Assembly (NCBI GenBank): GCA_003242895.1
Contig: QKMY01000060.1
Location: 1-64,000, forward strand
Length of the DNA stretch: 64,000 nt
Direction of reading: 5' to 3'
Source of the DNA: Candidatus Margulisiibacteriota bacterium
GTDB taxonomy: Bacteria > Margulisbacteria > Riflemargulisbacteria > GWF2-39-127
Each line of letters starts with the position of its first letter. Position 1 is the first letter of the stretch. Below the pieces are notes generated by a model. The model was not told the origin of the DNA and made no database searches. It worked only from the letters and a program-made list of their open reading frames with translations. The translations under genes and the position numbers were made by a program. This document shows, piece after piece, positions 1 to 64,000 of the stretch.

Positions 1-57
1 TTATCCATTAGGTTGTTTTAATTATGGAAAGTATCTTTTCAGGTTGGGTTATCTTGA

Positions 58-1236
58 GAAAATGCAGGACGTTTTAGTTGCTTTATTTTAGGATATTACA
101 AATGCCCAGACGGCAGCTTTGCTATTCCACCTGGAAATTCGTTTCCTGAAATTATCTCAGATGGAGCAAAAATTAATCCAAAAAGTAGAAATGACAAAGT
201 GTGGAGATGGTCTCAGGAATCATACTTATCTCAAAAACACAGATTGTCCTTTAATAAATCAAAAAACTCTCCATTGTTAGATGAAAATGGAAACTCTTCT
301 AATTGGAATGTTTACACAAAACAGTATTTGCATGAAATACAAGAAAAAGGATACGTACCTTCAAATCTTATTGATGAAAATACAAACTCTATTGGGTCTA
401 AAGAATTAAAAGAATTAGGTGTAGATTTTGATTTTCCTAAACCGAGCACATTAATAGGTTATTTAGCAAGAATCATTGATTTTAATTCAAGTGACATCCT
501 GCTAGACTTCTTCTCTGGCTCTGCTACCACTGCTCACGCTGTTATGCAACTTAATGCAGAAGATGGAGGTAATCGTAAATATATTTGTGTTCAACTCCCT
601 GAACCTTGTGATGAAAATAGCGAAGCCTACAAAGCAGGTTATAAAAATATTTGTGAAATAGGTAAAGAGCGTATCCGTCGTGCAGGGGAAAAAATAGTTG
701 CACAGCTTAAAGAAAAACAAAATGGGCAACAACAATTACTTGAATCCGAAGGTGCTATAGTCAATCCTGACACTCTTGATATTGGCTTTAAAGTATTTCG
801 TGTTGCGTATTCCAATATCCGCTGGACACATGACGCAATCAACAATACTGGACTTACGCCCATTGAAGAAATCCAATTTTCCCAAAAAGACCTGCTTGAT
901 TTCATGATACATTTTACAGATATTGATGTGGTATATGAAATACTTTTGCGTCAGAGAGACATACCGCTTTCAAGTAAAGTAGAACAAATATCAAAAATAG
1001 GGAATCGCACTTACATGTTTGCGGACAGTTACGTTGTCTGCCTTGAAGAACAAATTACTAAAGAACTAATAGAAGCGTTAGCAGCCATTGAACCGCTGCC
1101 AATCAAGTACGTTTTCAGGGACAGTGCTTTTGAAGATGACATATCCCTTAAAGATGAAACTTTCAGACGGTTACAGGCTTTAATATCAAGAAATACAGGT
1201 GAAAGCAAAAAAACTTATACTGTAGAGTTTATTTAG
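58..1236 (+). CDS. mod: Type III restriction-modification DNA methyltransferase (Mod), 5'-truncated and apparently frameshifted
   Basis: C-terminal part of the Mod subunit, which methylates adenine in the recognition site of a type III system and supplies sequence specificity to Res. The SAM-binding motif I (LDFFSGSATTAHAV, about 502-545) lies late in the protein, as expected for beta-class N6-adenine methylases where DPPY precedes it; the DPPY half lies before the window. The first ATG in frame is at 199, but homologous-looking sequence (CPDGSFAIPPG, about 103-135) runs back to 58, just after an in-frame TGA at 55-57. Frame 2 is open from base 2 to 87, so one missing A in the run at 59-62 would join the two frames. 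Either this is a real frameshift or a sequencing error. res follows 51 bases downstream. The family call is firm; whether the gene is active is uncertain. Confidence 0.8.
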   Translation, partial: ENAGRFSCFILGYYKCPDGSFAIPPGNSFPEIISDGAKINPKSRNDKVWRWSQESYLSQKHRLSFNKSKNSPLLDENGNSSNWNVYTKQYLHEIQEKGYVPSNLIDENTNSIGSKELKELGVDFDFPKPSTLIGYLARIIDFNSSDILLDFFSGSATTAHAVMQLNAEDGGNRKYICVQLPEPCDENSEAYKAGYKNICEIGKERIRRAGEKIVAQLKEKQNGQQQLLESEGAIVNPDTLDIGFKVFRVAYSNIRWTHDAINNTGLTPIEEIQFSQKDLLDFMIHFTDIDVVYEILLRQRDIPLSSKVEQISKIGNRTYMFADSYVVCLEEQITKELIEALAAIEPLPIKYVFRDSAFEDDISLKDETFRRLQALISRNTGESKKTYTVEFI

Positions 1237-1287
1237 GGAAAGATTAAACCCCACGAATTCGAGTGGTTTAGAAATGAAGAATAAAAG

Positions 1288-4200
1288 ATGACAAACCGTA
1301 TATTATTTCAATTTGATGACAAATTAGATTACCAGCTAAAAGCTGTTAATTCTATTGTCGAGCTTTTTCGCGGATTGCCTAAAATACCAACTACAAGCAT
1401 ATATAAGAATATTCGTAAAAAATACAAATGGACTGCTGGTGACCCTGTTCGCAACCTGGATATAACAGAAGGCAGTAAACTACTGGAAAACTTGCGGTCA
1501 GTACAGCTAACAAATAATCTATTTGCAGATAGTGAAATACAAAACAATAATTTCACCATTGAAATGGAAACTGGAACAGGAAAAACTTATGTTTACCTGC
1601 GAACAATACTTGAGCTAAATCGTGAATATGGCTTTAATAAATTCATCATAGTAGTCCCTTCTATCCCAATCCGTATGGGTGTTGAAAAAACAATTGATAT
1701 GTTAAAGGAACACTTTAAAGCTCTATATGATATTGACCTTAAAAAACACAGTTTTGTTTATGATAGCAATAACCCTCAAAAAGTAAGCACCGGTTTTGTA
1801 GAAACCAAAGAACTTAGTATTTGCGTAATGAATATCCATGCGTTTAATAAAGATACCAACAAAATCAGACAAGAGGATGAATATGGTCAGGTTTTGTGGG
1901 AAGACATCAAATATGTCCGCCCTATAATAATCATAGATGAACCTCAAAAAATAGAAGGCACCGCCAAGAAAAAGTCCGCTTCCTTGCAGGCAATTGAAGT
2001 AATTAACCCATTATTTACTCTGCGTTATTCCGCTACTCATAAACAGCTATTTAATCAAGTATACAAGCTGGATTCTTTTGATGCATTTCAAATGGACTTA
2101 GTTAAAAAAATAGAAGTAAAAACCGTACATGGAATCATTCCTAAAGATAGTCCTTATATCAGGTATGTAAGTTTCACAAAGGAACTAAAAGCCCGCATTG
2201 AAATATTTTGTCAGGAGCAAGGTAGTAGCATCAAATTTAAAACATTTGACGTTCGTGGTGGTACACCGCTATTTGAATTGTCTGGTAAACTTGTTCAATA
2301 CAGGGATATAAGAATACAGGAAGACCCGCACAAACTTAAACCTTTAAAAATTGCTTACAAGGATGACATAAAAGAAATTGCTCTGGGTCAAAGCACTAAT
2401 GAATTCACACATAATGAAGCTGTCAAAATTCAAATACAACTGGCTATTATTAATCACTTAGACAAACAATTCAAAATATTGGCAAAAGGGGAAAGAATAA
2501 AGGTATTGTCTCTATTCTTTATTGATGAAGTTGCTAAAGTAAGAGATAACACACAACCAGATGGACGAGGAGAATATTTTAGAATATTTGATGAAGAATA
2601 TAAAAAGTTTATTTCTGACCCCAAGTATAAAAAAGAATTTGAAAAGTATTCTGATTTGTTTAAAAGCTATACCGACATCCAAAATGTAAGAGAAGGCTAT
2701 TTTGCCATAGATAAAAACAAGACTGCGGTAGATATAGAGGGCTGGGACAGTTCAATTGATGACAACAAAGTAAAAGCCAAATCGCAAGAAGATATAGACA
2801 GGGGGATAGACCTGATATTGAAAAAGAAAGATGAATTAATCTCTTTTGATGAACCTCTTGCTTTTATTTTTTCACACTCTGCATTACGTGAAGGCTGGGA
2901 TAATCCTAATGTTTTTACACTATGTACTTTAAAAAGCGGCGGGTCTGAAATTGCTAAAAAACAGGAAATTGGCAGAGGGTTAAGATTGCCTGTTGATGTT
3001 ACAGGGAACCGCTGTACTGATAGCGAAGTTAATGAGCTTACTGTTATTGCTAACGATTACTATGAGCAATTTGCGGACAATCTACAAAGGGATTTTAATG
3101 ACAGTATGAATTTTAATAAGGATGAAGTTACCGCAGATATAATTATTTCAACTTTAAAAAGTGCTGGTATACCAAAGATTAAAATTACTCCGGCATTGGT
3201 TGATGCATTCAAAAATGAACTGTTTTATGGAGGTGTTGTTTCTACAAGCAATACCCTAACCAATGCCGCTGAAAGTATAAAATATTTGAATTTTAAAGAC
3301 GAGACACTGCAAGAACACAGTGAAATGATAAAAGAAAATTTCATTAAATATATGGTTCAAAAAGGGACTCACAAAATCACTATAAAAAATGGTGATAATG
3401 ACCCAATTACTAATTCCGTACATAATTACGTTGCAGAGGAAGATTTTGTTAAACTCTTTAAAAGTTTGTCTGAAAAACTTTGCAAACGGTCTATCTATAA
3501 ATTTGATTTAAACAAAGATAAGTTTATTGAAGAATGCAGTAATGAGCTAAATGAATATTTAAAATTTATGCGTGTAAAAAATGAATATGAAATTGAATCA
3601 GGAAAAGCTGGTTTTGATGAAACCCAAAAATTTAAAATGGCAGATGCTGCTATTAAAGTCATTGACAATATTTCAGAGGATTTTATTGAACAGAAAAGTG
3701 ATTTGGAAATTGTTAACTATATAATGCATCATACTATGCTGCCACGTTTTGCTATCCTTAAAATTATATGGAGGCTTGAAAAAAGAGAGCTGCTAAATAA
3801 TCAGGATATACTAGATGCTATTACAGGGGAAATATTAAATAAACTAAACAACGCGAAAGCCCAAAACCTTTATGCCTATGAAGTAATTGAAGGGTATGAA
3901 CTTGAAACCGGGAAAATATTTGAAGCAGATACGATTGATGAAGAACTATTTAACCGCGAAAAGGCAGTATACATAACAAATGCTGCTAATCGCAGAGCTA
4001 TTAATAAATATTACCGTATGGATAGTGAAGGTGAATACTCCTTTGCTGAAAAGCTGGAACAGAACAAAAATGTCCTATTATTTACCAAACTTAAAAAGGG
4101 CGGTTTTGTAATAGATACTCCTTATGGCAATTACTCCCCAGACTGGGCAATTGTTTATAAAAAAGATAATGGCAATATTAAACTCTATCTCATAGTTGAA

Positions 4201-4362
4201 ACAAAATTTGCAAAACAGATAGAAAACCTGACCTCAGTTGAAAAATTGAAAATTAAGTGTGGGAAAAGACACTTTGAAGCAGTAACAAAAGAGGCTCAAT
4301 TTGATTGGGTCAACAGCTATGACGATTTCAGGCGGAAATTTGGGGTTGTTGATACGTTATAA
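1288..4362 (+). CDS. res: Type III restriction endonuclease, Res subunit (DEAD-like helicase plus nuclease)
   Basis: ATP-dependent restriction subunit that works with Mod on unmodified DNA. Its 1024 residues are full length for the family. Walker A is GTGKT (Gly96-Thr100). Motif II reads DEPQ at Asp217. SHSALREGWDNPNV and QEIGRGLRLP are the late helicase motifs (about residues 530-570). The C-terminal PD-(D/E)xK nuclease is visible as SPDW (Asp952) followed by VETK (Glu971, Lys973), so catalytic residues for both activities are present. The ATG at 1288 follows a weak ribosome-binding site. The gene is co-oriented with mod. Base usage looks more AT-rich than the biosynthetic run after 4487, which fits horizontal acquisition, though this was not measured. 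Confidence 0.93.
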   Translation: MTNRILFQFDDKLDYQLKAVNSIVELFRGLPKIPTTSIYKNIRKKYKWTAGDPVRNLDITEGSKLLENLRSVQLTNNLFADSEIQNNNFTIEMETGTGKTYVYLRTILELNREYGFNKFIIVVPSIPIRMGVEKTIDMLKEHFKALYDIDLKKHSFVYDSNNPQKVSTGFVETKELSICVMNIHAFNKDTNKIRQEDEYGQVLWEDIKYVRPIIIIDEPQKIEGTAKKKSASLQAIEVINPLFTLRYSATHKQLFNQVYKLDSFDAFQMDLVKKIEVKTVHGIIPKDSPYIRYVSFTKELKARIEIFCQEQGSSIKFKTFDVRGGTPLFELSGKLVQYRDIRIQEDPHKLKPLKIAYKDDIKEIALGQSTNEFTHNEAVKIQIQLAIINHLDKQFKILAKGERIKVLSLFFIDEVAKVRDNTQPDGRGEYFRIFDEEYKKFISDPKYKKEFEKYSDLFKSYTDIQNVREGYFAIDKNKTAVDIEGWDSSIDDNKVKAKSQEDIDRGIDLILKKKDELISFDEPLAFIFSHSALREGWDNPNVFTLCTLKSGGSEIAKKQEIGRGLRLPVDVTGNRCTDSEVNELTVIANDYYEQFADNLQRDFNDSMNFNKDEVTADIIISTLKSAGIPKIKITPALVDAFKNELFYGGVVSTSNTLTNAAESIKYLNFKDETLQEHSEMIKENFIKYMVQKGTHKITIKNGDNDPITNSVHNYVAEEDFVKLFKSLSEKLCKRSIYKFDLNKDKFIEECSNELNEYLKFMRVKNEYEIESGKAGFDETQKFKMADAAIKVIDNISEDFIEQKSDLEIVNYIMHHTMLPRFAILKIIWRLEKRELLNNQDILDAITGEILNKLNNAKAQNLYAYEVIEGYELETGKIFEADTIDEELFNREKAVYITNAANRRAINKYYRMDSEGEYSFAEKLEQNKNVLLFTKLKKGGFVIDTPYGNYSPDWAIVYKKDNGNIKLYLIVETKFAKQIENLTSVEKLKIKCGKRHFEAVTKEAQFDWVNSYDDFRRKFGVVDTL

Positions 4363-4439
4363 TAGGCCTGAAATAATTATAATAAAAAATAATATCTTAT
4401 GAAGCTAACAAATCATTTGGTCACATAGGCCGTTATTGA

Positions 4440-4448
4440 TGATATAAT
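4440..4448 (+). promoter_or_regulatory. Extended -10 promoter for the rsmD-coaD run
   Basis: TGaTATAAT is a perfect extended -10 box, 38 bases before the rsmD ATG. No good -35 box is present at 17 bp (best is TTGGTC about 20 bp upstream), which is normal for an extended -10 promoter. It separates the restriction pair from the biosynthetic run. Confidence 0.5.
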
Positions 4449-4486
4449 ACTGGAAATGAATAGTCCTAATTGTAAAGTTGAGCGAA

Positions 4487-5032
4487 ATGAAAATAGTTGC
4501 CGGTAAATATAAGGGCAGGACCCTGTTTTTTAAAAAGACCAAAGAAGTAAGACCTATGACTGAGAAGGTAAGGTCTGCCATTTACGATATTCTTCAAGAC
4601 TGGATCGTTGATAAAAAAATGCTCGATCTGTTTTGCGGCAGTGGCTCTGTCGGGATCGAGGCAATAAGCAGAAGTGCTGCCCACGTCGATTTTATTGACA
4701 TGGACACGCGAATTGTCATTGAGAATGTCGAGAACCTGGGAATTGGCGAATCCGTGAGTATATATAGGAAAGATGTTTTCAGCGCTTTGCAGATAATAAA
4801 GAAGAAAAGTAAGCGCTATGATTTTATTTTTATTGGTGCCCCGTATACTTTCGAAAAAATTCCGGAAATATTGAAAAATGTAGATGATTTTGGTATATTA
4901 AACCATAAAGGATTGATGATTTTAGAACATGTAAAAGGGCTTGATCTGCATTATACTTTTAAATCCTTGTTTCATGTGAAAACCTATACTTATGGACAGA
5001 CAATTCTAGAACTATTTGAAAGTAACGTATGA
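4487..5032 (+). CDS. rsmD: RsmD-family 16S rRNA (guanine966-N2)-methyltransferase, altered DPPY motif
   Basis: Family function: SAM-dependent methylation of G966 in 16S rRNA during 30S assembly. The N-terminus MKIVAGKYKGR and the SAM loop LDLFCGSGSVGIEA are typical, as is the position next to coaD. I chose ATG 4487 over an in-frame TTG at 4478 because RsmD proteins start at this MK/RIIAGK block. The catalytic D/N-PP-Y motif, normally FLDPPY, reads FIGAPY here (Gly117-Ala118-Pro119-Tyr120), so the Asp that contacts the target amino group is gone. The stop overlaps the coaD start (ATGA). The family call is safe; full catalytic activity is doubtful. Confidence 0.85.
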   Translation: MKIVAGKYKGRTLFFKKTKEVRPMTEKVRSAIYDILQDWIVDKKMLDLFCGSGSVGIEAISRSAAHVDFIDMDTRIVIENVENLGIGESVSIYRKDVFSALQIIKKKSKRYDFIFIGAPYTFEKIPEILKNVDDFGILNHKGLMILEHVKGLDLHYTFKSLFHVKTYTYGQTILELFESNV

Positions 5033-5508
5033 GAACCGCAATATATCCTGGGAGTTTTGATCCGATTACTAACGGGCATCTGGATATCCTGGAAAGAGCA
5101 ACAAAAGTCTTTGACAAGATCTATGTTACAATACTGGTGAACCCTCAAAAGAAATGTCTTTTCAGCGATGCTGAGAGGCAGGAACTGATTGAAAAGAGTA
5201 TCGAGCCTGAAAACAAGATCATTGTCACTACTTTTGACGGATTGCTTACAAATTATGCTGTTAAGGTTGAAGCTCAAGCAATTATCCGTGGTCTAAGGGC
5301 GGTATCGGATTTTGATTATGAATTTCAAATGGCGTTAACAAACCGGAAGTTAAACGATAGTATAGATACGGTTTTTTTTATGACCAGTGAAAAATATTCG
5401 TATTTGAATTCCGGACTGATTAAACAGCTCGTAATGTTTGGGGCAGATGTTTCTCAGTTTGTTCCTGATATTGTTGAAATGAGACTTAAAGAAAAATTTA
5501 ATAGATAG
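5029..5508 (+). CDS. coaD: Phosphopantetheine adenylyltransferase
   Basis: Catalyses ATP + 4'-phosphopantetheine to dephospho-CoA + PPi, the penultimate step of coenzyme A synthesis, in the cytoplasm. Its 159 residues match the family length. The nucleotidyltransferase signature GSFDPITNGH (residues 8-17, with the TxGH His17) is intact, and RGLRAVSDFDYEFQMAL is the conserved substrate/adenine-binding stretch. YSYLNSGLIKQL corresponds to the usual YSxxSSSLVKEL motif. Start ATG overlaps the rsmD stop by four bases, so translation is probably coupled. The rsmD-coaD pairing is widespread in bacteria and supports both calls. Confidence 0.97.
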   Translation: MRTAIYPGSFDPITNGHLDILERATKVFDKIYVTILVNPQKKCLFSDAERQELIEKSIEPENKIIVTTFDGLLTNYAVKVEAQAIIRGLRAVSDFDYEFQMALTNRKLNDSIDTVFFMTSEKYSYLNSGLIKQLVMFGADVSQFVPDIVEMRLKEKFNR

Positions 5509-5522
5509 AGGGTGGACTAGAT

Positions 5523-6017
5523 ATGGAATTATTGGGATTAATTGATGCCTTAGAGGCAACAATTCTTTCATCTCCTAAATTGCTGCTTACTAATAAAACA
5601 ATTATTGATGAACCTAAGGTTATCGGGATCATCGATAAAGTTAGGCTCGTCATCAAGAATGGTGGGCATATCATTCACGATAATGTTACAAAATTATCAA
5701 AAGACGATATTCGGGTTGAGCCTATTTTTGAAAAGAAACAGGTTCTGTCCAGTCATGAAGTTGTCAGTAACAATAATTTTAAAAATAAAAAATTGGATGA
5801 AGTGGATGAGATTATTGAAAGAGCAAAGAAAGAGGCTCAGGAAATTATCGAAAATGCTGATAATTATGCAATTGATGTATTAGAAAAGCTTCATTTGACG
5901 GTTATGAAAGTTCAGCGGAATGTAGCCCGGGTTGAGAAAACTATTGAGGATAGCAAGGTTAATCTTAAAAATGATTATAAGAATGATTATATAAAAAATA
6001 ATTTAGAAAAAATATAA
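5523..6017 (+). CDS. Coiled-coil protein of the coaD neighbourhood (ATPase-like, DivIVA/V-type E-like)
   Basis: 164 residues. The N-terminal part (1-65) is a short globular segment beginning MELLGLIDALE. Residues about 90-145 form a charged amphipathic helix (IIERAKKEAQEIIENADNY) predicted to be coiled coil. Proteins of this shape, often annotated as ATPase or hypothetical, sit directly after coaD in many Clostridia and Negativicutes; that is recalled family context, not a demonstrated function. No Walker motif is visible, so an ATPase name is not supported here. RBS GAGGGTGG precedes ATG 5523, 14 bases after coaD. The biological role is unknown. Confidence 0.6.
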   Translation: MELLGLIDALEATILSSPKLLLTNKTIIDEPKVIGIIDKVRLVIKNGGHIIHDNVTKLSKDDIRVEPIFEKKQVLSSHEVVSNNNFKNKKLDEVDEIIERAKKEAQEIIENADNYAIDVLEKLHLTVMKVQRNVARVEKTIEDSKVNLKNDYKNDYIKNNLEKI

Positions 6018-6057
6018 TAATGATAAGAAAATAGAATACAAAATATAAGGAGATTGT

Positions 6058-6774
6058 ATGAGACTTGATGGCAGAAGCGCAGATCATTTAAGGCAAATAA
6101 AGTTTGTGAGAAAGTATAATAAATATGCGGAAGGGTCCGTATACGTGGAATCCGGTGAAACCAAAATTATCTGTACTGCTACAATTGAGGAAAGCGTTCC
6201 TTTTTTTCTGAAGAATTCGGGAAAAGGTTGGATTACTGCAGAGTATGGCATGTTACCGCGATCAACTGTAGATAGAATGAAGCGCGAAGCTAGCAGTGGT
6301 AAGCAGGGTGGGCGTACTGTAGAGATTCAGAGACTTATTGGGAGAAGCCTTCGTTCTATTATCGATTTGGAAAAATTGGGAGAACGAACGATTAAAATTG
6401 ATTGTGATGTAATTCAAGCTGATGGAGGAACAAGAACGAATGCTATTTCCGGTTCTTTTGTTGCTCTCCATGATGCAATATCCTGGCTGCTTGAGCGTAA
6501 AAAATTAACCGTCAGTCCTCTTAAAGAATTCTGCGCAGCTATAAGTGTTGGTATTGTTAAAGGAGAGAATTTACTTGATCTCATTTATGAAGAAGATAGC
6601 AAGGCTGAAGTTGATATGAATGTCGTTATGACAGAGTCCGGGAAGTTTATCGAGATACAGGGCACTGCAGAGGGCGATCCTTTTTCTTATGACCAAATGA
6701 CAGGGCTTGTTGCTCTTGCTAAAAAAGGTATCGATGAGATTATCAGTATCCAGAAGCAAGTTCTCGGGTTGTAG
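6058..6774 (+). CDS. rph: Ribonuclease PH
   Basis: Phosphorolytic 3'-to-5' exoribonuclease that trims tRNA 3' ends, releasing nucleoside diphosphates; acts as a ring-shaped hexamer in the cytoplasm. 238 residues is the full family length. The start [16 protein letters not shown], the Arg-rich stretch [20 protein letters not shown] and the [18 protein letters not shown] phosphate-site region are all canonical. An AAGGAG Shine-Dalgarno sits seven bases before ATG 6058. It lies between the coiled-coil gene and aroK, all on the same strand and probably co-transcribed. Confidence 0.97.
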
Positions 6775-6784
6775 AGGAATCTGC

Positions 6785-7312
6785 ATGAATAATATTTACC
6801 TTATTGGGTTTATGGGGGTAGGCAAAACATCGGTCGGTACATTATTGGCAGGACGGATGGAGTGCCAATTAGTTGATACTGATAAGCTAATAGAAGAAGC
6901 GCATCAGTGTGAAGTGTCCACTATTTTTTCGCAGTTTGGGGAACCTCATTTTCGTCAGTTGGAATCAGCTCAGCTCAAGGAACTTTCCGGAAAACAGGGA
7001 CTGATTGTCAGTACCGGAGGCGGAATAATCCTTAGTGAAAAGAATGTTACGGTTATGAGAGAAACAGGCATCGTTGTTTTGTTAACGGCGACACCGGAAA
7101 CAATTGTTCAGCGGCTAAGTCATGACACGACAAGACCTCTTCTCCAAGGGGATGACAAATTTCAAAAAATTATGTCTATTCTTGATGCCCGTAAAGAAAA
7201 ATACCTCGGTGCTGCGCATTTTACTGTCGCGACCGATGACCTAAAATTGGAAATTATCGCAGAAATAATTGTGAATCATATACATCAGCATAAAGGAGTA
7301 GCTTGTGGGTAA
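6785..7312 (+). CDS. aroK: Shikimate kinase
   Basis: Phosphorylates shikimate at the 3-OH using ATP, step five of chorismate synthesis. The Walker A loop GFMGVGKTSVG is at residues 8-18, followed by DTD (shikimate/Mg contact) and the STGGGI shikimate-binding glycines. The frame stays open back to 6707, but ATG 6785 (MNNIYLIGFMG) matches the family N-terminus and has AGAGGA upstream. At 175 residues it is normal in length. Its stop lies inside the start of aroB (8-base overlap), so aroK, aroB and aroQ should be translated as a unit. Confidence 0.96.
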   Translation: MNNIYLIGFMGVGKTSVGTLLAGRMECQLVDTDKLIEEAHQCEVSTIFSQFGEPHFRQLESAQLKELSGKQGLIVSTGGGIILSEKNVTVMRETGIVVLLTATPETIVQRLSHDTTRPLLQGDDKFQKIMSILDARKEKYLGAAHFTVATDDLKLEIIAEIIVNHIHQHKGVACG

Positions 7313-8459
7313 TCTGGGTACTTTGCCTTTGTTCAATACAGGAGAAGAACTTACAGGTATTGAGACAATCCATGTCAACGTAAAGAATGCACCTTACGAT
7401 ATTTATGTCGGCGGCGGAATGCTTTCAAAAACTAATTATTTATGGAAAAAGTTAAAGTTATCTTCTCAGGTTCTTATAGTGTCTGACCCGGTGGTTTTTG
7501 AACTATATGGAAAGAAATTGATAGATAATTTCAGTTTTCTTGGGATTGAACCGTTTGTTCATTGTGTTGCGCAGGGTGAAGCTTCCAAGAACCCGGATGA
7601 GATTTTTAAAATATACGATATACTTGTAGCAAATAAATATAGCAGAGATTGCGTTATTGTTGCTTTTGGCGGAGGTGTCATCGGTGACCTTACCGGTTTT
7701 GCTGCAGCTACCTATATGCGAGGCGTTAACCTGATACAGATTCCAACAACGCTTCTTGCCCAGGTTGACAGCAGTATCGGTGGTAAAACTGCTATTAATC
7801 ATAAATACGGGAAAAATCTGATTGGATCGTTTTATCAACCTAAGGCGGTTATAATCGACGTTGATGTTTTAGCTACATTGCCGGAGAGAGAGCTGAGGAC
7901 CGGACTTGCCGAAGTAATTAAATACGGCGTCATTGAAGATCAGAGCTTTTTTGACTATCTGTCGAGAAATAAGGATAAGCTCGGAGTATATCAGCCGGAG
8001 AATAAAACTATCTGGATCAAGATAATTCTGACATCTTGTAAGGCAAAAGCTAAAATTGTCACAATTGATGAACGGGAACAAGGGCTTAGAGCAATTTTGA
8101 ATTATGGGCACACGATTGGGCATGCTATTGAGACAATAACTGATTACAAGAAGTATAATCACGGTGAGGCAGTTGCGATTGGCATGGTCGGAGCTGCGAT
8201 AATTGCCAAAAACAGGGGACTTGTTGATCCTGATGTTGTTATGAGAATTAGTAATCTTGCCAAATATCTGGGATTGCCTGTTGAAGTCAAAGGATATGAT
8301 GCTAGTGAGATAATAAATATATTGAAATTAGATAAAAAAGTTAAAGAAGGCAAGGTGCATTTTATTCTGCCCAAGAGAATCGGGCTGGTTGAAGATTTTG
8401 CTGATATTACAAATAATGAGATAATGAAAGCATTAAAGGAATTAGAGGGAACGAAATGA
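7305..8459 (+). CDS. aroB: 3-Dehydroquinate synthase
   Basis: Converts DAHP to 3-dehydroquinate with NAD+ and a divalent metal, step two of the shikimate pathway. The NAD loop [14 protein letters not shown], the substrate stretch [18 protein letters not shown], and the metal ligands in GLAEVIKYG (Glu), [11 protein letters not shown] (His) and [11 protein letters not shown] (His) are all intact. The start is a GTG at 7305 with AAGGAG upstream, overlapping the end of aroK. About 20 extra N-terminal residues precede the usual family start; no better start codon lies inside. Length is 384 residues against a typical 350-370. Confidence 0.96.
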
Positions 8460-8890
8460 ACCTATTAATTATTAATGGTCCGAATTTAAATATGTTAGGC
8501 AAACGAGAACCTGCTATTTATGGGAGCGATTCACTCCTTGAGGTTAATAATAAAATTGAAGCGGTTGCAACAGAAAAAGGGATAACGGTTAGTTTTGTCC
8601 AGTCGAACTCTGAAGGAGTAATGATTGATTCGATCCATAATGCGATGGGGAACTATAATGCGATAATTCTTAACCCCGGTGCTTATACCCATTATAGCCT
8701 TGCCTTATCAGATGCGATTGCTTCTGTCGATATTCCGGTCATCGAAGTGCATCTCTCTAATATACATGCCAGGGAAGACTATCGAAAGACGTCTGTAACA
8801 GCCTCAAAATGTATTGGACAGATTAGCGGATTTGGTTATTATAGCTATGTCTTGGCGATAGAAGCGCTTTGCAAGAAATTGGGTAAATAA
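8456..8890 (+). CDS. aroQ: Type II 3-dehydroquinate dehydratase
   Basis: Dehydrates 3-dehydroquinate to 3-dehydroshikimate, step three of the shikimate pathway, as a dodecamer. The signature [18 protein letters not shown] contains the catalytic Tyr22 and the loop Arg17; [29 protein letters not shown] and the catalytic-His stretch [11 protein letters not shown] are all present. 144 residues is the usual size. The start overlaps the aroB stop (ATGA). The local set aroK-aroB-aroQ covers three of seven chorismate steps; aroE, aroA, aroC and DAHP synthase are elsewhere. Confidence 0.97.
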
Positions 8891-8938
8891 CGGAAAACAT
8901 AACGGTTCTTGCGGTGAGAGTGAAGAAAGATAAGCATT

Positions 8939-9682
8939 ATGAAAAAGTTTCTGGTTAATGCAGTAGAAAAGCTAACTATTTTTGTCGATTTTATCTGCCA
9001 GACGAAAACTGAAGAAGAGAAGAATTATTTACGTGAAGCCGCAGCTATAGCTGATTCCATTTTCATTCAAGTTAGTAAAGAAATAAAGCCTGGCGTCAGC
9101 GAACTACAGATCAAAAGGCTGTTTGATAGCTATGTAGAAGAATCAAAGGCTGAAAAATTAGCTTTTGATACTATAGTAGCTTCGGGACCGAACGGAGCAT
9201 TTCCTCATGCAGTTCCTTCCGGGCGCATTATTCAGCGCAATGACATTGTTGTTATTGATTTCGGGGTGGTATATAATGGCTATCATTCTGATATGACGAG
9301 GACGTTGCTAATGGACCCTGACGACAAGAAAGCCCGTTCTCTCTATAAATTAGTTCTCGAAGCCCAGCAATTGGCTTTAGCTAAGGTAATCTCCGGAGTT
9401 GATATCAAGTCTCTCGATGATATTGCGAGGGGACATATCGGCAGTTATAATTTTCAGGATTATTTTGTCCATGGGTTAGGGCACGGCGTAGGGCTAAAGA
9501 TACATGAAAAGCCTTTTATTAATCAAAGAGCCAAAGGTGTTCTCAAAAAAGATATGGTTATAACCATCGAGCCTGGGATCTATTTGCCGGGCTATGGAGG
9601 TGTCAGGATAGAAGACACGGTTATCGTCGGTAAAAAGGGTTATGAAGTCCTTACGAAGTCTCCCAAAATGATTTTCTCCTAG
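8939..9682 (+). CDS. M24-family metallopeptidase, X-Pro aminopeptidase type, lacking the N-terminal domain
   Basis: Pita-bread dinuclear metallopeptidase. Metal ligands are visible in order: VIDFGV (Asp), YHSDMTR (Asp), HGLGHGVG (His), TIEPGIY (Glu) and RIEDTV (Glu). The HGLGHGVGLKIHEKP and IEPGIYLPGYGGVRIEDT wording is that of PepP/PepQ rather than methionine aminopeptidase. At 247 residues it lacks the roughly 120-residue creatinase-like N-terminal domain; the preceding intergenic DNA (48 bases) holds no remnant, and the N-terminal 25 residues are unlike the family. Such proteins often sit just before efp, which is absent here. It follows aroQ. Exact substrate is uncertain. Confidence 0.82.
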   Translation: MKKFLVNAVEKLTIFVDFICQTKTEEEKNYLREAAAIADSIFIQVSKEIKPGVSELQIKRLFDSYVEESKAEKLAFDTIVASGPNGAFPHAVPSGRIIQRNDIVVIDFGVVYNGYHSDMTRTLLMDPDDKKARSLYKLVLEAQQLALAKVISGVDIKSLDDIARGHIGSYNFQDYFVHGLGHGVGLKIHEKPFINQRAKGVLKKDMVITIEPGIYLPGYGGVRIEDTVIVGKKGYEVLTKSPKMIFS

Positions 9683-9744
9683 TGATTTAATTTTAATCGA
9701 AATTAATGTTAAAATAGATAATATTAATATTAGAGGTATAATGA

Positions 9745-11565
9745 ATGAAACGTAATAGAATTAGATTTTATAGAAGGTCTAAGCTTCTTAGAGAAATAGA
9801 ACAATACAAGGCAAAGCTAGATATCCTTCGCTATTACGTCGAAGAAATTAAGTGTATTTATAAATCAAAAAATGAAGAGCTGCAAAAAACAAATGAAGAG
9901 CTGATATTAAAGAATAAGACTATCAATGAGCAGTTTATTAGTCTCTATGAGAAAGAAGAAGAACTCATAGTAGCTAATAAAATTCTTAAAGCCAAGGAAG
10001 AAAAATTAAAGTTATTAAACGAAGAAATTTTTCAGATAGCGCAATTGAAAAGTGACTTTCTTGCGAATATGAGCCATGAATTACGTACGCCGCTTAATTC
10101 TATTTTAGGGTTTTCTGATATTTTGGTGGACGATAATTTCGGCACGTTAACAGAGAAACAACGCAGATTCGTTATAAATATTCAAAATAGCGGAAAACAT
10201 TTGCTTGAACTTATTAATGACGTGCTTGACCTTTCTAAGATAGAATCCGGCAAGGTCGAGATTAACGTTGAGGATGTATTGATTGAAGACACGGTGGAAT
10301 ATGTTGTAGAAACACTGTCTCCTTTAGCCCTCAAGAAAAATATTGAACTTTCGGTTATCAATAAAGATAATGTTAATAAGATAGAAGCTGATGAAACTAA
10401 GCTTAGGCAAGTTATTTTTAATGTGGTTGGGAATGCGATCAAATTTACTCCTGAACATGGCAGTGTTAAGATTTTTATAGAGAATTATTTGCCTGAAGTA
10501 GGAGCCGGGTTTACTAAGTTTACAATAACTGATACAGGGATCGGAATAAAAAAAGAAGATTATTCGAAAATATTTTCTGAGTTTGAGCAGATAGACAGCT
10601 CTTATGCCCGCGAAAACTCAGGAACAGGTTTAGGCTTAGCGCTGACTAAAAAACTAGTTGAAAAGCATAAGGGAGATATCTGGTTTACTTCAGAGTATGG
10701 TAAAGGAACGTCCTTTTATATAATTATCCCGAAGAATATTACCGAAAAAAAAAATGAAGATATCTGGGAAGAGTTCAGCAAGTTCGCTCCGGCAGTCGAT
10801 TATGCGCAAGACCTATCTTTTTCTCTTGACTCGGTTCTCGTTTATGAGCCTGATGAAGATAATAAAGAACGACTGTCAATGATCCTTTCTGAAGATGGAT
10901 ATCGAATTATTTTCATTGATAACTTCGAAAATATCCTTGATATTGTGAAAAAAGAAGAACCGTTACTGATCCTCGTAAATTCTTCTGTTCTGCCTGATCC
11001 TGACGAAGTATATTCCTTGTTAAAAAATGAGCAGGTGCTCTATGATATACCACTTCTTATTATGACTGATAACGATGATAAGAGGTTACGTTATAAATAT
11101 GGAATTTCAGATGTTGTACTGCTTCCAATCGATAAAGTAGGCATGAAGAATAAAATCAAGAGCATGGAAAAGAAGAAAAACGATAAAGAAGCCAGGAAAG
11201 AAATTGTTATCATCGATGATGACATAAACATAATAGAACTGGTTCATAGCTTCTTTGAAAATGATAATATAATTGTCAAAGGTTTTTCTGATTCCCGCCA
11301 AGGGCTTCGATATTTAGCTAATGCCCCAGACCTCGTGCTTCTTGATATCATTATGCCGGACCTTAATGGGTTTGAGCTGCTTAAAGAAGTTGATAGGCTC
11401 TATAAGAAAATGGACAATATTGTGATATTTTCTATGAAAGAGCTCAATGAAGAAGAACGGAAGTTCCTGAATAAAAGAGTTATCAAAGTAATCGATAAAA
11501 CCAATTTTAGCCGTGAGACGTTTGTGAGAGAGATTAATCGGCTATTGTCGGTATTGAAGCAATGA
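9745..11565 (+). CDS. Soluble hybrid histidine kinase with two receiver domains (first one degenerate)
   Basis: 606 residues with no membrane segment. An N-terminal coiled coil (about 10-100) leads to HisKA with MSHELRTPLNS (phospho-His111), then a full HATPase (NVVGNAIKFTPE, DTGIGI, GTGLGLALTKK). Residues about 360-465 look like a receiver fold without the phospho-acceptor (LILVNSSVLP in place of LxLxDxxMP). A second receiver (about 488-600) has IVIIDDD and LLDIIMPDLNG with Asp534. Input is presumably cytoplasmic. There is no partner regulator nearby, and its stop overlaps ispD (ATGA), an odd place for a signalling gene. The target is unknown. Confidence 0.88.
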   Translation: MKRNRIRFYRRSKLLREIEQYKAKLDILRYYVEEIKCIYKSKNEELQKTNEELILKNKTINEQFISLYEKEEELIVANKILKAKEEKLKLLNEEIFQIAQLKSDFLANMSHELRTPLNSILGFSDILVDDNFGTLTEKQRRFVINIQNSGKHLLELINDVLDLSKIESGKVEINVEDVLIEDTVEYVVETLSPLALKKNIELSVINKDNVNKIEADETKLRQVIFNVVGNAIKFTPEHGSVKIFIENYLPEVGAGFTKFTITDTGIGIKKEDYSKIFSEFEQIDSSYARENSGTGLGLALTKKLVEKHKGDIWFTSEYGKGTSFYIIIPKNITEKKNEDIWEEFSKFAPAVDYAQDLSFSLDSVLVYEPDEDNKERLSMILSEDGYRIIFIDNFENILDIVKKEEPLLILVNSSVLPDPDEVYSLLKNEQVLYDIPLLIMTDNDDKRLRYKYGISDVVLLPIDKVGMKNKIKSMEKKKNDKEARKEIVIIDDDINIIELVHSFFENDNIIVKGFSDSRQGLRYLANAPDLVLLDIIMPDLNGFELLKEVDRLYKKMDNIVIFSMKELNEEERKFLNKRVIKVIDKTNFSRETFVREINRLLSVLKQ

Positions 11566-12254
11566 AAAACTATGCAATTATTGCCGCAGGAGGTAGTGGC
11601 AGCAGACTGAAAATCGAAGGAGGCAAGCAATTACTCAAGCTCATGGGAAGACCGGTTGTTGCTCATTCGATCCAGTATTTCCAGGATAGTGATGTTGTTG
11701 ATGAAATAATTATTGTTACTGAAAAGAACTCAATTACTGCATATGAGCAACTTGTTTTAGAATATGAATTCACCAAAGTACGTTGTATTACCCCTTCCGG
11801 TGCAACCAGACAGCAATCAATCGCAAACGGCCTCGCTCAGCTTATGGACGCTAGATATGTCTTTATCCATGACGGTGCCCGGCCTTTAATGCGTGAAGAA
11901 TATATTTCCGATATCATTGGTGCCCTGTCTATATTTGATGGTGCAATTATCGCTGTTCCTGTGACTGATACTATCAAAAAAATTACCACCGATGGAATTG
12001 TAGAAACTACTTTGAACCGTAGTGAGCTGGTATCGGTACAAACCCCACAGGGATTTCGTTTTGATATACTTAAAAAAGCATATGAATTGGAAGATAAGCA
12101 TCTTTTTACCGATGATTCTTCGATGGTGGAAAAGGTCGGTGGAACAGTAAAAGTGATTGATGGTAGCCCTGAAAATATAAAAATTACTTATCCTCCTGAT
12201 GTATTAATTGCCGAGAGGTTAATGAAATCGAGAGAACGTAAGGAGTTATCATGA
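11562..12254 (+). CDS. ispD: 2-C-methyl-D-erythritol 4-phosphate cytidylyltransferase
   Basis: Transfers CMP to MEP in the non-mevalonate isoprenoid pathway. The nucleotide-binding start [12 protein letters not shown], the [15 protein letters not shown] Lys, and the [10 protein letters not shown] and QTPQGF motifs are canonical for IspD. 230 residues is full length. Start ATG overlaps the stop of the upstream hybrid kinase, and its own stop overlaps ispF, so ispD and ispF are tightly coupled, as in many bacteria where they are adjacent or fused. Confidence 0.97.
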
Positions 12255-12718
12255 GGGTAGGTATCGGGTACGATGTACATCAACTGGTGGAAAACCGGAA
12301 ATTAATATTAGGCGGCGTGGATGTCCCCTATGAAAAGGGATTGCTTGGGCACTCCGATGCAGATGTGCTGGTTCATGCTATTATCGACGCATTATTAGGC
12401 GGCGCAGGACTAGGTGTCATCGGACAGCATTTCCCGGATACGGATAACCAGTACAAGAATATCGATAGTATGGTTTTACTTCGCAGAACAAATGAGCTGT
12501 TGGCAGAAAAAGGATTTGAGATTAATAATATCGATGCTACCATAATAGCTCAGAAGCCCAAATTGTTGCCATATTTTGACGCCATGACCGACAATCTGGC
12601 AGATGTGCTGAAAATAGACCGCAAGCTTATTAACATCAAGGCTACTACAACTGAATATTTAGGGTTCGAGGGCAGGGGAGAGGGTATCAAAGCTGTCGCT
12701 GTTTGTACGGTACTATGA
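12251..12718 (+). CDS. ispF: 2-C-methyl-D-erythritol 2,4-cyclodiphosphate synthase
   Basis: Cyclises CDP-ME2P to MEcPP with loss of CMP, in the MEP isoprenoid pathway; a homotrimer with one metal per active site. Ligands are visible in GIGYDVHQL (Asp8, His10) and [13 protein letters not shown] (His). FPDTD, the [11 protein letters not shown] stretch and the C-terminal [20 protein letters not shown]-binding loop are all present. At 155 residues it is standard size. It overlaps ispD upstream and the SpoU-family gene downstream by four bases each. IspE, which acts between IspD and IspF, is not in the window. Confidence 0.97.
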
Positions 12719-13515
12719 TAAAAAATATAGATTCTATACATAATAACAAACTCAAACATATAAGAAAATTGTTGGAATCTCGCAAAGAAAGAAAACAAGC
12801 AGGTTCTTTTGTTGTTGAGGGATACAAATCCATTCAAAGCCTTTTGGAAGGGCACATAACCAGTTACAAAATAACCGAGATATTTTTTTCACATTCAGCC
12901 CTTAAAAACGATAAGAGCACATCTATTACCGATCATTATCCTTCGATGTCTTACTATTCTGTCCCTGATGACGTATTCGAAAAGCTATCGGACGTTGTTA
13001 CGAGCCAGGGTATTCTTGCTATTGTCAGCTATACAACAACAGTCCCGTTAATCAGTGAAGATCGTGGCCTCTACGTTTTAGTCGATTCAATTACCGATCC
13101 CGGGAATCTTGGTACTATTATTCGATCGGCAGTAGGCGCTGGTTTTGATGGGGTATTATTCTACGGTGCTACTGTTGATCCATACAATCCGAAAACAATC
13201 CGTGCAACGATGGGCACTTTTGCATATGCAACGTTTTTTATTATCGATGATGGTTTTCTTAATGATCTTAAAGAAAGAAAATATGATATAATAATTTTCA
13301 CAATGGACGGAAAAGAGAATATATTTGCTGCAGACTATTCTCCGAAGACAGTAATAGCAGTGGGGAATGAATCCTCCGGTATTTCTCAGCGTTTAAGATC
13401 AATTGCGAATCGAAGTATTTTTATACCAATGAACCCGCAATGCGAGTCATTAAATGCTGCTGTAGCCGGGAGTATAGGTATGTTTCAGATAGCGCATCGA
13501 GTTTATGACAGGTGA
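12715..13515 (+). CDS. TrmH/SpoU-family RNA 2'-O-ribose methyltransferase
   Basis: SPOUT-fold SAM-dependent RNA ribose methylase. An N-terminal substrate-binding domain contains FVVEGYKSI. The knotted catalytic domain shows motif 1 ([17 protein letters not shown]), motif 2 ([10 protein letters not shown]) and motif 3 ([15 protein letters not shown]). The architecture matches RlmB/TsnR-like proteins, but the target nucleotide cannot be read from sequence. I start at ATG 12715, which overlaps the ispF stop (ATGA), rather than the TTG at 12703; this gives 266 residues and begins at [19 protein letters not shown]. Confidence 0.9.
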
Positions 13516-13585
13516 GGTTATATAAATTAGCGCTATTAGCCACCTTTAGTGGATTTAGGGGTTATAGTGACGAAGGGAGTCATAT

Positions 13586-14353
13586 ATGGATTATTCTCTC
13601 AATGTAAGCAATGCGTTTACTCTCGATATAAGAAGAATGATGAGTAATTTGAAAAATGTTTTTGAAGAATATGGCATAGAATCAATACTGTTCTTGGATC
13701 AATCTGCGATGGAAGAACTCTACTTATTCAGTCAGATGAACGTTACTGTTTATGCTGATATTGAAAATGAAAAGCTGTCAAGGATTTTGAAAAAAGATTT
13801 AAAGCGGGTCCGCCCTGTTTCCGAACTTGATGATAAAGTCGACATGATATTTTTGCCTGCGGATAGATCGATTAATCATTATGACCTTCGTACAGAACGA
13901 AAACGATTAAGAAAAAAGGGTTTGATTGGGTACAAGACCTATAATTTCCCGAAAAAAGGCGAAGCACCTCTTTTGCTGCAGCAATATTACAACCGCTTGG
14001 GATTTATGACATTATTGTCTCCTAAAGGTAAGTTAACTAAAGTCGTAATTACGAGTCATGAGACCTGTTATTATTATCAGGATAAGGACACGCGGCTTGA
14101 ATCTAAAGAGGTTAAGTCACTTGTTAAAAGCTATGGATTTAAGAAGGAATTATATTTCGGGGAACTCTGCGAGGCTTACGACAAAGAGGTAAACCATTAT
14201 GCCTATAAGTTCTATCGAAAATCGAAAGGCGTTATGACCAAAGAGGAGATGGATGAGGAATTGATGCCTCTGATGACGTCCGGAGAGATATCTGATAGAT
14301 TTAACGATATCATGGAAAAAAATAGCTTAAAGCGTGAAGATTTTGAATTGTAA
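13586..14353 (+). CDS. Conserved-looking protein of unknown function
   Basis: I do not recognise this 255-residue protein. It is soluble, highly charged and rich in Lys/Arg and Tyr, with no signal peptide, membrane helix or clear enzymatic motif. A central basic stretch DLRTERKRLRKKGLIGYK (about 112-129) could contact nucleic acid, and residues 150-160 (GFMTLLSPKGKLTKVV) look like beta strands. A GAAGGGAG Shine-Dalgarno eight bases before ATG 13586 supports translation. It lies alone between the SpoU-family gene and the SAM riboswitch of metX, so it is probably the last gene of the upstream run. No function is proposed. Confidence 0.6.
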   Translation: MDYSLNVSNAFTLDIRRMMSNLKNVFEEYGIESILFLDQSAMEELYLFSQMNVTVYADIENEKLSRILKKDLKRVRPVSELDDKVDMIFLPADRSINHYDLRTERKRLRKKGLIGYKTYNFPKKGEAPLLLQQYYNRLGFMTLLSPKGKLTKVVITSHETCYYYQDKDTRLESKEVKSLVKSYGFKKELYFGELCEAYDKEVNHYAYKFYRKSKGVMTKEEMDEELMPLMTSGEISDRFNDIMEKNSLKREDFEL

Positions 14354-14356
14354 ATA

Positions 14357-14385
14357 TTGACAAATAATGTCATCGCAGTTAGCAT
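14357..14385 (+). promoter_or_regulatory. Promoter of the metX-metW transcript
   Basis: TTGACA (14357-14362), 17 bp spacer, then TAGCAT (14380-14385), placing the start of transcription just before the SAM riboswitch P1 stem at 14397. The -35 is perfect; the -10 matches four of six consensus bases. Confidence 0.55.
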
Positions 14386-14396
14386 TATGGTGAAGA

Positions 14397-14495
14397 TCTT
14401 ATCGAGAGTGGTGGAGGGACAGGCCCGAAGAAACCACGGCAACCTTGTTTAGTAACAGGTGCCAAATCCTGAGCAGTGTAACTGCGAAGATAAGA
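14397..14495 (+). ncRNA. SAM-I (S-box) riboswitch
   Basis: S-box aptamer upstream of metX. The P1 stem pairs TCTTATC (14397-14403) with GATAAGA (14489-14495). Inside lie the conserved blocks GAGGGAC-GGCCC, a near-canonical ACGGCAACC, and GGTGCCAAATCCTG, which form the four-way junction and SAM pocket of the class. Binding of SAM stabilises P1. The 3' strand of P1 is also complementary to TCTTATC at 14519-14525 in the downstream terminator, which is the expected switch between antiterminator and terminator. High SAM should therefore shut off metX-metW. Confidence 0.96.
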
Positions 14496-14515
14496 AGTTG
14501 AAATGTAATATTTTA

Positions 14516-14548
14516 GCCTCTTATCAATAATGGTAAGAGGCTTTTTTT
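14516..14548 (+). terminator. Intrinsic terminator of the SAM riboswitch expression platform
   Basis: Perfect 8-bp stem GCCTCTTA/TAAGAGGC (14516-14523 with 14534-14541), 10-nt loop, then seven T residues. Its 5' arm can alternatively pair with the 3' strand of the aptamer P1 stem. Confidence 0.93.
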
Positions 14549-14612
14549 GTCGCTGGGGAGTGCACTTTCTCCCCTGATGATGTGAAAAACTCTTGATAGA
14601 ACGAGGAATTGT

Positions 14613-15734
14613 ATGGATCAGGACTTGAATACCCAGACTGGAAAATTTACCTTTGCTGAGCCGCCAAGTACGTTTGTATTGGAGAGCGGACAGATAATCG
14701 GCCCGATTACGATTGTTTATGAAACTTATGGTCATCTTAATAAAGAGAAAAGTAATGCGGTACTGATCTGTCATGCTTTAAGCGGAGATGCTCATGCGGC
14801 AGGGAAGTATAACGAGAAAGAGAAAAAACCAGGCTGGTGGGATATTATGATAGGTCCGGGTAAGCCGTTTGATACGAATAGATATTATGTCATTTGCTCG
14901 AATGTTATCGGCGGTTGTAAGGGAAGTACCGGTCCTATTACGATTAATCCCGAAACTGGAAAACCCTACGGAATGGATTTCCCGGTAATAACAATTCAAG
15001 ATATGGTGAAAGCTCAGAAGGCGCTTATCGATTGTCTCGGTATAGAGGTCCTTTACTGTATAGCTGGCGGATCGATGGGCGGCATGCAAGTTCTTAAGTG
15101 GACACAATTATTTCCTAAACGGGTAAAGGCTGCAATGGCCATCGCTACAACGGCGCGGTTGTCTGCCCAAAGTATTGCCTTTAATGAAGTCGGAAGACAG
15201 GCGATAATCGGAGATCCTCATTGGAATAGAGGGGATTATTATCATAAAGATCATCCGCACAAGGGGTTATCAATTGCCAGGATGCTTGGACATATAACCT
15301 ATTTGTCCGATGCGTCTATGCGCGAGAAATTCGGGAGAAAATTGCGTGGCAGTGATACTTATAGCTATGAACTGTTAACAGAATTTCAGGTGGAAAGTTA
15401 TCTGCATCACCAGGGAAAGAGTTTTACTGAGAGATTTGATGCGAATTCTTATCTCTATTTAACAAAGGCCATGGATTATTTTGATTTGGCGGATGGGTAT
15501 GCTAGTCTTCAGGATGCCTTAAAAGATTATAAGAACAAATACCTGGTTTTGTCATATTCTTCTGACTGGCTTTTTCCTACCTATCAGGCGAAGGAACTGG
15601 TAAGCGCGTTACGGGGAAATAATATCGATGTGTCTTTTTGTGAAATACAATCAGCTTACGGCCACGATTCTTTTTTAATTGAAAATCCGTTGCAGGATAA
15701 GTTGATTCGGGGTTTTCTGGAAAATATTGAGTAA
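14613..15734 (+). CDS. metX: Homoserine O-acetyltransferase
   Basis: Alpha/beta-hydrolase-fold acyltransferase that activates homoserine for methionine synthesis. 373 residues, typical length. [28 protein letters not shown] and the nucleophile elbow GGSMGGM (Ser154) are conserved; Asp and His of the triad lie in the C-terminal part (SSDWLFPT and YGHDSF). Acetyl- versus succinyl-CoA preference cannot be decided safely from this reading, so acetyl is the default name. GAGGA precedes ATG 14613. The SAM-I riboswitch immediately upstream, with metW downstream, confirms the pathway. Confidence 0.95.
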
Positions 15735-15764
15735 GCTTACTTGCTAACTGAGAGGTTGGAAACT

Positions 15765-16397
15765 ATGTATCATTTTCAAGGAATATACCACGAACCGTCA
15801 CATAAGCGGCTCGATTTACAAATTATCGTTGATTTGATAGAAGAGGGCAGCAAAGTCCTTGATATCGGGTGTGGTGATGGCGATTTGCTGGCACTTTTGA
15901 AAAAAGAGAAGAAGATTACTGCATACGGGATAGAAATACTTGATGAGAAGATAGGTAATTGTGTCAGCAAAGGGCTTACCGTTTTTCAGGGGAACATTGA
16001 TGAGGGACTTTGCGATTACGGGAACGGGTGCTTTGATTACGTCATATTATCCCAAACTCTTCAGGTTGTTATGAAAACCGAATTTGTTATTAACGAAATA
16101 CTTCGTGTGGGAAAGAAAGCTATTATAAGCTTCCCAAATTTTGGCTTTTGGAAGTGCCGCTGGGACTTGTTGATTACAGGACGGTCGCCAAAAACGAAAT
16201 CATTACCATTTGAGTGGTACGATACTCCGAATACGAGAATACTGACAATAAAAGATTTTAGAGCTTTTTGTGAAGAAAAGAATATCGCTATAATCAAAGA
16301 AATCCCTTTATTAGGAACCAAAACACAGGGGAAAGTTGTGGCGATGCTTCCTAATTGGAGGGCACATTACGGCATGTTTATAATTTCGAAGGACTAG
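15765..16397 (+). CDS. metW: MetW, methionine biosynthesis methyltransferase-like protein
   Basis: Class I methyltransferase-fold protein that accompanies MetX in methionine synthesis. The SAM loop VLDIGCGDGDLLALL is followed by VILSQTLQVV and the MetW-specific FPNFGFWKCRWDLLITGRSP and PFEWYDTPNTR stretches. The frame is open from TTG 15741, but ATG 15765 with AGAGG nine bases upstream gives the family-like start MYHFQGIYHEPSHKRLD. metX-metW is a very common operon and the riboswitch upstream should control both. Its biochemical role is poorly defined in general; interaction with MetX has been reported for some homologues. Confidence 0.93.
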   Translation: MYHFQGIYHEPSHKRLDLQIIVDLIEEGSKVLDIGCGDGDLLALLKKEKKITAYGIEILDEKIGNCVSKGLTVFQGNIDEGLCDYGNGCFDYVILSQTLQVVMKTEFVINEILRVGKKAIISFPNFGFWKCRWDLLITGRSPKTKSLPFEWYDTPNTRILTIKDFRAFCEEKNIAIIKEIPLLGTKTQGKVVAMLPNWRAHYGMFIISKD

Positions 16398-16405
16398 GGA
16401 ATAGT

Positions 16406-17263
16406 ATGAATAATCTCGTTTCAGCGTGTTTTAAACCTAGAGCAAAAGATTCGTACAAGGGTGATTATGGTCGGTTAATGGTGTATGGCGGCAGTTTCGG
16501 GATGATGGGTGCTGCGTGTCTGGTTGCCAGAGGCGCGATGAGGACCGGAGCTGGTTTAGTCTATATTGCATCTCCTTTATTATTAGTAAACTTTTTTAAC
16601 CTTGCTTTTACCGAGGCAGTAATTAAGGGGTATCCTGACGAGTTAGGAACTATTTCGCATGATTCTATCGATACGTTATTAGCAGACATGGAAAAAGCGA
16701 GTGCACTCGTTATCGGACCGGGTTTGGGAGTCTCTCCCAACGCGAGAAAAATAATTTTGGATATTTTAAAAAATTTAAGAAAGCCGGTTGTTTTAGATGC
16801 TGACGGTATTAACAATATTCATCGGCATGAATTGAAACATATTAAAGCATCTGTCATCATTACTCCTCATTACGGAGAATTTTCACGGCTGATGGATTTG
16901 TCGATTGCTGATATCCAAAGCAGCGGGACTGAGTTATCCAGAAGAGCTGCCGGAGAGTTGAATATTACTATCGTTTTGAAAAGTTACAGAACGTTAATAA
17001 CAGATGGGGAACGTTCTATTGAGAACACAACAGGTAATCCGGGAATGGCGACAGCCGGATCCGGAGATGTGCTGTCCGGTGTGATTGGCGGGCTGCTGGC
17101 TATGGGTAATGGAGTTTTTGAAAGTGCTGTTGCCGGGACATATGTGCATGGGTTGGCTGGAGACATTGCGGCTGTTGATAAAGGAGAGTATGGTCTGATA
17201 GCCTCAGATATTGTAGAATGTTTACCTAGTGCAGTTTTAAAGGTGCAAAAATATAATGTTTAA
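16406..17263 (+). CDS. nnrD: ADP/ATP-dependent NAD(P)H-hydrate dehydratase
   Basis: Repairs damaged NAD(P)H hydrates by nucleotide-dependent dehydration. Ribokinase-like fold with YGGSFGMMGAACLVARGA, VIGPGLG, VLDADGINN and the anionic-hole signature GNPGMATAGSGDVLSGVIGG. I use ATG 16406, after CTAGGGA and eight bases beyond metW; a TTG at 16355 would overlap metW needlessly. The protein is 285 residues and consists only of the dehydratase half. The NnrE epimerase domain, often fused in bacteria, is missing and must be elsewhere or absent. It overlaps mlaE by eight bases. Confidence 0.93.
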   Translation: MNNLVSACFKPRAKDSYKGDYGRLMVYGGSFGMMGAACLVARGAMRTGAGLVYIASPLLLVNFFNLAFTEAVIKGYPDELGTISHDSIDTLLADMEKASALVIGPGLGVSPNARKIILDILKNLRKPVVLDADGINNIHRHELKHIKASVIITPHYGEFSRLMDLSIADIQSSGTELSRRAAGELNITIVLKSYRTLITDGERSIENTTGNPGMATAGSGDVLSGVIGGLLAMGNGVFESAVAGTYVHGLAGDIAAVDKGEYGLIASDIVECLPSAVLKVQKYNV

Positions 17264-18023
17264 GTTATTAGGTTCTTTAGTCATAAGTTTCATTGACGAG
17301 TTAGGTAATATCACTATTCTGGGCCTCAGGGCAATGCGTTCGATTGTCAAAGGAAAGGTCCAGATGCGGAATGTTATTGATCAGATGGCTTGGCTTGGCG
17401 TCAACTCACTGGCTGTTTCGGTGACTACTGCTGCTTTTGTCGGCATGGTATTTGCGACGCAGATCGTTACTAAATTTTCGAAGCTTGGTGCGATCAGTAT
17501 GGTCGGTGGAATTGTTGGGCTAGCTGTGTGGCGGGAATTAGCTCCTATCCTTACTGCTGTTGTTCTTGCCGGTAGAATAGGCGCTGCGATTGCTGCAGAG
17601 TTAGGTTCTATGAAGGTTACTGATCAGATAGATGCCATGGAATCTATGGCAGTAAGCCCGGTTGATTACCTTGTTGCTCCTAGAGTATTATCCTGCGTTT
17701 TTATGTTGCCGGTCTTGATTATTTTTGCTGACCTGATAGGTTTTCTAGGCGGATATTTCGTTTCTGTATTTATCTTTAGTGTTAATCCGGTATCCTATTT
17801 TACCTCGGCTTCAACAATGCTAACAGTTACTGATATATGGCCAGGTATTTTTATTAAAGGCCCTATTTTTGGTTTGATTATTTCTATGATCGCTACATAC
17901 AAAGGGTTAAGCGCAAAAGGTGGTGCTCGAGGTGTTGGCGAAGTAACAACAAGTGCTGTTGTTCTCGCATTAGTAAGCATATTTGTCTCCAACTATTTTT
18001 TGTCGCAAATTATTTTTAGGTGA
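17256..18023 (+). CDS. mlaE: MlaE-family ABC transporter permease (phospholipid transport)
   Basis: Inner-membrane permease of the MCE-linked phospholipid transporter. 255 residues with about five hydrophobic helices. Typical MlaE/YrbE stretches are visible: FVGMVFATQIVTKF, RELAPILTAVVLAGRIGAAIAAELGSMKVTDQIDAM and PRVLSCVFMLPVL. It starts inside the end of nnrD and is followed four bases later by mlaF and then mlaD. No mlaA, mlaB or mlaC gene is present, so this is the minimal EFD form. Confidence 0.95.
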   Translation: MFKLLGSLVISFIDELGNITILGLRAMRSIVKGKVQMRNVIDQMAWLGVNSLAVSVTTAAFVGMVFATQIVTKFSKLGAISMVGGIVGLAVWRELAPILTAVVLAGRIGAAIAAELGSMKVTDQIDAMESMAVSPVDYLVAPRVLSCVFMLPVLIIFADLIGFLGGYFVSVFIFSVNPVSYFTSASTMLTVTDIWPGIFIKGPIFGLIISMIATYKGLSAKGGARGVGEVTTSAVVLALVSIFVSNYFLSQIIFR

Positions 18024-18027
18024 TACC

Positions 18028-18777
18028 GTGATAGATTTTGAGAGAGTAACAAAAATATTCGATAGCAGGCTTATAATTGATAATGTTGACCTGACAATCA
18101 ACAAAGGAGAGAAAGTCTCTATTATCGGTCCAAGCGGGTGTGGGAAAAGCACTATGCTGCGACTCATCATCGGGCTTCAACCTGTAACTTTTGGACGAGT
18201 CATGATTGAAGGCGATGATGTTGCGAAACTTAGCTCTACGGGACTTGCAAAACTTCGCTTAAAGTTCGGGATGGTATTTCAGTCTTCAGCTCTGTTTGAT
18301 TCTTTGGATGTGGGTAAGAACGTAGGTTTTGGACTGAAACAGAATACGGATTATGATGATAATAAAATTAATAAAATTGTCGCTGAAAAATTGGAGATGG
18401 TTGGTCTTGCCGGTATAGAGAGGACAATGCCATCGGAATTGTCCGGTGGGATGCAGAAACGTGTGGCCCTTGCACGCGCGATTGCAACGAGTCCGAAAAT
18501 ACTTCTTTATGACGAGCCGACAACCGGATTAGATCCTATTACCTCAACTGTCATCGAAAACCTGATAAATAAATTGAATGCTGAGCTTGATGTTACTTCA
18601 ATAGTGGTTACTCATCAGTTGAGCACTATATATAATACTTCAGATAGAATTATCATGATGCATAGCGGGAAGCTGTTCGAAGCCGGAACTCCGGATGAAG
18701 CTAAAAGAAATCAAAATCCTATTATCAACCACTTTTTAAATGGAATAGTGACACCGAGTGAAAGGAAGGAATATTAA
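18028..18777 (+). CDS. mlaF: MlaF-family ABC transporter ATPase
   Basis: Cytoplasmic ATPase driving phospholipid movement through MlaE. Walker A GPSGCGKSTM, Q-loop VFQSSALFDSL, signature LSGGMQKR, Walker B ILLYDEPTTGLDP and the H-loop VVTHQ are all intact. A GTG at 18028 preceded by AGGTGA gives the family start MIDFERVTKIFD, so I prefer it to the TTG at 17983 that overlaps mlaE by 41 bases. 249 residues is normal. The stop shares one base with the mlaD start (TAATG). Confidence 0.94.
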   Translation: MIDFERVTKIFDSRLIIDNVDLTINKGEKVSIIGPSGCGKSTMLRLIIGLQPVTFGRVMIEGDDVAKLSSTGLAKLRLKFGMVFQSSALFDSLDVGKNVGFGLKQNTDYDDNKINKIVAEKLEMVGLAGIERTMPSELSGGMQKRVALARAIATSPKILLYDEPTTGLDPITSTVIENLINKLNAELDVTSIVVTHQLSTIYNTSDRIIMMHSGKLFEAGTPDEAKRNQNPIINHFLNGIVTPSERKEY

Positions 18778-20126
18778 TGAATTTATCGAATGCTACAAAG
18801 GTAGGTATTGTTACTTTTTTATCGGTAATTATTTTAGTTGTCGGACTTCTATGGAAAAGTGGTCTGTATATTAAAGCATACGGTTATCGAATATATGGTA
18901 ATTTTGAGACTGTAAGCGGACTTTTGCTCAGCTCACAGGTACGATATCGAGGTTACCTGGTCGGGTTCGTAGAAAAAATAGAGCCTCAAACACGCAGAAT
19001 AAGGGTTTCGCTTATTATTAAACGAGGAGTTGTACTTCCAGCAAGTTCAAGGCTCAGAGTCTCGTTTGATGGGCTGATAGGTGAAAAATATATGGATATT
19101 CTCGCTGAAGTTCCTACAGATGAAGTTTTAAAAGCAGGCACAGTATTGCCTGGCTATGCGTCTAGGGGCCTCGTGGATTTTGTCGATATCGGGACACAGA
19201 ACCTGGAAGAAACCAAGAAAATGTTGGAAACACTGCGCAATATAATTACTTCGCCAGAAGTTGAAAAATCGATTAAAGATACAATATTAAGGCTTGATAC
19301 CATCACCATAAGATTTGATGAAATACTCTCGAGTGTCAGCAAATTTACGTCATCAGAAGAAGTATCAGGATTAAAAGATAGTTTGTCTAGTATTTCTCTC
19401 TTTGTTAATGATTTGAGGAAAAAGCTTCTTAATCCGGAAGCTGTTAATGATGTTCACGCTATTTTGAAAAATACTGATAGTGCAATGAAAAATATCAAAG
19501 AAGCCTCAGATAAAATTAATAGTATTTTTGGATCTGTTGATGGAATGATGCAAGAGAAAGGAACTACTACTGATATTACCGGGCTGCTTAAAGATACAAG
19601 AGAGACAATTCAAAGTGTTAATAAATTACTTTCTGAGCCGGAGGTAAAAACAACTATCAAAAAGACGAATCTGGCACTTGATAAGACAAATAGAATTCTT
19701 AGCACCATAGAAAACACTGAATTTGTTCCTTATGCCAGTTATAATAATAGAACCAAAAACAGTAATAACTTCTATGATCTAGGGTTTGACGTGAAATATG
19801 CAGATATTTATTCAACAGGTATTGGCCTGAGCAATCGTAGTGGAAAAGATAAGCTGGATTACTTACAACAGGGTATACAGTTGAATCAGGATATTGTTGG
19901 TCGTGTAGGGATAATGAGATCATTAACCGGCTTTGGTTTGGATTACAAAAAATATGAGTCTCTCCATGTGTCAATTGATTTTCCATACGATAAAGGCCTT
20001 AATCTTGACTGTCGAGTGAAGTATAGTCCGTTTAATAAAGGCGTGTTCGAGAAACTATACTTAATGTTGGGGCAAGAGAGTGTTTTTCGCGAGAATTCTT
20101 CTTTTGTATTTGGAATAGGATTTTAG
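18777..20126 (+). CDS. mlaD: Long MCE-domain protein MlaD with a C-terminal outer-membrane-barrel-like tail
   Basis: Periplasmic lipid-channel subunit. One N-terminal membrane helix (about 8-28), one MCE domain (about 37-118; SGLLLSSQVRYRGYLVG and VSFDGLIGEKYMDIL), a long helical stretch (about 130-315) and then about 130 residues of alternating beta strands (318-449) ending in FVFGIGF. That ending, with an aromatic last residue, resembles outer-membrane barrel C-termini. In Veillonella parvula, MlaEFD with a long MlaD bearing a C-terminal barrel forms a trans-envelope bridge; this protein has the same layout and the same lack of MlaABC. AAGGAAGG precedes ATG 18777. The MCE call is firm; the barrel is an inference. 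Confidence 0.9.
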   Translation: MNLSNATKVGIVTFLSVIILVVGLLWKSGLYIKAYGYRIYGNFETVSGLLLSSQVRYRGYLVGFVEKIEPQTRRIRVSLIIKRGVVLPASSRLRVSFDGLIGEKYMDILAEVPTDEVLKAGTVLPGYASRGLVDFVDIGTQNLEETKKMLETLRNIITSPEVEKSIKDTILRLDTITIRFDEILSSVSKFTSSEEVSGLKDSLSSISLFVNDLRKKLLNPEAVNDVHAILKNTDSAMKNIKEASDKINSIFGSVDGMMQEKGTTTDITGLLKDTRETIQSVNKLLSEPEVKTTIKKTNLALDKTNRILSTIENTEFVPYASYNNRTKNSNNFYDLGFDVKYADIYSTGIGLSNRSGKDKLDYLQQGIQLNQDIVGRVGIMRSLTGFGLDYKKYESLHVSIDFPYDKGLNLDCRVKYSPFNKGVFEKLYLMLGQESVFRENSSFVFGIGF

Positions 20127-20182
20127 TAAGGTTTTTTTCTGACAATAATAGTTATTTCTGAAAAACCATCGGATAATAATTT

Positions 20183-20213
20183 TTGTATTTAATGATTAAT
20201 ATGATAATATAAT
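20183..20213 (+). promoter_or_regulatory. Possible promoter of the fapA gene
   Basis: TTGTAT (20183-20188) and a perfect TATAAT (20208-20213), spaced 19 bp, about 70 bases before the fapA ATG. The spacing is slightly long and the region is very AT-rich, so chance is possible. Confidence 0.35.
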
Positions 20214-20282
20214 AACAATGGGTAATATTTAGTACATTTAATGTATATTATAAATATTAGATGATGGAAACTAAGTGATCAG

Positions 20283-21659
20283 ATGTTAATAAGATTTAGT
20301 GATGATAGGTTACATGCTGATATTAGTGTAGGCAGTGATGAGATAGATGCTGCTACTGAAGATAAACTTTATCAATTTCTCAAAGCTAAAGGCATTGGGT
20401 ATGGTATATTGACGGCCAATGTTACAAGAATTATTGCAGAGAAAATATCCAATAAATATGTTCGGATAGCTGAAGGTAAACCTCCGCAAAGTGGCAAGGA
20501 TACAGAATTTATCTTGTTTTTTAAGAACGAGATTAAAGCGGAAAAACCAAGAGAACGGGAAAATGGATCGGTAGATCATAGAGATCTTGGTTATGTTATT
20601 CCAGTAAAAAAAGGCGGCAGATTAATTGAGATTATCCCACCTTCAAAAGGGGTACAGGGTATAGATGTTTTCGGCAGTATAATCCCGGTAGTTGATGGAA
20701 ATACATTCTGTATAGCGATTGGTGAAAATACGAGCCTATCAGAGGATGGCCGGTATGTTTATGCTGAAGCTGATGGTGCGGCATCTTTTTTAAATCAAGA
20801 GGCGAAAGTTACGACTACACTTCTCATTAAATCTGATATCGATTACTCGGTAGGAAATATTCGCTTTCCAGGGGATATAACAATTTGTGGTAGCGTTAAA
20901 GATGGATTTACCGTAATATCCGAAGGAAATATTTTGATCCTTAAGGATATAATTAATGCAACTGTCGAGACAAAAGGTTCAATAGTTATTAAAGGTGGAA
21001 TAAACAATAAAACCGGCGGTCATGTGAAGGCCGTTAAAGATATCGAGGTAAACTTTATTCAATTTGGCAAAGTTCATGCAGGAGAGAAGCTTATTGTTGA
21101 AAAAGAAATTATGTATAGTAACGTTGTAGCGGGTGCGCTGTTAACCAACGATGGCAAAGATAGCCGGATATTAGGCAGTAATATTAAGTGTTATGGCAAA
21201 ATAATCGCATATGATCTCGGTTCTAGAAAAGAAGCGAGTAAAATGGTGATCACCTTATCTGAAAATTTGGAATTATTGGAAGCAATTGAAAATATCGGGA
21301 TTAAAATCCAAGCAAATAAATCTGAATTAGTTGGGATAGATACGGAAGTAAAGTATATTGAACAATACCTGGCTGCTCCTAATTTAGCCTCAGATGAGTT
21401 CCATGAGTTCGAAAAAATTTATGAAGATTTTAACCAAAAGAAGTTGGAAGTTGAAAAAAATAATATGTATTTAGAAGAAGAAAAGAATAAAATACTTAAC
21501 TACATTAAAGAAAAAGGCAAACCAATGATCCATGTCAAGAATTCTATCTTTCCGGGGGTTACGTTGCAGTTTTCGACGAGGAAACTTGATATTACCTCTG
21601 AAAAAAGAAGAATTAGGATTTTCGAAGAAAATAATGTAATTAATTTTAGGCCTTTGTAA
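20283..21659 (+). CDS. FapA/DUF342 family protein
   Basis: 458 residues matching the DUF342 (flagellar assembly protein A) family: GYVIPVKKGGRLIEIIPPSKGVQGIDVFG is the family core, split here only by my reading, followed by a repetitive beta-helix-like region (NIRFPGDITICGSVKDGF, SEGNILILKDIINATVE, GSIVIKGGINNK) and a C-terminal coiled coil (about 340-410). These proteins are cytoplasmic or membrane-associated polymer-like proteins of poorly known function, found in flagellated and non-flagellated bacteria. No flagellar gene is in the window. Start ATG 20283 has no strong Shine-Dalgarno. It stands alone between mlaD and the minus-strand yfcE. Confidence 0.85.
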   Translation: MLIRFSDDRLHADISVGSDEIDAATEDKLYQFLKAKGIGYGILTANVTRIIAEKISNKYVRIAEGKPPQSGKDTEFILFFKNEIKAEKPRERENGSVDHRDLGYVIPVKKGGRLIEIIPPSKGVQGIDVFGSIIPVVDGNTFCIAIGENTSLSEDGRYVYAEADGAASFLNQEAKVTTTLLIKSDIDYSVGNIRFPGDITICGSVKDGFTVISEGNILILKDIINATVETKGSIVIKGGINNKTGGHVKAVKDIEVNFIQFGKVHAGEKLIVEKEIMYSNVVAGALLTNDGKDSRILGSNIKCYGKIIAYDLGSRKEASKMVITLSENLELLEAIENIGIKIQANKSELVGIDTEVKYIEQYLAAPNLASDEFHEFEKIYEDFNQKKLEVEKNNMYLEEEKNKILNYIKEKGKPMIHVKNSIFPGVTLQFSTRKLDITSEKRRIRIFEENNVINFRPL

Positions 21660-21791
21660 ACCGGAATTTGTTTAAATAATGCAATTAATTTCTCCTGAGT
21701 AACTCCCACTTAGATTCTGTCGACTTTAATCCTGGTAACTAAAAAGAATTCTTTGGCTTAAACTGGTCAAAAATGTCAACTAACTATTCTT

Positions 21792-22334
21792 TTAGTCAAT
21801 ATTATATGTTTGAATTATTGATCCGCTAGTGCTATTGATGAGATGAAGTTTTGTATCCTCTAAAATCATCACTGTTGGTGTTTTTTCGTTATTTTTCGGG
21901 GATGCCGGTGATCCGGGGTTAATGAAATATATCCCGTCTTCTTTAAGGTAGTTATAGATATGAGTATGTCCGGAGATCAGGATATCTGCCCGTAATTCTT
22001 TTGCCAGTAATTTTTTTGATATGTAAGATAAATATATGTCGCCATGAGTAAAAACAATTCTTTTTTTATCGAAGGTTACTGTTCCATATGGATGGGACAT
22101 CATTCCGTCAGGAATCTCCTGGGCCATATATTTATCGCAGTTTCCTCGGGCAGCATAAATCGGAATGGTAGTAGTTGTCAGGGATGACGTGAAGGATTTC
22201 ATGTTGGCGTAATCAGCACCGTAAAGGATGTCTCCTGCGTGAATGATGGCGTCAACATCGAGAAAGATATAATTTCGGATGTATTCCCATGCGGAATAAT
22301 CACCATGAGTATCGGATATAATTCCAAGTTTCAT
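21792..22334 (-). CDS. YfcE/MJ0936-family metallophosphoesterase
   Basis: Small calcineurin-like phosphodiesterase of 180 residues. Metal ligands are visible in order: GIISDTHGD (Asp, His), IHAGDILYG (Asp), ARGNCD (Asn), FTHGDIYL (His) and ISGHTHIYN (two His). INPGSPASPKN is the conserved closing motif of the YfcE family. Members hydrolyse phosphodiester model substrates; the physiological substrate is generally unknown. It begins four bases after the prepilin peptidase gene on the same strand and is probably co-transcribed with it, though no functional link is evident. Confidence 0.93.
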   Translation of the reverse strand: MKLGIISDTHGDYSAWEYIRNYIFLDVDAIIHAGDILYGADYANMKSFTSSLTTTTIPIYAARGNCDKYMAQEIPDGMMSHPYGTVTFDKKRIVFTHGDIYLSYISKKLLAKELRADILISGHTHIYNYLKEDGIYFINPGSPASPKNNEKTPTVMILEDTKLHLINSTSGSIIQTYNID

Positions 22335-22338
22335 TGTA

Positions 22339-22917
22339 TTACCAGGTAAAGGGTATTTTTAAAATATTAAATTTTAATAGGGATGCTACGAACCCCATAG
22401 CAATTGCAATACTATATGTGAATGTCGCAGATTTTTTTTTGTCAGGAAATATGAGTGGCATTCGATAGAGCAGTTTATTTTTTAAACTTATAAAGAATAT
22501 AATAATTTGAGACCTTTTTCTTTTTGTTACGATATCATTTATTATTAGAAAAAAGCTGCATATTCCTCCGGCTATCAATGTATACAAAATGCACCAAATA
22601 ATGAAGTGAGAACCCATAAATGCGCCTATTGCCCCCATAAGCTTAGCATCTCCGCCACCAAACCATCCGAAGGCAAAAAGAATAAAGAAGACAACGAGTG
22701 CAATAATAAGTCCCGAGAAACTGAAAATAAAGCCTTCTGCAATTGCTCGAAGGGAAAAATTGTTTAAAGAAAAATAGATCATGTTGAACAAGAGTCCGCA
22801 GCATATGGCTGGTAAAGTCAAAATATTGTATATTTTTCTTGTGGCTAAGTCAGTGATAACAGAGATTGTTATTATAATTGTGACGAGAATAACTTTAGAA
22901 AATATTAATACGTCCAT
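22339..22917 (-). CDS. Type IV/Flp prepilin peptidase, TadV/CpaA type (A24)
   Basis: Aspartic membrane protease that removes the Flp prepilin leader. 192 residues with about six hydrophobic helices. The two catalytic Asp are visible in SVITDLATRKIYN and in the GxGD-type motif GWFGGGDAKLMGAIGA. It lacks the N-terminal methyltransferase domain of PilD, as is usual for the CpaA/TadV branch. The substrate genes, two tandem Flp pilins, lie just upstream on the same strand behind a terminator. The remaining Tad machinery (TadA, TadB/C, RcpA, TadZ) is not in the window. Confidence 0.9.
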   Translation of the reverse strand: MDVLIFSKVILVTIIITISVITDLATRKIYNILTLPAICCGLLFNMIYFSLNNFSLRAIAEGFIFSFSGLIIALVVFFILFAFGWFGGGDAKLMGAIGAFMGSHFIIWCILYTLIAGGICSFFLIINDIVTKRKRSQIIIFFISLKNKLLYRMPLIFPDKKKSATFTYSIAIAMGFVASLLKFNILKIPFTW

Positions 22918-22960
22918 TTTTGTTTTATTTACTAGACCTTTTGAGATTAAGTAAGAAAAT

Positions 22961-22999
22961 AAAAAAGGAAGCCCTATCGAGATGGTAGGGCTTCCTTTT
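22961..22999 (-). terminator. Intrinsic terminator after the Flp pilin genes
   Basis: Minus-strand hairpin: AAGGAAGCCCTA pairs with its complement across a loop of about 9 nt, flanked by T runs on the minus strand. It lies just past the stop of the 56-aa pilin, so abundant pilin mRNA would end here while a minority could read into the prepilin peptidase gene. Confidence 0.85.
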
Positions 23000-23003
23000 A
23001 ATA

Positions 23004-23174
23004 CTAGGTACCTGCGATGTTGCCGCCGACAGCTTTCATTTTGTTGCTTACTGTCCCTCCAAGGAAGGTTAATGCAACGATAGCTGCAACTGCGATTAAA
23101 GCTGCAATAAGAGCATATTCAACTAGCCCTTGTCCTTCTTCATCTTTAATAAAATTAGCTATTACTGATAACAT
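23004..23174 (-). CDS. Flp/Fap-type pilin, copy 1 (56 aa)
   Basis: Short major pilin of the tight-adherence family. Residues 11-40 contain DEEGQGLVEYALIAALIAVA: the prepilin peptidase cuts after the Gly preceding LVEYALI, and the following hydrophobic helix forms the filament core. GGTVSNKMKAVGG completes the short tail. A strong AGAGGTGG Shine-Dalgarno precedes the ATG at 23174. It is nearly identical over its core to the second copy 87 bases upstream, differing mainly at the N- and C-termini (ends in IAGT here, IATDT there), so a recent tandem duplication is likely. Confidence 0.93.
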   Translation of the reverse strand: MLSVIANFIKDEEGQGLVEYALIAALIAVAAIVALTFLGGTVSNKMKAVGGNIAGT

Positions 23175-23261
23175 GGTATCCACCTCTTTTCTGTAAGGTA
23201 ATATTTTTATTTTATCATAATAATATATAAATGCAAAAATTTAATAATTTGGGTCAAGCTT

Positions 23262-23444
23262 TCATGTGTCTGTAGCGATGTTGTCGCCGATAGCTCTCAT
23301 TTTGTTGCTCACTGTCCCTCCAAGGAAGGTTAATGCAACGATAGCTGCAACTGCGATTAAGGCTGCAATAAGGGCATATTCAACTAACCCTTGTCCTTCT
23401 TCATTTTTAATAAAATCAGCTAGTAACTCTGTCATGGATTTCAC
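23262..23444 (-). CDS. Flp/Fap-type pilin, copy 2 (60 aa)
   Basis: Second Flp-type pilin. The leader MKSMTELLADFIKNEEGQG is followed by LVEYALIAALIAVAAIVALT, the cleavage region and hydrophobic helix of the class, then GGTVSNKMRAIGDN. GGAGGTG precedes ATG 23444, with an alternative in-frame ATG three codons later. It is the promoter-proximal copy; the 56-aa copy follows on the same strand, then a terminator and the prepilin peptidase. Having two nearly identical pilins may raise dosage or give a major and a minor subunit. Confidence 0.93.
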   Translation of the reverse strand: MKSMTELLADFIKNEEGQGLVEYALIAALIAVAAIVALTFLGGTVSNKMRAIGDNIATDT

Positions 23445-23906
23445 CTCCTAATCATTTGTACTATTACTTCAACAAAAAAAGTATATATTTTTGTTTTATT
23501 CAGCCATCCAGTGTGATTGAAAAGGATTAATCATTTTTTGTGCCAATGTGAGAAAAGATTATATTAACTGAAGGATTGTTCGTTATGCCGTCCACAATCA
23601 CGTAATTATTTTTGTAACGGGATGGCTGGTATGAAAAGTAAGCTCAGCGGTGGCATCTGTATGTGGGATTATGCTGCATGGAGATGATCACATTGTTGCA
23701 TTATGCTAATATCGTTGTTCTTCTGTGATCATAACGGTCTTTGACAACGAAAAAAGAAGGGAAGGCATGGGAACTTAAAACTAATTGCCTGGGTCAAAGG
23801 GGGTTTTAATAAAGAATGTGGTAAGTCGAGATGTTTTTTGTAGTTACCGGGAAGCGATAATGTGAGATCTCGTTAAAAGCTTTTTAATCTATAAAATAAA
23901 AATAGA
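23445..23906 (-). other. Gene-free interval upstream of the pilin genes
   Basis: No coding sequence is supported. It must hold the pilin promoter near its left end (minus-strand TATACT-like box around 23485). Two inverted repeats are visible: AGCCATCC near 23503 with GGATGGCT near 23623, and ATGATCAC near 23683 with GTGATCAT near 23727. Nothing matches a known RNA family by eye. Confidence 0.4.
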
Positions 23907-23932
23907 TATAGCCTGATAATTATCAGGCTATA
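23907..23932 (-). terminator. Intrinsic terminator after rpmB
   Basis: A perfect 26-bp self-complementary sequence centred on AATT (arms TATAGCCTGATAA), followed on the minus strand by a T-rich tract. It lies 27 bases past the rpmB stop. Confidence 0.75.
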
Positions 23933-23959
23933 GTAACTATTAATTTGGCAATCCAAGTA

Positions 23960-24151
23960 TTAGAAGGTTTTTTCGAGCTTATTTGTCTTTATACAAGATG
24001 TGCAAGCTTTTACTTTTTTCTTAATACCTTTTACAAGAATTGTTATTGCTTGTATATTAGGGTACCATTTTCTTCTGGTTTTTTTATTAGAATGACTTAC
24101 TGCATTTCCGAATATCGGACCTTTTCCACAAATATCACATTTTTTTGACAT
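23960..24151 (-). CDS. rpmB: 50S ribosomal protein L28, zinc-binding form
   Basis: 63-residue L28 of the large subunit. MSKKCDICGKGPIFGNAVSHSNKK is the diagnostic N-terminus, followed by the RRKWYPNIQ rRNA-binding block. Cysteines at 5, 8, 50 and 53 form two CxxC pairs, the C+ (zinc-ribbon) version rather than the cysteine-free paralogue. GGGAGG precedes the ATG at 24151. It is a single-gene unit with its own terminator; the companion rpmG is not adjacent. Confidence 0.97.
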   Translation of the reverse strand: MSKKCDICGKGPIFGNAVSHSNKKTRRKWYPNIQAITILVKGIKKKVKACTSCIKTNKLEKTF

Positions 24152-24569
24152 TTAACTGCCTCCCATGCATTTCATTAGCGAGAAAAAATTATATCACAGC
24201 GTATTTTTATTAACAATGGTTAATTTTAAAAGAAATTCCTTGATTTCTTAGTAAAGTATTTTTTCGGATATTATTCGGCAATAGGTTCAAAAATCCTGTA
24301 ATAGAAATATTCGTATCTGTATTTCAGATTTCAGCTAATTTGGGCAACCGTGCATTTTTATATACTCCTGCGAATGGAAATATTTAGACAACCAATGCAA
24401 TTTTATGTTACTATCAATGAACGTATCAAAAATATATTTATTATTGAAGCGTAGCGTTTATTATGGATGGATTTGCTTTGATGCTCATAAAATTAGCTTG
24501 AAGCGCTTACCTGATACAACCATCCGTTGAAGTCACATTTAAAATAATAAAAAATAATGGGGAATTGTC
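24152..24569 (+). promoter_or_regulatory. Gene-free interval with a possible fakA promoter
   Basis: Contains the rpmB Shine-Dalgarno at its left end and a possible promoter for fakA: TAGACA (24385-24390), 18 bp, TACTAT (24409-24414), about 155 bases before the gene. The leader holds an inverted repeat, GGATGG (24465-24470) with CCATCC (24520-24525). No ORF or known RNA was recognised. Confidence 0.35.
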
Positions 24570-25508
24570 ATGTCAAGAACAAGCTTAAAAGAATGTGATG
24601 GAATAAGGCTGAAAAATTTTATTATTGCAGGAGCTAAATGGGTTTATCATCATAAAGATCATCTTGATGAGATTAATTATTTCCCTGTTCCGGATGCTGA
24701 TACCGGCGCTAACATGTATCTTACCTTTACTTCGATCCTTAATGAAATCAGAAAAGTTGAAAATCCTTATTTGACCTCTTCGATTGCCCGAGCTGCCGCT
24801 TTAGGCGGATTGATGGGGAGTAAAGGAAATTCAGGACTGATCCTGTCCCAGTTTTTTAGAGGGTTTTCTGAGTCAATCGGAGATAAAGAAGTGCTCGATG
24901 CCGAAGATATTGCCAATGCTTTTTATAGAGCTGCCCAGACGGCGCGCGAAGGAATCCTAAGCCCAAAGGATGGTACCATCCTAAGCGTAGCATATGATGG
25001 AGCTAACGCTGCATTAGCAAGTATAAGCAAAAGCGAAGATCTTATCGAAGTGATGACAAGTTTTTATGACGGTGCTTGTGAATCTCTTGAAAAAACAAAA
25101 ACTTTATTGCCTGAACTCAGAAAAGCCGGAGTTGTTGATGCTGGAGGTAAAGGGCTGGTTCTCTTTTTTGAAGGTATGCTGCGCTTGGCTACCGCTAGGT
25201 CAGTTAAAGATGTGCCTGTGATAGATTCTCAGGAAATACCGGACAAGGCTAAAGAGGGAAAAACTATTACTCATCAGTTTTGTACTACGTTTATTATTCA
25301 AAAGAATCTCGATATCGATGATAATCATATCAAAAAAATTATTAAGTCATACGGAGATAGTGTTATTGTCGATAAAGGCATCGATAATTTTGCCAAGATA
25401 TACATTCATACCAATAACCCTGATCAAGTTCTGGAGAAAGCTTCTGAACTGGGAAAGATAACCAACGTTATGATTGATGATATGAAGAAGCAAATTGTTG
25501 ATCTATGA
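24570..25508 (+). CDS. FakA-like DAK2-domain protein (YloV family), short form
   Basis: 312 residues. The N-terminal DAK2/DhaL nucleotide-binding domain (about 10-205) has the metal/ATP motif PVPDADTGANM and GGLMGSKGNSGLILSQ. The middle domain follows (about 230-312). Full-length FakA fatty-acid kinases are about 550 residues, so the C-terminal part is missing or was never present. FakA normally works with a FakB (DegV) fatty-acid-binding protein to phosphorylate fatty acids. Here the stop overlaps the start of a degV-like sequence (ATGA), but that gene is broken. GGGGAATTG precedes ATG 24570. Function as a complete kinase is therefore uncertain. Confidence 0.85.
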   Translation: MSRTSLKECDGIRLKNFIIAGAKWVYHHKDHLDEINYFPVPDADTGANMYLTFTSILNEIRKVENPYLTSSIARAAALGGLMGSKGNSGLILSQFFRGFSESIGDKEVLDAEDIANAFYRAAQTAREGILSPKDGTILSVAYDGANAALASISKSEDLIEVMTSFYDGACESLEKTKTLLPELRKAGVVDAGGKGLVLFFEGMLRLATARSVKDVPVIDSQEIPDKAKEGKTITHQFCTTFIIQKNLDIDDNHIKKIIKSYGDSVIVDKGIDNFAKIYIHTNNPDQVLEKASELGKITNVMIDDMKKQIVDL

Positions 25509-25926
25509 ATATAGGGCTTGTTATTGATTCAACGATCGGTATCCCTTATGAAATTGTAAAGAAATACGCAGTTCGTACTGTAAGGTGTTCGACTCATTTC
25601 CTGTGTCTATCTGTTCAGCAATAAAACTAATTGTAGCGCTGAAAAGCCTTGAACATTCGGGCTCATTGAATGATATCAAAATGATATTTGCGGAAGAAAC
25701 CAGAAATGTTCTAAAAGAGATTGAAAAGTTATTTAAAACATGGAAGAATAGTTCTTGAGAACTTGAATATGTCGGGCTTGCTTATAGTAATTCGGATACT
25801 CTGGTCCCAGAACTTGAAACTGTTGTTAAACTGTACTATCCTCATGTTGATCTGGTAATTGTTCAGTTAAGCCCTGTTGTCGGATGCCATGCCGGACCAG
25901 GACTCATAGGCTTTGCAGTTTACTAA
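25505..25926 (+). pseudogene. Degraded degV/fakB-like fatty-acid-binding protein gene
   Basis: The DNA after fakA encodes scattered DegV pieces. Frame 2 from ATG 25505 gives MNIGLVIDSTIGIPYEIVKKY, the DegV start, and stops after about 39 codons. Frame 1 carries a helical stretch (about 25585-25755), a TGA at 25756-25758, then an open run (25759-25923) ending in LSPVVGCHAGPGLIGFAVY, which matches the DegV C-terminus (xGPGxHxGPGxxGxxxx type). At least one frameshift, one nonsense codon and a large loss (about 420 bases against roughly 840 expected) are needed. It overlaps fakA by four bases, as an intact fakA-degV pair would. Confidence 0.82.
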
Positions 25927-25966
25927 ATCCGAAAAAGATATTTTGCTTTTTATAAGATAAACAATC

Positions 25967-28042
25967 ATGAACGAAAAATTAAAAACATCAATACAATATA
26001 TCAAAGGTGTTGGTCCGAAGTTAGCTAAATGTTTTGAAAAGCTAGAGCTTTATACTGTAAATGATCTTATCTATTTTTTCCCGCGTTCGTACGAAGACAG
26101 ACGCCGTATCCCTAAAATTTCGGAAGCTAAAAATAACGAAACAATGTTTTTTGTCGGTGATGTTGTTGCTACGAAAGTGGAGACTACTAAGAACCGGCAT
26201 AAGCTTTTTAAGGCAAATATCCATGATGGCTACGGGTATCTTTCGGTAGTCTGGTTTAATCAGGCGTTCCTGGAAACTACCATAATGAAAGGAAATCGTC
26301 TCTTTGTGTCCGGTAAAGTTGAGTACAATCACTATACTGGCGAATATCAGTTGATGTGTGCCGATTATGAGATTCTGGATAAAGATATGGCGAATAATAT
26401 TTCCTTGAACCGAGTTGTTCCGGTGTATAACTTAACAAAGGGCATCGTGCAAAAAAAGATCCGTATGTCGATCTATAGTGTTCTTCTCGGATATTTGAAC
26501 TATGTTGATGAATTCTATGAGGAAGCTTTTCGCAAACAGCATAAACTTATGGGGATCAAGGAAGCTCTGTATAATCTCCATTATCCGAAGGACCGGGAAT
26601 CCTATGCACTCGCTAAAAGAAGAATTGTGTTCGATGATTTTTTTATGATGCAGCTTGTTCTGGCAAAAAAGAGATTTCTTAACCAGCATCGAGAAAAGGG
26701 AATTAGCTTTAATGTGGATTCACAATTATATGTTCGCTACCTTGATTCGCTTCCTTATTCATTAACCAATGCCCAGCAGCGTGTTATTAACGAAATTAAA
26801 GGCGATATGAAGAAAATTCATCCGATGAACCGGCTTGTTCAGGGCGATGTCGGTTCCGGTAAAACCGAGATTGCAGTAGCCGCTATTATTGTCGCAGTTG
26901 AGAATGGCTATCAAGCAGCGCTGATGGCTCCGACAGAGATTCTAGCCGAGCAACATTACAAAAAGCTTCTTAAATATCTTGAACCACTTGGTATTAAAGT
27001 GGAATTGCTTATTGGAAGGCTCAAAACCAAACAGAAGAGGAATGTGCTTGAGTACGTGGCCAGTAACAGTGTTGATGTTGTGATTGGAACCCATGCGCTT
27101 ATTCAGGAAAAAGTTGAAATTCCTAATTTAGGCTTAGCAATAGTTGATGAACAGCATCGCTTCGGGGTTATGCAACGAGCAGCACTGAAGAAATATGGGA
27201 AGAACCCCGATCTCGTGGTAATGACTGCGACTCCAATTCCACGAACGTTATCGTTGACTGTTTATGGCGATCTCGATAAATCGGTTATCGATGAAATGCC
27301 TCCGGGAAGAAAAGAGATAAAAACCGAATGGGTAACGAAGTCAACACAGGTACTTGAGTTCCTCAGAAAGAAATTAAAAGACGGAGAGCAGGCATATTAT
27401 GTTTTGCCTTTGGTAGAAGAGTCGGAGAAGCTTGATCTTAAAGCTGCAATAGATATGCACGAATATCTTAAAACTGATATATATCCTGAGTTTCCGGTAG
27501 GGCTTATTCATGGGAAAATGAAAGGTGATGAAAAGGATAATGTCATGCAGATGTTTAGAAATAAGGAAATCCGGCTTCTTGTTGCAACAACCGTTATTGA
27601 GGTTGGTATTGATGTTCCTAATGCTACTGTGATGGTAATAGAACATGCTGAAAGGTTCGGGTTATCCCAACTTCATCAATTGCGGGGAAGGGTAGGCCGG
27701 GGAAGCTTGCGGTCCTATTGCATCCTCATAGGGAACCCAAAATCGGAAGATGGCCGTAAAAGGCTTAAGGTGATGACTGAGACAACAAACGGCTTTAAAC
27801 TTGCAGAGTTTGATTTGCAGTTGCGGGGACCGGGAGACTTCTATGGCGTCAAGCAGAGCGGGCTCCCGACAATGAGAATGGCTGATTTTATCAAAGATGA
27901 ACCGTTGTTGCTGGAAGCTCGTAAGATTGCCGTCGATATTATTGAGATAGATCCGCATCTTGATGGTAGCGAACATAAGAGCATCAAAAAGGCATTGGAG
28001 CGGACTGAAGAATACCAGTTTAGTAAAGATGCTATGAATTAA
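25967..28042 (+). CDS. recG: ATP-dependent DNA helicase RecG
   Basis: Branch-migrating helicase that remodels stalled forks and Holliday junctions. 691 residues, standard length. The N-terminal wedge/OB region (about 60-160) is followed by Walker A GDVGSGKTEIA, motif Ia APTEILAEQH, DEQHRFGV (motif II), MTATPIPRTL (motif III), and VGIDVPNATVMVIEHAERFGLSQLHQLRGRVGRG closing the second RecA lobe (the latter read as consecutive short motifs). A C-terminal TRG-like stretch precedes the end. The Shine-Dalgarno is weak. The degV wreck lies 40 bases upstream, so recG may once have been co-transcribed with fakA. Confidence 0.97.
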   Translation: MNEKLKTSIQYIKGVGPKLAKCFEKLELYTVNDLIYFFPRSYEDRRRIPKISEAKNNETMFFVGDVVATKVETTKNRHKLFKANIHDGYGYLSVVWFNQAFLETTIMKGNRLFVSGKVEYNHYTGEYQLMCADYEILDKDMANNISLNRVVPVYNLTKGIVQKKIRMSIYSVLLGYLNYVDEFYEEAFRKQHKLMGIKEALYNLHYPKDRESYALAKRRIVFDDFFMMQLVLAKKRFLNQHREKGISFNVDSQLYVRYLDSLPYSLTNAQQRVINEIKGDMKKIHPMNRLVQGDVGSGKTEIAVAAIIVAVENGYQAALMAPTEILAEQHYKKLLKYLEPLGIKVELLIGRLKTKQKRNVLEYVASNSVDVVIGTHALIQEKVEIPNLGLAIVDEQHRFGVMQRAALKKYGKNPDLVVMTATPIPRTLSLTVYGDLDKSVIDEMPPGRKEIKTEWVTKSTQVLEFLRKKLKDGEQAYYVLPLVEESEKLDLKAAIDMHEYLKTDIYPEFPVGLIHGKMKGDEKDNVMQMFRNKEIRLLVATTVIEVGIDVPNATVMVIEHAERFGLSQLHQLRGRVGRGSLRSYCILIGNPKSEDGRKRLKVMTETTNGFKLAEFDLQLRGPGDFYGVKQSGLPTMRMADFIKDEPLLLEARKIAVDIIEIDPHLDGSEHKSIKKALERTEEYQFSKDAMN

Positions 28043-28073
28043 AGCTTAATCTGACGAGATTTATTTTGAGATA

Positions 28074-28781
28074 CTAGAAATCTTCCAGTAAATTATATTT
28101 TTTTAGTATGTCAGTATTCCTTAGTATATCTATCGGGCCATCTTGTGCAATTTTCCCTTTTTCAAGGATAATAACTCGCTGGCATAGATATTGTGCCACG
28201 TTAAGTTCATGTGTTGCGATAATTTTGGTGCAGGTGAGATTTTTAAGGAGCCTCACTGTTGTAGACTTTTGTCCGGGATCAAGGCCGGCTGCCGGTTCAT
28301 CAAGTACGAGTATCTCAGGCTGTTGTGCCAGTATTCCTGCCAGTGCGACCAATTTTTTTTCGCCTAAGCTAAGATGAAGAGGATGTTTGTGTTGCAAGTG
28401 AGTGGTTCCGGTCATCAGCAGGGCATTGTTTATCCTGGCTTCAATATCGTTTGATCCAAAGTTATAGGGAGCAAATCCAATATCTTCGCGCACGCTTGAC
28501 ATGAAAAGCTGGTTATCGGAGTTTTGGAATAACATACCCACTTTAGCTCGAATTTCGGATAAGTTTTTGTTATTGATGGGAAGCTCGCCGATGATGATGT
28601 TTTCATTGTGTTTTTCCGGTAGAATGCCATTGAGGTGATAGATAAGCGTTGATTTGCCTGCACCGTTCGGTCCCATTAAAGCAACATTTTCTCCTTTTTT
28701 TATTTCTAACGAGATGTTGCTAAGGCCTTTATTGCCGTCACTATAGATATAGGTTACATTATTCAGTTTTATAATTGTCAT
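28074..28781 (-). CDS. nikO: Energy-coupling-factor transporter ATPase for nickel (CbiO/NikO type)
   Basis: ABC ATPase of 235 residues for an ECF-type metal importer. Walker A GPNGAGKSTL, Q-loop LFQNSDNQLF, a signature reading LSLGEKK (LSGGE-like), Walker B ILVLDEPAAGLDPG and H-loop IATHE are present; QNxDxQLF is typical of the CbiO branch. It is the last gene of the minus-strand operon M-N-Q-O, 28 bases after the transmembrane subunit. Nickel rather than cobalt is inferred from the neighbouring NikR, since the transporter sequences themselves do not discriminate. Confidence 0.9.
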   Translation of the reverse strand: MTIIKLNNVTYIYSDGNKGLSNISLEIKKGENVALMGPNGAGKSTLIYHLNGILPEKHNENIIIGELPINNKNLSEIRAKVGMLFQNSDNQLFMSSVREDIGFAPYNFGSNDIEARINNALLMTGTTHLQHKHPLHLSLGEKKLVALAGILAQQPEILVLDEPAAGLDPGQKSTTVRLLKNLTCTKIIATHELNVAQYLCQRVIILEKGKIAQDGPIDILRNTDILKKYNLLEDF

Positions 28782-28809
28782 GAATTGCCTTATGTCAATT
28801 TTATTCGGG

Positions 28810-29556
28810 TTATAGGAATAGTCCGCAGAGAAACATTCCTACCATTGCCTGCGCAAAAATTATATCACGGAAAGATATGTGATTTTTTTTTGTTTTTTTA
28901 TGGAGTAACGGTCTGTGGACCTGATACCCTCGGGCGATCATTGCATAATGAACGTAATGAGCTTTATGGAGAGATTTTACCAGCAGACCGGTCAGGATGT
29001 TGCCGAAAAGCGTTGTCGATTGTAAGCGGGAGACTTTTAGTCCTCTGCTCAGCGTGGAATTTTTGATGTGGAGGTATTCTTGTTGGACAATGCCTTGATA
29101 GCGCCAGGCTATCATGCAGATATCTATGAGGAGATGCGGAATTCTAAGTTTGCAAGCGAAATTAAGAAGGTCGTTTTTTTCAGTTGTTGTAATGATGAGA
29201 TGGAGAAGAATAATTGAAGTAATTGCTTTGTAGCATAGTAATCCGGCGATAAGTGAGCCTTTGTCATAGATATTAATGAAGCCAAGATTGACGATTACCT
29301 GAGCATTCGGGTCGTGGCGAAAAGGTAATAGGCATATTATGAGCGCAAGGAAAGGCAATATATGGGTGATTTTTTTTAGATAAAAGTGTATTGGCTGCTT
29401 TGACAGATATAGTAAAAAGATTAATGCTGCACTAAATATCAATTGCTTAATTGTGAAGGTTGAAATTGAAAGATTAAGTATAAAATAAATTGTAAAGAGC
29501 AGTAGTTTCGGTTCAGCCTTTAGGCTAGATAATAACGATGTGCTGCTGGTTTTCAA
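28810..29556 (-). CDS. nikQ: Energy-coupling-factor transmembrane subunit (CbiQ/NikQ type)
   Basis: 248 residues with several hydrophobic helices in the N-terminal half (about 20-130) and the CbiQ coupling region near residues 150-215. The LSRGLKVSRLQS and MIARGYQ segments correspond to the conserved Ala-Arg-Gly motifs that dock the ATPase. It lies between the PDGLE-domain gene and the ATPase in the same operon. It couples ATP hydrolysis to movement of the substrate-binding M subunit. Weak conservation makes the family call rest partly on context. Confidence 0.88.
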   Translation of the reverse strand: MKTSSTSLLSSLKAEPKLLLFTIYFILNLSISTFTIKQLIFSAALIFLLYLSKQPIHFYLKKITHILPFLALIICLLPFRHDPNAQVIVNLGFINIYDKGSLIAGLLCYKAITSIILLHLIITTTEKNDLLNFACKLRIPHLLIDICMIAWRYQGIVQQEYLHIKNSTLSRGLKVSRLQSTTLFGNILTGLLVKSLHKAHYVHYAMIARGYQVHRPLLHKKTKKNHISFRDIIFAQAMVGMFLCGLFL

Positions 29557-29561
29557 TGCTG

Positions 29562-29879
29562 TCAGTCCTTCGTTGCCTGTAGTTGTTTTGGTGTGGTATT
29601 TTTTTTTGTCAGGATTTTACCAATGAACAATGCTGAAATAAAGGTCAATAAAGTTCCTGTCAAACCTGCTATCGAGGTGGATAATCCTGAATTAGAAATA
29701 CAGCTAACCGTATAATCCGGGAGGATTCCATGAATTGCCGGGGTTATGACTGCTTTGCTCATGAAGTTCTTTGCGATGGCGACGTATTCAAGCCCGTCTG
29801 GGGCAGTGCAAGCAAATGGGGATATCAATCCGCTAATCATTATTGATGCAAATAAACCTGAAAAAATGAATTTTTTCAT
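29562..29879 (-). CDS. nikN: PDGLE-domain small membrane component (NikN/CbiN-like)
   Basis: 105 residues: an N-terminal membrane helix (MKKFIFSGLFASIMISGLI), the diagnostic APDGLEYVA motif (about 26-34), and a second helix near the C-terminus. PDGLE proteins replace CbiN in many nickel and some cobalt ECF systems, where they are fused to or encoded beside CbiM/NikM. I place the start at ATG 29879, which overlaps the nikM stop (ATGA); the longer open frame reaching 30074 lies inside nikM and is not plausible. Confidence 0.88.
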   Translation of the reverse strand: MKKFIFSGLFASIMISGLISPFACTAPDGLEYVAIAKNFMSKAVITPAIHGILPDYTVSCISNSGLSTSIAGLTGTLLTFISALFIGKILTKKNTTPKQLQATKD

Positions 29880-30508
29880 AGGACTCCTTCGGATAATAAT
29901 TCCGGTTTTGCTTTTCGTATAGCGTTTGTTGTTGCAACTGTAATGATGCCTTCGCCGATGCCGATAAGCGAATGAATTCCGACCATTGCAATAATCGTAC
30001 TTAATAACGGTGTAGTATGGCTTGTTATGAGTAATAGTGAACAAATAGCTGATGCTGCGACGACCGATGTCCATGAAGCGATAAATAATACGACGGCCGT
30101 TTTTTCTTTACTGAAGAAAGCGTGAAGTCCCTTATACGCAAAGTAGCTTGTCCATACCGCAATCATCCCCATGCACAAAATATTAGCACCGAGTGCAGTG
30201 ATGCCGCCGTCACCGAATAACAGGCACTGGATTATGAGAACGACGCTTATGATGATCGAGGCTAATATTGGGCCCACAACTATTGTTGCCAGTGTTGCAC
30301 CAATAAGATGTCCGCTCGTGCCGGCTAGTACCGGAAAATTAATCATCTGTCCGGCAAAAATATATGCCGAAAGTAATCCGATTACCGGGACAGTTTTGTT
30401 GTCGAGGATCGTTCGGGCTTTTTTTAGGGAATAGGCGAGATAACCTGCGGATAAGGTTGAGGTAAGGAGTATTGTTTTTGTATCTAAAAACCCATCCGGT
30501 ATATGCAT
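29876..30508 (-). CDS. nikM: Substrate-specific subunit of a nickel ECF transporter (CbiM/NikM)
   Basis: Integral membrane S-component, 210 residues with about six helices. It begins MHIPDGFLDTKT; the exposed N-terminal Met-His is the known metal-binding element of CbiM/NikM and must be free, so the ATG at 30508 is certain. AGTSGHLIGATLAT and the SLIGIGEGIITV segment are also typical. It is the first gene of the four-gene operon. A NikR regulator lies upstream on the same strand, which makes nickel the likely substrate. The 193-bp gap to nikR contains palindromes. Confidence 0.92.
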   Translation of the reverse strand: MHIPDGFLDTKTILLTSTLSAGYLAYSLKKARTILDNKTVPVIGLLSAYIFAGQMINFPVLAGTSGHLIGATLATIVVGPILASIIISVVLIIQCLLFGDGGITALGANILCMGMIAVWTSYFAYKGLHAFFSKEKTAVVLFIASWTSVVAASAICSLLLITSHTTPLLSTIIAMVGIHSLIGIGEGIITVATTNAIRKAKPELLSEGVL

Positions 30509-30573
30509 CGTCGCTCCTAGAAAGTGTCAAATTTTAAGTTGCAAACCATCATTCTTGTTAAAATAAAGCATTG

Positions 30574-30587
30574 TTATGATAGCATAA
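30574..30587. promoter_or_regulatory. Short palindrome in the nikM upstream region
   Basis: TTATG-ATAG-CATAA is a perfect 5-bp inverted repeat 66 bases upstream of the nikM start. A second imperfect repeat (TAACAC near 30600 with GTGTCA near 30615) lies farther upstream. Either could be a metal-responsive operator, but neither has the long half-site spacing described for Escherichia coli NikR. Confidence 0.25.
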
Positions 30588-30701
30588 TTTTAAAAAAAGT
30601 AACACGTACTTTTGTGTCAGCGTATATTAAGCTGGTGGTAATTATTACAAAGGATGCAAGGCCGGCGACTAGATTTTTCTTGATTGTTATAAATTGATAA
30701 G

Positions 30702-31103
30702 TTAAATGGCTAAGGTTAATTTTCCTGTTTTTACCCCTTTGACGGAGGCCAGGTTATTTGCCAGAGACTCTAGCCGGGCTATGGGGCCTTTAACGACAAT
30801 AACTTCGAGGCAGTTATGATGGTCAAGGTGGATATGGATGGTCGAGTTAATTAATTCATGGTAGTCGTGCTGTATTGCTGTGAGCTTGTGTGTCAGTTCG
30901 TGGGTATGATGGTCGTAAACAATGGAAATTGTTCCGGTTGATTCTTTGGTCTTATCTTCCTGATCTTTTTGCGCAAGACTGTCTCTAATAAGGTCCCTTA
31001 ATGCTTCCGATCTGTTGGTATATCCTTTTTGGTCAATAAGTATGTCGAACTTATCAAGCAATTCTTTTTCTATTGATACCCCGAATCTCACCAGATCGTT
31101 CAT
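30702..31103 (-). CDS. nikR: Nickel-responsive transcriptional regulator NikR
   Basis: Ribbon-helix-helix repressor with an ACT-like nickel-sensing domain, 133 residues. RHH: LVRFGVSIEKELLDKFD (about 4-20) and TNRSEALRDLIRDSL. The high-affinity Ni site aligns exactly with E. coli His76, His87, His89 and Cys95 as His79, His90, His92 and Cys98 (TIHIHLDHHNC), all present. With Ni bound it should repress the transporter. It lies upstream of nikM on the same strand and is divergent from nifS, with a palindrome in the shared promoter region. Confidence 0.95.
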   Translation of the reverse strand: MNDLVRFGVSIEKELLDKFDILIDQKGYTNRSEALRDLIRDSLAQKDQEDKTKESTGTISIVYDHHTHELTHKLTAIQHDYHELINSTIHIHLDHHNCLEVIVVKGPIARLESLANNLASVKGVKTGKLTLAI

Positions 31104-31139
31104 TGCTATTCACTTTTAGCCGGGCTAGTTTCCGTAAAC

Positions 31140-31173
31140 TTGTTAATTATTTGATACATGTTATAATAACATG
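31140..31173 (+). promoter_or_regulatory. nifS promoter with an overlapping 17-bp palindrome
   Basis: TTGTTA (31140-31145), 16 bp, TATAAT (31162-31167), 57 bases before the nifS ATG. The -10 is embedded in catgttataataacatg (31157-31173), a perfect palindrome around one base, well placed as an operator for nifS, for divergent nikR, or both. Which protein binds is unknown. Confidence 0.5.
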
Positions 31174-31223
31174 AGTTAAAAATATTCGTCTTTTTAGTAT
31201 ATCATGAAAAGGAAAGATTTAAA

Positions 31224-32429
31224 ATGAATAAACGGGTTTATCTAGATAATAATGCCACAACTCCCCTACACCCTGAAGTTCAAAAAATCATGACAGATAA
31301 TATCGATATTTTTGGAAATGCCTCCAGTTTTCATGAGAGTGGACGCAGAGCCCGGTCGTTGATAGAAAAGTCCCGGGAGACCATTTCCAGCTACCTGGGA
31401 TGTTCGCCGCTCGAAATTATTTTTACTGCGGGAGGTTCGGAATCAAATAATACTGCCCTTAACACGATTAATTGCTGTAATGCAGCTTGTGCTGCAGAAT
31501 GTAAGCGAAGAGTAATTACGACTTCGATCGAGCATCCTTCAGTATTAAATGCTTGTATGTACTTTAAGAAAATCGGACGGGAAGTTTCTTTTCTGCCGGT
31601 AGATGAATATGGTATTGTTCGTACTGCCGATCTTGAGAAAGAGATATCTCCGGGGCTTGTCTCGATCATGTATGCGAATAACGAAGTGGGATCGATTCAG
31701 CCCATAAAGAAATTAGCGGAAATTGCCCACAAACATAAAGCAGTGTTTCATACCGATGCGGTCCAGGCAGTAGGAAAGCTGCCTTTTAAAATCGTCGATA
31801 TTGATGCTGATATGTTGTCGCTTTCAGGGCACAAACTTCATGGTCCCAAAGGTATAGGAGTTCTTTATATCAAAAAGGGTATTCATTTTTGTCCGCTTAT
31901 CATTGGCGGCCACCACGAGAGAAATCGAAGAGCCGGGACTGAAAATAATCTTGCTATAATCGGGCTTGGTAAGGCATTTGAAATGCTTGAAAAAGAGTTC
32001 GAAGAGGAAAATGAAAAGTTATTGAGATTAAAGAATAAACTACGAGATGGAATACTTGAGTCAATTCCAGAAGTGAAGCTTAACGGGCATGAAACCGAAT
32101 GTTTGCCAGGGACACTGAATATATCTTTTAAATATATAGAAGGTGAGTCAATTCTGCTGATGCTTGATATGGAAGGTATAGAGGTGTCGACCGGGTCTGC
32201 TTGTGCTTCCGGCTCTCTCGATCCTTCACATGTTCTTCTGGCGATGGGGCTTGATCCACATTTCGCTCATGGGTCTATTCGCTTCAGTCTGGGAAGAGAT
32301 AATACTGAAGCCGATATAGATTATGTGTTGCTCAAACTGCCGGCAATTGTCAGTAAACTGCGGAAGATGTCTCCTCTCTATAAAGGCCCAGTCAGCGCCA
32401 GAGCAGTTGAAACCGGTAAGTCCCGCTAG
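31224..32429 (+). CDS. nifS: Cysteine desulfurase, NifS type
   Basis: PLP-dependent enzyme that moves sulfur from cysteine to a scaffold for Fe-S cluster assembly. Start VYLDNNATTPLHPEV is diagnostic; the PLP Lys is in SGHKLHGPKG (Lys204) and the persulfide Cys in STGSACASGSL (Cys327). The short C-terminal loop after Cys, with ASGS, is of the NifS/IscS group I type. 401 residues. nifU and a ferredoxin follow on the same strand. No nitrogenase gene is present, so it is most likely the housekeeping cluster-assembly system, as in several anaerobes that use NifSU instead of ISC or SUF. Confidence 0.95.
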   Translation: MNKRVYLDNNATTPLHPEVQKIMTDNIDIFGNASSFHESGRRARSLIEKSRETISSYLGCSPLEIIFTAGGSESNNTALNTINCCNAACAAECKRRVITTSIEHPSVLNACMYFKKIGREVSFLPVDEYGIVRTADLEKEISPGLVSIMYANNEVGSIQPIKKLAEIAHKHKAVFHTDAVQAVGKLPFKIVDIDADMLSLSGHKLHGPKGIGVLYIKKGIHFCPLIIGGHHERNRRAGTENNLAIIGLGKAFEMLEKEFEEENEKLLRLKNKLRDGILESIPEVKLNGHETECLPGTLNISFKYIEGESILLMLDMEGIEVSTGSACASGSLDPSHVLLAMGLDPHFAHGSIRFSLGRDNTEADIDYVLLKLPAIVSKLRKMSPLYKGPVSARAVETGKSR

Positions 32430-32504
32430 AAAATCACGGTTGACAGTGATCCGGGTTTTGAGGAAAAAAGATATTGCGAATTAAATAATAAGGAGTTAAT
32501 AGCT

Positions 32505-33122
32505 ATGGGACAGGAAGCTTGGGCATATAGTGATATTGTAAAAGATCATTTCACGAATCCGCGGAATGTTTTAGAGGATGAAGATTCCTATGAGGCTGAC
32601 GGCAAAGGGTATGTCGGTAATCCGACATGCGGAGATGCGATGCTGGTCGTTATTAAAGTTGATAAAGAGAGTGATCGGATTAAGGAATTAAAATGGAAAA
32701 CTTATGGTTGCGCCAGCGCTCTAGCCAGCACGTCGATGATGTCAGTAATGCTTACTGAAGATGGTGGTATGATACTCGACAAAGCGTACAAAATAACTCC
32801 CCAGCAGATTCTCGAAAGACTTGGGGGCCTTCCATCACACAAAATTCATTGTTCCGTTTTAGGCGATAAAGCTTTGCGTGAGGCTATTGATGACTATTAT
32901 AAGAAAAGCGGGCAAGGGGATAAGGTCGAAAAAGATGTCGCGACCGTTATCTGTCATTGCCTTAATGTCACTGACAAAGAGATAGAGGAAGAGGTCCTTG
33001 AAGGTTCAGATACTTTCGAAAAGCTGCAGGAACATACTAAAATATCGACTGCTTGTGGTAAGTGCAGGTTAAAAGCAATAGAAGTATTTGAAGAATATCG
33101 AAAAAAGTATTTCGGTGAGTAA
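32505..33122 (+). CDS. nifU: NifU-type Fe-S scaffold: IscU domain plus BFD-like [2Fe-2S] domain, no Nfu domain
   Basis: Scaffold on which NifS builds clusters. The N-terminal IscU-like domain (about 1-135) has its three cluster Cys at 42 (NPTCGD), 69 (YGCAS) and 116 (HCSVLG). The second domain has Cys150, Cys152, Cys184 and Cys187 (VICHC and TACGKC), the permanent [2Fe-2S] site of NifU/BFD proteins. The C-terminal Nfu domain of classical NifU is missing; the protein ends at 205 residues against about 280-310. An AAGGAG Shine-Dalgarno precedes ATG 32505. The gap to nifS is 75 bases. Confidence 0.94.
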   Translation: MGQEAWAYSDIVKDHFTNPRNVLEDEDSYEADGKGYVGNPTCGDAMLVVIKVDKESDRIKELKWKTYGCASALASTSMMSVMLTEDGGMILDKAYKITPQQILERLGGLPSHKIHCSVLGDKALREAIDDYYKKSGQGDKVEKDVATVICHCLNVTDKEIEEEVLEGSDTFEKLQEHTKISTACGKCRLKAIEVFEEYRKKYFGE

Positions 33123-33139
33123 CGAAAGGGGGATTATGC

Positions 33140-33328
33140 ATGGCAATTTCTGAAGTATGGATAGTTGACGGATGTATTTCCTGTGGAGCGTGTGAAGCAG
33201 CAGCTCCTGAAGTGTTTGTAGTTCCTGATCTGGCCGAAATTAAATCCGGAGTGGATTTTAATCAGCATGAGGGCGAAATTAAAGAAGCGGCGGAATCGTG
33301 CCCGGTGAATGTGATCCATTATAAATAA
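33140..33328 (+). CDS. Small ferredoxin with a single [4Fe-4S] cluster
   Basis: 62 residues with CISCGAC (Cys12, Cys15, Cys18) and a distal SCPV Cys54, the ligand set of one [4Fe-4S] cluster. It lacks the second CxxCxxC of clostridial 2[4Fe-4S] ferredoxins. The family has low potential and serves as an electron carrier. It starts 17 bases after nifU with AAAGGGGG upstream, so it probably belongs to the nifS-nifU transcript and could supply electrons for cluster assembly; that link is inferred from position. Confidence 0.9.
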   Translation: MAISEVWIVDGCISCGACEAAAPEVFVVPDLAEIKSGVDFNQHEGEIKEAAESCPVNVIHYK

Positions 33329-33397
33329 TATAATTAATCGTAGCAGGCCGTTAGTTCTAAAGGTTTATTACTAGCGGTTTGCTGCTTATGTAAGTAA

Positions 33398-34201
33398 ATG
33401 ATGAATACTCTAGAACTTATATTTCTCGGATCTGGAACTAGTCAGGGAGTCCCGATGGTTGGCTGCCACTGCCCTGTCTGCGTTTCTGCCGACCCCAAAG
33501 ATAATCGTACAAATGCATCCCTATTAATTAAGGTGAATCGAAAGAACATTCTTATTGATTGCGGTAAGGATTTTCGCTATCAAGCTATCAGGCATGATCT
33601 CGAAACGGTTGATTCGGTTCTCCTTACTCATAATCACTTCGACCACATTGCCGGATTGGATGAGTTACGTGTTTATAATAAAAAACAAGGTGCGCCAATA
33701 CCTGTATATGGCAAGCAGGAGCATCTTGAGAATTTGAAGCAGTTTACTTTTAATTATCTTTTTTCCCCTTGTATCCAAAAGGGCGGAGGTATCTCTGAAC
33801 TTAATCTTGTCGCTATTGAGACTTCTATTGAATTAGAAGAAATAGTATTCGAGCCGCTTAAAGTAAATCACGGAATATTAGAGATATATGGATACAAGTT
33901 TCTCAATTGTGCCTATATTTCCGATGTTTCTTCTATACCGGAAGAGACAATGGATCGGCTGTACGATCTTGACCTGCTGATTATTGATGTACTGCGGTTT
34001 CGTCCGCATAGTACGCATATTAATCTCCGGCAAGGTTTGGAGATCATAAACCGCATTAAACCTAAACAAACTTATTTTACTCATATTTGCCATGATTTTT
34101 CGCATCAGGCGGTGGAGAATATGCTGAGGGATCCATCGAACGAATACTTTTCTCAATACGCTGTGAACCTAAGTTATGACGGATTAAAAATCGTTATGTG
34201 A
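33398..34201 (+). CDS. PhnP-like metallo-beta-lactamase-fold hydrolase
   Basis: 267 residues. The start LIFLGSGTSQGVPMVGCHCPVC, with a Cys pair, is typical of the PhnP/COG1235 branch, and the binuclear metal motif is THNHFDHIAG (His78, His80, Asp82, His83). Further ligands are in ISDVSS (Asp) and FTHICHD (His). PhnP itself is a cyclic phosphodiesterase, but no phn genes are present, so the substrate is unknown. It starts at ATG 33398 or the immediately following ATG and lies downstream of the ferredoxin gene; a weak hairpin near 33343-33377 separates them. Confidence 0.88.
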   Translation: MMNTLELIFLGSGTSQGVPMVGCHCPVCVSADPKDNRTNASLLIKVNRKNILIDCGKDFRYQAIRHDLETVDSVLLTHNHFDHIAGLDELRVYNKKQGAPIPVYGKQEHLENLKQFTFNYLFSPCIQKGGGISELNLVAIETSIELEEIVFEPLKVNHGILEIYGYKFLNCAYISDVSSIPEETMDRLYDLDLLIIDVLRFRPHSTHINLRQGLEIINRIKPKQTYFTHICHDFSHQAVENMLRDPSNEYFSQYAVNLSYDGLKIVM

Positions 34202-34224
34202 TTATTTTGTGAATTCGTTGAAAA

Positions 34225-35058
34225 TTATCTGAGACGGCGTTTGATCTTTTCTATTGTCGGGATATCTGCCTGATAGGGTATTTCCGGGAGTATTGGCCGT
34301 GGGATCAGGTGTGTCTGGTGAAACGGCGTCTTTTCCAGATTAAGGTTATAGGCCATGACCATCAGGACTTCCAAATTGACCACGTCCATTATGTTATAAG
34401 CGAGTAACGTTTCGAGTGCCTTTTTGTTGTCATTTACCTGATAATCCTGCCACAACAGCACCGCAAAATATCCGTCAACGCCATCAAGTTCTTTTCTGTC
34501 CAGGCCTAACTGTTTTTCGCATCCTTTTAGACCACCTTTATATCCGAGATTATGCATGATGTAGCGAAGGTCAATATGTGCCTTCGGTAGTTTTGTTTTG
34601 AAATAATTCTCGATAAAAGGGACGTCAAAACACTTGCCATTATAAGTAACGATGAGATTGTACCGCTGTATATCTGTCAGGAAATCTTCGAGATTCTGAC
34701 CTTTAACATAGCAATATATGTCTTTTCCGTCATATAATGAAATAGAGGTTATGTAGTTCGCGTCGCAATAAAGACCGCTTGTTTCTATGTCAATATAGGC
34801 TACTGATTTTCGGAAGTGCGGGAATAAACGCCAGTGCAATTGTTTCGGGAGTTGTTCGTAGAAATAGACCGGATTATCATTTTTCAGATGATTCATCGAT
34901 TCTTGTGTATAATTGGCTAGCTTTTCTCTTCGTGAAAACGGGAGTTTTTTGCCAGTATCTGTATTAAGATCATTCCAGGATAAAACACCGGAATCCCATA
35001 TTTTCTGCTCGGAATTAACGCTGATTTTTGGTATATGACAGAAGGTGTTTATTAACAT
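34225..35058 (-). CDS. RNase H-like exonuclease domain protein (YprB type)
   Basis: 277 residues. The central domain has DEDD-type nuclease motifs: AYIDIETSGLY (Asp, Glu), TYNGKCFDVPFIENYF (Asp) and YNIMDVVNLE (Asp). This is the RNase_H_2/YprB family, often near helicases; the partner helicase YprA is not in the window. The N-terminal 80 residues have no recognised domain, though PVYFYEQLP and HWRLFPHF are usual in YprB-like proteins. It is convergent with the MBL hydrolase gene and 24 bases from it. Exact nucleic-acid target is unknown. Confidence 0.87.
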   Translation of the reverse strand: MLINTFCHIPKISVNSEQKIWDSGVLSWNDLNTDTGKKLPFSRREKLANYTQESMNHLKNDNPVYFYEQLPKQLHWRLFPHFRKSVAYIDIETSGLYCDANYITSISLYDGKDIYCYVKGQNLEDFLTDIQRYNLIVTYNGKCFDVPFIENYFKTKLPKAHIDLRYIMHNLGYKGGLKGCEKQLGLDRKELDGVDGYFAVLLWQDYQVNDNKKALETLLAYNIMDVVNLEVLMVMAYNLNLEKTPFHQTHLIPRPILPEIPYQADIPTIEKIKRRLR

Positions 35059-35123
35059 TATTTCTCCGATAAATACGATAAAGTTTCAACCTCAAGCCAT
35101 GCAGAGCAAAACTCATGAACATG

Positions 35124-35152
35124 TTAACATATTTTGCATAATAATGTATACT
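35124..35152 (+). promoter_or_regulatory. Strong promoter upstream of the HAD phosphatase gene
   Basis: TTAACA (35124-35129), exactly 17 bp, TATACT (35147-35152). The expected start near 35159 would give a leader of about 130 bases before the phosphatase ATG, containing the small ORF described next. Confidence 0.6.
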
Positions 35153-35162
35153 ATTTCTGTTA

Positions 35163-35300
35163 ATGGCTCAGGTTGATGCCCATAAATTCAATGAGTTTCT
35201 TTACTCGGACTGGGACTTGTTTGGAACATTAATTGAGTCGCGTTTCGTTAATGCTGTCGAGGATGATATTTTTTCGCGAAGGATTGTTGATGGATTATAA
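35163..35300 (+). CDS. Possible small ORF (45 aa) in the phosphatase leader
   Basis: From ATG 35163, forty-five codons without a stop, ending in TAA that overlaps the start of the downstream phosphatase gene by 11 bases. The predicted peptide starts MAQVDAHKFNEFLYSDWD and has ordinary amino-acid composition. The promoter at 35124-35152 would start transcription only a few bases before the ATG, so any translation would be nearly leaderless; no Shine-Dalgarno is visible. It may be a small coupled peptide, a gene remnant or chance. No homologue is recognised. Confidence 0.3.
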   Translation: MAQVDAHKFNEFLYSDWDLFGTLIESRFVNAVEDDIFSRRIVDGL

Positions 35301-35940
35301 AGCAGTAATATTTGATCTCGATGGAACGCTTGTCGATACGATTGATGATATAGCAGATTCTATGAATTCTGTATTGATATCCTTTGGATTTCCTTCTCAT
35401 GATGTTGAAGCGTATAAGCAATTCGTAGGTGAAGGGCTGGAGCAGCTTGTAAGGAAATCTCTTCCTGAAGACCACCGGGAAGAATTGACGGTAGGGCTGT
35501 GTATTGCAGGAATGAGAAGAGAGTATTCTAATCGCAGTTCGAAAAAATCAAAGCCGTATCAGGGAATTGCTGAGCTATTTGACGCGTTGGTCGCCCGTAA
35601 AGTAAAGCTTGCTGTGTTGTCGAATAAATTCGATGAATATACAAAGGAAATGATTTGTAATTATTTTCCAATGTATCATTTTGACGCTATTTTCGGCGAG
35701 CGGCTTTCTGTTCCTAAGAAACCTGATCCTGCAGGAGCAATAGAAATATCGCAATTGCTCGGACTTAAACCTGAGCAGTTTATTTATGTCGGAGATAGCG
35801 GAATCGATATGATGACTGCCAAAAGGGCAGGCATGTACGCAGTTGGCGTGACCTGGGGATTTCGCAGCGAACATGAGTTGCTTTCTCATGGTGCTAAAAT
35901 GCTTATTAATAACCCGATGGACCTTATTTGCCTTTTTTAA
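35290..35940 (+). CDS. HAD-family phosphatase, phosphoglycolate phosphatase-like
   Basis: 216 residues from ATG 35290 (AAGGA upstream); the open frame extends to 35233 but the HAD motif I (VIFDLDGTLVDT) belongs at the very N-terminus. Motif II is in KLAVLSNK, motif III at KKPDP and motif IV at YVGDSGIDMMTAKRAG. The cap is the helical type of the Gph/PgmB subfamily. 2-phosphoglycolate is the usual assignment, but HAD substrates are hard to infer. The CPBP protease gene follows 38 bases later on the same strand. Confidence 0.88.
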   Translation: MDYKAVIFDLDGTLVDTIDDIADSMNSVLISFGFPSHDVEAYKQFVGEGLEQLVRKSLPEDHREELTVGLCIAGMRREYSNRSSKKSKPYQGIAELFDALVARKVKLAVLSNKFDEYTKEMICNYFPMYHFDAIFGERLSVPKKPDPAGAIEISQLLGLKPEQFIYVGDSGIDMMTAKRAGMYAVGVTWGFRSEHELLSHGAKMLINNPMDLICLF

Positions 35941-35978
35941 TACAATAATGGCGGGATATTTGAAAGGAAACCTATCTA

Positions 35979-36854
35979 ATGAATAGTGTAAATAGAAAAA
36001 AAGTGATTTTGTTCGTTGTTCTGACCTATCTGATTGATTGGTCGATGGTTGTGATATTTATGCTTAGGGGTGGAAAGTGGAATTCCAGCTCTGCATTAAT
36101 GCTATCACTTTTTTATATGTTAGTTCCAATGTTGGTAACGATTGTTTTCCAGAAATATATTTATAAAGAAAATATGAAAGAACAATATGGCCTTTCCTTT
36201 AAGGTAAACAAATGGTTCCTTGCCGCGTGGTTATTGCCTGCATTACTTGCTTTTGCTGCGTTGGGTGTGGCTTTGCTTTTGCCGGGCGTACATTTTTCGC
36301 CCGATATGTCAGGTATGATTGAGAGGTTCAGCCATTATCTTACCCCGGAACAAATGCAGCAATTACGTCATAAAATGGCAACGATGACTATTCATCCGCT
36401 TTGGCTGACTCTGTTCCAGGGGCTTTTTGCGGGAGCAACAATTAATGCTGTTGTTGCTTTTGGAGAAGAGTTGGGATGGAGAGGGTTTCTTCAGAAAGAG
36501 TTAGGTGGGCTTGGCTTCTGGAGATCATCATTCCTTATCGGTATTATCTGGGGGTTATGGCATGCTCCGCTTGTCTTGCATGGTCTTAATTATCCGCAGC
36601 ATCCGGTTGCCGGTATATATATGATGACCATCTGGGCCGTTCTTTTGTCGCCGATTATCGCTTATATTCGACTCCGGGCGAAATCTGTTCTGGCCGCTGC
36701 GGTTATGCATGGTACTCTCAATGCTACCTACGGGATATCGATCATGGTCGTAAGCGGAGGAAGTGATTTGACTGTTGGTCTTACCGGGCTGGCGGGGTTT
36801 ATCGTTCTTATTGTCGCGAATTTGATTCTTTATTATTCTGTTTCTGAATATTAG
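35979..36854 (+). CDS. CPBP-family intramembrane metalloprotease
   Basis: 291 residues with about eight hydrophobic helices. The three signature motifs are in order: GEELGWRGFL (EExxxR), GIIWGLWHAPL (FxxxH type, His) and AVMHGTLNA (HxxxN/B). This is the CAAX/Abi (CPBP) family of membrane proteases. Functions range from prenyl-protein processing to bacteriocin immunity and sigma-factor control; none can be assigned here. AAAGGAAACC precedes the ATG at 35979. It is probably co-transcribed with the upstream phosphatase. Confidence 0.92.
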   Translation: MNSVNRKKVILFVVLTYLIDWSMVVIFMLRGGKWNSSSALMLSLFYMLVPMLVTIVFQKYIYKENMKEQYGLSFKVNKWFLAAWLLPALLAFAALGVALLLPGVHFSPDMSGMIERFSHYLTPEQMQQLRHKMATMTIHPLWLTLFQGLFAGATINAVVAFGEELGWRGFLQKELGGLGFWRSSFLIGIIWGLWHAPLVLHGLNYPQHPVAGIYMMTIWAVLLSPIIAYIRLRAKSVLAAAVMHGTLNATYGISIMVVSGGSDLTVGLTGLAGFIVLIVANLILYYSVSEY

Positions 36855-36985
36855 TTCGATAATCGTTTGGTCAATCTGTCAGCTTTACGCCTTGTTACTT
36901 TAACCCGGTTAATTCTATTTAAATTTCCACTGAAGATACGTTGACGGTGATTCCTGCATTTTTTTCTTCGAAAAAATTACGAAAT

Positions 36986-37015
36986 AGTAAGGGTCGTTCG
37001 CGAACGGCCCCTACT
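36986..37015. repeat. Imperfect 30-bp palindrome, REP-like
   Basis: GTAAGGGTCGTTCG and its near-complement CGAACGGCCCCTAC form a strong GC-rich hairpin in an AT-rich gap. The GTA(G)GGG...CCCCTAC ends are typical of dispersed palindromic elements; a second element beginning with GTAGGG is at 38890. It could also end transcription of the CPBP gene, but no T tract follows. Confidence 0.55.
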
Positions 37016-37275
37016 CAAAATAAGTATTTGGGTTAAAATTTGCCGGATGTAGTTACTCCTTTATAATTTTTTTTGTGGTATTGATGGTATGTGACTGGTA
37101 AAAAATGGAGAATTAACATGAATATAGCAAATCATGCTCTTCAGAAATAGTTTATTGTAAAATTGGAAACTACAAAAATGTAAAATTACAAAAATATATT
37201 GAAAATTTATTGACGATGTAAAAATATGAAAGTATTATTGTAGGTAATTCATTATTAGAAGAAAGGAAACGTCAT
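37016..37275 (+). promoter_or_regulatory. amt promoter region
   Basis: The gap 36855-37275 holds no gene. TTGACG (37210-37215), exactly 17 bp, TATTAT (37233-37238) lies 38 bases before the amt ATG and is a good housekeeping promoter. Upstream lies a direct-repeat-like AT-rich stretch (tacaaaaatgtaaaattac near 37170) that may be an activator or repressor site. Nothing else is recognised. Confidence 0.6.
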
Positions 37276-38502
37276 ATGGATAATATTGTAGAATTAACGA
37301 GGGCGATTGATACTGTCTGGGTAGCAATTTGTGCGGCGCTGATATTTCAGATGGAGGGCGGATTTGCCTTGCTGGAATCAGGTTTTATCAGAAGCAAAAA
37401 TGCAGTAAGTATTGTGGCTAAAGTGTTTGTTGATCTTATGTTTGGAGGGATCGCGTTTTATGCGATAGGTTTTGCGCTTATGCAAGGTGTTAGCAATGGT
37501 TTCATGGGGAGTGGTTTTGGGATTGTAGTTCCTTCAATCCACATAACTGTAGCTACTTCGCTTTATTGGTTTATGCAGCTAGGATTTGCAGTCGCTGCTA
37601 TTTCGATTGTTTCCGGTGCAGTTGCTGAAAGGATGAAAATATGGCCATACGCCGTGTTTGTTCTGCTGTTTGTTGCGTTTATTTATCCTGTAGCTGCCGG
37701 TTGGGCATGGAATGCAAATGGTTGGTTGGCACATTTAGGGTTTAATGATTTTGCAGGATCAGCTGCGGTCCACGCACTTGGTGGTTGGGCTGCGTGTGCT
37801 GCTGCCATAGTCCTTGGTGCAAGAATCGGCAAATATAACAAAGACGGTTCTTCGAACGCTATTCCGGGCCATAATATTCCTCTTGCAGCTGTTGGCGCTT
37901 TTATACTCTGGTTCGGATGGTTCGGGTTCAATCCGGGATCGACGCTAGCCGCCGTCGGCAATTGGGACTTGATTGGCAAAGTTGTTACCAATACCTTTCT
38001 GGCATCAGCTATGGGTGGTATTGCAACGATGCTCTACACTTCATTACGTTATAAGAAGATAGATGTTACAATGGTTATTAACGGGGTTCTTGCTGGTTTA
38101 GTTGCTATTACTGCCGGATGTAATATAGTTTCTGCAAACTCAGCATTAGTAATTGGATTTGTTGCCGGGGTACTGGTTGATATCGCTGTATACACAGTTG
38201 ATAGATTGAAAATTGATGATCCTGTCGGCGCTATTGCCGTGCATGGAGTTAATGGTACTTGGGGAACGATAGCCGTAGGATTGTTTTGTACTCAAAAGGG
38301 GCTTTTCTATTGTGGAGATGCCAGTTTTCTTGGGGTACAGGTTGCTGGTGTGCTGGCAATATCTCTATTCTCATTTATTCTAACTTTTGTAATACTGACC
38401 ATTATGAAAAAAACCGTTGGAATAAGGATCAATAGAAGTGAGGAAATCCTAGGGATTGACATGGCAGAATATGGTATAGAAGCATATTCAACTTTTGAAT
38501 AA
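37276..38502 (+). CDS. amt: Ammonium transporter
   Basis: Amt/Rh family channel for NH3/NH4+ across the inner membrane; 408 residues with about eleven helices and no signal extension. Conserved features include FQMEGGFALLESGFIRSKNAVS, the GWAWNANGW region, VHALGGWAACAAAIVLGARIGKY with the first pore His, and GAIAVHGVNGTWGTIAVGLF with the second pore His. AAAGGAAAC precedes ATG 37276. The PII gene follows 34 bases later, the classical amtB-glnK pairing in which PII blocks the channel when nitrogen is plentiful. Confidence 0.97.
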   Translation: MDNIVELTRAIDTVWVAICAALIFQMEGGFALLESGFIRSKNAVSIVAKVFVDLMFGGIAFYAIGFALMQGVSNGFMGSGFGIVVPSIHITVATSLYWFMQLGFAVAAISIVSGAVAERMKIWPYAVFVLLFVAFIYPVAAGWAWNANGWLAHLGFNDFAGSAAVHALGGWAACAAAIVLGARIGKYNKDGSSNAIPGHNIPLAAVGAFILWFGWFGFNPGSTLAAVGNWDLIGKVVTNTFLASAMGGIATMLYTSLRYKKIDVTMVINGVLAGLVAITAGCNIVSANSALVIGFVAGVLVDIAVYTVDRLKIDDPVGAIAVHGVNGTWGTIAVGLFCTQKGLFYCGDASFLGVQVAGVLAISLFSFILTFVILTIMKKTVGIRINRSEEILGIDMAEYGIEAYSTFE

Positions 38503-38536
38503 TATAACTTTTGAAAAAAAGTAAGGAGAATCAAAG

Positions 38537-38878
38537 ATGAAAAAGATTGAAGCTATTGTTAAGCCATCTAAGTTAGAAGCAATAAAGGAAGCCTTGGTGC
38601 TTGCAGAGATTCCCTGTATGACAATCTCGGCCGTGAAAGGTGCAGGGCTACAACGCGGGTTTACTGAAGTATATAGGGGAACGGAACGAAAACTGAACTT
38701 ACTTAATAAAGTAAAAATAGAGTGTGTAGTAAGCGATGATAATTTAGAAAAGGCTATTGATATTATTGTTAATAATGCTCATACAGGCGAGATTGGAGAC
38801 GGGAAGATATTTGTTTATGACGTGGCTGATGCGATAAGAATAAGAACGAAGGAAAGAGGTCCTCAGGCAATCCGGTAA
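38537..38878 (+). CDS. glnK: PII-family nitrogen regulatory protein (GlnK type)
   Basis: 113 residues of the PII fold. MKKIEAIVKPSKLEAIKEAL is the family start, and HTGEIGDGKIFVYDVADAIRIRTKERG the C-terminal signature. The T-loop reads TEVYRGTERKLNL: the Tyr46-like residue is present, but the uridylylation Tyr51 of E. coli GlnB (in YRGAEY) is Arg here. Covalent control by GlnD at this site is therefore unlikely, and ligand binding (ATP/ADP and 2-oxoglutarate) would be the signal. AAGGAG precedes the ATG. It is co-transcribed with amt. Confidence 0.95.
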   Translation: MKKIEAIVKPSKLEAIKEALVLAEIPCMTISAVKGAGLQRGFTEVYRGTERKLNLLNKVKIECVVSDDNLEKAIDIIVNNAHTGEIGDGKIFVYDVADAIRIRTKERGPQAIR

Positions 38879-38889
38879 TATTTAAATTT

Positions 38890-38919
38890 GTAGGGTGTGC
38901 CACCGGTACGCCCGTACGG
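38890..38919. repeat. GTAGGG-type GC-rich element
   Basis: gtagggtgtgccaccggtac followed by GCCCGTACGG, GC-rich and partly self-complementary (GGTACG with CGTAC). It is reminiscent of dispersed repeats and of the palindrome at 36986-37015. Confidence 0.4.
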
Positions 38920-38933
38920 ATAGTTGTGTTAGC

Positions 38934-38958
38934 AGAGCGTACTTTTTAAGTGCGCTCT
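38934..38958 (+). terminator. Probable terminator after amt-glnK
   Basis: AGAGCGTACT pairs with AGTGCGCTCT (38949-38958) with one T-G wobble and a short loop, followed by a modest T-rich tract. It sits 55 bases past the glnK stop. Confidence 0.5.
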
Positions 38959-39038
38959 TCTGTTTATTAAACATGGTATTTTCCCGGTCTTTGTATATAA
39001 TGACCAAAACGGGTTTCAATCAAAGGGGGGGAGAAAAT

Positions 39039-39296
39039 ATGGAAAAAGTCATATTGCCATTTCTTCTTGATAAAAGGTCTGAGGAAGCAGTGGAAGTCCA
39101 AAAGATATTGACGGAGTATGGGTGTATAATCCGTACTAGATTGGGACTGCATGATGCAGATGAAAGTATGTGCTCAGATTTTGGGTTGATTATTCTTGAG
39201 CTTATTGGGGATAGATCGCAACAGGAATCGTTGCATAAAAAGCTTAACAGGGTTCATGGAGTAAAAGGGAAACTTGTTGTTTTGTCCGGTAAGTGA
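39039..39296 (+). CDS. Small TM1266-like (ACT/ferredoxin-like fold) regulator-type protein
   Basis: 85 residues from ATG 39039, chosen because of the strong GGGGGGGAG Shine-Dalgarno directly upstream; the frame is open back to 38895 through the repeat and terminator, which is implausible. The pattern MEKVILPFLLDKRSEEAVEV..LTEYGCIIRTRLGL..FGLIILELIG..LHKKLNRVHGVKGKLVVLSGK fits the TM1266 family, annotated as iron-only hydrogenase system regulator and found beside hydrogenase maturation genes. None of those genes is in the window, so the hydrogenase link is not supported here; the family match itself is by eye. Confidence 0.65.
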   Translation: MEKVILPFLLDKRSEEAVEVQKILTEYGCIIRTRLGLHDADESMCSDFGLIILELIGDRSQQESLHKKLNRVHGVKGKLVVLSGK

Positions 39297-39355
39297 TAAT
39301 AAAATCTATAATTTATGTTTTAAATAAAAATCGATAGGCATAAAAAATTAAAAGA

Positions 39356-40750
39356 ATGAAAAGAAACAACTTATTTAAAATATCTGATGTTGATAATCTA
39401 GGCATGTATGGGGCATTTAAGATTATTGCCATATATATTGTGTTTAGCGCTTTGTGGATACTGTTTTCTGATAAATTGCTATTTTATATAGTTCGTGATT
39501 CTGAATCGCTGACTCAGATGCAGACTGTTAAGGGTTGGCTTTTTGTCTTGATCACGGGCATTATTCTTTATGGTTTAATACATCGGTATCTGATTCAGAT
39601 CTACAATGCAAAGGTTGCTCTTGAGGAAAGTGTTTCTCAGTTTAATAATGCCCTGGCTAATTCTCGCGACTTGCTCTATATGTACGACCTCAGAACCGGC
39701 AGGTTTTCATATATTAGTCCTGCATGTGAGTCAATATTCGGTTTTACATTCGAAGAGATACAAGAGATGAATATAAAAGGAATAATAGAGCGAGTTCATC
39801 CTGATGAAAAGGAGTCGGTCAGTCATGAGCTTGAATCGCTGGCCAAAGGAGAGCTGAATGTGCCGGTGCGTTCTGTTGTGGAGTTCAGGTGGAAGTACAA
39901 GGATTCGGAATATCGCTGGTACAGCGATAGCCGGACAGTTACCTATGATTCCAGTGGAAGACCTATTGCAACTACTGGTAGTATCCGGGACATTACTGAG
40001 CAGAAAACCGTTGAGAAAAAGGTGATCGAGTTGAATCGAAGGCTTGAAGATAGAGTGAAAGAGCGAACTAAGCAGCTTGAACTTATTAATAAAGAATTAG
40101 AATCTTTTTCGTATAGCGTATCTCACGACTTACAAGCTCCGCTTCGTAGTGTCGATGGCTTTTCCCAGGTATTGCTCGAAGATTATATTGCCCAACTGGA
40201 TGAAGAAGGGCAGGATGTTGTAAGGCGAATTCGTATGGCTGTGAAGCGTATGGGCAATCTGATAAATGATCTGCTAGCGCTATCGCGAGTAATTCGTGAA
40301 GATCTTGTTAGAAAACAAGTCGATTTGAGTGCTATAGCGGAAGAAATTTTATTAAGGTTTCAAGAAACTGATAAGCAGAGAAGTGTATCTTTCTCTATTA
40401 CTCCTGGAATTATTGTGTACGGCGATGAGAGGTTGCTAGCTATAATGCTTGAAAACCTTCTTGGAAATGCATGGAAATTTACTTCAGGGACTGCAAATGC
40501 AAGAATTGAATTCGGGGTAAGCAAAGAAGATCAATCGGTGTTTTTTATAAAAGATAATGGTGTCGGGTTTGATATGAAATATTCCGGAAAATTGTTTAAC
40601 GTTTTTCAACGGTTGCATACTGCTGCAGAATTCGAAGGTAGCGGAATCGGACTAGCTATTGTACAGCGGATTATCAATAGGCATAGCGGCCGTATTTGGG
40701 CGGTCGGTGAAGTAGGGAAAGGGGCTACTTTTTTCTTTACTATTGAATAA
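39356..40750 (+). CDS. Membrane PAS-domain sensor histidine kinase
   Basis: 464 residues. Two N-terminal membrane helices (about 19-42 and 62-82) enclose a short loop. A PAS/PAC domain follows (about 95-220, ending ATTGSIRDITEQK), then a coiled coil, HisKA with SYSVSHDLQAPLRSV (phospho-His257) and HATPase (ENLLGNAWKFTS, DNGVGFD, GSGIGLAIVQRI). The SHDLQAPLR wording is the phytochrome-like HisKA branch. No response regulator is adjacent. It stands 60 bases after the TM1266-like gene with no clear Shine-Dalgarno. Confidence 0.92.
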   Translation: MKRNNLFKISDVDNLGMYGAFKIIAIYIVFSALWILFSDKLLFYIVRDSESLTQMQTVKGWLFVLITGIILYGLIHRYLIQIYNAKVALEESVSQFNNALANSRDLLYMYDLRTGRFSYISPACESIFGFTFEEIQEMNIKGIIERVHPDEKESVSHELESLAKGELNVPVRSVVEFRWKYKDSEYRWYSDSRTVTYDSSGRPIATTGSIRDITEQKTVEKKVIELNRRLEDRVKERTKQLELINKELESFSYSVSHDLQAPLRSVDGFSQVLLEDYIAQLDEEGQDVVRRIRMAVKRMGNLINDLLALSRVIREDLVRKQVDLSAIAEEILLRFQETDKQRSVSFSITPGIIVYGDERLLAIMLENLLGNAWKFTSGTANARIEFGVSKEDQSVFFIKDNGVGFDMKYSGKLFNVFQRLHTAAEFEGSGIGLAIVQRIINRHSGRIWAVGEVGKGATFFFTIE

Positions 40751-40926
40751 CTAATGGCGTACACTTTTTTTTATGTTTGCAGTTATAATTAGACTGTTGG
40801 AAATTGATGAAATTAAGAATACTTCCATTTCGTGGAGCTTTGTTGACGACTATTTTTAACCGGATGGGAGAGAAAAAGTCAGGAAGAGACTTCTCAGGAA
40901 CTGCTAGAGATACTTGCTGCTTTCGG

Positions 40927-41097
40927 TCAATAAGGGTTTGGTGGTTTCCTGCTGGCTACTAATACGATTACAAATAGACCCATGAAGATAATGAACAATA
41001 TTCTTGAGAAGATAGTTACACCTTCGCCAATACCGGTAAATCCGAAAATATAGGCGAGGAACGCTGATATAACAAATATGAGTGACCATAAAACCAT
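40927..41097 (-). CDS. DUF1328 (YtjA) family small membrane protein
   Basis: 56 residues from the ATG at 41097 (AAGG upstream), with two hydrophobic helices and a basic tail: MVLWSLIFVISAFLAYIFGF, then GIGEGVTIFSRILFIIFMGL and VASRKPPNPY. The W-x-LIFxxIAxxAxxFGFxGI and AKILFxIFLxLF pattern is that of DUF1328, whose function is unknown. It is short enough to be missed by length filters. The DNA between it and the histidine-kinase gene (40751-40926) shows nothing. Confidence 0.8.
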   Translation of the reverse strand: MVLWSLIFVISAFLAYIFGFTGIGEGVTIFSRILFIIFMGLFVIVLVASRKPPNPY

Positions 41098-41269
41098 GAG
41101 CCTTCAGTCCTTGTCCGTTAGATTTTTTATTTGTATATAACTTACCCGTATCAATGTCAATTTCAATCTAAATATGATAGACGGAATTGCTGAAACTACT
41201 GCAATTGCAGTGTTAGCCCTTTCTATGCTTGTGATCTTTCCGAATGATAAAACAAGCCAAAGATTGTCA

Positions 41270-41290
41270 GCTCCCCATTTATTGGGGAGC
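41270..41290. repeat. Hairpin beyond the ankyrin gene
   Basis: GCTCCCCA (41270-41277) pairs perfectly with TGGGGAGC (41283-41290) across a 5-nt loop. It lies 17 bases past the stop of the minus-strand ankyrin gene, but no T tract follows on that strand, so it may be an RNA-stabilising stem rather than a terminator. Confidence 0.45.
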
Positions 41291-41306
41291 GATTGATCGT
41301 GCTTTG

Positions 41307-42467
41307 TTACGCTTTCAGGTCGATAGTCCCAGTGTTTGCGGTGTTGAGTAATTCTACTATTGAGGTGTGACCGAATTCTCTTGCCCAGGCAGCAGCTGTT
41401 TTCCCTAAGGCACCTACGAAATTAGGGTTGGCCCCTTTTGCTAGTAAAAGATGCACTATCTGCCCATGACCGTTACGTGATGCTTCTATTAGTGCTGTCT
41501 CTTTGGGGAAGAGTGTTGTTGTATTAGGGTTTGCATTGTAGCTAAGCAGCAGGTTAACCATTTCTGTGTGTCCATTGCTAGCTGCTTTTATCAATGCGGT
41601 TGCGCCATTTCCATCTTTGTCGTCAATGTGCGCGCCTTTCTCTAGAAGTATTTTTGCTATATCTAATTTTCCCTGCTGAGCGGCAATAATTAATGCGTTC
41701 AATCCTCTTTTGGTTTTCATGTTTACATTTGCACCATGGTCAATGAGCAGCTTTATTGTATCCGCATTTGAATTAATTGCTAGTATTAATACTGTGCTGC
41801 CATCTGGGAATACCTGATTTACTTCTGCTTGTTTCAGGATCAGCATTTCAACGATATCAAAGTGGGAGTTGATGATCGCGTACATGAGTGCTGTCCAGCC
41901 GTAGTTATCTTTGAGGTTAGTGCGGGCACCTTTTTCTAAAAGAAGATTAGCGATTTCCTTGTTCCCTACGGTGGCTGCGATCATTAACGGGGTTATTCCG
42001 TAATTATTGGTAATATTTAAATCGGCACCACTGTTTATCAGAAGCTGTGCTATCTGGTTGTTTTCTTTTTGTGTCGCGATAGCAATTGCAGACAATCCGT
42101 CGTGATCCTGTGCGCTTATCGTTGCACCATATTGTAATAGCTGCTGAGTGACGGCAATATGATTATGAAACGCTGCCCACATTAAGGGCGTCCAGTTGTC
42201 CGGTGAAGCTGTGTTTATGTTGACTTTGTTATGTAGTAATTGGGTGATGAGAGTGGTGTTCCCATTTTTTGAAGCTGTAATGAGCTTTTCTTCTGCAAGG
42301 ATATTCTGTTTGTATTTTATTGCGGGATTGATCGCCAGTTTTTCTTTGTGCTTGATTTCAAATTTCGGGAAAAAGCTGCTGTTGACTGTGTAGTTGATTT
42401 CTTTGTTTATATCGAAATTGCTATTTTTTGGTGTAAAGTTATATAATATCTCCGACATTTCGAACAT
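41307..42467 (-). CDS. Ankyrin-repeat protein, about ten repeats
   Basis: 386 residues. After a 55-residue unstructured-looking N-terminus, about ten consecutive ankyrin repeats of roughly 33 residues run almost to the C-terminus (examples YGITPLMIAATVGNKEIANL and NGATALIKAASNGHTEMVNL), each with the TALxxAAxxGHxxIVxLLL pattern. There is no signal peptide or membrane helix, so it should be cytoplasmic unless secreted by a leaderless route. A run of seven G or A/G bases (GGGGGG) precedes the ATG at 42467. Ankyrin arrays bind proteins; the partner is unknown. Confidence 0.93.
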   Translation of the reverse strand: MFEMSEILYNFTPKNSNFDINKEINYTVNSSFFPKFEIKHKEKLAINPAIKYKQNILAEEKLITASKNGNTTLITQLLHNKVNINTASPDNWTPLMWAAFHNHIAVTQQLLQYGATISAQDHDGLSAIAIATQKENNQIAQLLINSGADLNITNNYGITPLMIAATVGNKEIANLLLEKGARTNLKDNYGWTALMYAIINSHFDIVEMLILKQAEVNQVFPDGSTVLILAINSNADTIKLLIDHGANVNMKTKRGLNALIIAAQQGKLDIAKILLEKGAHIDDKDGNGATALIKAASNGHTEMVNLLLSYNANPNTTTLFPKETALIEASRNGHGQIVHLLLAKGANPNFVGALGKTAAAWAREFGHTSIVELLNTANTGTIDLKA

Positions 42468-42912
42468 TTTATTCCCCCCTGTATTTTATCCCCTAAAAAA
42501 CTGCCATATATATAATACATTTTAATAAATATGTAAATGCTTTTTAGCGGGAGCAAGACTGCTCAATAATTATTATATCAAGAAAATATTGTTGAAAAAT
42601 TTATTAATAAAATAAAATGCTCATATCGTGTATGAGCTTTGTTTGTTGGTTCTAATGGCGTGTTGTTATCTTAGGTTATCAATATTGTTTAATATCAATA
42701 AATTAAGCTTCAATTATATTATATTTGTTTTGTATTTGTGTGGCGCTTGTTTTGGTGATTAATTGATTTGCGGGTATAAATAAGTAGCTTTATATTTATT
42801 ACAGCCATGTTTGTTATGCTTAATGCTTCTAGAAAATAGTACATCCTTTGACAAAAAAATATCAAATTGTTACTATTATTCTAAGTAATTTTGCTTGAGA
42901 GTGATGGAATAA
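42468..42912 (+). promoter_or_regulatory. Gene-free interval with the rex promoter
   Basis: TTGACA (42848-42853), exactly 17 bp, TACTAT (42871-42876) is a strong promoter 36 bases before rex. An inverted repeat, TTACT (42870-42874) with AGTAA (42884-42888), overlaps its -10 and could be an operator, although it does not match the usual TTGTGAA-type Rex half-sites well. A hairpin, GCTCATA/TATGAGC (42619-42637), lies upstream. No coding sequence is seen in the interval. Confidence 0.55.
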
Positions 42913-43545
42913 ATGATTATTAGTAAAAATTACATTAAACGGCTCTCGAAATATAAAAATGCTCTCTATAGATTGCGTGCTTTGGGGCTTGTTAAAATTT
43001 TTTCAGATAATTTAGCTGATGCGGTAGGGGTGAAATCATCTCAGGTAAGAAAGGATTTTTCTTTATTTGGTATTAAAGGAAGCAAAAAGGGCGGATATCA
43101 AGTTAATGAACTTATCGAGCAATTAAATGGTATTCTTGGTAAGAAAGAGCAATACCGGGTAGTGCTGGTCGGTATCGGGAATATTGGGAATGCCCTTATT
43201 AATTACAATGGATTTGAAGGTGAAGGGATTAAGATTGTTGCCGGGTTTGATATCGAACCGGAAAAATACTCAATTAATGATAGCCTTCCCATTATGCATG
43301 TGAAAACTCTTTCTGAGTATGTCGTAAATAATAATATTAAAATAGCTATTATTGCAGTTCCGGATACGGCTGCTCAGCAAGTCCTTGATTCTTTGATTTT
43401 GTCGGGGATCAAGGGAGTACTGAATTTCGCTCCTATAAGATTGAAAGCACCTGATAGCGTAGTAATTAATAATGTAAATATTGTTTTGGAGATTGAGAGC
43501 GTTATTTACTATGTCAATAATCTCGCTATTGCCGAGAAACTATAA
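42913..43545 (+). CDS. rex: Redox-sensing transcriptional repressor Rex
   Basis: NADH/NAD+-responsive repressor, 210 residues. The winged-helix domain contains ADAVGVKSSQVRKDFSLFG, the recognition region of Rex, and the Rossmann domain the dinucleotide loop VLVGIGNIGNALINY. The C-terminal domain-swap helix (IESVIYYVNNLAIAEKL) is present. Rex represses fermentation, hydrogenase and related genes and is released when NADH rises, so it suits an anaerobic life style. It has its own promoter and no co-transcribed partner; target genes in the window were not identified. Confidence 0.95.
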   Translation: MIISKNYIKRLSKYKNALYRLRALGLVKIFSDNLADAVGVKSSQVRKDFSLFGIKGSKKGGYQVNELIEQLNGILGKKEQYRVVLVGIGNIGNALINYNGFEGEGIKIVAGFDIEPEKYSINDSLPIMHVKTLSEYVVNNNIKIAIIAVPDTAAQQVLDSLILSGIKGVLNFAPIRLKAPDSVVINNVNIVLEIESVIYYVNNLAIAEKL

Positions 43546-43547
43546 TA

Positions 43548-43575
43548 TTGACAAATATAACCCGGAGTCTATACT
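43548..43575 (+). promoter_or_regulatory. Consensus promoter facing a 350-nt non-coding stretch
   Basis: TTGACA (43548-43553), 16 bp, TATACT (43570-43575), starting three bases after the rex stop. The next gene begins at 43929, so transcripts would carry about 345 non-coding bases. 43582-43928 holds no plausible ORF or recognised RNA. Confidence 0.55.
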
Positions 43576-43928
43576 TGGCCCATCACATTAGTAATAGGAA
43601 TGAACCTAATCACCAGTAACTCATAGCAATTACCTTCGATTATGCTAGATGTTATATCTTATTTGTAATTGTCGACTGAATTACACTAATCAATATGTTG
43701 GAAATACATCCAGATAACAGCTGATAAGGGGCGTAATATTTTATCTGCTTACTATAATTGTGCGATGGAAAGGTAAGTGGCTTTTGTAAAGGAAAGTAAT
43801 ATTTGTTGATAGCAATTATAGAATTGTCAATTACCACTGGAGGGTTGGATTCAGGTTTGCAGTGCTCTTGTAATGTTCGGATAAAGAAAGGTTGGGTTAA
43901 TATTTTAAAGCTATGAAGGGAGGCAACT

Positions 43929-44357
43929 ATGAAAAAAGCAAAAACCGGTGATACTGTGAAAGTCCATTATGTAGGAAGGCTTGAAGACGGGAGTGTCTTC
44001 GATACTTCGATAAATGAAACACCGTTAAAGTTCACTATTGGCGAAGGGAACCTGATTCCGGGCTTTGAGCGGGCTGTGGTTGGAATGAGTCCCGGAGAAT
44101 CAAAAACCGAAATTGTATCTCCAACTGAGGGATATGGTGAGCCAAGAGAAGATTTACTTATTGATATCGAAAAGGAAAACATTCCGCCGGAAATTGAGCC
44201 TGAAATCGGGGAGGTCTTGCTGGTTAAACAACCTGACGGGTATCCTGTTAAGGTTACTATTGTTGCAATCGCAGATGGTTTTGTTACGTTAGATGCAAAT
44301 CATCCTCTGGCAGGAAAAAACTTGGTTTTTGAAATAAATCTTGTTGAGATAATATGA
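43929..44357 (+). CDS. FKBP-type peptidyl-prolyl isomerase, SlyD-like
   Basis: 142 residues. FKBP catalytic block at the N-terminus (GDTVKVHYVGRLEDGSVFDT and GEGNLIPGFERAVVGM), followed by the inserted-in-flap chaperone domain (about 70-125) and the closing strand HPLAGKNLVFEINLVEI. The order is that of SlyD, but the His-rich nickel-binding tail of SlyD is absent. It folds proline-limited proteins and acts as a chaperone. GGGAGGC precedes ATG 43929. It is a single gene between a putative long leader and a palindromic element. Confidence 0.95.
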   Translation: MKKAKTGDTVKVHYVGRLEDGSVFDTSINETPLKFTIGEGNLIPGFERAVVGMSPGESKTEIVSPTEGYGEPREDLLIDIEKENIPPEIEPEIGEVLLVKQPDGYPVKVTIVAIADGFVTLDANHPLAGKNLVFEINLVEII

Positions 44358-44359
44358 TA

Positions 44360-44463
44360 AGCTGTCTAATGACAGTGACAAGTGACGAGTGACAGGCATT
44401 AAGCTATCGGGGACAAGTTTCCCTTTACCAGTCACTCGTAACCTGTCACTAACCAAGACAGCT
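44360..44463. repeat. Long imperfect inverted repeat (about 104 nt), MITE-like
   Basis: Begins three bases after the FKBP stop. Outer arms AGCTGTCT (44360-44367) and AGACAGCT (44456-44463) are perfect; farther in, AGTGACA and CGAGTGAC pair with their complements near 44430-44450, and the centre contains a small GGGGA/TCCC hairpin. The left arm also contains tandem GTGAC(A/G) units. No clear target-site duplication flanks it. It may act as a transcription terminator or be a non-autonomous element. Confidence 0.7.
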
Positions 44464-44504
44464 GGTATCGAATTGATGTTATTATACTAAAAAGTAAGTG
44501 GTAA

Positions 44505-45464
44505 ATGATCCCCTCATATCTATCTTTATCTAAGAAAGAGTTATTAAACAGAGTCCGTCTGCTGAATGAACAGTTGCGCAGCTGCAGTTTGTGTATGCAT
44601 AAATGCGGTGCAAATAGATCTCTGGGCGAGGTTGGAGTTTGTGGTGCAGGCAGTGACGTATATATAGCTTCTTCTTGTGCTCATTTTGGTGAAGAACCTT
44701 TTTTGACTGGCAAAAATGGTGCTGGTACGATATTTTTTTCTTATTGTAATTCTTTTTGTGTGTTCTGCCAGAATTATCAGATAAGTCACGAGCATCTTGG
44801 CTCCATACTATCGATAGGCCAGTTAGCTCAGAGTATGTTGGAACTTCAGAAGAGAGGGTGTCATAATATTGATCTGGTGTCGCCAACACACTATATACCT
44901 CAGATAGTCGAGGCGGTTGCCCTAGCGGCAGATAATGGGTTGTCTATTCCTCTGGTGTATAATACCAATTCCTATGATTCTATCGAAACACTGCGGTTAC
45001 TCGATGGAATTGTTGATATCTACCTGCCGGATATCAAGTATGGGGAGGATATTTATTCTCTTAAATATTCTGGCTTGCCGAATTATGTAGCCTCATCACG
45101 GAAGGCACTTCGAGAGATGTTTTATCAGGTTGGCCTTTTAGCCTGTGATGATAATGATATTGCCCGGAAAGGCATGGTTGTCCGGCATTTAGTGTTGCCA
45201 AACGGTCGAGCTTCTTCGTTTGAAACGTTCGATTATCTCTTTTGGCTTTCTCCTGATATTCACCTTTGTATTATGGGACAGTATAATCCGTTGTTCTGTG
45301 CATCCGAATACGAAGAGCTTAGCCGGAAAGTTTCAGCGCAGGAATATCAGGAAGTTGTTGATTATGCCATAAAAAAAGGCTTTGCTAATATCCTTGTTCA
45401 GGAACTGACTAGTTCTTCTGTCTATATTCCGGACTTTGGGCGGGAATGTCCTTTCGAAGATTGA
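44505..45464 (+). CDS. Radical SAM protein, PflA-like (COG1313 type)
   Basis: 319 residues. The radical SAM cluster motif is CNSFCVFCQN (Cys81, Cys85, Cys88). An N-terminal Cys-rich segment, CSLCMHKCGANRSLGEVGVC (Cys27, 30, 34, 46), could bind a further metal or cluster. Downstream PTHYIPQIVEA, VYNTNSYDSI and DIYLPDIKYG are usual in this branch, annotated as putative pyruvate-formate-lyase activating enzyme. A PFL partner is not in the window, so the substrate is unknown. ATG 44505 has weak upstream GTAAGTGG. Confidence 0.88.
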   Translation: MIPSYLSLSKKELLNRVRLLNEQLRSCSLCMHKCGANRSLGEVGVCGAGSDVYIASSCAHFGEEPFLTGKNGAGTIFFSYCNSFCVFCQNYQISHEHLGSILSIGQLAQSMLELQKRGCHNIDLVSPTHYIPQIVEAVALAADNGLSIPLVYNTNSYDSIETLRLLDGIVDIYLPDIKYGEDIYSLKYSGLPNYVASSRKALREMFYQVGLLACDDNDIARKGMVVRHLVLPNGRASSFETFDYLFWLSPDIHLCIMGQYNPLFCASEYEELSRKVSAQEYQEVVDYAIKKGFANILVQELTSSSVYIPDFGRECPFED

Positions 45465-45468
45465 TTTC

Positions 45469-45497
45469 TTGACATCTAGATTCCTTATAAGCATAAT
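45469..45497 (+). promoter_or_regulatory. Promoter of the chemoreceptor-cheW-cheA operon
   Basis: TTGACA (45469-45474), exactly 17 bp, CATAAT (45492-45497), giving a leader of about 130 bases. A second candidate -10, TATAAT (45570-45575), lies closer to the gene with only a poor -35. Confidence 0.6.
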
Positions 45498-45636
45498 AAA
45501 ATATATGACTTTATATATAAGATTAGCTGCATAATGATGAATCATTGTGTGAGCAGTTTTGTGTTTGTATATAATCGGTTCTTTCCTGTAAATTATTAGA
45601 TGTGAGCCATAAATAAAACTTAAAAAGGATAGAAAT

Positions 45637-47388
45637 ATGACTAAAAAAAAATCAGGTATTATGAATGCATTACAATATTTAAATCCCTTTTATCATCTGA
45701 AAATTATGAAGGTCAGAAATAAAATTATTCTTAGCTTTACCTTCATTATTATCTGTATCCTTATTGTGAGCTTGTTCAATATTCTCATGGCTAATATCGT
45801 AAGGAAAAATACCAGTTCAATTTTTTTTGTTGAACTCCCAGTCTCGAAATTGGCTTCGGATTGTTCAAAACAACTCTTTAAAATACGAATAGCTATGATG
45901 GAAATTCTCTCAAGTAAAAATGAATTTGATAAAGCGTTCGCGCAGTTTAATGCAGAAAATGATCGTCTGATGAGAAATGTTGAAGAATTTAATGTTTTGC
46001 TTGGGAAAGAGGACGTAAAGACGCTTCAGATACAGAATATTAAGATGTATAACGATCAGTTCAGGGCGACGGTTTTAAAATTATTATTTGCTTTTAAAGA
46101 TAGGATTGAACTTGAAGACCAATTGAACAATGAAAAGAAAGAGGATGTTCGTCCGATATATCTCGCAAAGCTCCAAAATATTGAGATCCTTAAAACCGAA
46201 GCTAATAATAAATATGACCTTATGAGCAGGGCATTAGACAAAATTGAAATTGATTACCAGGATCATGTGAAGAAAAAAATTAACGGGATAGAACTTCTTC
46301 AAAATAAGTTTTCAAGTATATCAATTGTTGTTACTCTTATATCTATATTAATAGGGTTAGTGATGTCGGTAATTATTTTCTCAAGTATTATAAATCCGTT
46401 ACAGAAAATATCTCTCTACGTAAAGAAACTGTCCGGCGGGTTGATTCCAATTATTGATATTTCCGAGTTTAATGCCAAGGATGAGATTGGTACTCTCGCC
46501 ATGGATTTTCAGAATATGTGCGATGGCATTAAGTTTATTGTTACTGATATAAAGGAATCCTCGAAACATATAAACATTGCAGTAAAGAATTCTATTGCTA
46601 ATTCTGAACAAATATCAACAGGTACATGTAACCAGTCGAAGTATCTCGAAGAGACTTCCTATATGGTGATGGAATTATCTAAATCAATAGATAATATATC
46701 TAAATTTATTAATTCATCTTATGAACTCTCTAAAAATACTCTTGATTCCGCTCAGCGGGGAAATGAATCGGTAACCGGAACCATTCAAGAGATCTATGAT
46801 ATTAAGACGATTTCACAGTTATCGGTTGCAGGTTTAGAAAGACTTGCCGAAGGGTCTAAAAAGATTAATAACATTACTGAGATTATCTCTACTATTGCCG
46901 ATCAGACAAATATGCTGGCACTTAATGCAGCAATTGAGGCAGCGAGAGCCGGAGATCAAGGCAAAGGTTTTGCTGTCGTTTCTGACCAGGTCGCAAAGCT
47001 GGCGGACCGTTCGGCGCGCAGTGCTAAGGAAATTGAAGAATTGATAGAAAATATTCAAAAAGAAATAGATTCGATTATGAAAATTGGCGAAAAAAGTGTT
47101 TTGAAAGTCGAAGAGGGTGTTCGGAGTGCGGAAGTCTCAGGCAATGCCCTGAAGTTAATAAGTACTAATGTTGATAAAGTTTATAAAAATATTGAGGATA
47201 TAAATATCGTCAGTGAACAACAAGTCACGTTAAGCAAAAAAATAAATGAAGCAGTACAGAATATTGCCGCAACATCAGAAGAAACAGCAGCAGGCTCAGA
47301 GAGTTCGTATACTCAGGCTCAATCTCTTGGCGTCATCGCTGACAAGCTACAAGATATTGTTAAACAGTTCGAAATAGAGAATGCATAG
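45637..47388 (+). CDS. Methyl-accepting chemotaxis protein
   Basis: 583 residues. Membrane helix 1 (about 28-50), a periplasmic four-helix-bundle sensor (about 55-225), helix 2 (about 228-252), HAMP (about 253-305) and the cytoplasmic signalling coiled coil. The hairpin tip reads [20 protein letters not shown] followed by [18 protein letters not shown], close to consensus for binding CheA and CheW. The ligand cannot be read from the sensor. AAAGGA precedes ATG 45637. cheW and cheA follow at once, so this receptor probably has a dedicated array or kinase. Confidence 0.95.
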
Positions 47389-47426
47389 CTGTTACTATCT
47401 ATACATATTAAAGGATAAGTGGAAAT

Positions 47427-47852
47427 ATGCAGCTTTTTTGTTTTTTTATAGGTCAGCAGGAGATAGGAATTCCCATAGACTATGTTATAGAAACGAGTTG
47501 TCTTGAATCATTTACTCTGCTTCCGAATGCGCCAAAATATATCTTAGGATTAGTTAATCTCAGAGGAGACATAGTTCCGATAATTAATTTGTCTAAATTT
47601 TTTAAGCTGACCTGGGATAACTCGATAAGCAAAATTCTTTTTATCAATAAAGATTCTATTTTGTTTGGAATCATTATTTCTAAGTTAAGTAAGCCTGTGG
47701 TTGTCGATAAGGATGATATCAATGAATATCCCAGAAATATTAATCAATCGATACGAGAATATTTTTCTGGTATTGTGCATGTCCACGGTAGGAATATCCA
47801 GGTATTGGATCTAGGTAAATTAATTAATTCTATAAAAAATCGAGATAGTTAA
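47427..47852 (+). CDS. cheW: Chemotaxis coupling protein CheW
   Basis: 141 residues with the SH3-like CheW fold: FFIGQQEIGIPIDYVIETS, LPNAPKYILGLVNLRGDIVPIINLSKFF and the closing GRNIQVLDLGKLINSI stretch. It links receptor to CheA. It lies 38 bases after the receptor gene and three bases before cheA. Confidence 0.95.
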   Translation: MQLFCFFIGQQEIGIPIDYVIETSCLESFTLLPNAPKYILGLVNLRGDIVPIINLSKFFKLTWDNSISKILFINKDSILFGIIISKLSKPVVVDKDDINEYPRNINQSIREYFSGIVHVHGRNIQVLDLGKLINSIKNRDS

Positions 47853-47854
47853 CT

Positions 47855-50542
47855 ATGGGCGAAAACTTCGAGAAGTTTTTTATTGAGGATAACTACGATA
47901 AGTTCCTCAATATCAAACAGTTTATCGGTAAAAATCAGAATCTCACCGATAGGCAGTATAACACACAATGGCATGAACTAATTAATGCTGCACTGCGAGC
48001 TGCGCGTATTTCCGGATATGTTGAATTATCTGCTATTTATGAGAAATTAGCTGTATTTCCTTTCCAGGAATTTAGTCGTATCTACGGAGACCTGCCAGAA
48101 CAGTTTATTGAAAAAATCGACCGGGCCCTTACCCTGATAAATGAGAACATATCCACTTCAGAACCTATAGCTATTTTTAACGAAGTGAGAACATATTTTT
48201 CGGATACTCCGGAACTGCCGACTGAGGCTCAGATTGTCGACAATATCGGTGAAAATGGATTTGATAAAGATTTTAGCAATAACTTGAAGGACCTTTTCGT
48301 TGAGGAATCGACTGATATTACCAATGAGCTTGCGAATGACCTTATTGAGTTCGAAAATAATCCTCAAAATATCGATATAGTTAATAAAATGTTCAGGGCC
48401 GCTCATACGATAAAAGGCAATGCTGCGACGCTTGGATTTGGTAAAATTAAAGAATTGTCCCATAAAATGGAATCGGTCCTGGATATGTTCAGGAAAAATA
48501 AATTACAGCCTTCAATTTCAATTATCGATGTATTGAGTGAAGGTGTTACTCTGCTAGAGGAATACATCCATTCAATCCATAACCCGAAAGATGATCAGGG
48601 TAATCTCGACCATTATTTCTCTAAGCTTGATGAAATATCTATCTCGGGAGGGGATATAAACCGGAAAAAAGAGGCATTGTCTAGTAATCATGATCCTGTC
48701 GCTAAAGAGGAAGTAACATCTGAAAAATCTAATGATTTGCAATCAATAAAGTCCTTAAGGCGGAATGTAGTTCGCGAGAATCAATCGCTTAGAATTGATT
48801 CTAAAAAGCTTGATAATATTGTTAATCTTATTGGTGAAGTTAATATTCATAACAATAATTTAAGTCGTGAATTCAAACAGGTGCTTAATATTGTTCGACA
48901 TGATAAATTGATGTCGGAAAGAAACTCTGAGGAGCTCATTAATAATCTGGATACTTTTAGCGCACTGATACTTTCTCTTCAGGCCTCAATTGTCCAAGCC
49001 AGAATGATTCCTTTTTACGGCATCTTCAAAAAATATCCGACAATTATTAGAGCTCTCTCTCGTCAGACAGGGAAAGAGATTAGTTTCGAATTTTCAGGAG
49101 AGAACATCGAAGTAGATAAAAGTATCTATGAAGAAGTTGCTGATCCGATTATGCATCTGATAAGGAACTGTGTTGATCATGGTATCGAGTCACCGGAGCA
49201 ACGACTGAAAGCAGGGAAAGAAAGAAAAGGAAATATAAAACTCGATGCAAAAATTGAAGGTAGCCAGATTATCATTACAGTAGAGGATGACGGCAAGGGT
49301 ATTGATCGGAAGAAAGTTCTTGCAAAGGCTGTGGAAAAGGGCATAGTTACCAAAGACAGAGCTGCGAGTTTTTCTGATAAAGAGATCTGCGATTTAATTT
49401 TTTATCCTGGATTCAGTACTATGGATACGACAACTGAGATTTCCGGGAGAGGTGTCGGAATGGATGTAGTTAGACTTAATATCCATAATCTCAAAGGGAT
49501 GATTTCTTTGTTCAGTATTGAGAATGTCGGGACGAAATTCGTGATGTCGCTGCCAACTTCGCTTACAATACGAGAAGTTTTGATTGTTAGTAACGATATC
49601 CATAGTTTGGGGATACCTGTTGAATTTATTGTGGAAGTTATTGACGTGAGTCCCCTTAATATTTTTGTAGTTGAGAATAAAGAGGTCATCGAATACGATA
49701 ATAAGCTGGTCCCTTTTATATACATGAGAAATGTACTTGGGATTAAAACAATTGGGACTGAGAAAAATTTTAAAACGATTATGCTCAAGATCTTTGATAA
49801 TTATATGGCAATTAGTGTAGATGTTATCGAAAGGCGCCAGCAAATAGTAATGAAACCTCTTAATGAGCTGATTACCCAGCTAAAGTTCATTAATTCAACT
49901 TCTATTTTAGGGGATGGCTCTATTCTTTTATTATTAGATGTCGTTCAAATATTTGATCGGTTGGATTCTATAAGTGTTCCTGTTTTTAAAGACAGGCATT
50001 TAAAGGATTACAGGAGGCTGTCTATTTTAGAAGACTCGTATGAACCGAGATTTATGCACGAGGATGTGCGTGAGTATATCGTTTTGTCAGTCTACTTTGA
50101 TGACGCTAAAAATGATCATAAAGGCTATTACGGAATCGAAGTAAATAAAATTTATCAGATTCTGGAATCTACTGAATTAGCTGTTCTTCCTGATCAAAAT
50201 TCTCGTGCATCCGGTTATTGCACATATCAGGAACAGGCAGTTCCAGTGTATGACCTTTCACATACTTTGGGTGGAAGGTCAGATGTTAATTTCAAAATAC
50301 TTCTTATTGGCCATCACAATAATTACTTTGGGATATTGTGCCATAAAGTATACAAAATAATCCGCAGCCGTAACGAGGATCTCAAGAAAGTAACCAGCAT
50401 AAATCAAGACGATAATATCTCGGTCCTTTCAGATATAGCATTTCATGAAGATTTTCAGGAGATTATGATATTTGATACTGTGAAGCTGTTAGAGAAGCTT
50501 AATAAGAAAGAAAGTTATTTATCCCTGCTCGATCAAATATGA
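47855..50542 (+). CDS. cheA: CheA-type histidine kinase with two CheW-like domains
   Basis: 895 residues. A long N-terminal region without a clear domain (1-140) precedes HPt with RAAHTIKGNAATLG (phospho-His184). Dimerisation helices (about 310-370) are followed by HATPase (HLIRNCVDHGIESPEQR, VEDDGKGID, EISGRGVGMDVV), a CheW domain (about 565-690), and a second CheW-like domain at the end (about 725-885; GYYGIEVNKIYQIL and AVPVYDLSHTLGG). No receiver domain is fused, and cheY, cheB, cheR and cheC are not in the window. The 3' end overlaps the convergent methyltransferase gene by 24 bases. Confidence 0.92.
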   Translation: MGENFEKFFIEDNYDKFLNIKQFIGKNQNLTDRQYNTQWHELINAALRAARISGYVELSAIYEKLAVFPFQEFSRIYGDLPEQFIEKIDRALTLINENISTSEPIAIFNEVRTYFSDTPELPTEAQIVDNIGENGFDKDFSNNLKDLFVEESTDITNELANDLIEFENNPQNIDIVNKMFRAAHTIKGNAATLGFGKIKELSHKMESVLDMFRKNKLQPSISIIDVLSEGVTLLEEYIHSIHNPKDDQGNLDHYFSKLDEISISGGDINRKKEALSSNHDPVAKEEVTSEKSNDLQSIKSLRRNVVRENQSLRIDSKKLDNIVNLIGEVNIHNNNLSREFKQVLNIVRHDKLMSERNSEELINNLDTFSALILSLQASIVQARMIPFYGIFKKYPTIIRALSRQTGKEISFEFSGENIEVDKSIYEEVADPIMHLIRNCVDHGIESPEQRLKAGKERKGNIKLDAKIEGSQIIITVEDDGKGIDRKKVLAKAVEKGIVTKDRAASFSDKEICDLIFYPGFSTMDTTTEISGRGVGMDVVRLNIHNLKGMISLFSIENVGTKFVMSLPTSLTIREVLIVSNDIHSLGIPVEFIVEVIDVSPLNIFVVENKEVIEYDNKLVPFIYMRNVLGIKTIGTEKNFKTIMLKIFDNYMAISVDVIERRQQIVMKPLNELITQLKFINSTSILGDGSILLLLDVVQIFDRLDSISVPVFKDRHLKDYRRLSILEDSYEPRFMHEDVREYIVLSVYFDDAKNDHKGYYGIEVNKIYQILESTELAVLPDQNSRASGYCTYQEQAVPVYDLSHTLGGRSDVNFKILLIGHHNNYFGILCHKVYKIIRSRNEDLKKVTSINQDDNISVLSDIAFHEDFQEIMIFDTVKLLEKLNKKESYLSLLDQI

Positions 50543-51349
50543 TACCCTGATTTTCGAGTGGTAGATATCTGCCCAGTGGGAAGACTTTTTTACTCCGGGA
50601 TTAATGAAATCCTGCCATTGATAATTATTAACGACATAGGCATCCCACGGCAATACTCTATATTGTAAATTACATAAATTTAAAAAGTTTTCCATCGCTT
50701 TCAGTGTCGGTAATGTGAGTAAACTGAGCGGTTTATTTCGGTCTTTTTTTCTAAAGGTATGTTTAAGTGTATAGTCTTTTTTTTGAGCCTGGGTCATCGG
50801 GTAAACAACGATTGGAAGATTAAACGTTTCTGGTAACGTATATTGGGCTATTTCGGTCCCGTCTTTTGAAACAACAGCCGCATAATAAGCAGTAAAAGTA
50901 TCGATGATAATGTTTTTTGCAACTTTTTTCATGAGCCGTAGTAAATAGAGCGGATCATTAACGTAATAAAAAATGCCCAGACATAGTATCGTATCGAATT
51001 CACCTGGCGTCATCTTCTCTAAAATAGATATTATGTCACCTTGCTGGAAACGATATCTGTTTGTATCAATTTTGCCGGCCTTGAAAAATTGTAATGCCTC
51101 GGATATAAGTTTTTCCTCGCTATCTATCCCATAAACATAGTTTGCTCCGTGAGTGAGGACAGCATAAGAAAATGTTCCGAAATGGCAGCCGAGATCTAAT
51201 ATTCTTTTTCCTTCAATAATGTGTTTGTTTCTAATAATGATATTTTCGACTCGGGAGTTGAGGCATTCGTGGTTGTATGGAACCGCCCATCGGGTTTTTC
51301 TGCTATCGTTTGTTAGAAATTGAGAATCGTGAGGAAATGTTTCTATCAT
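50519..51349 (-). CDS. SAM-dependent methyltransferase, possibly CmoB-like
   Basis: 276 residues, class I methyltransferase: RILDLGCHFGTFSYAVLTHGA is the SAM loop and FDTILCLGIFYYVNDPLYLLRLM the post-II region, whose wording resembles CmoB (VLYHRRSPLEHL). CmoB uses the CmoA product carboxy-SAM to carboxymethylate ho5U34 of tRNA. The gene overlaps the stop of cmoA (ATGA) on the same strand, which favours that role. Against it, the protein is about 45 residues shorter than E. coli CmoB and sequence similarity outside the SAM core is weak. It may be a divergent CmoB or an unrelated methylase using carboxy-SAM. Confidence 0.65.
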   Translation of the reverse strand: MIETFPHDSQFLTNDSRKTRWAVPYNHECLNSRVENIIIRNKHIIEGKRILDLGCHFGTFSYAVLTHGANYVYGIDSEEKLISEALQFFKAGKIDTNRYRFQQGDIISILEKMTPGEFDTILCLGIFYYVNDPLYLLRLMKKVAKNIIIDTFTAYYAAVVSKDGTEIAQYTLPETFNLPIVVYPMTQAQKKDYTLKHTFRKKDRNKPLSLLTLPTLKAMENFLNLCNLQYRVLPWDAYVVNNYQWQDFINPGVKKSSHWADIYHSKIRVSYLIEQG

Positions 51350-52059
51350 TTTACGGCTAGCACTGTCATGAAGTTTAAATATTTTACTATAATATGTATT
51401 TTTCTGAATCCTATCTTTGTTAATAGATCAACATAATGTTCTTGTGAAAAGGGTATTAAAACATCTTTTAAGGCTGCTTTTTTTTGTTCTATTTCAAGCT
51501 TTGAATAATTATTCTTAAGCTTGAATTCATCGTAAAGTTCAGAAAAAAGATTGTCGGTTTCCGTATCTCCGGTAATGGTTTTTTCGGAAAGGATCAGTGT
51601 GCCTCCGTCAATGAGTCCTTTATACATGGTCTTTAGAATTTTTTCTCTTTTTTGCGGACGTATGAATTGCAGAACATAGGCTGCATTGATTACAGACGCA
51701 TTATCGAAAGGCATGTTCTCAACTCCGGCACTTATCCATTTGATCGTGAGCATGGCACACTTTGATTTTGCTATTTCAATCATTTCTTTTGAATTGTCTA
51801 TGGCTATTATTTTTATATGGTTATTTGTATGCTTAAACAGCTCGATGATCGTATTGCCTGTAGAGCACCCGATATCATAAAAATAAGTTTCAGGTTTGTA
51901 GGAGGCAACTATAATTTTTGCTATGATAACTTGTAATTCATTATAAAGCGGGATCGATCTTTTAGCCATATTGTCAAAAATAGCAGATGTTTGCTTATTA
52001 AAGGCAAATGGCTCGATTTTATCTTTTTTTTCCTGGTAGATTTTATCTATGTTATCCAT
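51346..52059 (-). CDS. cmoA: Carboxy-S-adenosyl-L-methionine synthase
   Basis: 237 residues that follow E. coli CmoA closely: IFDNMAKRSIPLYNELQVII, YDIGCSTGNTIIELFKHTNN, IIAIDNSKEMIE, LQFIRPQKREKIL, GGTLILSEK, NNYSKLEIEQKKAAL and LNFMTVLAVK. CmoA makes carboxy-SAM from SAM and prephenate for wobble-uridine modification. At the position of E. coli Arg199, which contacts the carboxylate, this protein has Lys (EIEQKKA in place of EISQKRS). Prephenate is available from the shikimate genes elsewhere in the window. The downstream methyltransferase overlaps it; a deacetylase gene ends three bases upstream. Confidence 0.9.
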   Translation of the reverse strand: MDNIDKIYQEKKDKIEPFAFNKQTSAIFDNMAKRSIPLYNELQVIIAKIIVASYKPETYFYDIGCSTGNTIIELFKHTNNHIKIIAIDNSKEMIEIAKSKCAMLTIKWISAGVENMPFDNASVINAAYVLQFIRPQKREKILKTMYKGLIDGGTLILSEKTITGDTETDNLFSELYDEFKLKNNYSKLEIEQKKAALKDVLIPFSQEHYVDLLTKIGFRKIHIIVKYLNFMTVLAVK

Positions 52060-52062
52060 TTG

Positions 52063-53451
52063 TTACTGGTTGCCTTGAGAGGTTGATCTAAAGCTTTGAA
52101 TGTAAGCTTCGCCATTAATTATTATTGTACCACTAAATAGCCGGCCTCTGTGAATTGTGTTGTTACTATCGGATACGGATATGCTGGCTCTGATGATGTG
52201 ATTGCCATTGTGTTCCTGGATGCTTCCGTCACAGCTAATTATTTCTGTCGGCTGATTAACTGTTTTTTGAATGTATTCGTTTTTTTCTTGGGTATAATAG
52301 CCTATGGTGGCATTCTTTACTGTTCCGACTATTTCAAATTTCCCGTAATGTATATTCTTGGTTTTGGCAATCAGAACTAAGGTTGAGATGAGGTCTTTTC
52401 CTTGGGGAAGTTCGATGAGGTAATGCTTTTCCGGCTTAACTTCTTTTATTCCGAGTTTATTCATGTCGGCATTTTCTTTTGTCTGATTAGGACTGTTTAC
52501 TTTTGGTTTCCAGGTTTTTGCCGCTGGGGAAATCTTGTTTGCTTGGATAAGGGGGGATCGCTTTATCTTTTTGTCTGATAATAGCGGGGTTATTATGATT
52601 GCCGGCTTTGCTGTGAAATCTTTTTGAGCTACAATTATTGGAGAATAATGAGCTTCATTGAGGTTATCGAACTGATAATTATGGTTAGAGATGTCGTTGA
52701 TTATAAGATCAAGATATTTTGCCGTATTCTTCGATGTATCATGGAATAGTATGATGCTGCCTTTTTTTAATTTGTCTGTTACTTCGCTAATAATTTTGGT
52801 GTTTCTTTTTTGTATATAATCGAGAGGATCAATTGACCATAATATTATTTTCATTTTTTCTTTGTTCAGCGCCCTTAAGGCATTGTCATCATAATAGCCA
52901 AAAGGTGGTCTAAATAGGGTGGGGGTAACTCCTGTCGCATTTTTTATGCTTTTTTGAGTCCATTCAATTTCGTTAATGATTTTATCTTCAGAAGCCTTGT
53001 TTAAATTAATATGATGGTACGTGTGATTGCCTACTCCATGTCCTTCACGTACAACCATGGCTGCAATTTCCGGATACCTTTTTACTTTCTCTCCTATCAT
53101 AAAAAAAGTTGCTTTGATGTTATGTTTTTTTAAAATGTCGAGGATTAATGGGGTTGTGACAGGGTCCGGGCCATCATCAAAGGTGAGGGAGACCTTTTTT
53201 CCTTGAGTATTCCCGTGCCGGGCAACGTCTACTGTTGTTTTTCCAGTACTTGTTGTTAAGTTTTTTGTTGATTCGTTGTTGCTTTTGGCATTTTTTGCAT
53301 GCGAACCTGCTTGCTGAACAAATTCAAGGTTTAAGCCTGTATGTATCATAGGGTTAAGTGTTGAAGCGCAGAGAATCGTAGCGAACCCTAAAAAGAGTGA
53401 AATTACAAAACAATATACTAATATTCCAGGTGATATTTTTCTTTTAAGCAT
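52063..53451 (-). CDS. Secreted polysaccharide deacetylase with an unrecognised C-terminal domain
   Basis: 462 residues. An N-terminal membrane/signal helix (about 10-30), a low-complexity Asn/Ser/Lys/Thr linker (about 45-85), a NodB domain (about 85-265) with SLTFDDGPDP (catalytic Asp and metal Asp), GNHTYHH (metal His), FRPPFGYYD and ILFHD (His), then about 195 residues of unknown type, rich in beta strands, with no membrane segment. The first half removes acetyl groups from peptidoglycan or another glycan. The ATG at 53451 lacks a clear Shine-Dalgarno. It is co-oriented with cmoA, three bases apart. Confidence 0.9.
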   Translation of the reverse strand: MLKRKISPGILVYCFVISLFLGFATILCASTLNPMIHTGLNLEFVQQAGSHAKNAKSNNESTKNLTTSTGKTTVDVARHGNTQGKKVSLTFDDGPDPVTTPLILDILKKHNIKATFFMIGEKVKRYPEIAAMVVREGHGVGNHTYHHINLNKASEDKIINEIEWTQKSIKNATGVTPTLFRPPFGYYDDNALRALNKEKMKIILWSIDPLDYIQKRNTKIISEVTDKLKKGSIILFHDTSKNTAKYLDLIINDISNHNYQFDNLNEAHYSPIIVAQKDFTAKPAIIITPLLSDKKIKRSPLIQANKISPAAKTWKPKVNSPNQTKENADMNKLGIKEVKPEKHYLIELPQGKDLISTLVLIAKTKNIHYGKFEIVGTVKNATIGYYTQEKNEYIQKTVNQPTEIISCDGSIQEHNGNHIIRASISVSDSNNTIHRGRLFSGTIIINGEAYIQSFRSTSQGNQ

Positions 53452-53665
53452 ACAATAATTGAGTTGCTATTCCTGTAAATTATATAGGCCGGACAATCAC
53501 TATTATTCATAGTTACCCATGATTACGAGTACTGCTTATCAGCAATGATTGATCCGAAGCGGGAAATTCATCAAATTCCCGGCTACCATTATATATTTAA
53601 ACGGATAAAATTCCTAGGCTTCCTTTTCTGATTACGTTTAGAAAAAATCTATTTTGGGAACAATA

Positions 53666-54592
53666 ATGTGTAGAGAAAAATATAAGAGGTTCCCAATGAT
53701 CATCTTTACAATTCTTTTATCCCTTTTTCTAATAATAAATGATGCACAAGCTGCATTGATTGATAATAGCTTTGTCAATCAGTGCTACGGGGCTAAGATT
53801 GCTGCAATGGGTGAATGCGGAACAGCTCTTTACGGTAACCCTGAGTATGCTTATTTTAACCCGGCTTCAAATGGCTTTATTAGTAACGCAAAAATAAACA
53901 GCAGTTACAGTGATTACTATGCCGGTTCATTTTTACAGGGATCTTTCTCCGTAGCGCTTCCTATTTCCGGATGGGGGGTTGTTAGCGCAGTCGTTCCTAT
54001 CCAAGTTGTTAGCAATATTCCTTTAACTCAGAAGGATATCGGAAATAACGAGTTTTATCAAATTGGCAGCTATAACGATATAGGAGCTGCCGGATTGTTA
54101 TCCTGGGCAAATGTAATTGATAATTCAATATCATTTGGGGCTACCTTGAGATATACGAAGCAAAAAATATATAACCAATCATCCGCTGGCTTTGGCTACG
54201 ATATCGGTGCTTTGTATAAAGTGGATAGTTCTTATGCTAATTTCCTTGTTGGGTTGAGTATTCTTGACATCGGGAATACTGTATTCACCTGGGATACAGG
54301 CTATAGCGATTACATTCAGATGTCGACGAGACTCGGTGTTGCTATTGAAAAACGAATTGATGACTGTTTATTAAGGGTAGCATGTGATGCAGTTTCTCAA
54401 GGTAGTCAATCGGAGATCCGTTACGGCGTTGATTTTCAGATAAGTAATCTCTCTTTTATGGCAGGTCTTAAGAATGATACGCTTACGTATGGAATGGGAT
54501 TAAGAATGAGCGATATGGAAATAGATTATGGGATAAAAACTGATAAAAATTTGGGGAATATCAGTAAGGTTTCTGTAGGATTAAGTTTTTAG
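53666..54592 (+). CDS. PorV/UPF0164-type outer-membrane beta-barrel protein
   Basis: 308 residues from ATG 53666 with a signal peptide (MIIFTILLSLFLIINDAQA after a short basic segment). The block GAKIAAMGECGTALYGNPEYAYFNPAS is the N-terminal signature of the PorV/UPF0164 family (GxxxAGMGGAxxALxxDxxAxxxNPA), followed by repeated beta strands and a terminal VGLSF with a final Phe, as in outer-membrane barrels. An upstream TTG (53654) and a downstream ATG (53696, with AAGAGG) are alternatives. PorV in Bacteroidetes shuttles type IX cargo, but no other type IX gene is here. The subtilase follows ten bases later. Confidence 0.85.
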   Translation: MCREKYKRFPMIIFTILLSLFLIINDAQAALIDNSFVNQCYGAKIAAMGECGTALYGNPEYAYFNPASNGFISNAKINSSYSDYYAGSFLQGSFSVALPISGWGVVSAVVPIQVVSNIPLTQKDIGNNEFYQIGSYNDIGAAGLLSWANVIDNSISFGATLRYTKQKIYNQSSAGFGYDIGALYKVDSSYANFLVGLSILDIGNTVFTWDTGYSDYIQMSTRLGVAIEKRIDDCLLRVACDAVSQGSQSEIRYGVDFQISNLSFMAGLKNDTLTYGMGLRMSDMEIDYGIKTDKNLGNISKVSVGLSF

Positions 54593-54602
54593 GAGATAAT
54601 AA

Positions 54603-56279
54603 ATGAATAATCGATGTTTTTTATATGCTCTTTCACTTGTGTTGCTGTTTGCTTCTATGGCGCAGGCTGCTGAGAAAAATCAACCGGAGTACGCTCCCGG
54701 TCAGATAATAGTTAAAATGAAGAGTCAGGTTTTTGCTAAAAAAACCGCTTCTGTATCTTCCATTTTTGATATTATTGATAAGTACAAAGGAAAGATAGTG
54801 ACAAAGCAGCAGGTGAGCAGTGCACGCATTGATAGGATGACTGCGGGCACACAAGAAGAGCTGTGTTTGCTTGAGTTTTCTGCGGATAATGACCTGCAAA
54901 AGATCCGGGATGAGATTAGCAAAGCAGATTCAGTGGTTTATGCTGAACCGAATTATTATGTTTATTTGGATTCCATGTCAATCTATAAGTGTGCAGAAGA
55001 AGTTCCAGTGACACTTGGTGGCCAAAAAATAACAGCATCCGGCAATACTCAGAATGAAGTAATTGTTGCAGTTCTCGATACAGGAGTTGACTATACTCAC
55101 AATGATCTGAAAAGTAATGTATGGATTAATAAGAACGAGATTCCAAATAACAGTATAGATGACGATGTTAACGGGTATGTCGACGATTATAACGGATATG
55201 ATTTTTATAATTATACCAGGAGCGGCGGGGACCATAATCCTCTGGATGAATATGGGCACGGTACACATGTTTCTGGAATTGTCTTGAGAACTGCAGATAA
55301 TGCTATCGCTATAACCGGTACGCCAAGCAATGTCAGGATAATGCCGGTTAAATTCCTTGATAGCCAGGGGCGAGGGATGCAATATGATGCTGCTGCCGCC
55401 ATCTATTATGCAGTCAATAACGGAGCAAAATTAATTAATTGCAGTTGGGGTTATTTCTCGACAACGAAGACCCTCTATGAAGCAGTTAAATATGCTTATG
55501 AAAAGGGTGTGTTTGTTGTTACTTCGTCCGGTAATAATAATTGGGATACTGAACAGTTTCCTGCTGCCTTTTCTGAAGTGATAGCGGTGGGTGCAGTTGA
55601 TAATAACAGCCGGAGAGCATACTTTTCAAATTATGGGCCATACCTGGATATTGCCGCACCAGGTGTTGATATCTATAGTGCTTTTCCTGGAAACAGTTAT
55701 GCAAGGATGACAGGAACAAGTCAGGCAGCACCTTATGTTTGCGGTATTATCTCTACTCTCCTTGGGAACAATCCTCAGGTGGACAGGGATAGCTTACTGA
55801 CCTTAATTTATCAGAACGCTACTGATATTGTAGATCCTGAAAATAACGGTTCGCGCTTGTCTGGCTGGGATAAGTATACTGGCTATGGTAAGATTAACGG
55901 CGTGAATGCTTATTATGCATTATTAGGGAATGATAAGATATACGATAATAATAATAGTCCGATAAATAATGCCGCTCCCCTTTTTTTTGAGAAGGTTCTG
56001 AATTACCCGAACCCTGCATCCAGTATGACTGAATTCGGATTTTATCTGGGTGGTAAACCGGCAGACGTCACCATAAAAATATATGATATGTATGGAAAAG
56101 AGATTAAAACGATGTTTTCTGTTTGTTCTCAACTGGATACATATTATAAAAAGAATTGGGGTTTAACAGATGAAAACGGCGATGAGGTCGCCAATGGAAC
56201 CTATATTTATATAATAACTGCGGTTGCACTTGACGGGACTAAAGCTACCAAAAAACAGAAACTTTCTGTATTGAGGTAA
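54603..56279 (+). CDS. Secreted subtilisin-like serine protease with a FlgD-like C-terminal domain
   Basis: 558 residues: signal peptide (1-22), an inhibitor-I9-like propeptide (about 25-125), an S8 catalytic domain with Asp159 (AVLDTGVDYTHNDL), His219 (GHGTHVSG) and Ser373 (TGTSQAAPY), and a C-terminal Ig-like segment (about 465-558; LNYPNPASSMTEFGFYL, IKIYDMYGKEIKTM, NGTYIYIITA) that is a FlgD/CTD-type repeat often seen at the end of secreted proteins in several diderm phyla. Ten bases separate it from the PorV-like gene, so the two should be one transcript, and the C-terminal module may be an export or anchoring signal. That is inference. Confidence 0.92.
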   Translation: MNNRCFLYALSLVLLFASMAQAAEKNQPEYAPGQIIVKMKSQVFAKKTASVSSIFDIIDKYKGKIVTKQQVSSARIDRMTAGTQEELCLLEFSADNDLQKIRDEISKADSVVYAEPNYYVYLDSMSIYKCAEEVPVTLGGQKITASGNTQNEVIVAVLDTGVDYTHNDLKSNVWINKNEIPNNSIDDDVNGYVDDYNGYDFYNYTRSGGDHNPLDEYGHGTHVSGIVLRTADNAIAITGTPSNVRIMPVKFLDSQGRGMQYDAAAAIYYAVNNGAKLINCSWGYFSTTKTLYEAVKYAYEKGVFVVTSSGNNNWDTEQFPAAFSEVIAVGAVDNNSRRAYFSNYGPYLDIAAPGVDIYSAFPGNSYARMTGTSQAAPYVCGIISTLLGNNPQVDRDSLLTLIYQNATDIVDPENNGSRLSGWDKYTGYGKINGVNAYYALLGNDKIYDNNNSPINNAAPLFFEKVLNYPNPASSMTEFGFYLGGKPADVTIKIYDMYGKEIKTMFSVCSQLDTYYKKNWGLTDENGDEVANGTYIYIITAVALDGTKATKKQKLSVLR

Positions 56280-56361
56280 CTCTCAGTAGTTACAAATCAC
56301 CAGCCTTCTCGAATAATTCGACATCCCTTTTAGAATTTTTTGTATATAAATTTGTTTTCTT

Positions 56362-56393
56362 GAAAATTTTCTTTTACTTATAAGAAAATTTTC
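56362..56393 (+). terminator. AT-rich terminator hairpin
   Basis: GAAAATTTTCTT pairs perfectly (12 bp) with AAGAAAATTTTC across an 8-nt loop, followed by TTTAATAG. It lies 83 bases past the protease stop; the stem is weak in GC but long. Confidence 0.5.
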
Positions 56394-56407
56394 TTTAATA
56401 GAAATTC

Positions 56408-56436
56408 TTGCAAATTTTGAGGGCTTTGCCTATTAT
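56408..56436 (+). promoter_or_regulatory. Promoter of the TPR gene
   Basis: TTGCAA (56408-56413), exactly 17 bp, TATTAT (56431-56436), 25 bases before the ATG, which leaves a leader of only about 20 bases. No strong Shine-Dalgarno is seen in it. Confidence 0.5.
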
Positions 56437-56461
56437 TAGCCAAGCATAATATAACGAAATA

Positions 56462-58372
56462 ATGTTATGTTCGGTAAATCAGAAAGCCAAGATGCACTTT
56501 GAATCGATATTGAGGAAAGTGATCAGAGATGGGCGTAACAATACGCTTCAGTCAAAAAGCTATGATTACGCTTTTGTGCACTATAATGTCGGATTAAGGT
56601 ATCTTGAGTTAAATCAATTTGAAGATGCAATTAAATCATTTAAACAAGCCATTGTTTGCAACAACAAAGAATCACAATTCTATTTCTATATAGGCATTGC
56701 TTATGCTATTCTCGGGAGCCATAATGAAGCTAGAGAATCCTGGATCAAAGCCATAAATATTAAGTTTGATTATAGTGAAGCCCTTTATTTGTTGGGATTG
56801 TTATATTATTACGTATTAGGGCTTTATAGCGAATCTATAAAATTATTCAAGCAGGCAATATTATATTCGCCGCTAAATAAAGATGTCCATTATCATTTAG
56901 GGGTAGCATACGGTATTATCGGAAGATACTGCGATGCCATAGACTCTTGCAGCCGGGCTATACAAAATAACATTGCGGACGCCGAAATCTATTATTATAT
57001 CGGCACCGTCTACCTTATGCTCAACAAAAATGAATTGGCTATCTCGTCTTTTCGAGAGGCTATCCTGTTAAGGTCAGATTATGGTGAAGCTTATTATTTA
57101 ATGGGACTTACCTATTATTATAAAATGCATAATGCTGAGAAGGCAGTTGATGCCTATAGATTATCTTTGCATTATGACCCTAACATCGTAGATGAATACT
57201 ATGCATTAGCTCAAGCATATATTAAGCTAGAAAAGAATACGGAGGCTATCGAGATACTCCGGAGTGCTATAAGGAGATATCCCCTAAACTCAAAAAGCTA
57301 TGAAATACTGGGAGAGTTGTTAGTAGCTATAGGGCAGTACGAGGATGCCAGGATTGTTTTGGTTGAGGCTATAAAGATTAACCAGAAGAATTCTAAAGCA
57401 CATTTTGCTTTGGGACGTGCGCATAATGAGCTGGCTTGTTATGAACAGGCGTTAGAATCATTTAATATGGTCATTAACCTTAGCCCTTTGCATGCGGACG
57501 CTTATTTCGGACGTGGATATGCAAATAATGAACTGGGGTTTATTCCTGAAGCGATTGATTCATATCGACAAGCAATAGGTATTAATCCAAAAGTGCCGGA
57601 GTATTATTATAATCTAGGTCTTTCGTATGGGCTTGCAGGCAATTATAAAGAAGCGAATAAAGTTTGTGCGCAGGCAATTACATTAAACCCTGAGTATTAC
57701 GAAGCATTCTATCTTAGGAGTATTGCCTGTAATGAACTTGGCTATTACCAGGAATCTTTAGATATGTGTTCGCGGCTTGTTGAAATGAAGCCGGAAAATG
57801 CGGATAACTATTTCAATCTAGGGATAGCACAGGAGGGATTAGGACATTATGCCGAGGCTATTGAAATGTTTAAGAAAGCTCTGGAACTTCGACCAAACGA
57901 CCTCAGTTTGTATTACTTTCTCGGGCTAGCTTATAATCATATCGGGAACAAACCAAAAACAATTGAAATTTATAAACAAGCATTAACTATTAATCCAAAG
58001 AACGCAAACATATATTACCTTTTGAGCATTATTTATAATGAATTGGGCCTCTACAAAGAGTCGGTTGCTGCTGCAAAAGAATCAATTCGTTTGAATCCGC
58101 ATTATGCACACGCTTACTTCAATCTTGGTATAGCATATGATGAGCTGGGGGATTATGAATGTGCTGTCCAGGCATATTCAAAGGTTATCAATATTGATCC
58201 TGGTTATGCCAAGGCATACTATAATCTTGGGATCACATATATATTGCAGTGTAATCGAAAGCTTGCAATTGAGCAGTATTTGATTCTTAAATCGATGGAC
58301 ACTCGGTTGGCTAATAAACTTTTTAACTGCATATATAATAAAGGTGCAAGGAGAATTGATGTTAATATTTGA
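56462..58372 (+). CDS. Large tetratricopeptide-repeat protein, about 17 repeats
   Basis: 636 residues made almost entirely of 34-residue TPRs from about residue 33 to the end (examples YYNLGLSYGLAGNYKEANKV and YFNLGIAYDELGDYECAVQA), with the W/LG-Y-A/G-A-P pattern. There is no signal peptide, membrane helix or catalytic domain, so it is presumably a cytoplasmic scaffold. The first ATG (56462) is used; another follows at codon 11. TPR arrays of this length occur in O-GlcNAc-transferase-like and Tad/type IV pilus-assembly proteins, but no such partner domain is visible. Confidence 0.92.
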   Translation: MLCSVNQKAKMHFESILRKVIRDGRNNTLQSKSYDYAFVHYNVGLRYLELNQFEDAIKSFKQAIVCNNKESQFYFYIGIAYAILGSHNEARESWIKAINIKFDYSEALYLLGLLYYYVLGLYSESIKLFKQAILYSPLNKDVHYHLGVAYGIIGRYCDAIDSCSRAIQNNIADAEIYYYIGTVYLMLNKNELAISSFREAILLRSDYGEAYYLMGLTYYYKMHNAEKAVDAYRLSLHYDPNIVDEYYALAQAYIKLEKNTEAIEILRSAIRRYPLNSKSYEILGELLVAIGQYEDARIVLVEAIKINQKNSKAHFALGRAHNELACYEQALESFNMVINLSPLHADAYFGRGYANNELGFIPEAIDSYRQAIGINPKVPEYYYNLGLSYGLAGNYKEANKVCAQAITLNPEYYEAFYLRSIACNELGYYQESLDMCSRLVEMKPENADNYFNLGIAQEGLGHYAEAIEMFKKALELRPNDLSLYYFLGLAYNHIGNKPKTIEIYKQALTINPKNANIYYLLSIIYNELGLYKESVAAAKESIRLNPHYAHAYFNLGIAYDELGDYECAVQAYSKVINIDPGYAKAYYNLGITYILQCNRKLAIEQYLILKSMDTRLANKLFNCIYNKGARRIDVNI

Positions 58373-58400
58373 AAGTAATGGTCCAATTCTGCTGTTATTA

Positions 58401-58446
58401 AGCATTTCTTATTTATAGTTATTGTCACATAACAAATAAAGATGCT
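58401..58446. repeat. Imperfect stem-loop between the TPR and lipoprotein genes
   Basis: AGCATTTCTTATTT pairs, with one mismatch, with AAATAAAGATGCT, and the interior GTTAT/ATAAC extends the stem. No T tract follows on the plus strand, so termination is uncertain. Confidence 0.4.
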
Positions 58447-58527
58447 AAAATTATAACGAAGTATACCCGAATTTTTCGTCCAAATAATAACACGTTGGTG
58501 AGGCTATTTGGTATTGGAGTGAAAACC

Positions 58528-59430
58528 ATGAGATATAATAATATTCTACTGTTAGCTGTTTTTTCAGTATCTGTCATTTTTCTTCAAGCATGCGGAAAAG
58601 TATCAAACGAAACAGGTCCCGATCAGAATTCTAAAAAACCGATATTCTATACCACGTTAGTCAGTCAAGTTCCTGTGAAAGGAAAACTGCCAAATGGTGA
58701 TTTTTCTTTGCTTCCATCAGAAAATGTGCTAATTGTTAATCTTTCACAGGTCAATAAAGACGGAGGGATGTCGTTGGTTTCCTGGGGAAAAGGGATGAAG
58801 GAGCGCGTTTCGACGGCTCCTGTGAATGAACACCGCCTTATAGAGTATCGAAGTGTTTCATACGGACTTGATAATAATGTTGTTAATAAAGCCGCCGGAG
58901 ACGATGTCCTAGTAAAATGGGTTAAAGGTAATCCTGAAAAATGGGAATATTATATCCAATTTGAGAGTATGGATAATACTGCTTATGTTGTAAATTTAAT
59001 GAACTATAATGGAGAAAAATTAGCTTCGATCCCAGTTGATGGGAAAGCTGTTTCAGCGAATGTTACTCTTGAATTGCCGGCTGCATCGTACTTGACTACC
59101 TTATGGGCGAGGGTGCTGATAGCTGATGAAAGTAAGAATATTGTCAAAAAGACTATACTGAAAGTAGAAGAGATTAAGAACAAATACAGCGATAATATTA
59201 TCCGATCTTTAAAATATAGACCGGCAGATATGAGGGTTAAAAAATTTAATGTTATTAATCCCCAATTAAATATCCCATCAGACAATAGTGTTGAATATTT
59301 CCTTAGCGAAATACTTATTAATAATAAAAAAGGTGATAATTATCTTCAAAGCTACTTGAAAGATATTCCCCGGGAAATAATTCCGACATCCACTATTATT
59401 CTGATTAAAGAGTCACTTCCAAAGAAATGA
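58528..59430 (+). CDS. Putative lipoprotein of unknown function
   Basis: 300 residues from ATG 58528, preceded by TGGAG. The signal peptide ends in a lipobox, IFLQAC, predicting lipid attachment at Cys (about residue 22). An acidic/Asn-rich linker follows. The rest (about 40-300) has beta-rich segments (for example VLIVNLSQVNKDGGMSLVSW and LPAASYLTTLWARVLIAD) but no recognised domain. TTG 58495 or GTG 58498 would lengthen the leader without improving it. Its stop overlaps the next gene (ATGA), so the two should be translated together. Function unknown. Confidence 0.75.
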   Translation: MRYNNILLLAVFSVSVIFLQACGKVSNETGPDQNSKKPIFYTTLVSQVPVKGKLPNGDFSLLPSENVLIVNLSQVNKDGGMSLVSWGKGMKERVSTAPVNEHRLIEYRSVSYGLDNNVVNKAAGDDVLVKWVKGNPEKWEYYIQFESMDNTAYVVNLMNYNGEKLASIPVDGKAVSANVTLELPAASYLTTLWARVLIADESKNIVKKTILKVEEIKNKYSDNIIRSLKYRPADMRVKKFNVINPQLNIPSDNSVEYFLSEILINNKKGDNYLQSYLKDIPREIIPTSTIILIKESLPKK

Positions 59431-60068
59431 GAGAATTATTAGCCATACAGAACGATGTTTATTGTATTCCGGTCGGAAACCTTTTAGCTAATTGTTATAT
59501 CATTAAATGTGGGAATGACAAGGCCCTTATCATTGATCCCGGCGATGAATCTCCGTATATTGAGAAAACTCTGCAGTCATTATGTCTGCATCCTATCGCT
59601 ATTATCATTACTCATGTCCATTTTGATCATGTCGGTGCATGTTATCCTTTGAAAGAGAAATACGGGATACCTGTTTATATGCATTATGATGACAAGGTGC
59701 TCATAGCTGAAGTAATGAATTGGTCGAGTTATCTCTGTGATAAGTATGTGCCGTTTCAGCCTGATCAGTTTCTCAATGATGAAGAAGTCGTCGAATTTGA
59801 AGATAAGCAGATTAAAGTGCTTTTAACCCCTGGTCATTCGCCGGGAAGCATTTCTCTGCTTTTTGATACTATACTTTTTAGTGGGGACGTAATATTTGCC
59901 AATGGAGGTTTTGGAAGGACAGATCTTTGGGGCGGCTCTTATGAAACCATTATGACCTCTCTCCATAGGAAAATATTGACATTACCTGAAAATACAGTAA
60001 TATGTCCTGGACACGGGAGCACTTCAACAATAAAAAACGAGAAGAAATATTATGAATTTAGGACATAA
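59427..60068 (+). CDS. Metallo-beta-lactamase-fold hydrolase, glyoxalase II-like
   Basis: 213 residues. Binuclear metal motif THVHFDHVGA (HxHxDH), then TPGHSPGS (His), LFSGDVIF (Asp) and CPGHGSTSTI (His), with NCYIIKCGNDKALIIDPGD at the start. This is the small YcbL/hydroxyacylglutathione-hydrolase-like branch; thioester hydrolysis is likely, but glutathione is not implied in such an organism. The gene overlaps the lipoprotein gene by four bases and rsmH by 17 bases. Confidence 0.9.
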   Translation: MRELLAIQNDVYCIPVGNLLANCYIIKCGNDKALIIDPGDESPYIEKTLQSLCLHPIAIIITHVHFDHVGACYPLKEKYGIPVYMHYDDKVLIAEVMNWSSYLCDKYVPFQPDQFLNDEEVVEFEDKQIKVLLTPGHSPGSISLLFDTILFSGDVIFANGGFGRTDLWGGSYETIMTSLHRKILTLPENTVICPGHGSTSTIKNEKKYYEFRT

Positions 60069-60978
60069 TCCGGTCCTTTTGCGTTCCGCAGTTGAGATGC
60101 TATCAGTGAATCCTCATGGAGTCTATGTTGATGGGACACTTGGCGGAAGCGGCCATGCACAATTAATATTCTCTTCGCTTGCAGATAATGGTGTTCTTGT
60201 TGGAATCGATAAGGATAATGAAGCAATTGCTTATGCGACAACTATTTTTACCGGCAAGAAGAATGTTATTATAGTAAAAGACAGCTTTGCAAATATTAAA
60301 AAGGTTTTGTTCGATAACTCGATAGCTAAGATTGATGGTGTGATACTAGATTTGGGCATGTCCTCTTATCAAATTGATACAGCTGAACGGGGATTTTCGT
60401 ATATCAGCAATGCAAAGCTTGATATGCGTATGGATATCACTCAGCTGGTCACTGCCAAGACTGTTATCAATGAGTACAGTACTGAACAGTTGGTCAGAAT
60501 TTTTTATGAGTATGGTGAAGAGCCGGCCGGGATGAAGATAGTTCGGGAGATTGTAAAAACCCGCCAGAAGCAAATGATCGAGAATACTGGTGAATTGGTT
60601 GCTATTATAAGGAAAGTGTTGGGGCAGGGAACCAGAGGAATGACTGCTATAAAGCGAGTATTCCAGGCAATCCGGATCGAAGTTAATAAAGAGTTGGATG
60701 ATCTTAAAACGTTTTTACATGATGTGACTGACCTTTTGAATCCTGGTGGCAGGATAGTGATAATAACGTTTCATTCGTTGGAAGACAGGATAGTTAAGTC
60801 TTTTTTTCGGGAAATGGCAATTGTTTGTACTTGCCCTCCTTCATTCCCGAAATGCATATGTGGGCAACAACCGGTACTTAAGCTCATTACTAAGAAGCCA
60901 ATAGTTCCGGATGAAGAAGAAATACAAGCAAATATACGTGCTAAAAGCGCGAAACTTCGAGTGGCAGAGAGATTGTAA
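60052..60978 (+). CDS. rsmH: 16S rRNA (cytosine1402-N4)-methyltransferase
   Basis: MraW/RsmH, 308 residues, first gene of the division and cell-wall cluster. GHNPVLLRSAVEML and the SAM loop VDGTLGGSGHAQLIF are diagnostic, as are DGVILDLGMSSYQID, RGFSYISNAKLDMRMD and VITFHSLEDRIVKSFF. It methylates C1402 in the decoding site, together with RsmI. It starts within the last codons of the upstream MBL gene. mraZ, which usually precedes it, is absent. ftsL follows at once. Confidence 0.97.
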   Translation: MNLGHNPVLLRSAVEMLSVNPHGVYVDGTLGGSGHAQLIFSSLADNGVLVGIDKDNEAIAYATTIFTGKKNVIIVKDSFANIKKVLFDNSIAKIDGVILDLGMSSYQIDTAERGFSYISNAKLDMRMDITQLVTAKTVINEYSTEQLVRIFYEYGEEPAGMKIVREIVKTRQKQMIENTGELVAIIRKVLGQGTRGMTAIKRVFQAIRIEVNKELDDLKTFLHDVTDLLNPGGRIVIITFHSLEDRIVKSFFREMAIVCTCPPSFPKCICGQQPVLKLITKKPIVPDEEEIQANIRAKSAKLRVAERL

Positions 60979-60979
60979 A

Positions 60980-61297
60980 ATGGCGAATGACTATTCAAGA
61001 AAAGCTAAAAGGTTAGTGTTTATTGCACGAGTAGTTGCGACACTTATTCTTTTCTTTTTGGCTATTATGGTCCTTGTTCAGCAAGAAACTAATATGAAGC
61101 TTACGTTAAGGGTTCAAAAGATACAGCGTCAAATAGATAAGGTACAAAACGAAAACAAAAAATTATATGTTAGCTTAGAGACATACTATAATCTTGAAAA
61201 TTTGGAAAAGATCGCTGATGAACAATTTCATATGGTGTATCCGGAAAAATTCGTCTACTTGAAAAAAGATTTGTCCAAGAAACGAACGTTATGGTGA
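60980..61297 (+). CDS. ftsL: Cell-division protein FtsL-like
   Basis: 105 residues from ATG 60980, one base after the rsmH stop; the frame is open to 60911, but that extension lies inside rsmH. Layout is a short basic cytoplasmic tail (ANDYSRKAKR), one membrane helix (about 12-32), and a periplasmic coiled coil (about 35-75, LRVQKIQRQIDKVQNENKKL) ending ENLEKIADEQFHMVYPEK, typical of FtsL/FtsB. Sequence conservation in this family is low, and the call rests mainly on shape and on position between rsmH and ftsI. Confidence 0.85.
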   Translation: MANDYSRKAKRLVFIARVVATLILFFLAIMVLVQQETNMKLTLRVQKIQRQIDKVQNENKKLYVSLETYYNLENLEKIADEQFHMVYPEKFVYLKKDLSKKRTLW

Positions 61298-61334
61298 ACT
61301 ACAGACTTAAATTGTTTAAAAGGTTATTAATAAA

Positions 61335-63497
61335 ATGAGTAACACAGAAAACGAAGAGACCTATCTAACAAAAACTTACGAGAAAAGAATCGTATTTATT
61401 CTGGCTTTTTTTATGATGCTCCTATTGATTGTGATTGGAAGATTGTTTTATTTCCAAGTCATTCATCATAAACAGTTTCTTGCTCTTTCTCAAGCTCAAC
61501 AAAGGCGAGCTGTTGTTGTTAATTCAAATAGGGGCAATATTTTTGATCGAAATAATAATTTATACGCTACCAGTATTGATTCATATTCACTTTATGGAAA
61601 TCCGAAGATCATAAAATTAACTTCTTCTGAGATAAATAATTTATCGGCAGCTATACATGTTTTGCCTCAGAAAATTGAAAAAGATTTGAGTGTCGATTTT
61701 ACCTTCACCTGGATTAAAAGAAAGTTGACCAAAGAAGAAGAGGAAGCTTTTCGGTTTCTTAAGTATGAAGGTATTTATTTTGCCTACGATAAATACAAAA
61801 AACCTTATATCTACGTTAATTCCTCTGAAGTGAAAGATAAAGAAAGATATGCACAATATTTGTCGAAAACTCTCAATGTCGATTATGCCAAAATCTTGAA
61901 CAACTTAAAAAAAATAAACGATTTTTTTACTGTCAAAAAGAATATTTCCAATGAAGAACTGCAAACAATAAAGCGAGAAACATATTATGGATTCGAGCTG
62001 AGCCGTGAAGATAAGCGTATTTACCTTAAAGGTACCTGTGCTTCAGATATTTTAGGCTACGTTGGAATGGATAATGAGGGTTTTGCCGGTATCGAGTATA
62101 ATTTCAATAATGATATGAAGGGCAAAGGCGGGAAGATATTAGTTGAGTATGACAGAAAAGGCAACGAGATATTTACACATACCAAAAAATTCACTCACCC
62201 TGAAAATGGGAAGAATATCTATTTAACAATAGATAATTACATTCAATTTGTTTCTGAGCGGGCAATAAAAAAAGCGGTTGAAGATTTTAATGCGGAAAGA
62301 GGTATGGTTGTTGCGATGGAACCTGAGACCGGAGATATTCTGGCCTTGGCTGTTTATCCTACCTTTGATCCGAACAATTACATGAAATACGATAGAAATG
62401 TACTGATGAATGATCTTATTTCCCTTGTTTATGAACCGGGGTCTACTTTCAAAGTTGTTACAATTGCTTCAGCTCTTGATTTAGGCGTGGTAGACGAGAA
62501 TACCCGTATTGCATGTCCTCCTACGTTGGAAGTTGGTAGCCGGGTAATAAGGGAAGCTCATTCCTCCGGCGGTACTAAAGTTCTGACAACAACGGAGATA
62601 TTACGTGACTCGATTAATGTCGGGACAGCGAAAATCGGAATGATGATGTCTCCTAAGGTTTTCTATGAAAAGGTAAAAAGTTTTGGCATAGGTCAGCGCA
62701 CAGGGATCGATCTTCCCTTTGAATCAATGGGTATATTCAGGAACTATAAAACATGGTATGAGTCTGATAGGGCAATTATCCCCTTTGGTCATGCAGTTTC
62801 CGTTACTGCTTTGCAGATTATTAATGCAATCTCTTCCATATGTAACGATGGAGTTCTTCTCAAACCTAAGATAGTGAAGAAAATTGCAAGTTATGACGAA
62901 AAGTACGTCCATACGTTCCCCACAGTTGAAATAAGGCGGGTCATTAAATCAGAGAGCGCCAGAAAAGTGCGAAATATGATGAGAGAGGCTGTTATTCATG
63001 GAACCGGCGCATCGGCAGATATTCCAGGATATTCCGTAATTGGTAAGACCGGAACGGCTTGGAAAGTTGACCCGAATACCGGGAGATACAAGCGCGGAAG
63101 CTATATCGCGTCATTCATCGGTGCGCTACCGAAGGACAAACCTAAAATGGTGCTTGCTATAATTATTGATGATCCTACAACGACAATATGGGGAAGTACT
63201 GCTGCTGCACCTGTTTTCAAAGAGATAATGCAGCATATTGTTAACTATCTGGAGATACCTCCTGATATCGTTACTGATAATACTAAGTCGGAAGTTATTG
63301 CACATACTAATCCAGGTTTAAATCGAAGGCACAATAATGTCCAGATTATCAATGACTCAGTTGTACAAACAAATAACTCTACTGTTATAAATAATGATAA
63401 CAGCACTAATAATACGGTTATTAATACAGATACTCCGGAATATATGCCAACGATAAAAAATGATAGTAGTTCTACTTCTGATATAGAAAGCTATTAG
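61335..63497 (+). CDS. ftsI: Peptidoglycan transpeptidase FtsI (PBP3) with an Asn-rich tail
   Basis: Class B penicillin-binding protein that cross-links septal peptidoglycan. 720 residues: one membrane helix (about 17-39), the pedestal domain (SNRGNIFDRNNNLYAT), and the transpeptidase with SxxK STFK (Ser370), SxN SIN (Ser426) and KTG (Lys571). FGIGQRTGIDLPFE and KTGTAWKVD are typical. The last 70 residues are rich in Asn, Thr and Ser (for example NNSTVINNDNSTNNTVINTD) and form an unusual low-complexity tail in place of PASTA domains. It follows ftsL by 37 bases. Confidence 0.95.
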   Translation: MSNTENEETYLTKTYEKRIVFILAFFMMLLLIVIGRLFYFQVIHHKQFLALSQAQQRRAVVVNSNRGNIFDRNNNLYATSIDSYSLYGNPKIIKLTSSEINNLSAAIHVLPQKIEKDLSVDFTFTWIKRKLTKEEEEAFRFLKYEGIYFAYDKYKKPYIYVNSSEVKDKERYAQYLSKTLNVDYAKILNNLKKINDFFTVKKNISNEELQTIKRETYYGFELSREDKRIYLKGTCASDILGYVGMDNEGFAGIEYNFNNDMKGKGGKILVEYDRKGNEIFTHTKKFTHPENGKNIYLTIDNYIQFVSERAIKKAVEDFNAERGMVVAMEPETGDILALAVYPTFDPNNYMKYDRNVLMNDLISLVYEPGSTFKVVTIASALDLGVVDENTRIACPPTLEVGSRVIREAHSSGGTKVLTTTEILRDSINVGTAKIGMMMSPKVFYEKVKSFGIGQRTGIDLPFESMGIFRNYKTWYESDRAIIPFGHAVSVTALQIINAISSICNDGVLLKPKIVKKIASYDEKYVHTFPTVEIRRVIKSESARKVRNMMREAVIHGTGASADIPGYSVIGKTGTAWKVDPNTGRYKRGSYIASFIGALPKDKPKMVLAIIIDDPTTTIWGSTAAAPVFKEIMQHIVNYLEIPPDIVTDNTKSEVIAHTNPGLNRRHNNVQIINDSVVQTNNSTVINNDNSTNNTVINTDTPEYMPTIKNDSSSTSDIESY

Positions 63498-63543
63498 TCA
63501 ATTTTTTATAGTTTTTTGCCTAGATATTTGTTTATTTCAGGTA

Positions 63544-63921
63544 TCAGTGCCATCCGAACATACTAATAATATTAGAGATAATAATTTGGGAATTTTCTCC
63601 AATATCAGATGTTTTTGATGCGATATCATTAATGCTGTTTAATGAACCCTCTATCATGAGCCTGTTTGTTTTGTTGCTTTTTACTTGTTCAGCGATCGAA
63701 TTAAGTGTTTCACTCATGAGTTCTTTGTCGTCACTGCTGAGCTCATTACTTACCAGGATATATTTATATAATAGTCCGATTTCTGAGTTTATTAGATCTA
63801 TTAGCGACCCATCTTCCGGGATGTAGGTATTTTTGAATGTATTATAAGCTGCGCTAATTTGTAGGTTATGCGGGCTATTAGCAAAAATATTCTGATCCCC
63901 AACCGTGTTTTTCTTATCCAT
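63544..63921 (-). CDS. Small protein of unknown function
   Basis: 125 residues from the ATG at 63921, which has a run of G residues as Shine-Dalgarno, like the ankyrin gene. The open frame reaches 63999 and possibly past the window, but that part is less likely to be coding. The protein is hydrophilic and mainly helical, with EIGLLYKYILVSNELSSDDKEL and SLNSINDIASKTSDIGENSQ stretches; there is no signal peptide or recognised domain. It is convergent with ftsI, 46 bases apart. Function unknown. Confidence 0.5.
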   Translation of the reverse strand: MDKKNTVGDQNIFANSPHNLQISAAYNTFKNTYIPEDGSLIDLINSEIGLLYKYILVSNELSSDDKELMSETLNSIAEQVKSNKTNRLMIEGSLNSINDIASKTSDIGENSQIIISNIISMFGWH

Positions 63922-64000
63922 GACTATCCCCCCCTTAATCCCTGAATGTATTTCTTCAGTTGCCGGTATGGCTGTTATTACCAGGGGAATATAGTACATA

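Follow-up and report, generated by a model that had tools for sequence, protein, structure and literature searches.

The 64,000-nucleotide stretch of Margulisbacteria DNA analysed here (the window) very likely encodes a Veillonella-type MlaEFD system with three components, the sole lipid transporter of the Mla/MCE kind in this organism. This three-gene system probably moves lipids between the two membranes via one long protein anchored in each. The locus is an ordinary, well-preserved member of a recently described type of system and had been correctly read as such from its sequence. What is new lies mainly in the host and the gene neighbours and, in addition, in a pattern of helix lengths, a riboswitch-headed gene run and a family of relatives devoid of Mla. 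In the literature, we found neither a discussion of MlaEFD in Margulisbacteria nor experiments on Mla in this phylum.

Profile matches and coordinates confirmed that mlaE, mlaF and mlaD are adjacent and head to tail on the + strand (17256-20126), as proposed in an earlier, sequence-only reading of this DNA. The genes and the parts of MlaD are the following:

17256..18023, + strand: mlaE, inner-membrane permease, 255 aa (PF02405, E 5.9e-73; TIGR00056 above cut-off)
18028..18777, + strand: mlaF, ATPase, 249 aa from the GTG start preferred here (PF00005, E 2.8e-34)
18777..20126, + strand: mlaD, 449 aa (PF02470, E 2.6e-14; AF2 model; Foldseek matches)
18882..19103, + strand: MCE domain of MlaD, a single domain (PF02470)
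19170..19712, + strand: predicted helical tail of MlaD, residues 132-312, six amphipathic segments (AF2 model)
19716..20126, + strand: predicted C-terminal ten-stranded beta-barrel domain of MlaD, residues 314-449 (models, Foldseek)

The PDB matches of MlaE are the MlaE proteins from Pseudomonas, Acinetobacter and E. coli. Translation of mlaF more likely begins at the GTG codon at 18028 than at the TTG retained by the ORF caller, which overlaps mlaE; the GTG leaves a spacing of four bases after the end of mlaE. The motifs of the mlaF product are intact (Walker A GPSGCGKST, signature LSGGM, Walker B ILLYDEPT and switch VVTHQ); the MlaF model NF008809 is among its top NCBIfam matches, yet below cut-off. 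The start of mlaD overlaps the mlaF stop codon by one base, and within the E-F-D run there is no additional gene for MlaB. Downstream, a FapA-like protein (window 20283-21659) begins 156 bases past mlaD, and no terminator-like site was found between the two genes.

The AF2 model of full-length MlaD, a single chain built on 26 sequences, comprises a transmembrane helix (residues 5-28), an MCE fold, six helices (132-312) and ten strands (314-448). This architecture is in line with the roughly 185-residue helical stretch and the beta-rich end of 130 residues which had been noted from the letters, as is the single PF02470 match with the claim of one MCE domain. The helical region was modelled with low confidence (pLDDT 42-75), and each of its six helices is amphipathic (p 0.001-0.04). 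When the whole model was compared to the PDB with Foldseek, chains of Mycobacterium smegmatis Mce1 came out best, followed by proteobacterial MlaD.

The C-terminal 144 residues of MlaD were also modelled separately, on 42 sequences. The isolated domain was predicted with high confidence (pLDDT 94.4, pTM 0.83) and with the same ten strands as in the full-length model, that is, as a membrane-type barrel and not as a soluble domain. Its top hit in the PDB, aligned over its full length (E 3.4e-4, TM 0.61), is TMB10_163 (8uzl), a transmembrane barrel designed with ten strands. The next matches are chiefly outer-membrane barrels such as KdgM, Veillonella OmpM1, NanC and OmpA, although Foldseek scores are moderate, with E < 0.001 for one match only. 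It would be very surprising if this region were instead a soluble beta domain, with MlaD merely reaching into the periplasm. Some of the weaker matches are indeed soluble proteins (thioesterases, a lyase and designed fluorescent-binding barrels), but the best and most of the high-probability matches are membrane barrels, and hydrophobicity alternates along the strands more than in shuffled sequences (p 0.009). In addition, no Pfam family, soluble ones included, covers this domain in the 42 relatives searched, and the last strand is conserved among relatives, with an invariant glycine at position 446. This strand, SFVFGIGF, carries aromatic or aliphatic residues at positions -1, -3, -5 and -7, a known pattern of barrel proteins, and its FGIGF ending is the genuine C-terminus of MlaD. 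The further suggestion that six MlaD C-termini close into one barrel is unsupported, since each protomer is predicted with its own ten-stranded barrel and the single-chain model already gives a complete one.

The closest described system is that of Veillonella parvula, which lacks MlaA and MlaC, possesses only MlaEFD and has overlapping mlaF and mlaD codons (Grasekamp et al., 2023; PMC10665443). Its MlaD contains 419 residues, about 150 of them helical, together with a ten-stranded barrel, and has been modelled as a tunnel; genetics and the fractionation of MlaD domains to the two membranes have been published as well (PMC10665443). The layout proposed for the window agrees with this report on every feature tested: only MlaE, MlaF and MlaD, overlapping mlaF and mlaD, absence of MlaA and MlaC, one MCE domain and a predicted ten-stranded barrel. 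This comparison was made at the level of layout. The window MlaD is similar in length (449 versus 419 aa), with a longer helical part (about 180 residues versus about 150) and, unlike in Veillonella, the host belongs to Margulisbacteria and the upstream region contains methionine genes and a SAM riboswitch. A survey found elongated MlaD to be widespread in diderm Terrabacteria (PMC10665443); Margulisbacteria are absent by name from the main text of that study, and its supplement may include them.

The six-component proteobacterial Mla system (MlaFEDB, MlaC and MlaA) shares with the window homologous MlaE, MlaF and MCE domain of MlaD. It differs by MlaA and MlaC, which are missing genome-wide here, and by its short MlaD (about 180 aa), the window MlaD being more than twice as long owing to its tail and barrel. 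Against TIGR04430, the window MlaD scores 53.8, versus a cut-off of 135. With Mce1 of Mycobacterium smegmatis (8fed/8fef), which supplied the best full-length Foldseek matches, MlaD has in common the proposed succession of an MCE ring and a long tunnel of helices. However, Mce1 is built from six different subunits, each adding one strand to a shared six-stranded barrel (PMC10665443), whereas here a single mlaD gene is present and a whole barrel is predicted per chain.

The genome, estimated to be 100% complete by the tool used, contains one MCE protein and one MlaE. Profile searches detected neither MlaA nor MlaC anywhere in it; the same searches were positive in E. coli and Caulobacter, used as controls. 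Of the proposed lack of mlaA, mlaB and mlaC, the absence of A and C thus stands and extends to the whole genome, B having been looked for inside the E-F-D run. The observation that would have spoken against the bridge, mlaA or mlaC genes elsewhere together with a separate MlaD, was not made, as the genome has neither of these genes nor a second one for an MCE protein. Relatives were sampled among Marinamargulisbacteria, GWF2_35_9 and Termititenax, which belong to the same class as the window, and among WOR-1/Saganbacteria, from the same phylum; a single-sequence scan of genome contigs found none of them, and an alignment query retrieved them. Of the 38 relatives, 27 have MlaD, and these same 27, and no others, have MlaE, with one copy of each; MlaA and MlaC occur in none of the 38. 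The E-F-D order is kept in every relative locus of sufficient length. At one locus (L032, 1182-3900, the same region as G036:C11), approximately 1.2 kb is inserted between mlaE and mlaF, the sole clear interruption of the run that was seen. No match was obtained for plasmid carriage. A contig titled Actinomycetota bacterium (L071) carries mlaEFD genes 43-51% identical to those of the window and is possibly a misnamed or mixed MAG. Collectively, the phylum, a lineage close to Cyanobacteria, provides support for the three-gene MlaEFD with a barrel-tailed MlaD as the older form.

On another contig, the host carries an outer-membrane gene cluster:

G000:C24, 12000-51799 (L030, L031): genes for a 1650-aa AsmA/TamB-like protein, two Omp85, OmpH, LpxD, a small barrel, LpxC, a FabZ-LpxA fusion, LpxB and a RseP-like protease

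From its gene content, the presence of Omp85, OmpH and LpxA, LpxB, LpxC and LpxD, the host is therefore read as a diderm with lipid A genes. LptD gave no match with PF04453, a profile which also misses two LpxC-bearing control genomes, and TamB gave none with PF04357, though the 1650-aa protein occupies the TamB position beside Omp85. An SLH-domain protein with a LysM-like end is also encoded near this cluster. In one Margulisbacteria family (f4: G008, G010, G013, G015, G018, G021, G023 and G026, four of them above 90% completeness), Omp85 was found in 8/8 genomes and LpxC in 7/8, and MlaD and MlaE in 0/8. These relatives retain Omp85 and nearly always LpxC without Mla, which is therefore dispensable in them. 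With lipid A genes kept and Mla absent, this family represents a natural experiment on what Mla is needed for.

The proposal of a trans-envelope lipid bridge is supported by the predicted barrel, the lack of MlaA and MlaC and the Veillonella layout; for this organism, we infer lipid transport itself, its direction and the bridging. MlaE and MlaF would form the inner-membrane pump, powered by ATP, and MlaD is likely anchored in the same membrane by its N-terminal helix. In a putative hexamer, the MCE domains would then come together as a six-fold ring; the long amphipathic helices would build a hydrophobic tunnel through the periplasm. Each MlaD chain would end in a small ten-stranded barrel presumably seated in the outer membrane. 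The MlaC shuttle and the outer-membrane lipoprotein MlaA would be unnecessary because the MlaD barrels would themselves sit in that membrane. The likeliest cargo would be phospholipid retrieved from the outer membrane. Against this model, a monomeric barrel has been judged too narrow for a phospholipid (PMC10665443), a caution that also applies here to the passage of lipid into or out of the outer membrane.

This last difficulty raises an evenly balanced possibility, which refines the bridge model: the barrel may be a mere anchor or docking plug tying the tunnel to the outer membrane, with lipid entering sideways between barrels or via another outer-membrane protein. In addition to the narrowness of the barrel, the same study regards a ring of six barrels as unlikely (PMC10665443). 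In our models, every protomer has a complete small barrel and, within WOR-1, barrel length varies more than helix length, which also favors an anchoring role. However, no partner gene is conserved beside mlaEFD phylum-wide, except nnr on the WOR-1 side, and therefore no second outer-membrane protein is indicated. As for the direction of transport, sequence gives no reading of it, and phospholipid export towards the outer membrane could be envisaged in place of import. We consider export unlikely: Veillonella mutants accumulate PE in vesicles, a phenotype suppressed by the loss of tamB and pointing to import (PMC10665443), and the separate, very large protein in AsmA/TamB position beside Omp85 is a candidate exporter.

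The bridge model is directly testable through the helical tail, the length of which should track the width of the periplasm, as fixed lengths are seen in the phylum (92 versus 129-175 residues). The helical part measures exactly 92 residues in 22 of the 23 WOR-1/Saganbacteria MlaD proteins and 85 in the remaining one, despite a mean identity of only 59% between these parts; outside this group, it ranges from 129 to 175. In the same WOR-1/Saganbacteria proteins, the C-terminal domain varies from 146 to 159 residues. A helix length fixed by lineage is what a ruler of periplasm width would predict, and we put this forward only as a proposal because shared descent alone could fix a length. Within the window MlaD, residues 143-175 are repeated at 271-303 (offset 128; 0/300 shuffles reach the score). 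This repeat brackets the extra length of the protein, and a comparable motif pair occurs about 41 residues apart in WOR-1 MlaD proteins, suggesting that the tail lengthened by growth between two conserved units.

The placement of mlaEFD directly behind methionine and nnr genes was also borne out, with metX, metW and nnr immediately upstream. The upstream features are as follows:

14357-14385: good promoter-like site, TTGACA-17-TAGCAT
14396..14496, + strand: SAM-I riboswitch aptamer ahead of metX (Rfam RF00162, 85.7 bits versus a gathering score of 44.4)
14515..14542, + strand: intrinsic terminator hairpin and T run, between the aptamer and metX
14613..15734, + strand: metX-like homoserine acyltransferase, first gene of the run (PF00561; adjoins metW, behind the SAM riboswitch)
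15741..16397, + strand: metW (PF07021, E 1.4e-71)
16406..17263, + strand: nnr, NAD(P)H-hydrate dehydratase, from a putative internal ATG start (PF01256, E 1.8e-52)

Just 5' of the riboswitch, the window encodes a 255-aa protein (13586-14353) without Pfam or NCBIfam match.

With the starts preferred here, the six genes metX-metW-nnr-mlaE-mlaF-mlaD lie no more than 8 bases apart or overlap slightly, nnr and mlaE overlapping by 8 bases. The SAM-I riboswitch possibly controls this whole run. It is tempting, if somewhat doubtful, to propose that the sole lipid-asymmetry machine of the organism is transcribed with the methionine genes from the SAM-riboswitch promoter, so that low methionine or SAM would lead to more lipid recycling from the outer membrane. 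The arrangement of riboswitch, methionine genes and mla was seen in one genome only: no methionine genes are found near mla in the loci of other relatives, and no riboswitch was detected in the 13 relatives' mla loci searched with Rfam. In most WOR-1/Saganbacteria loci, too, mlaE is immediately preceded by nnr.
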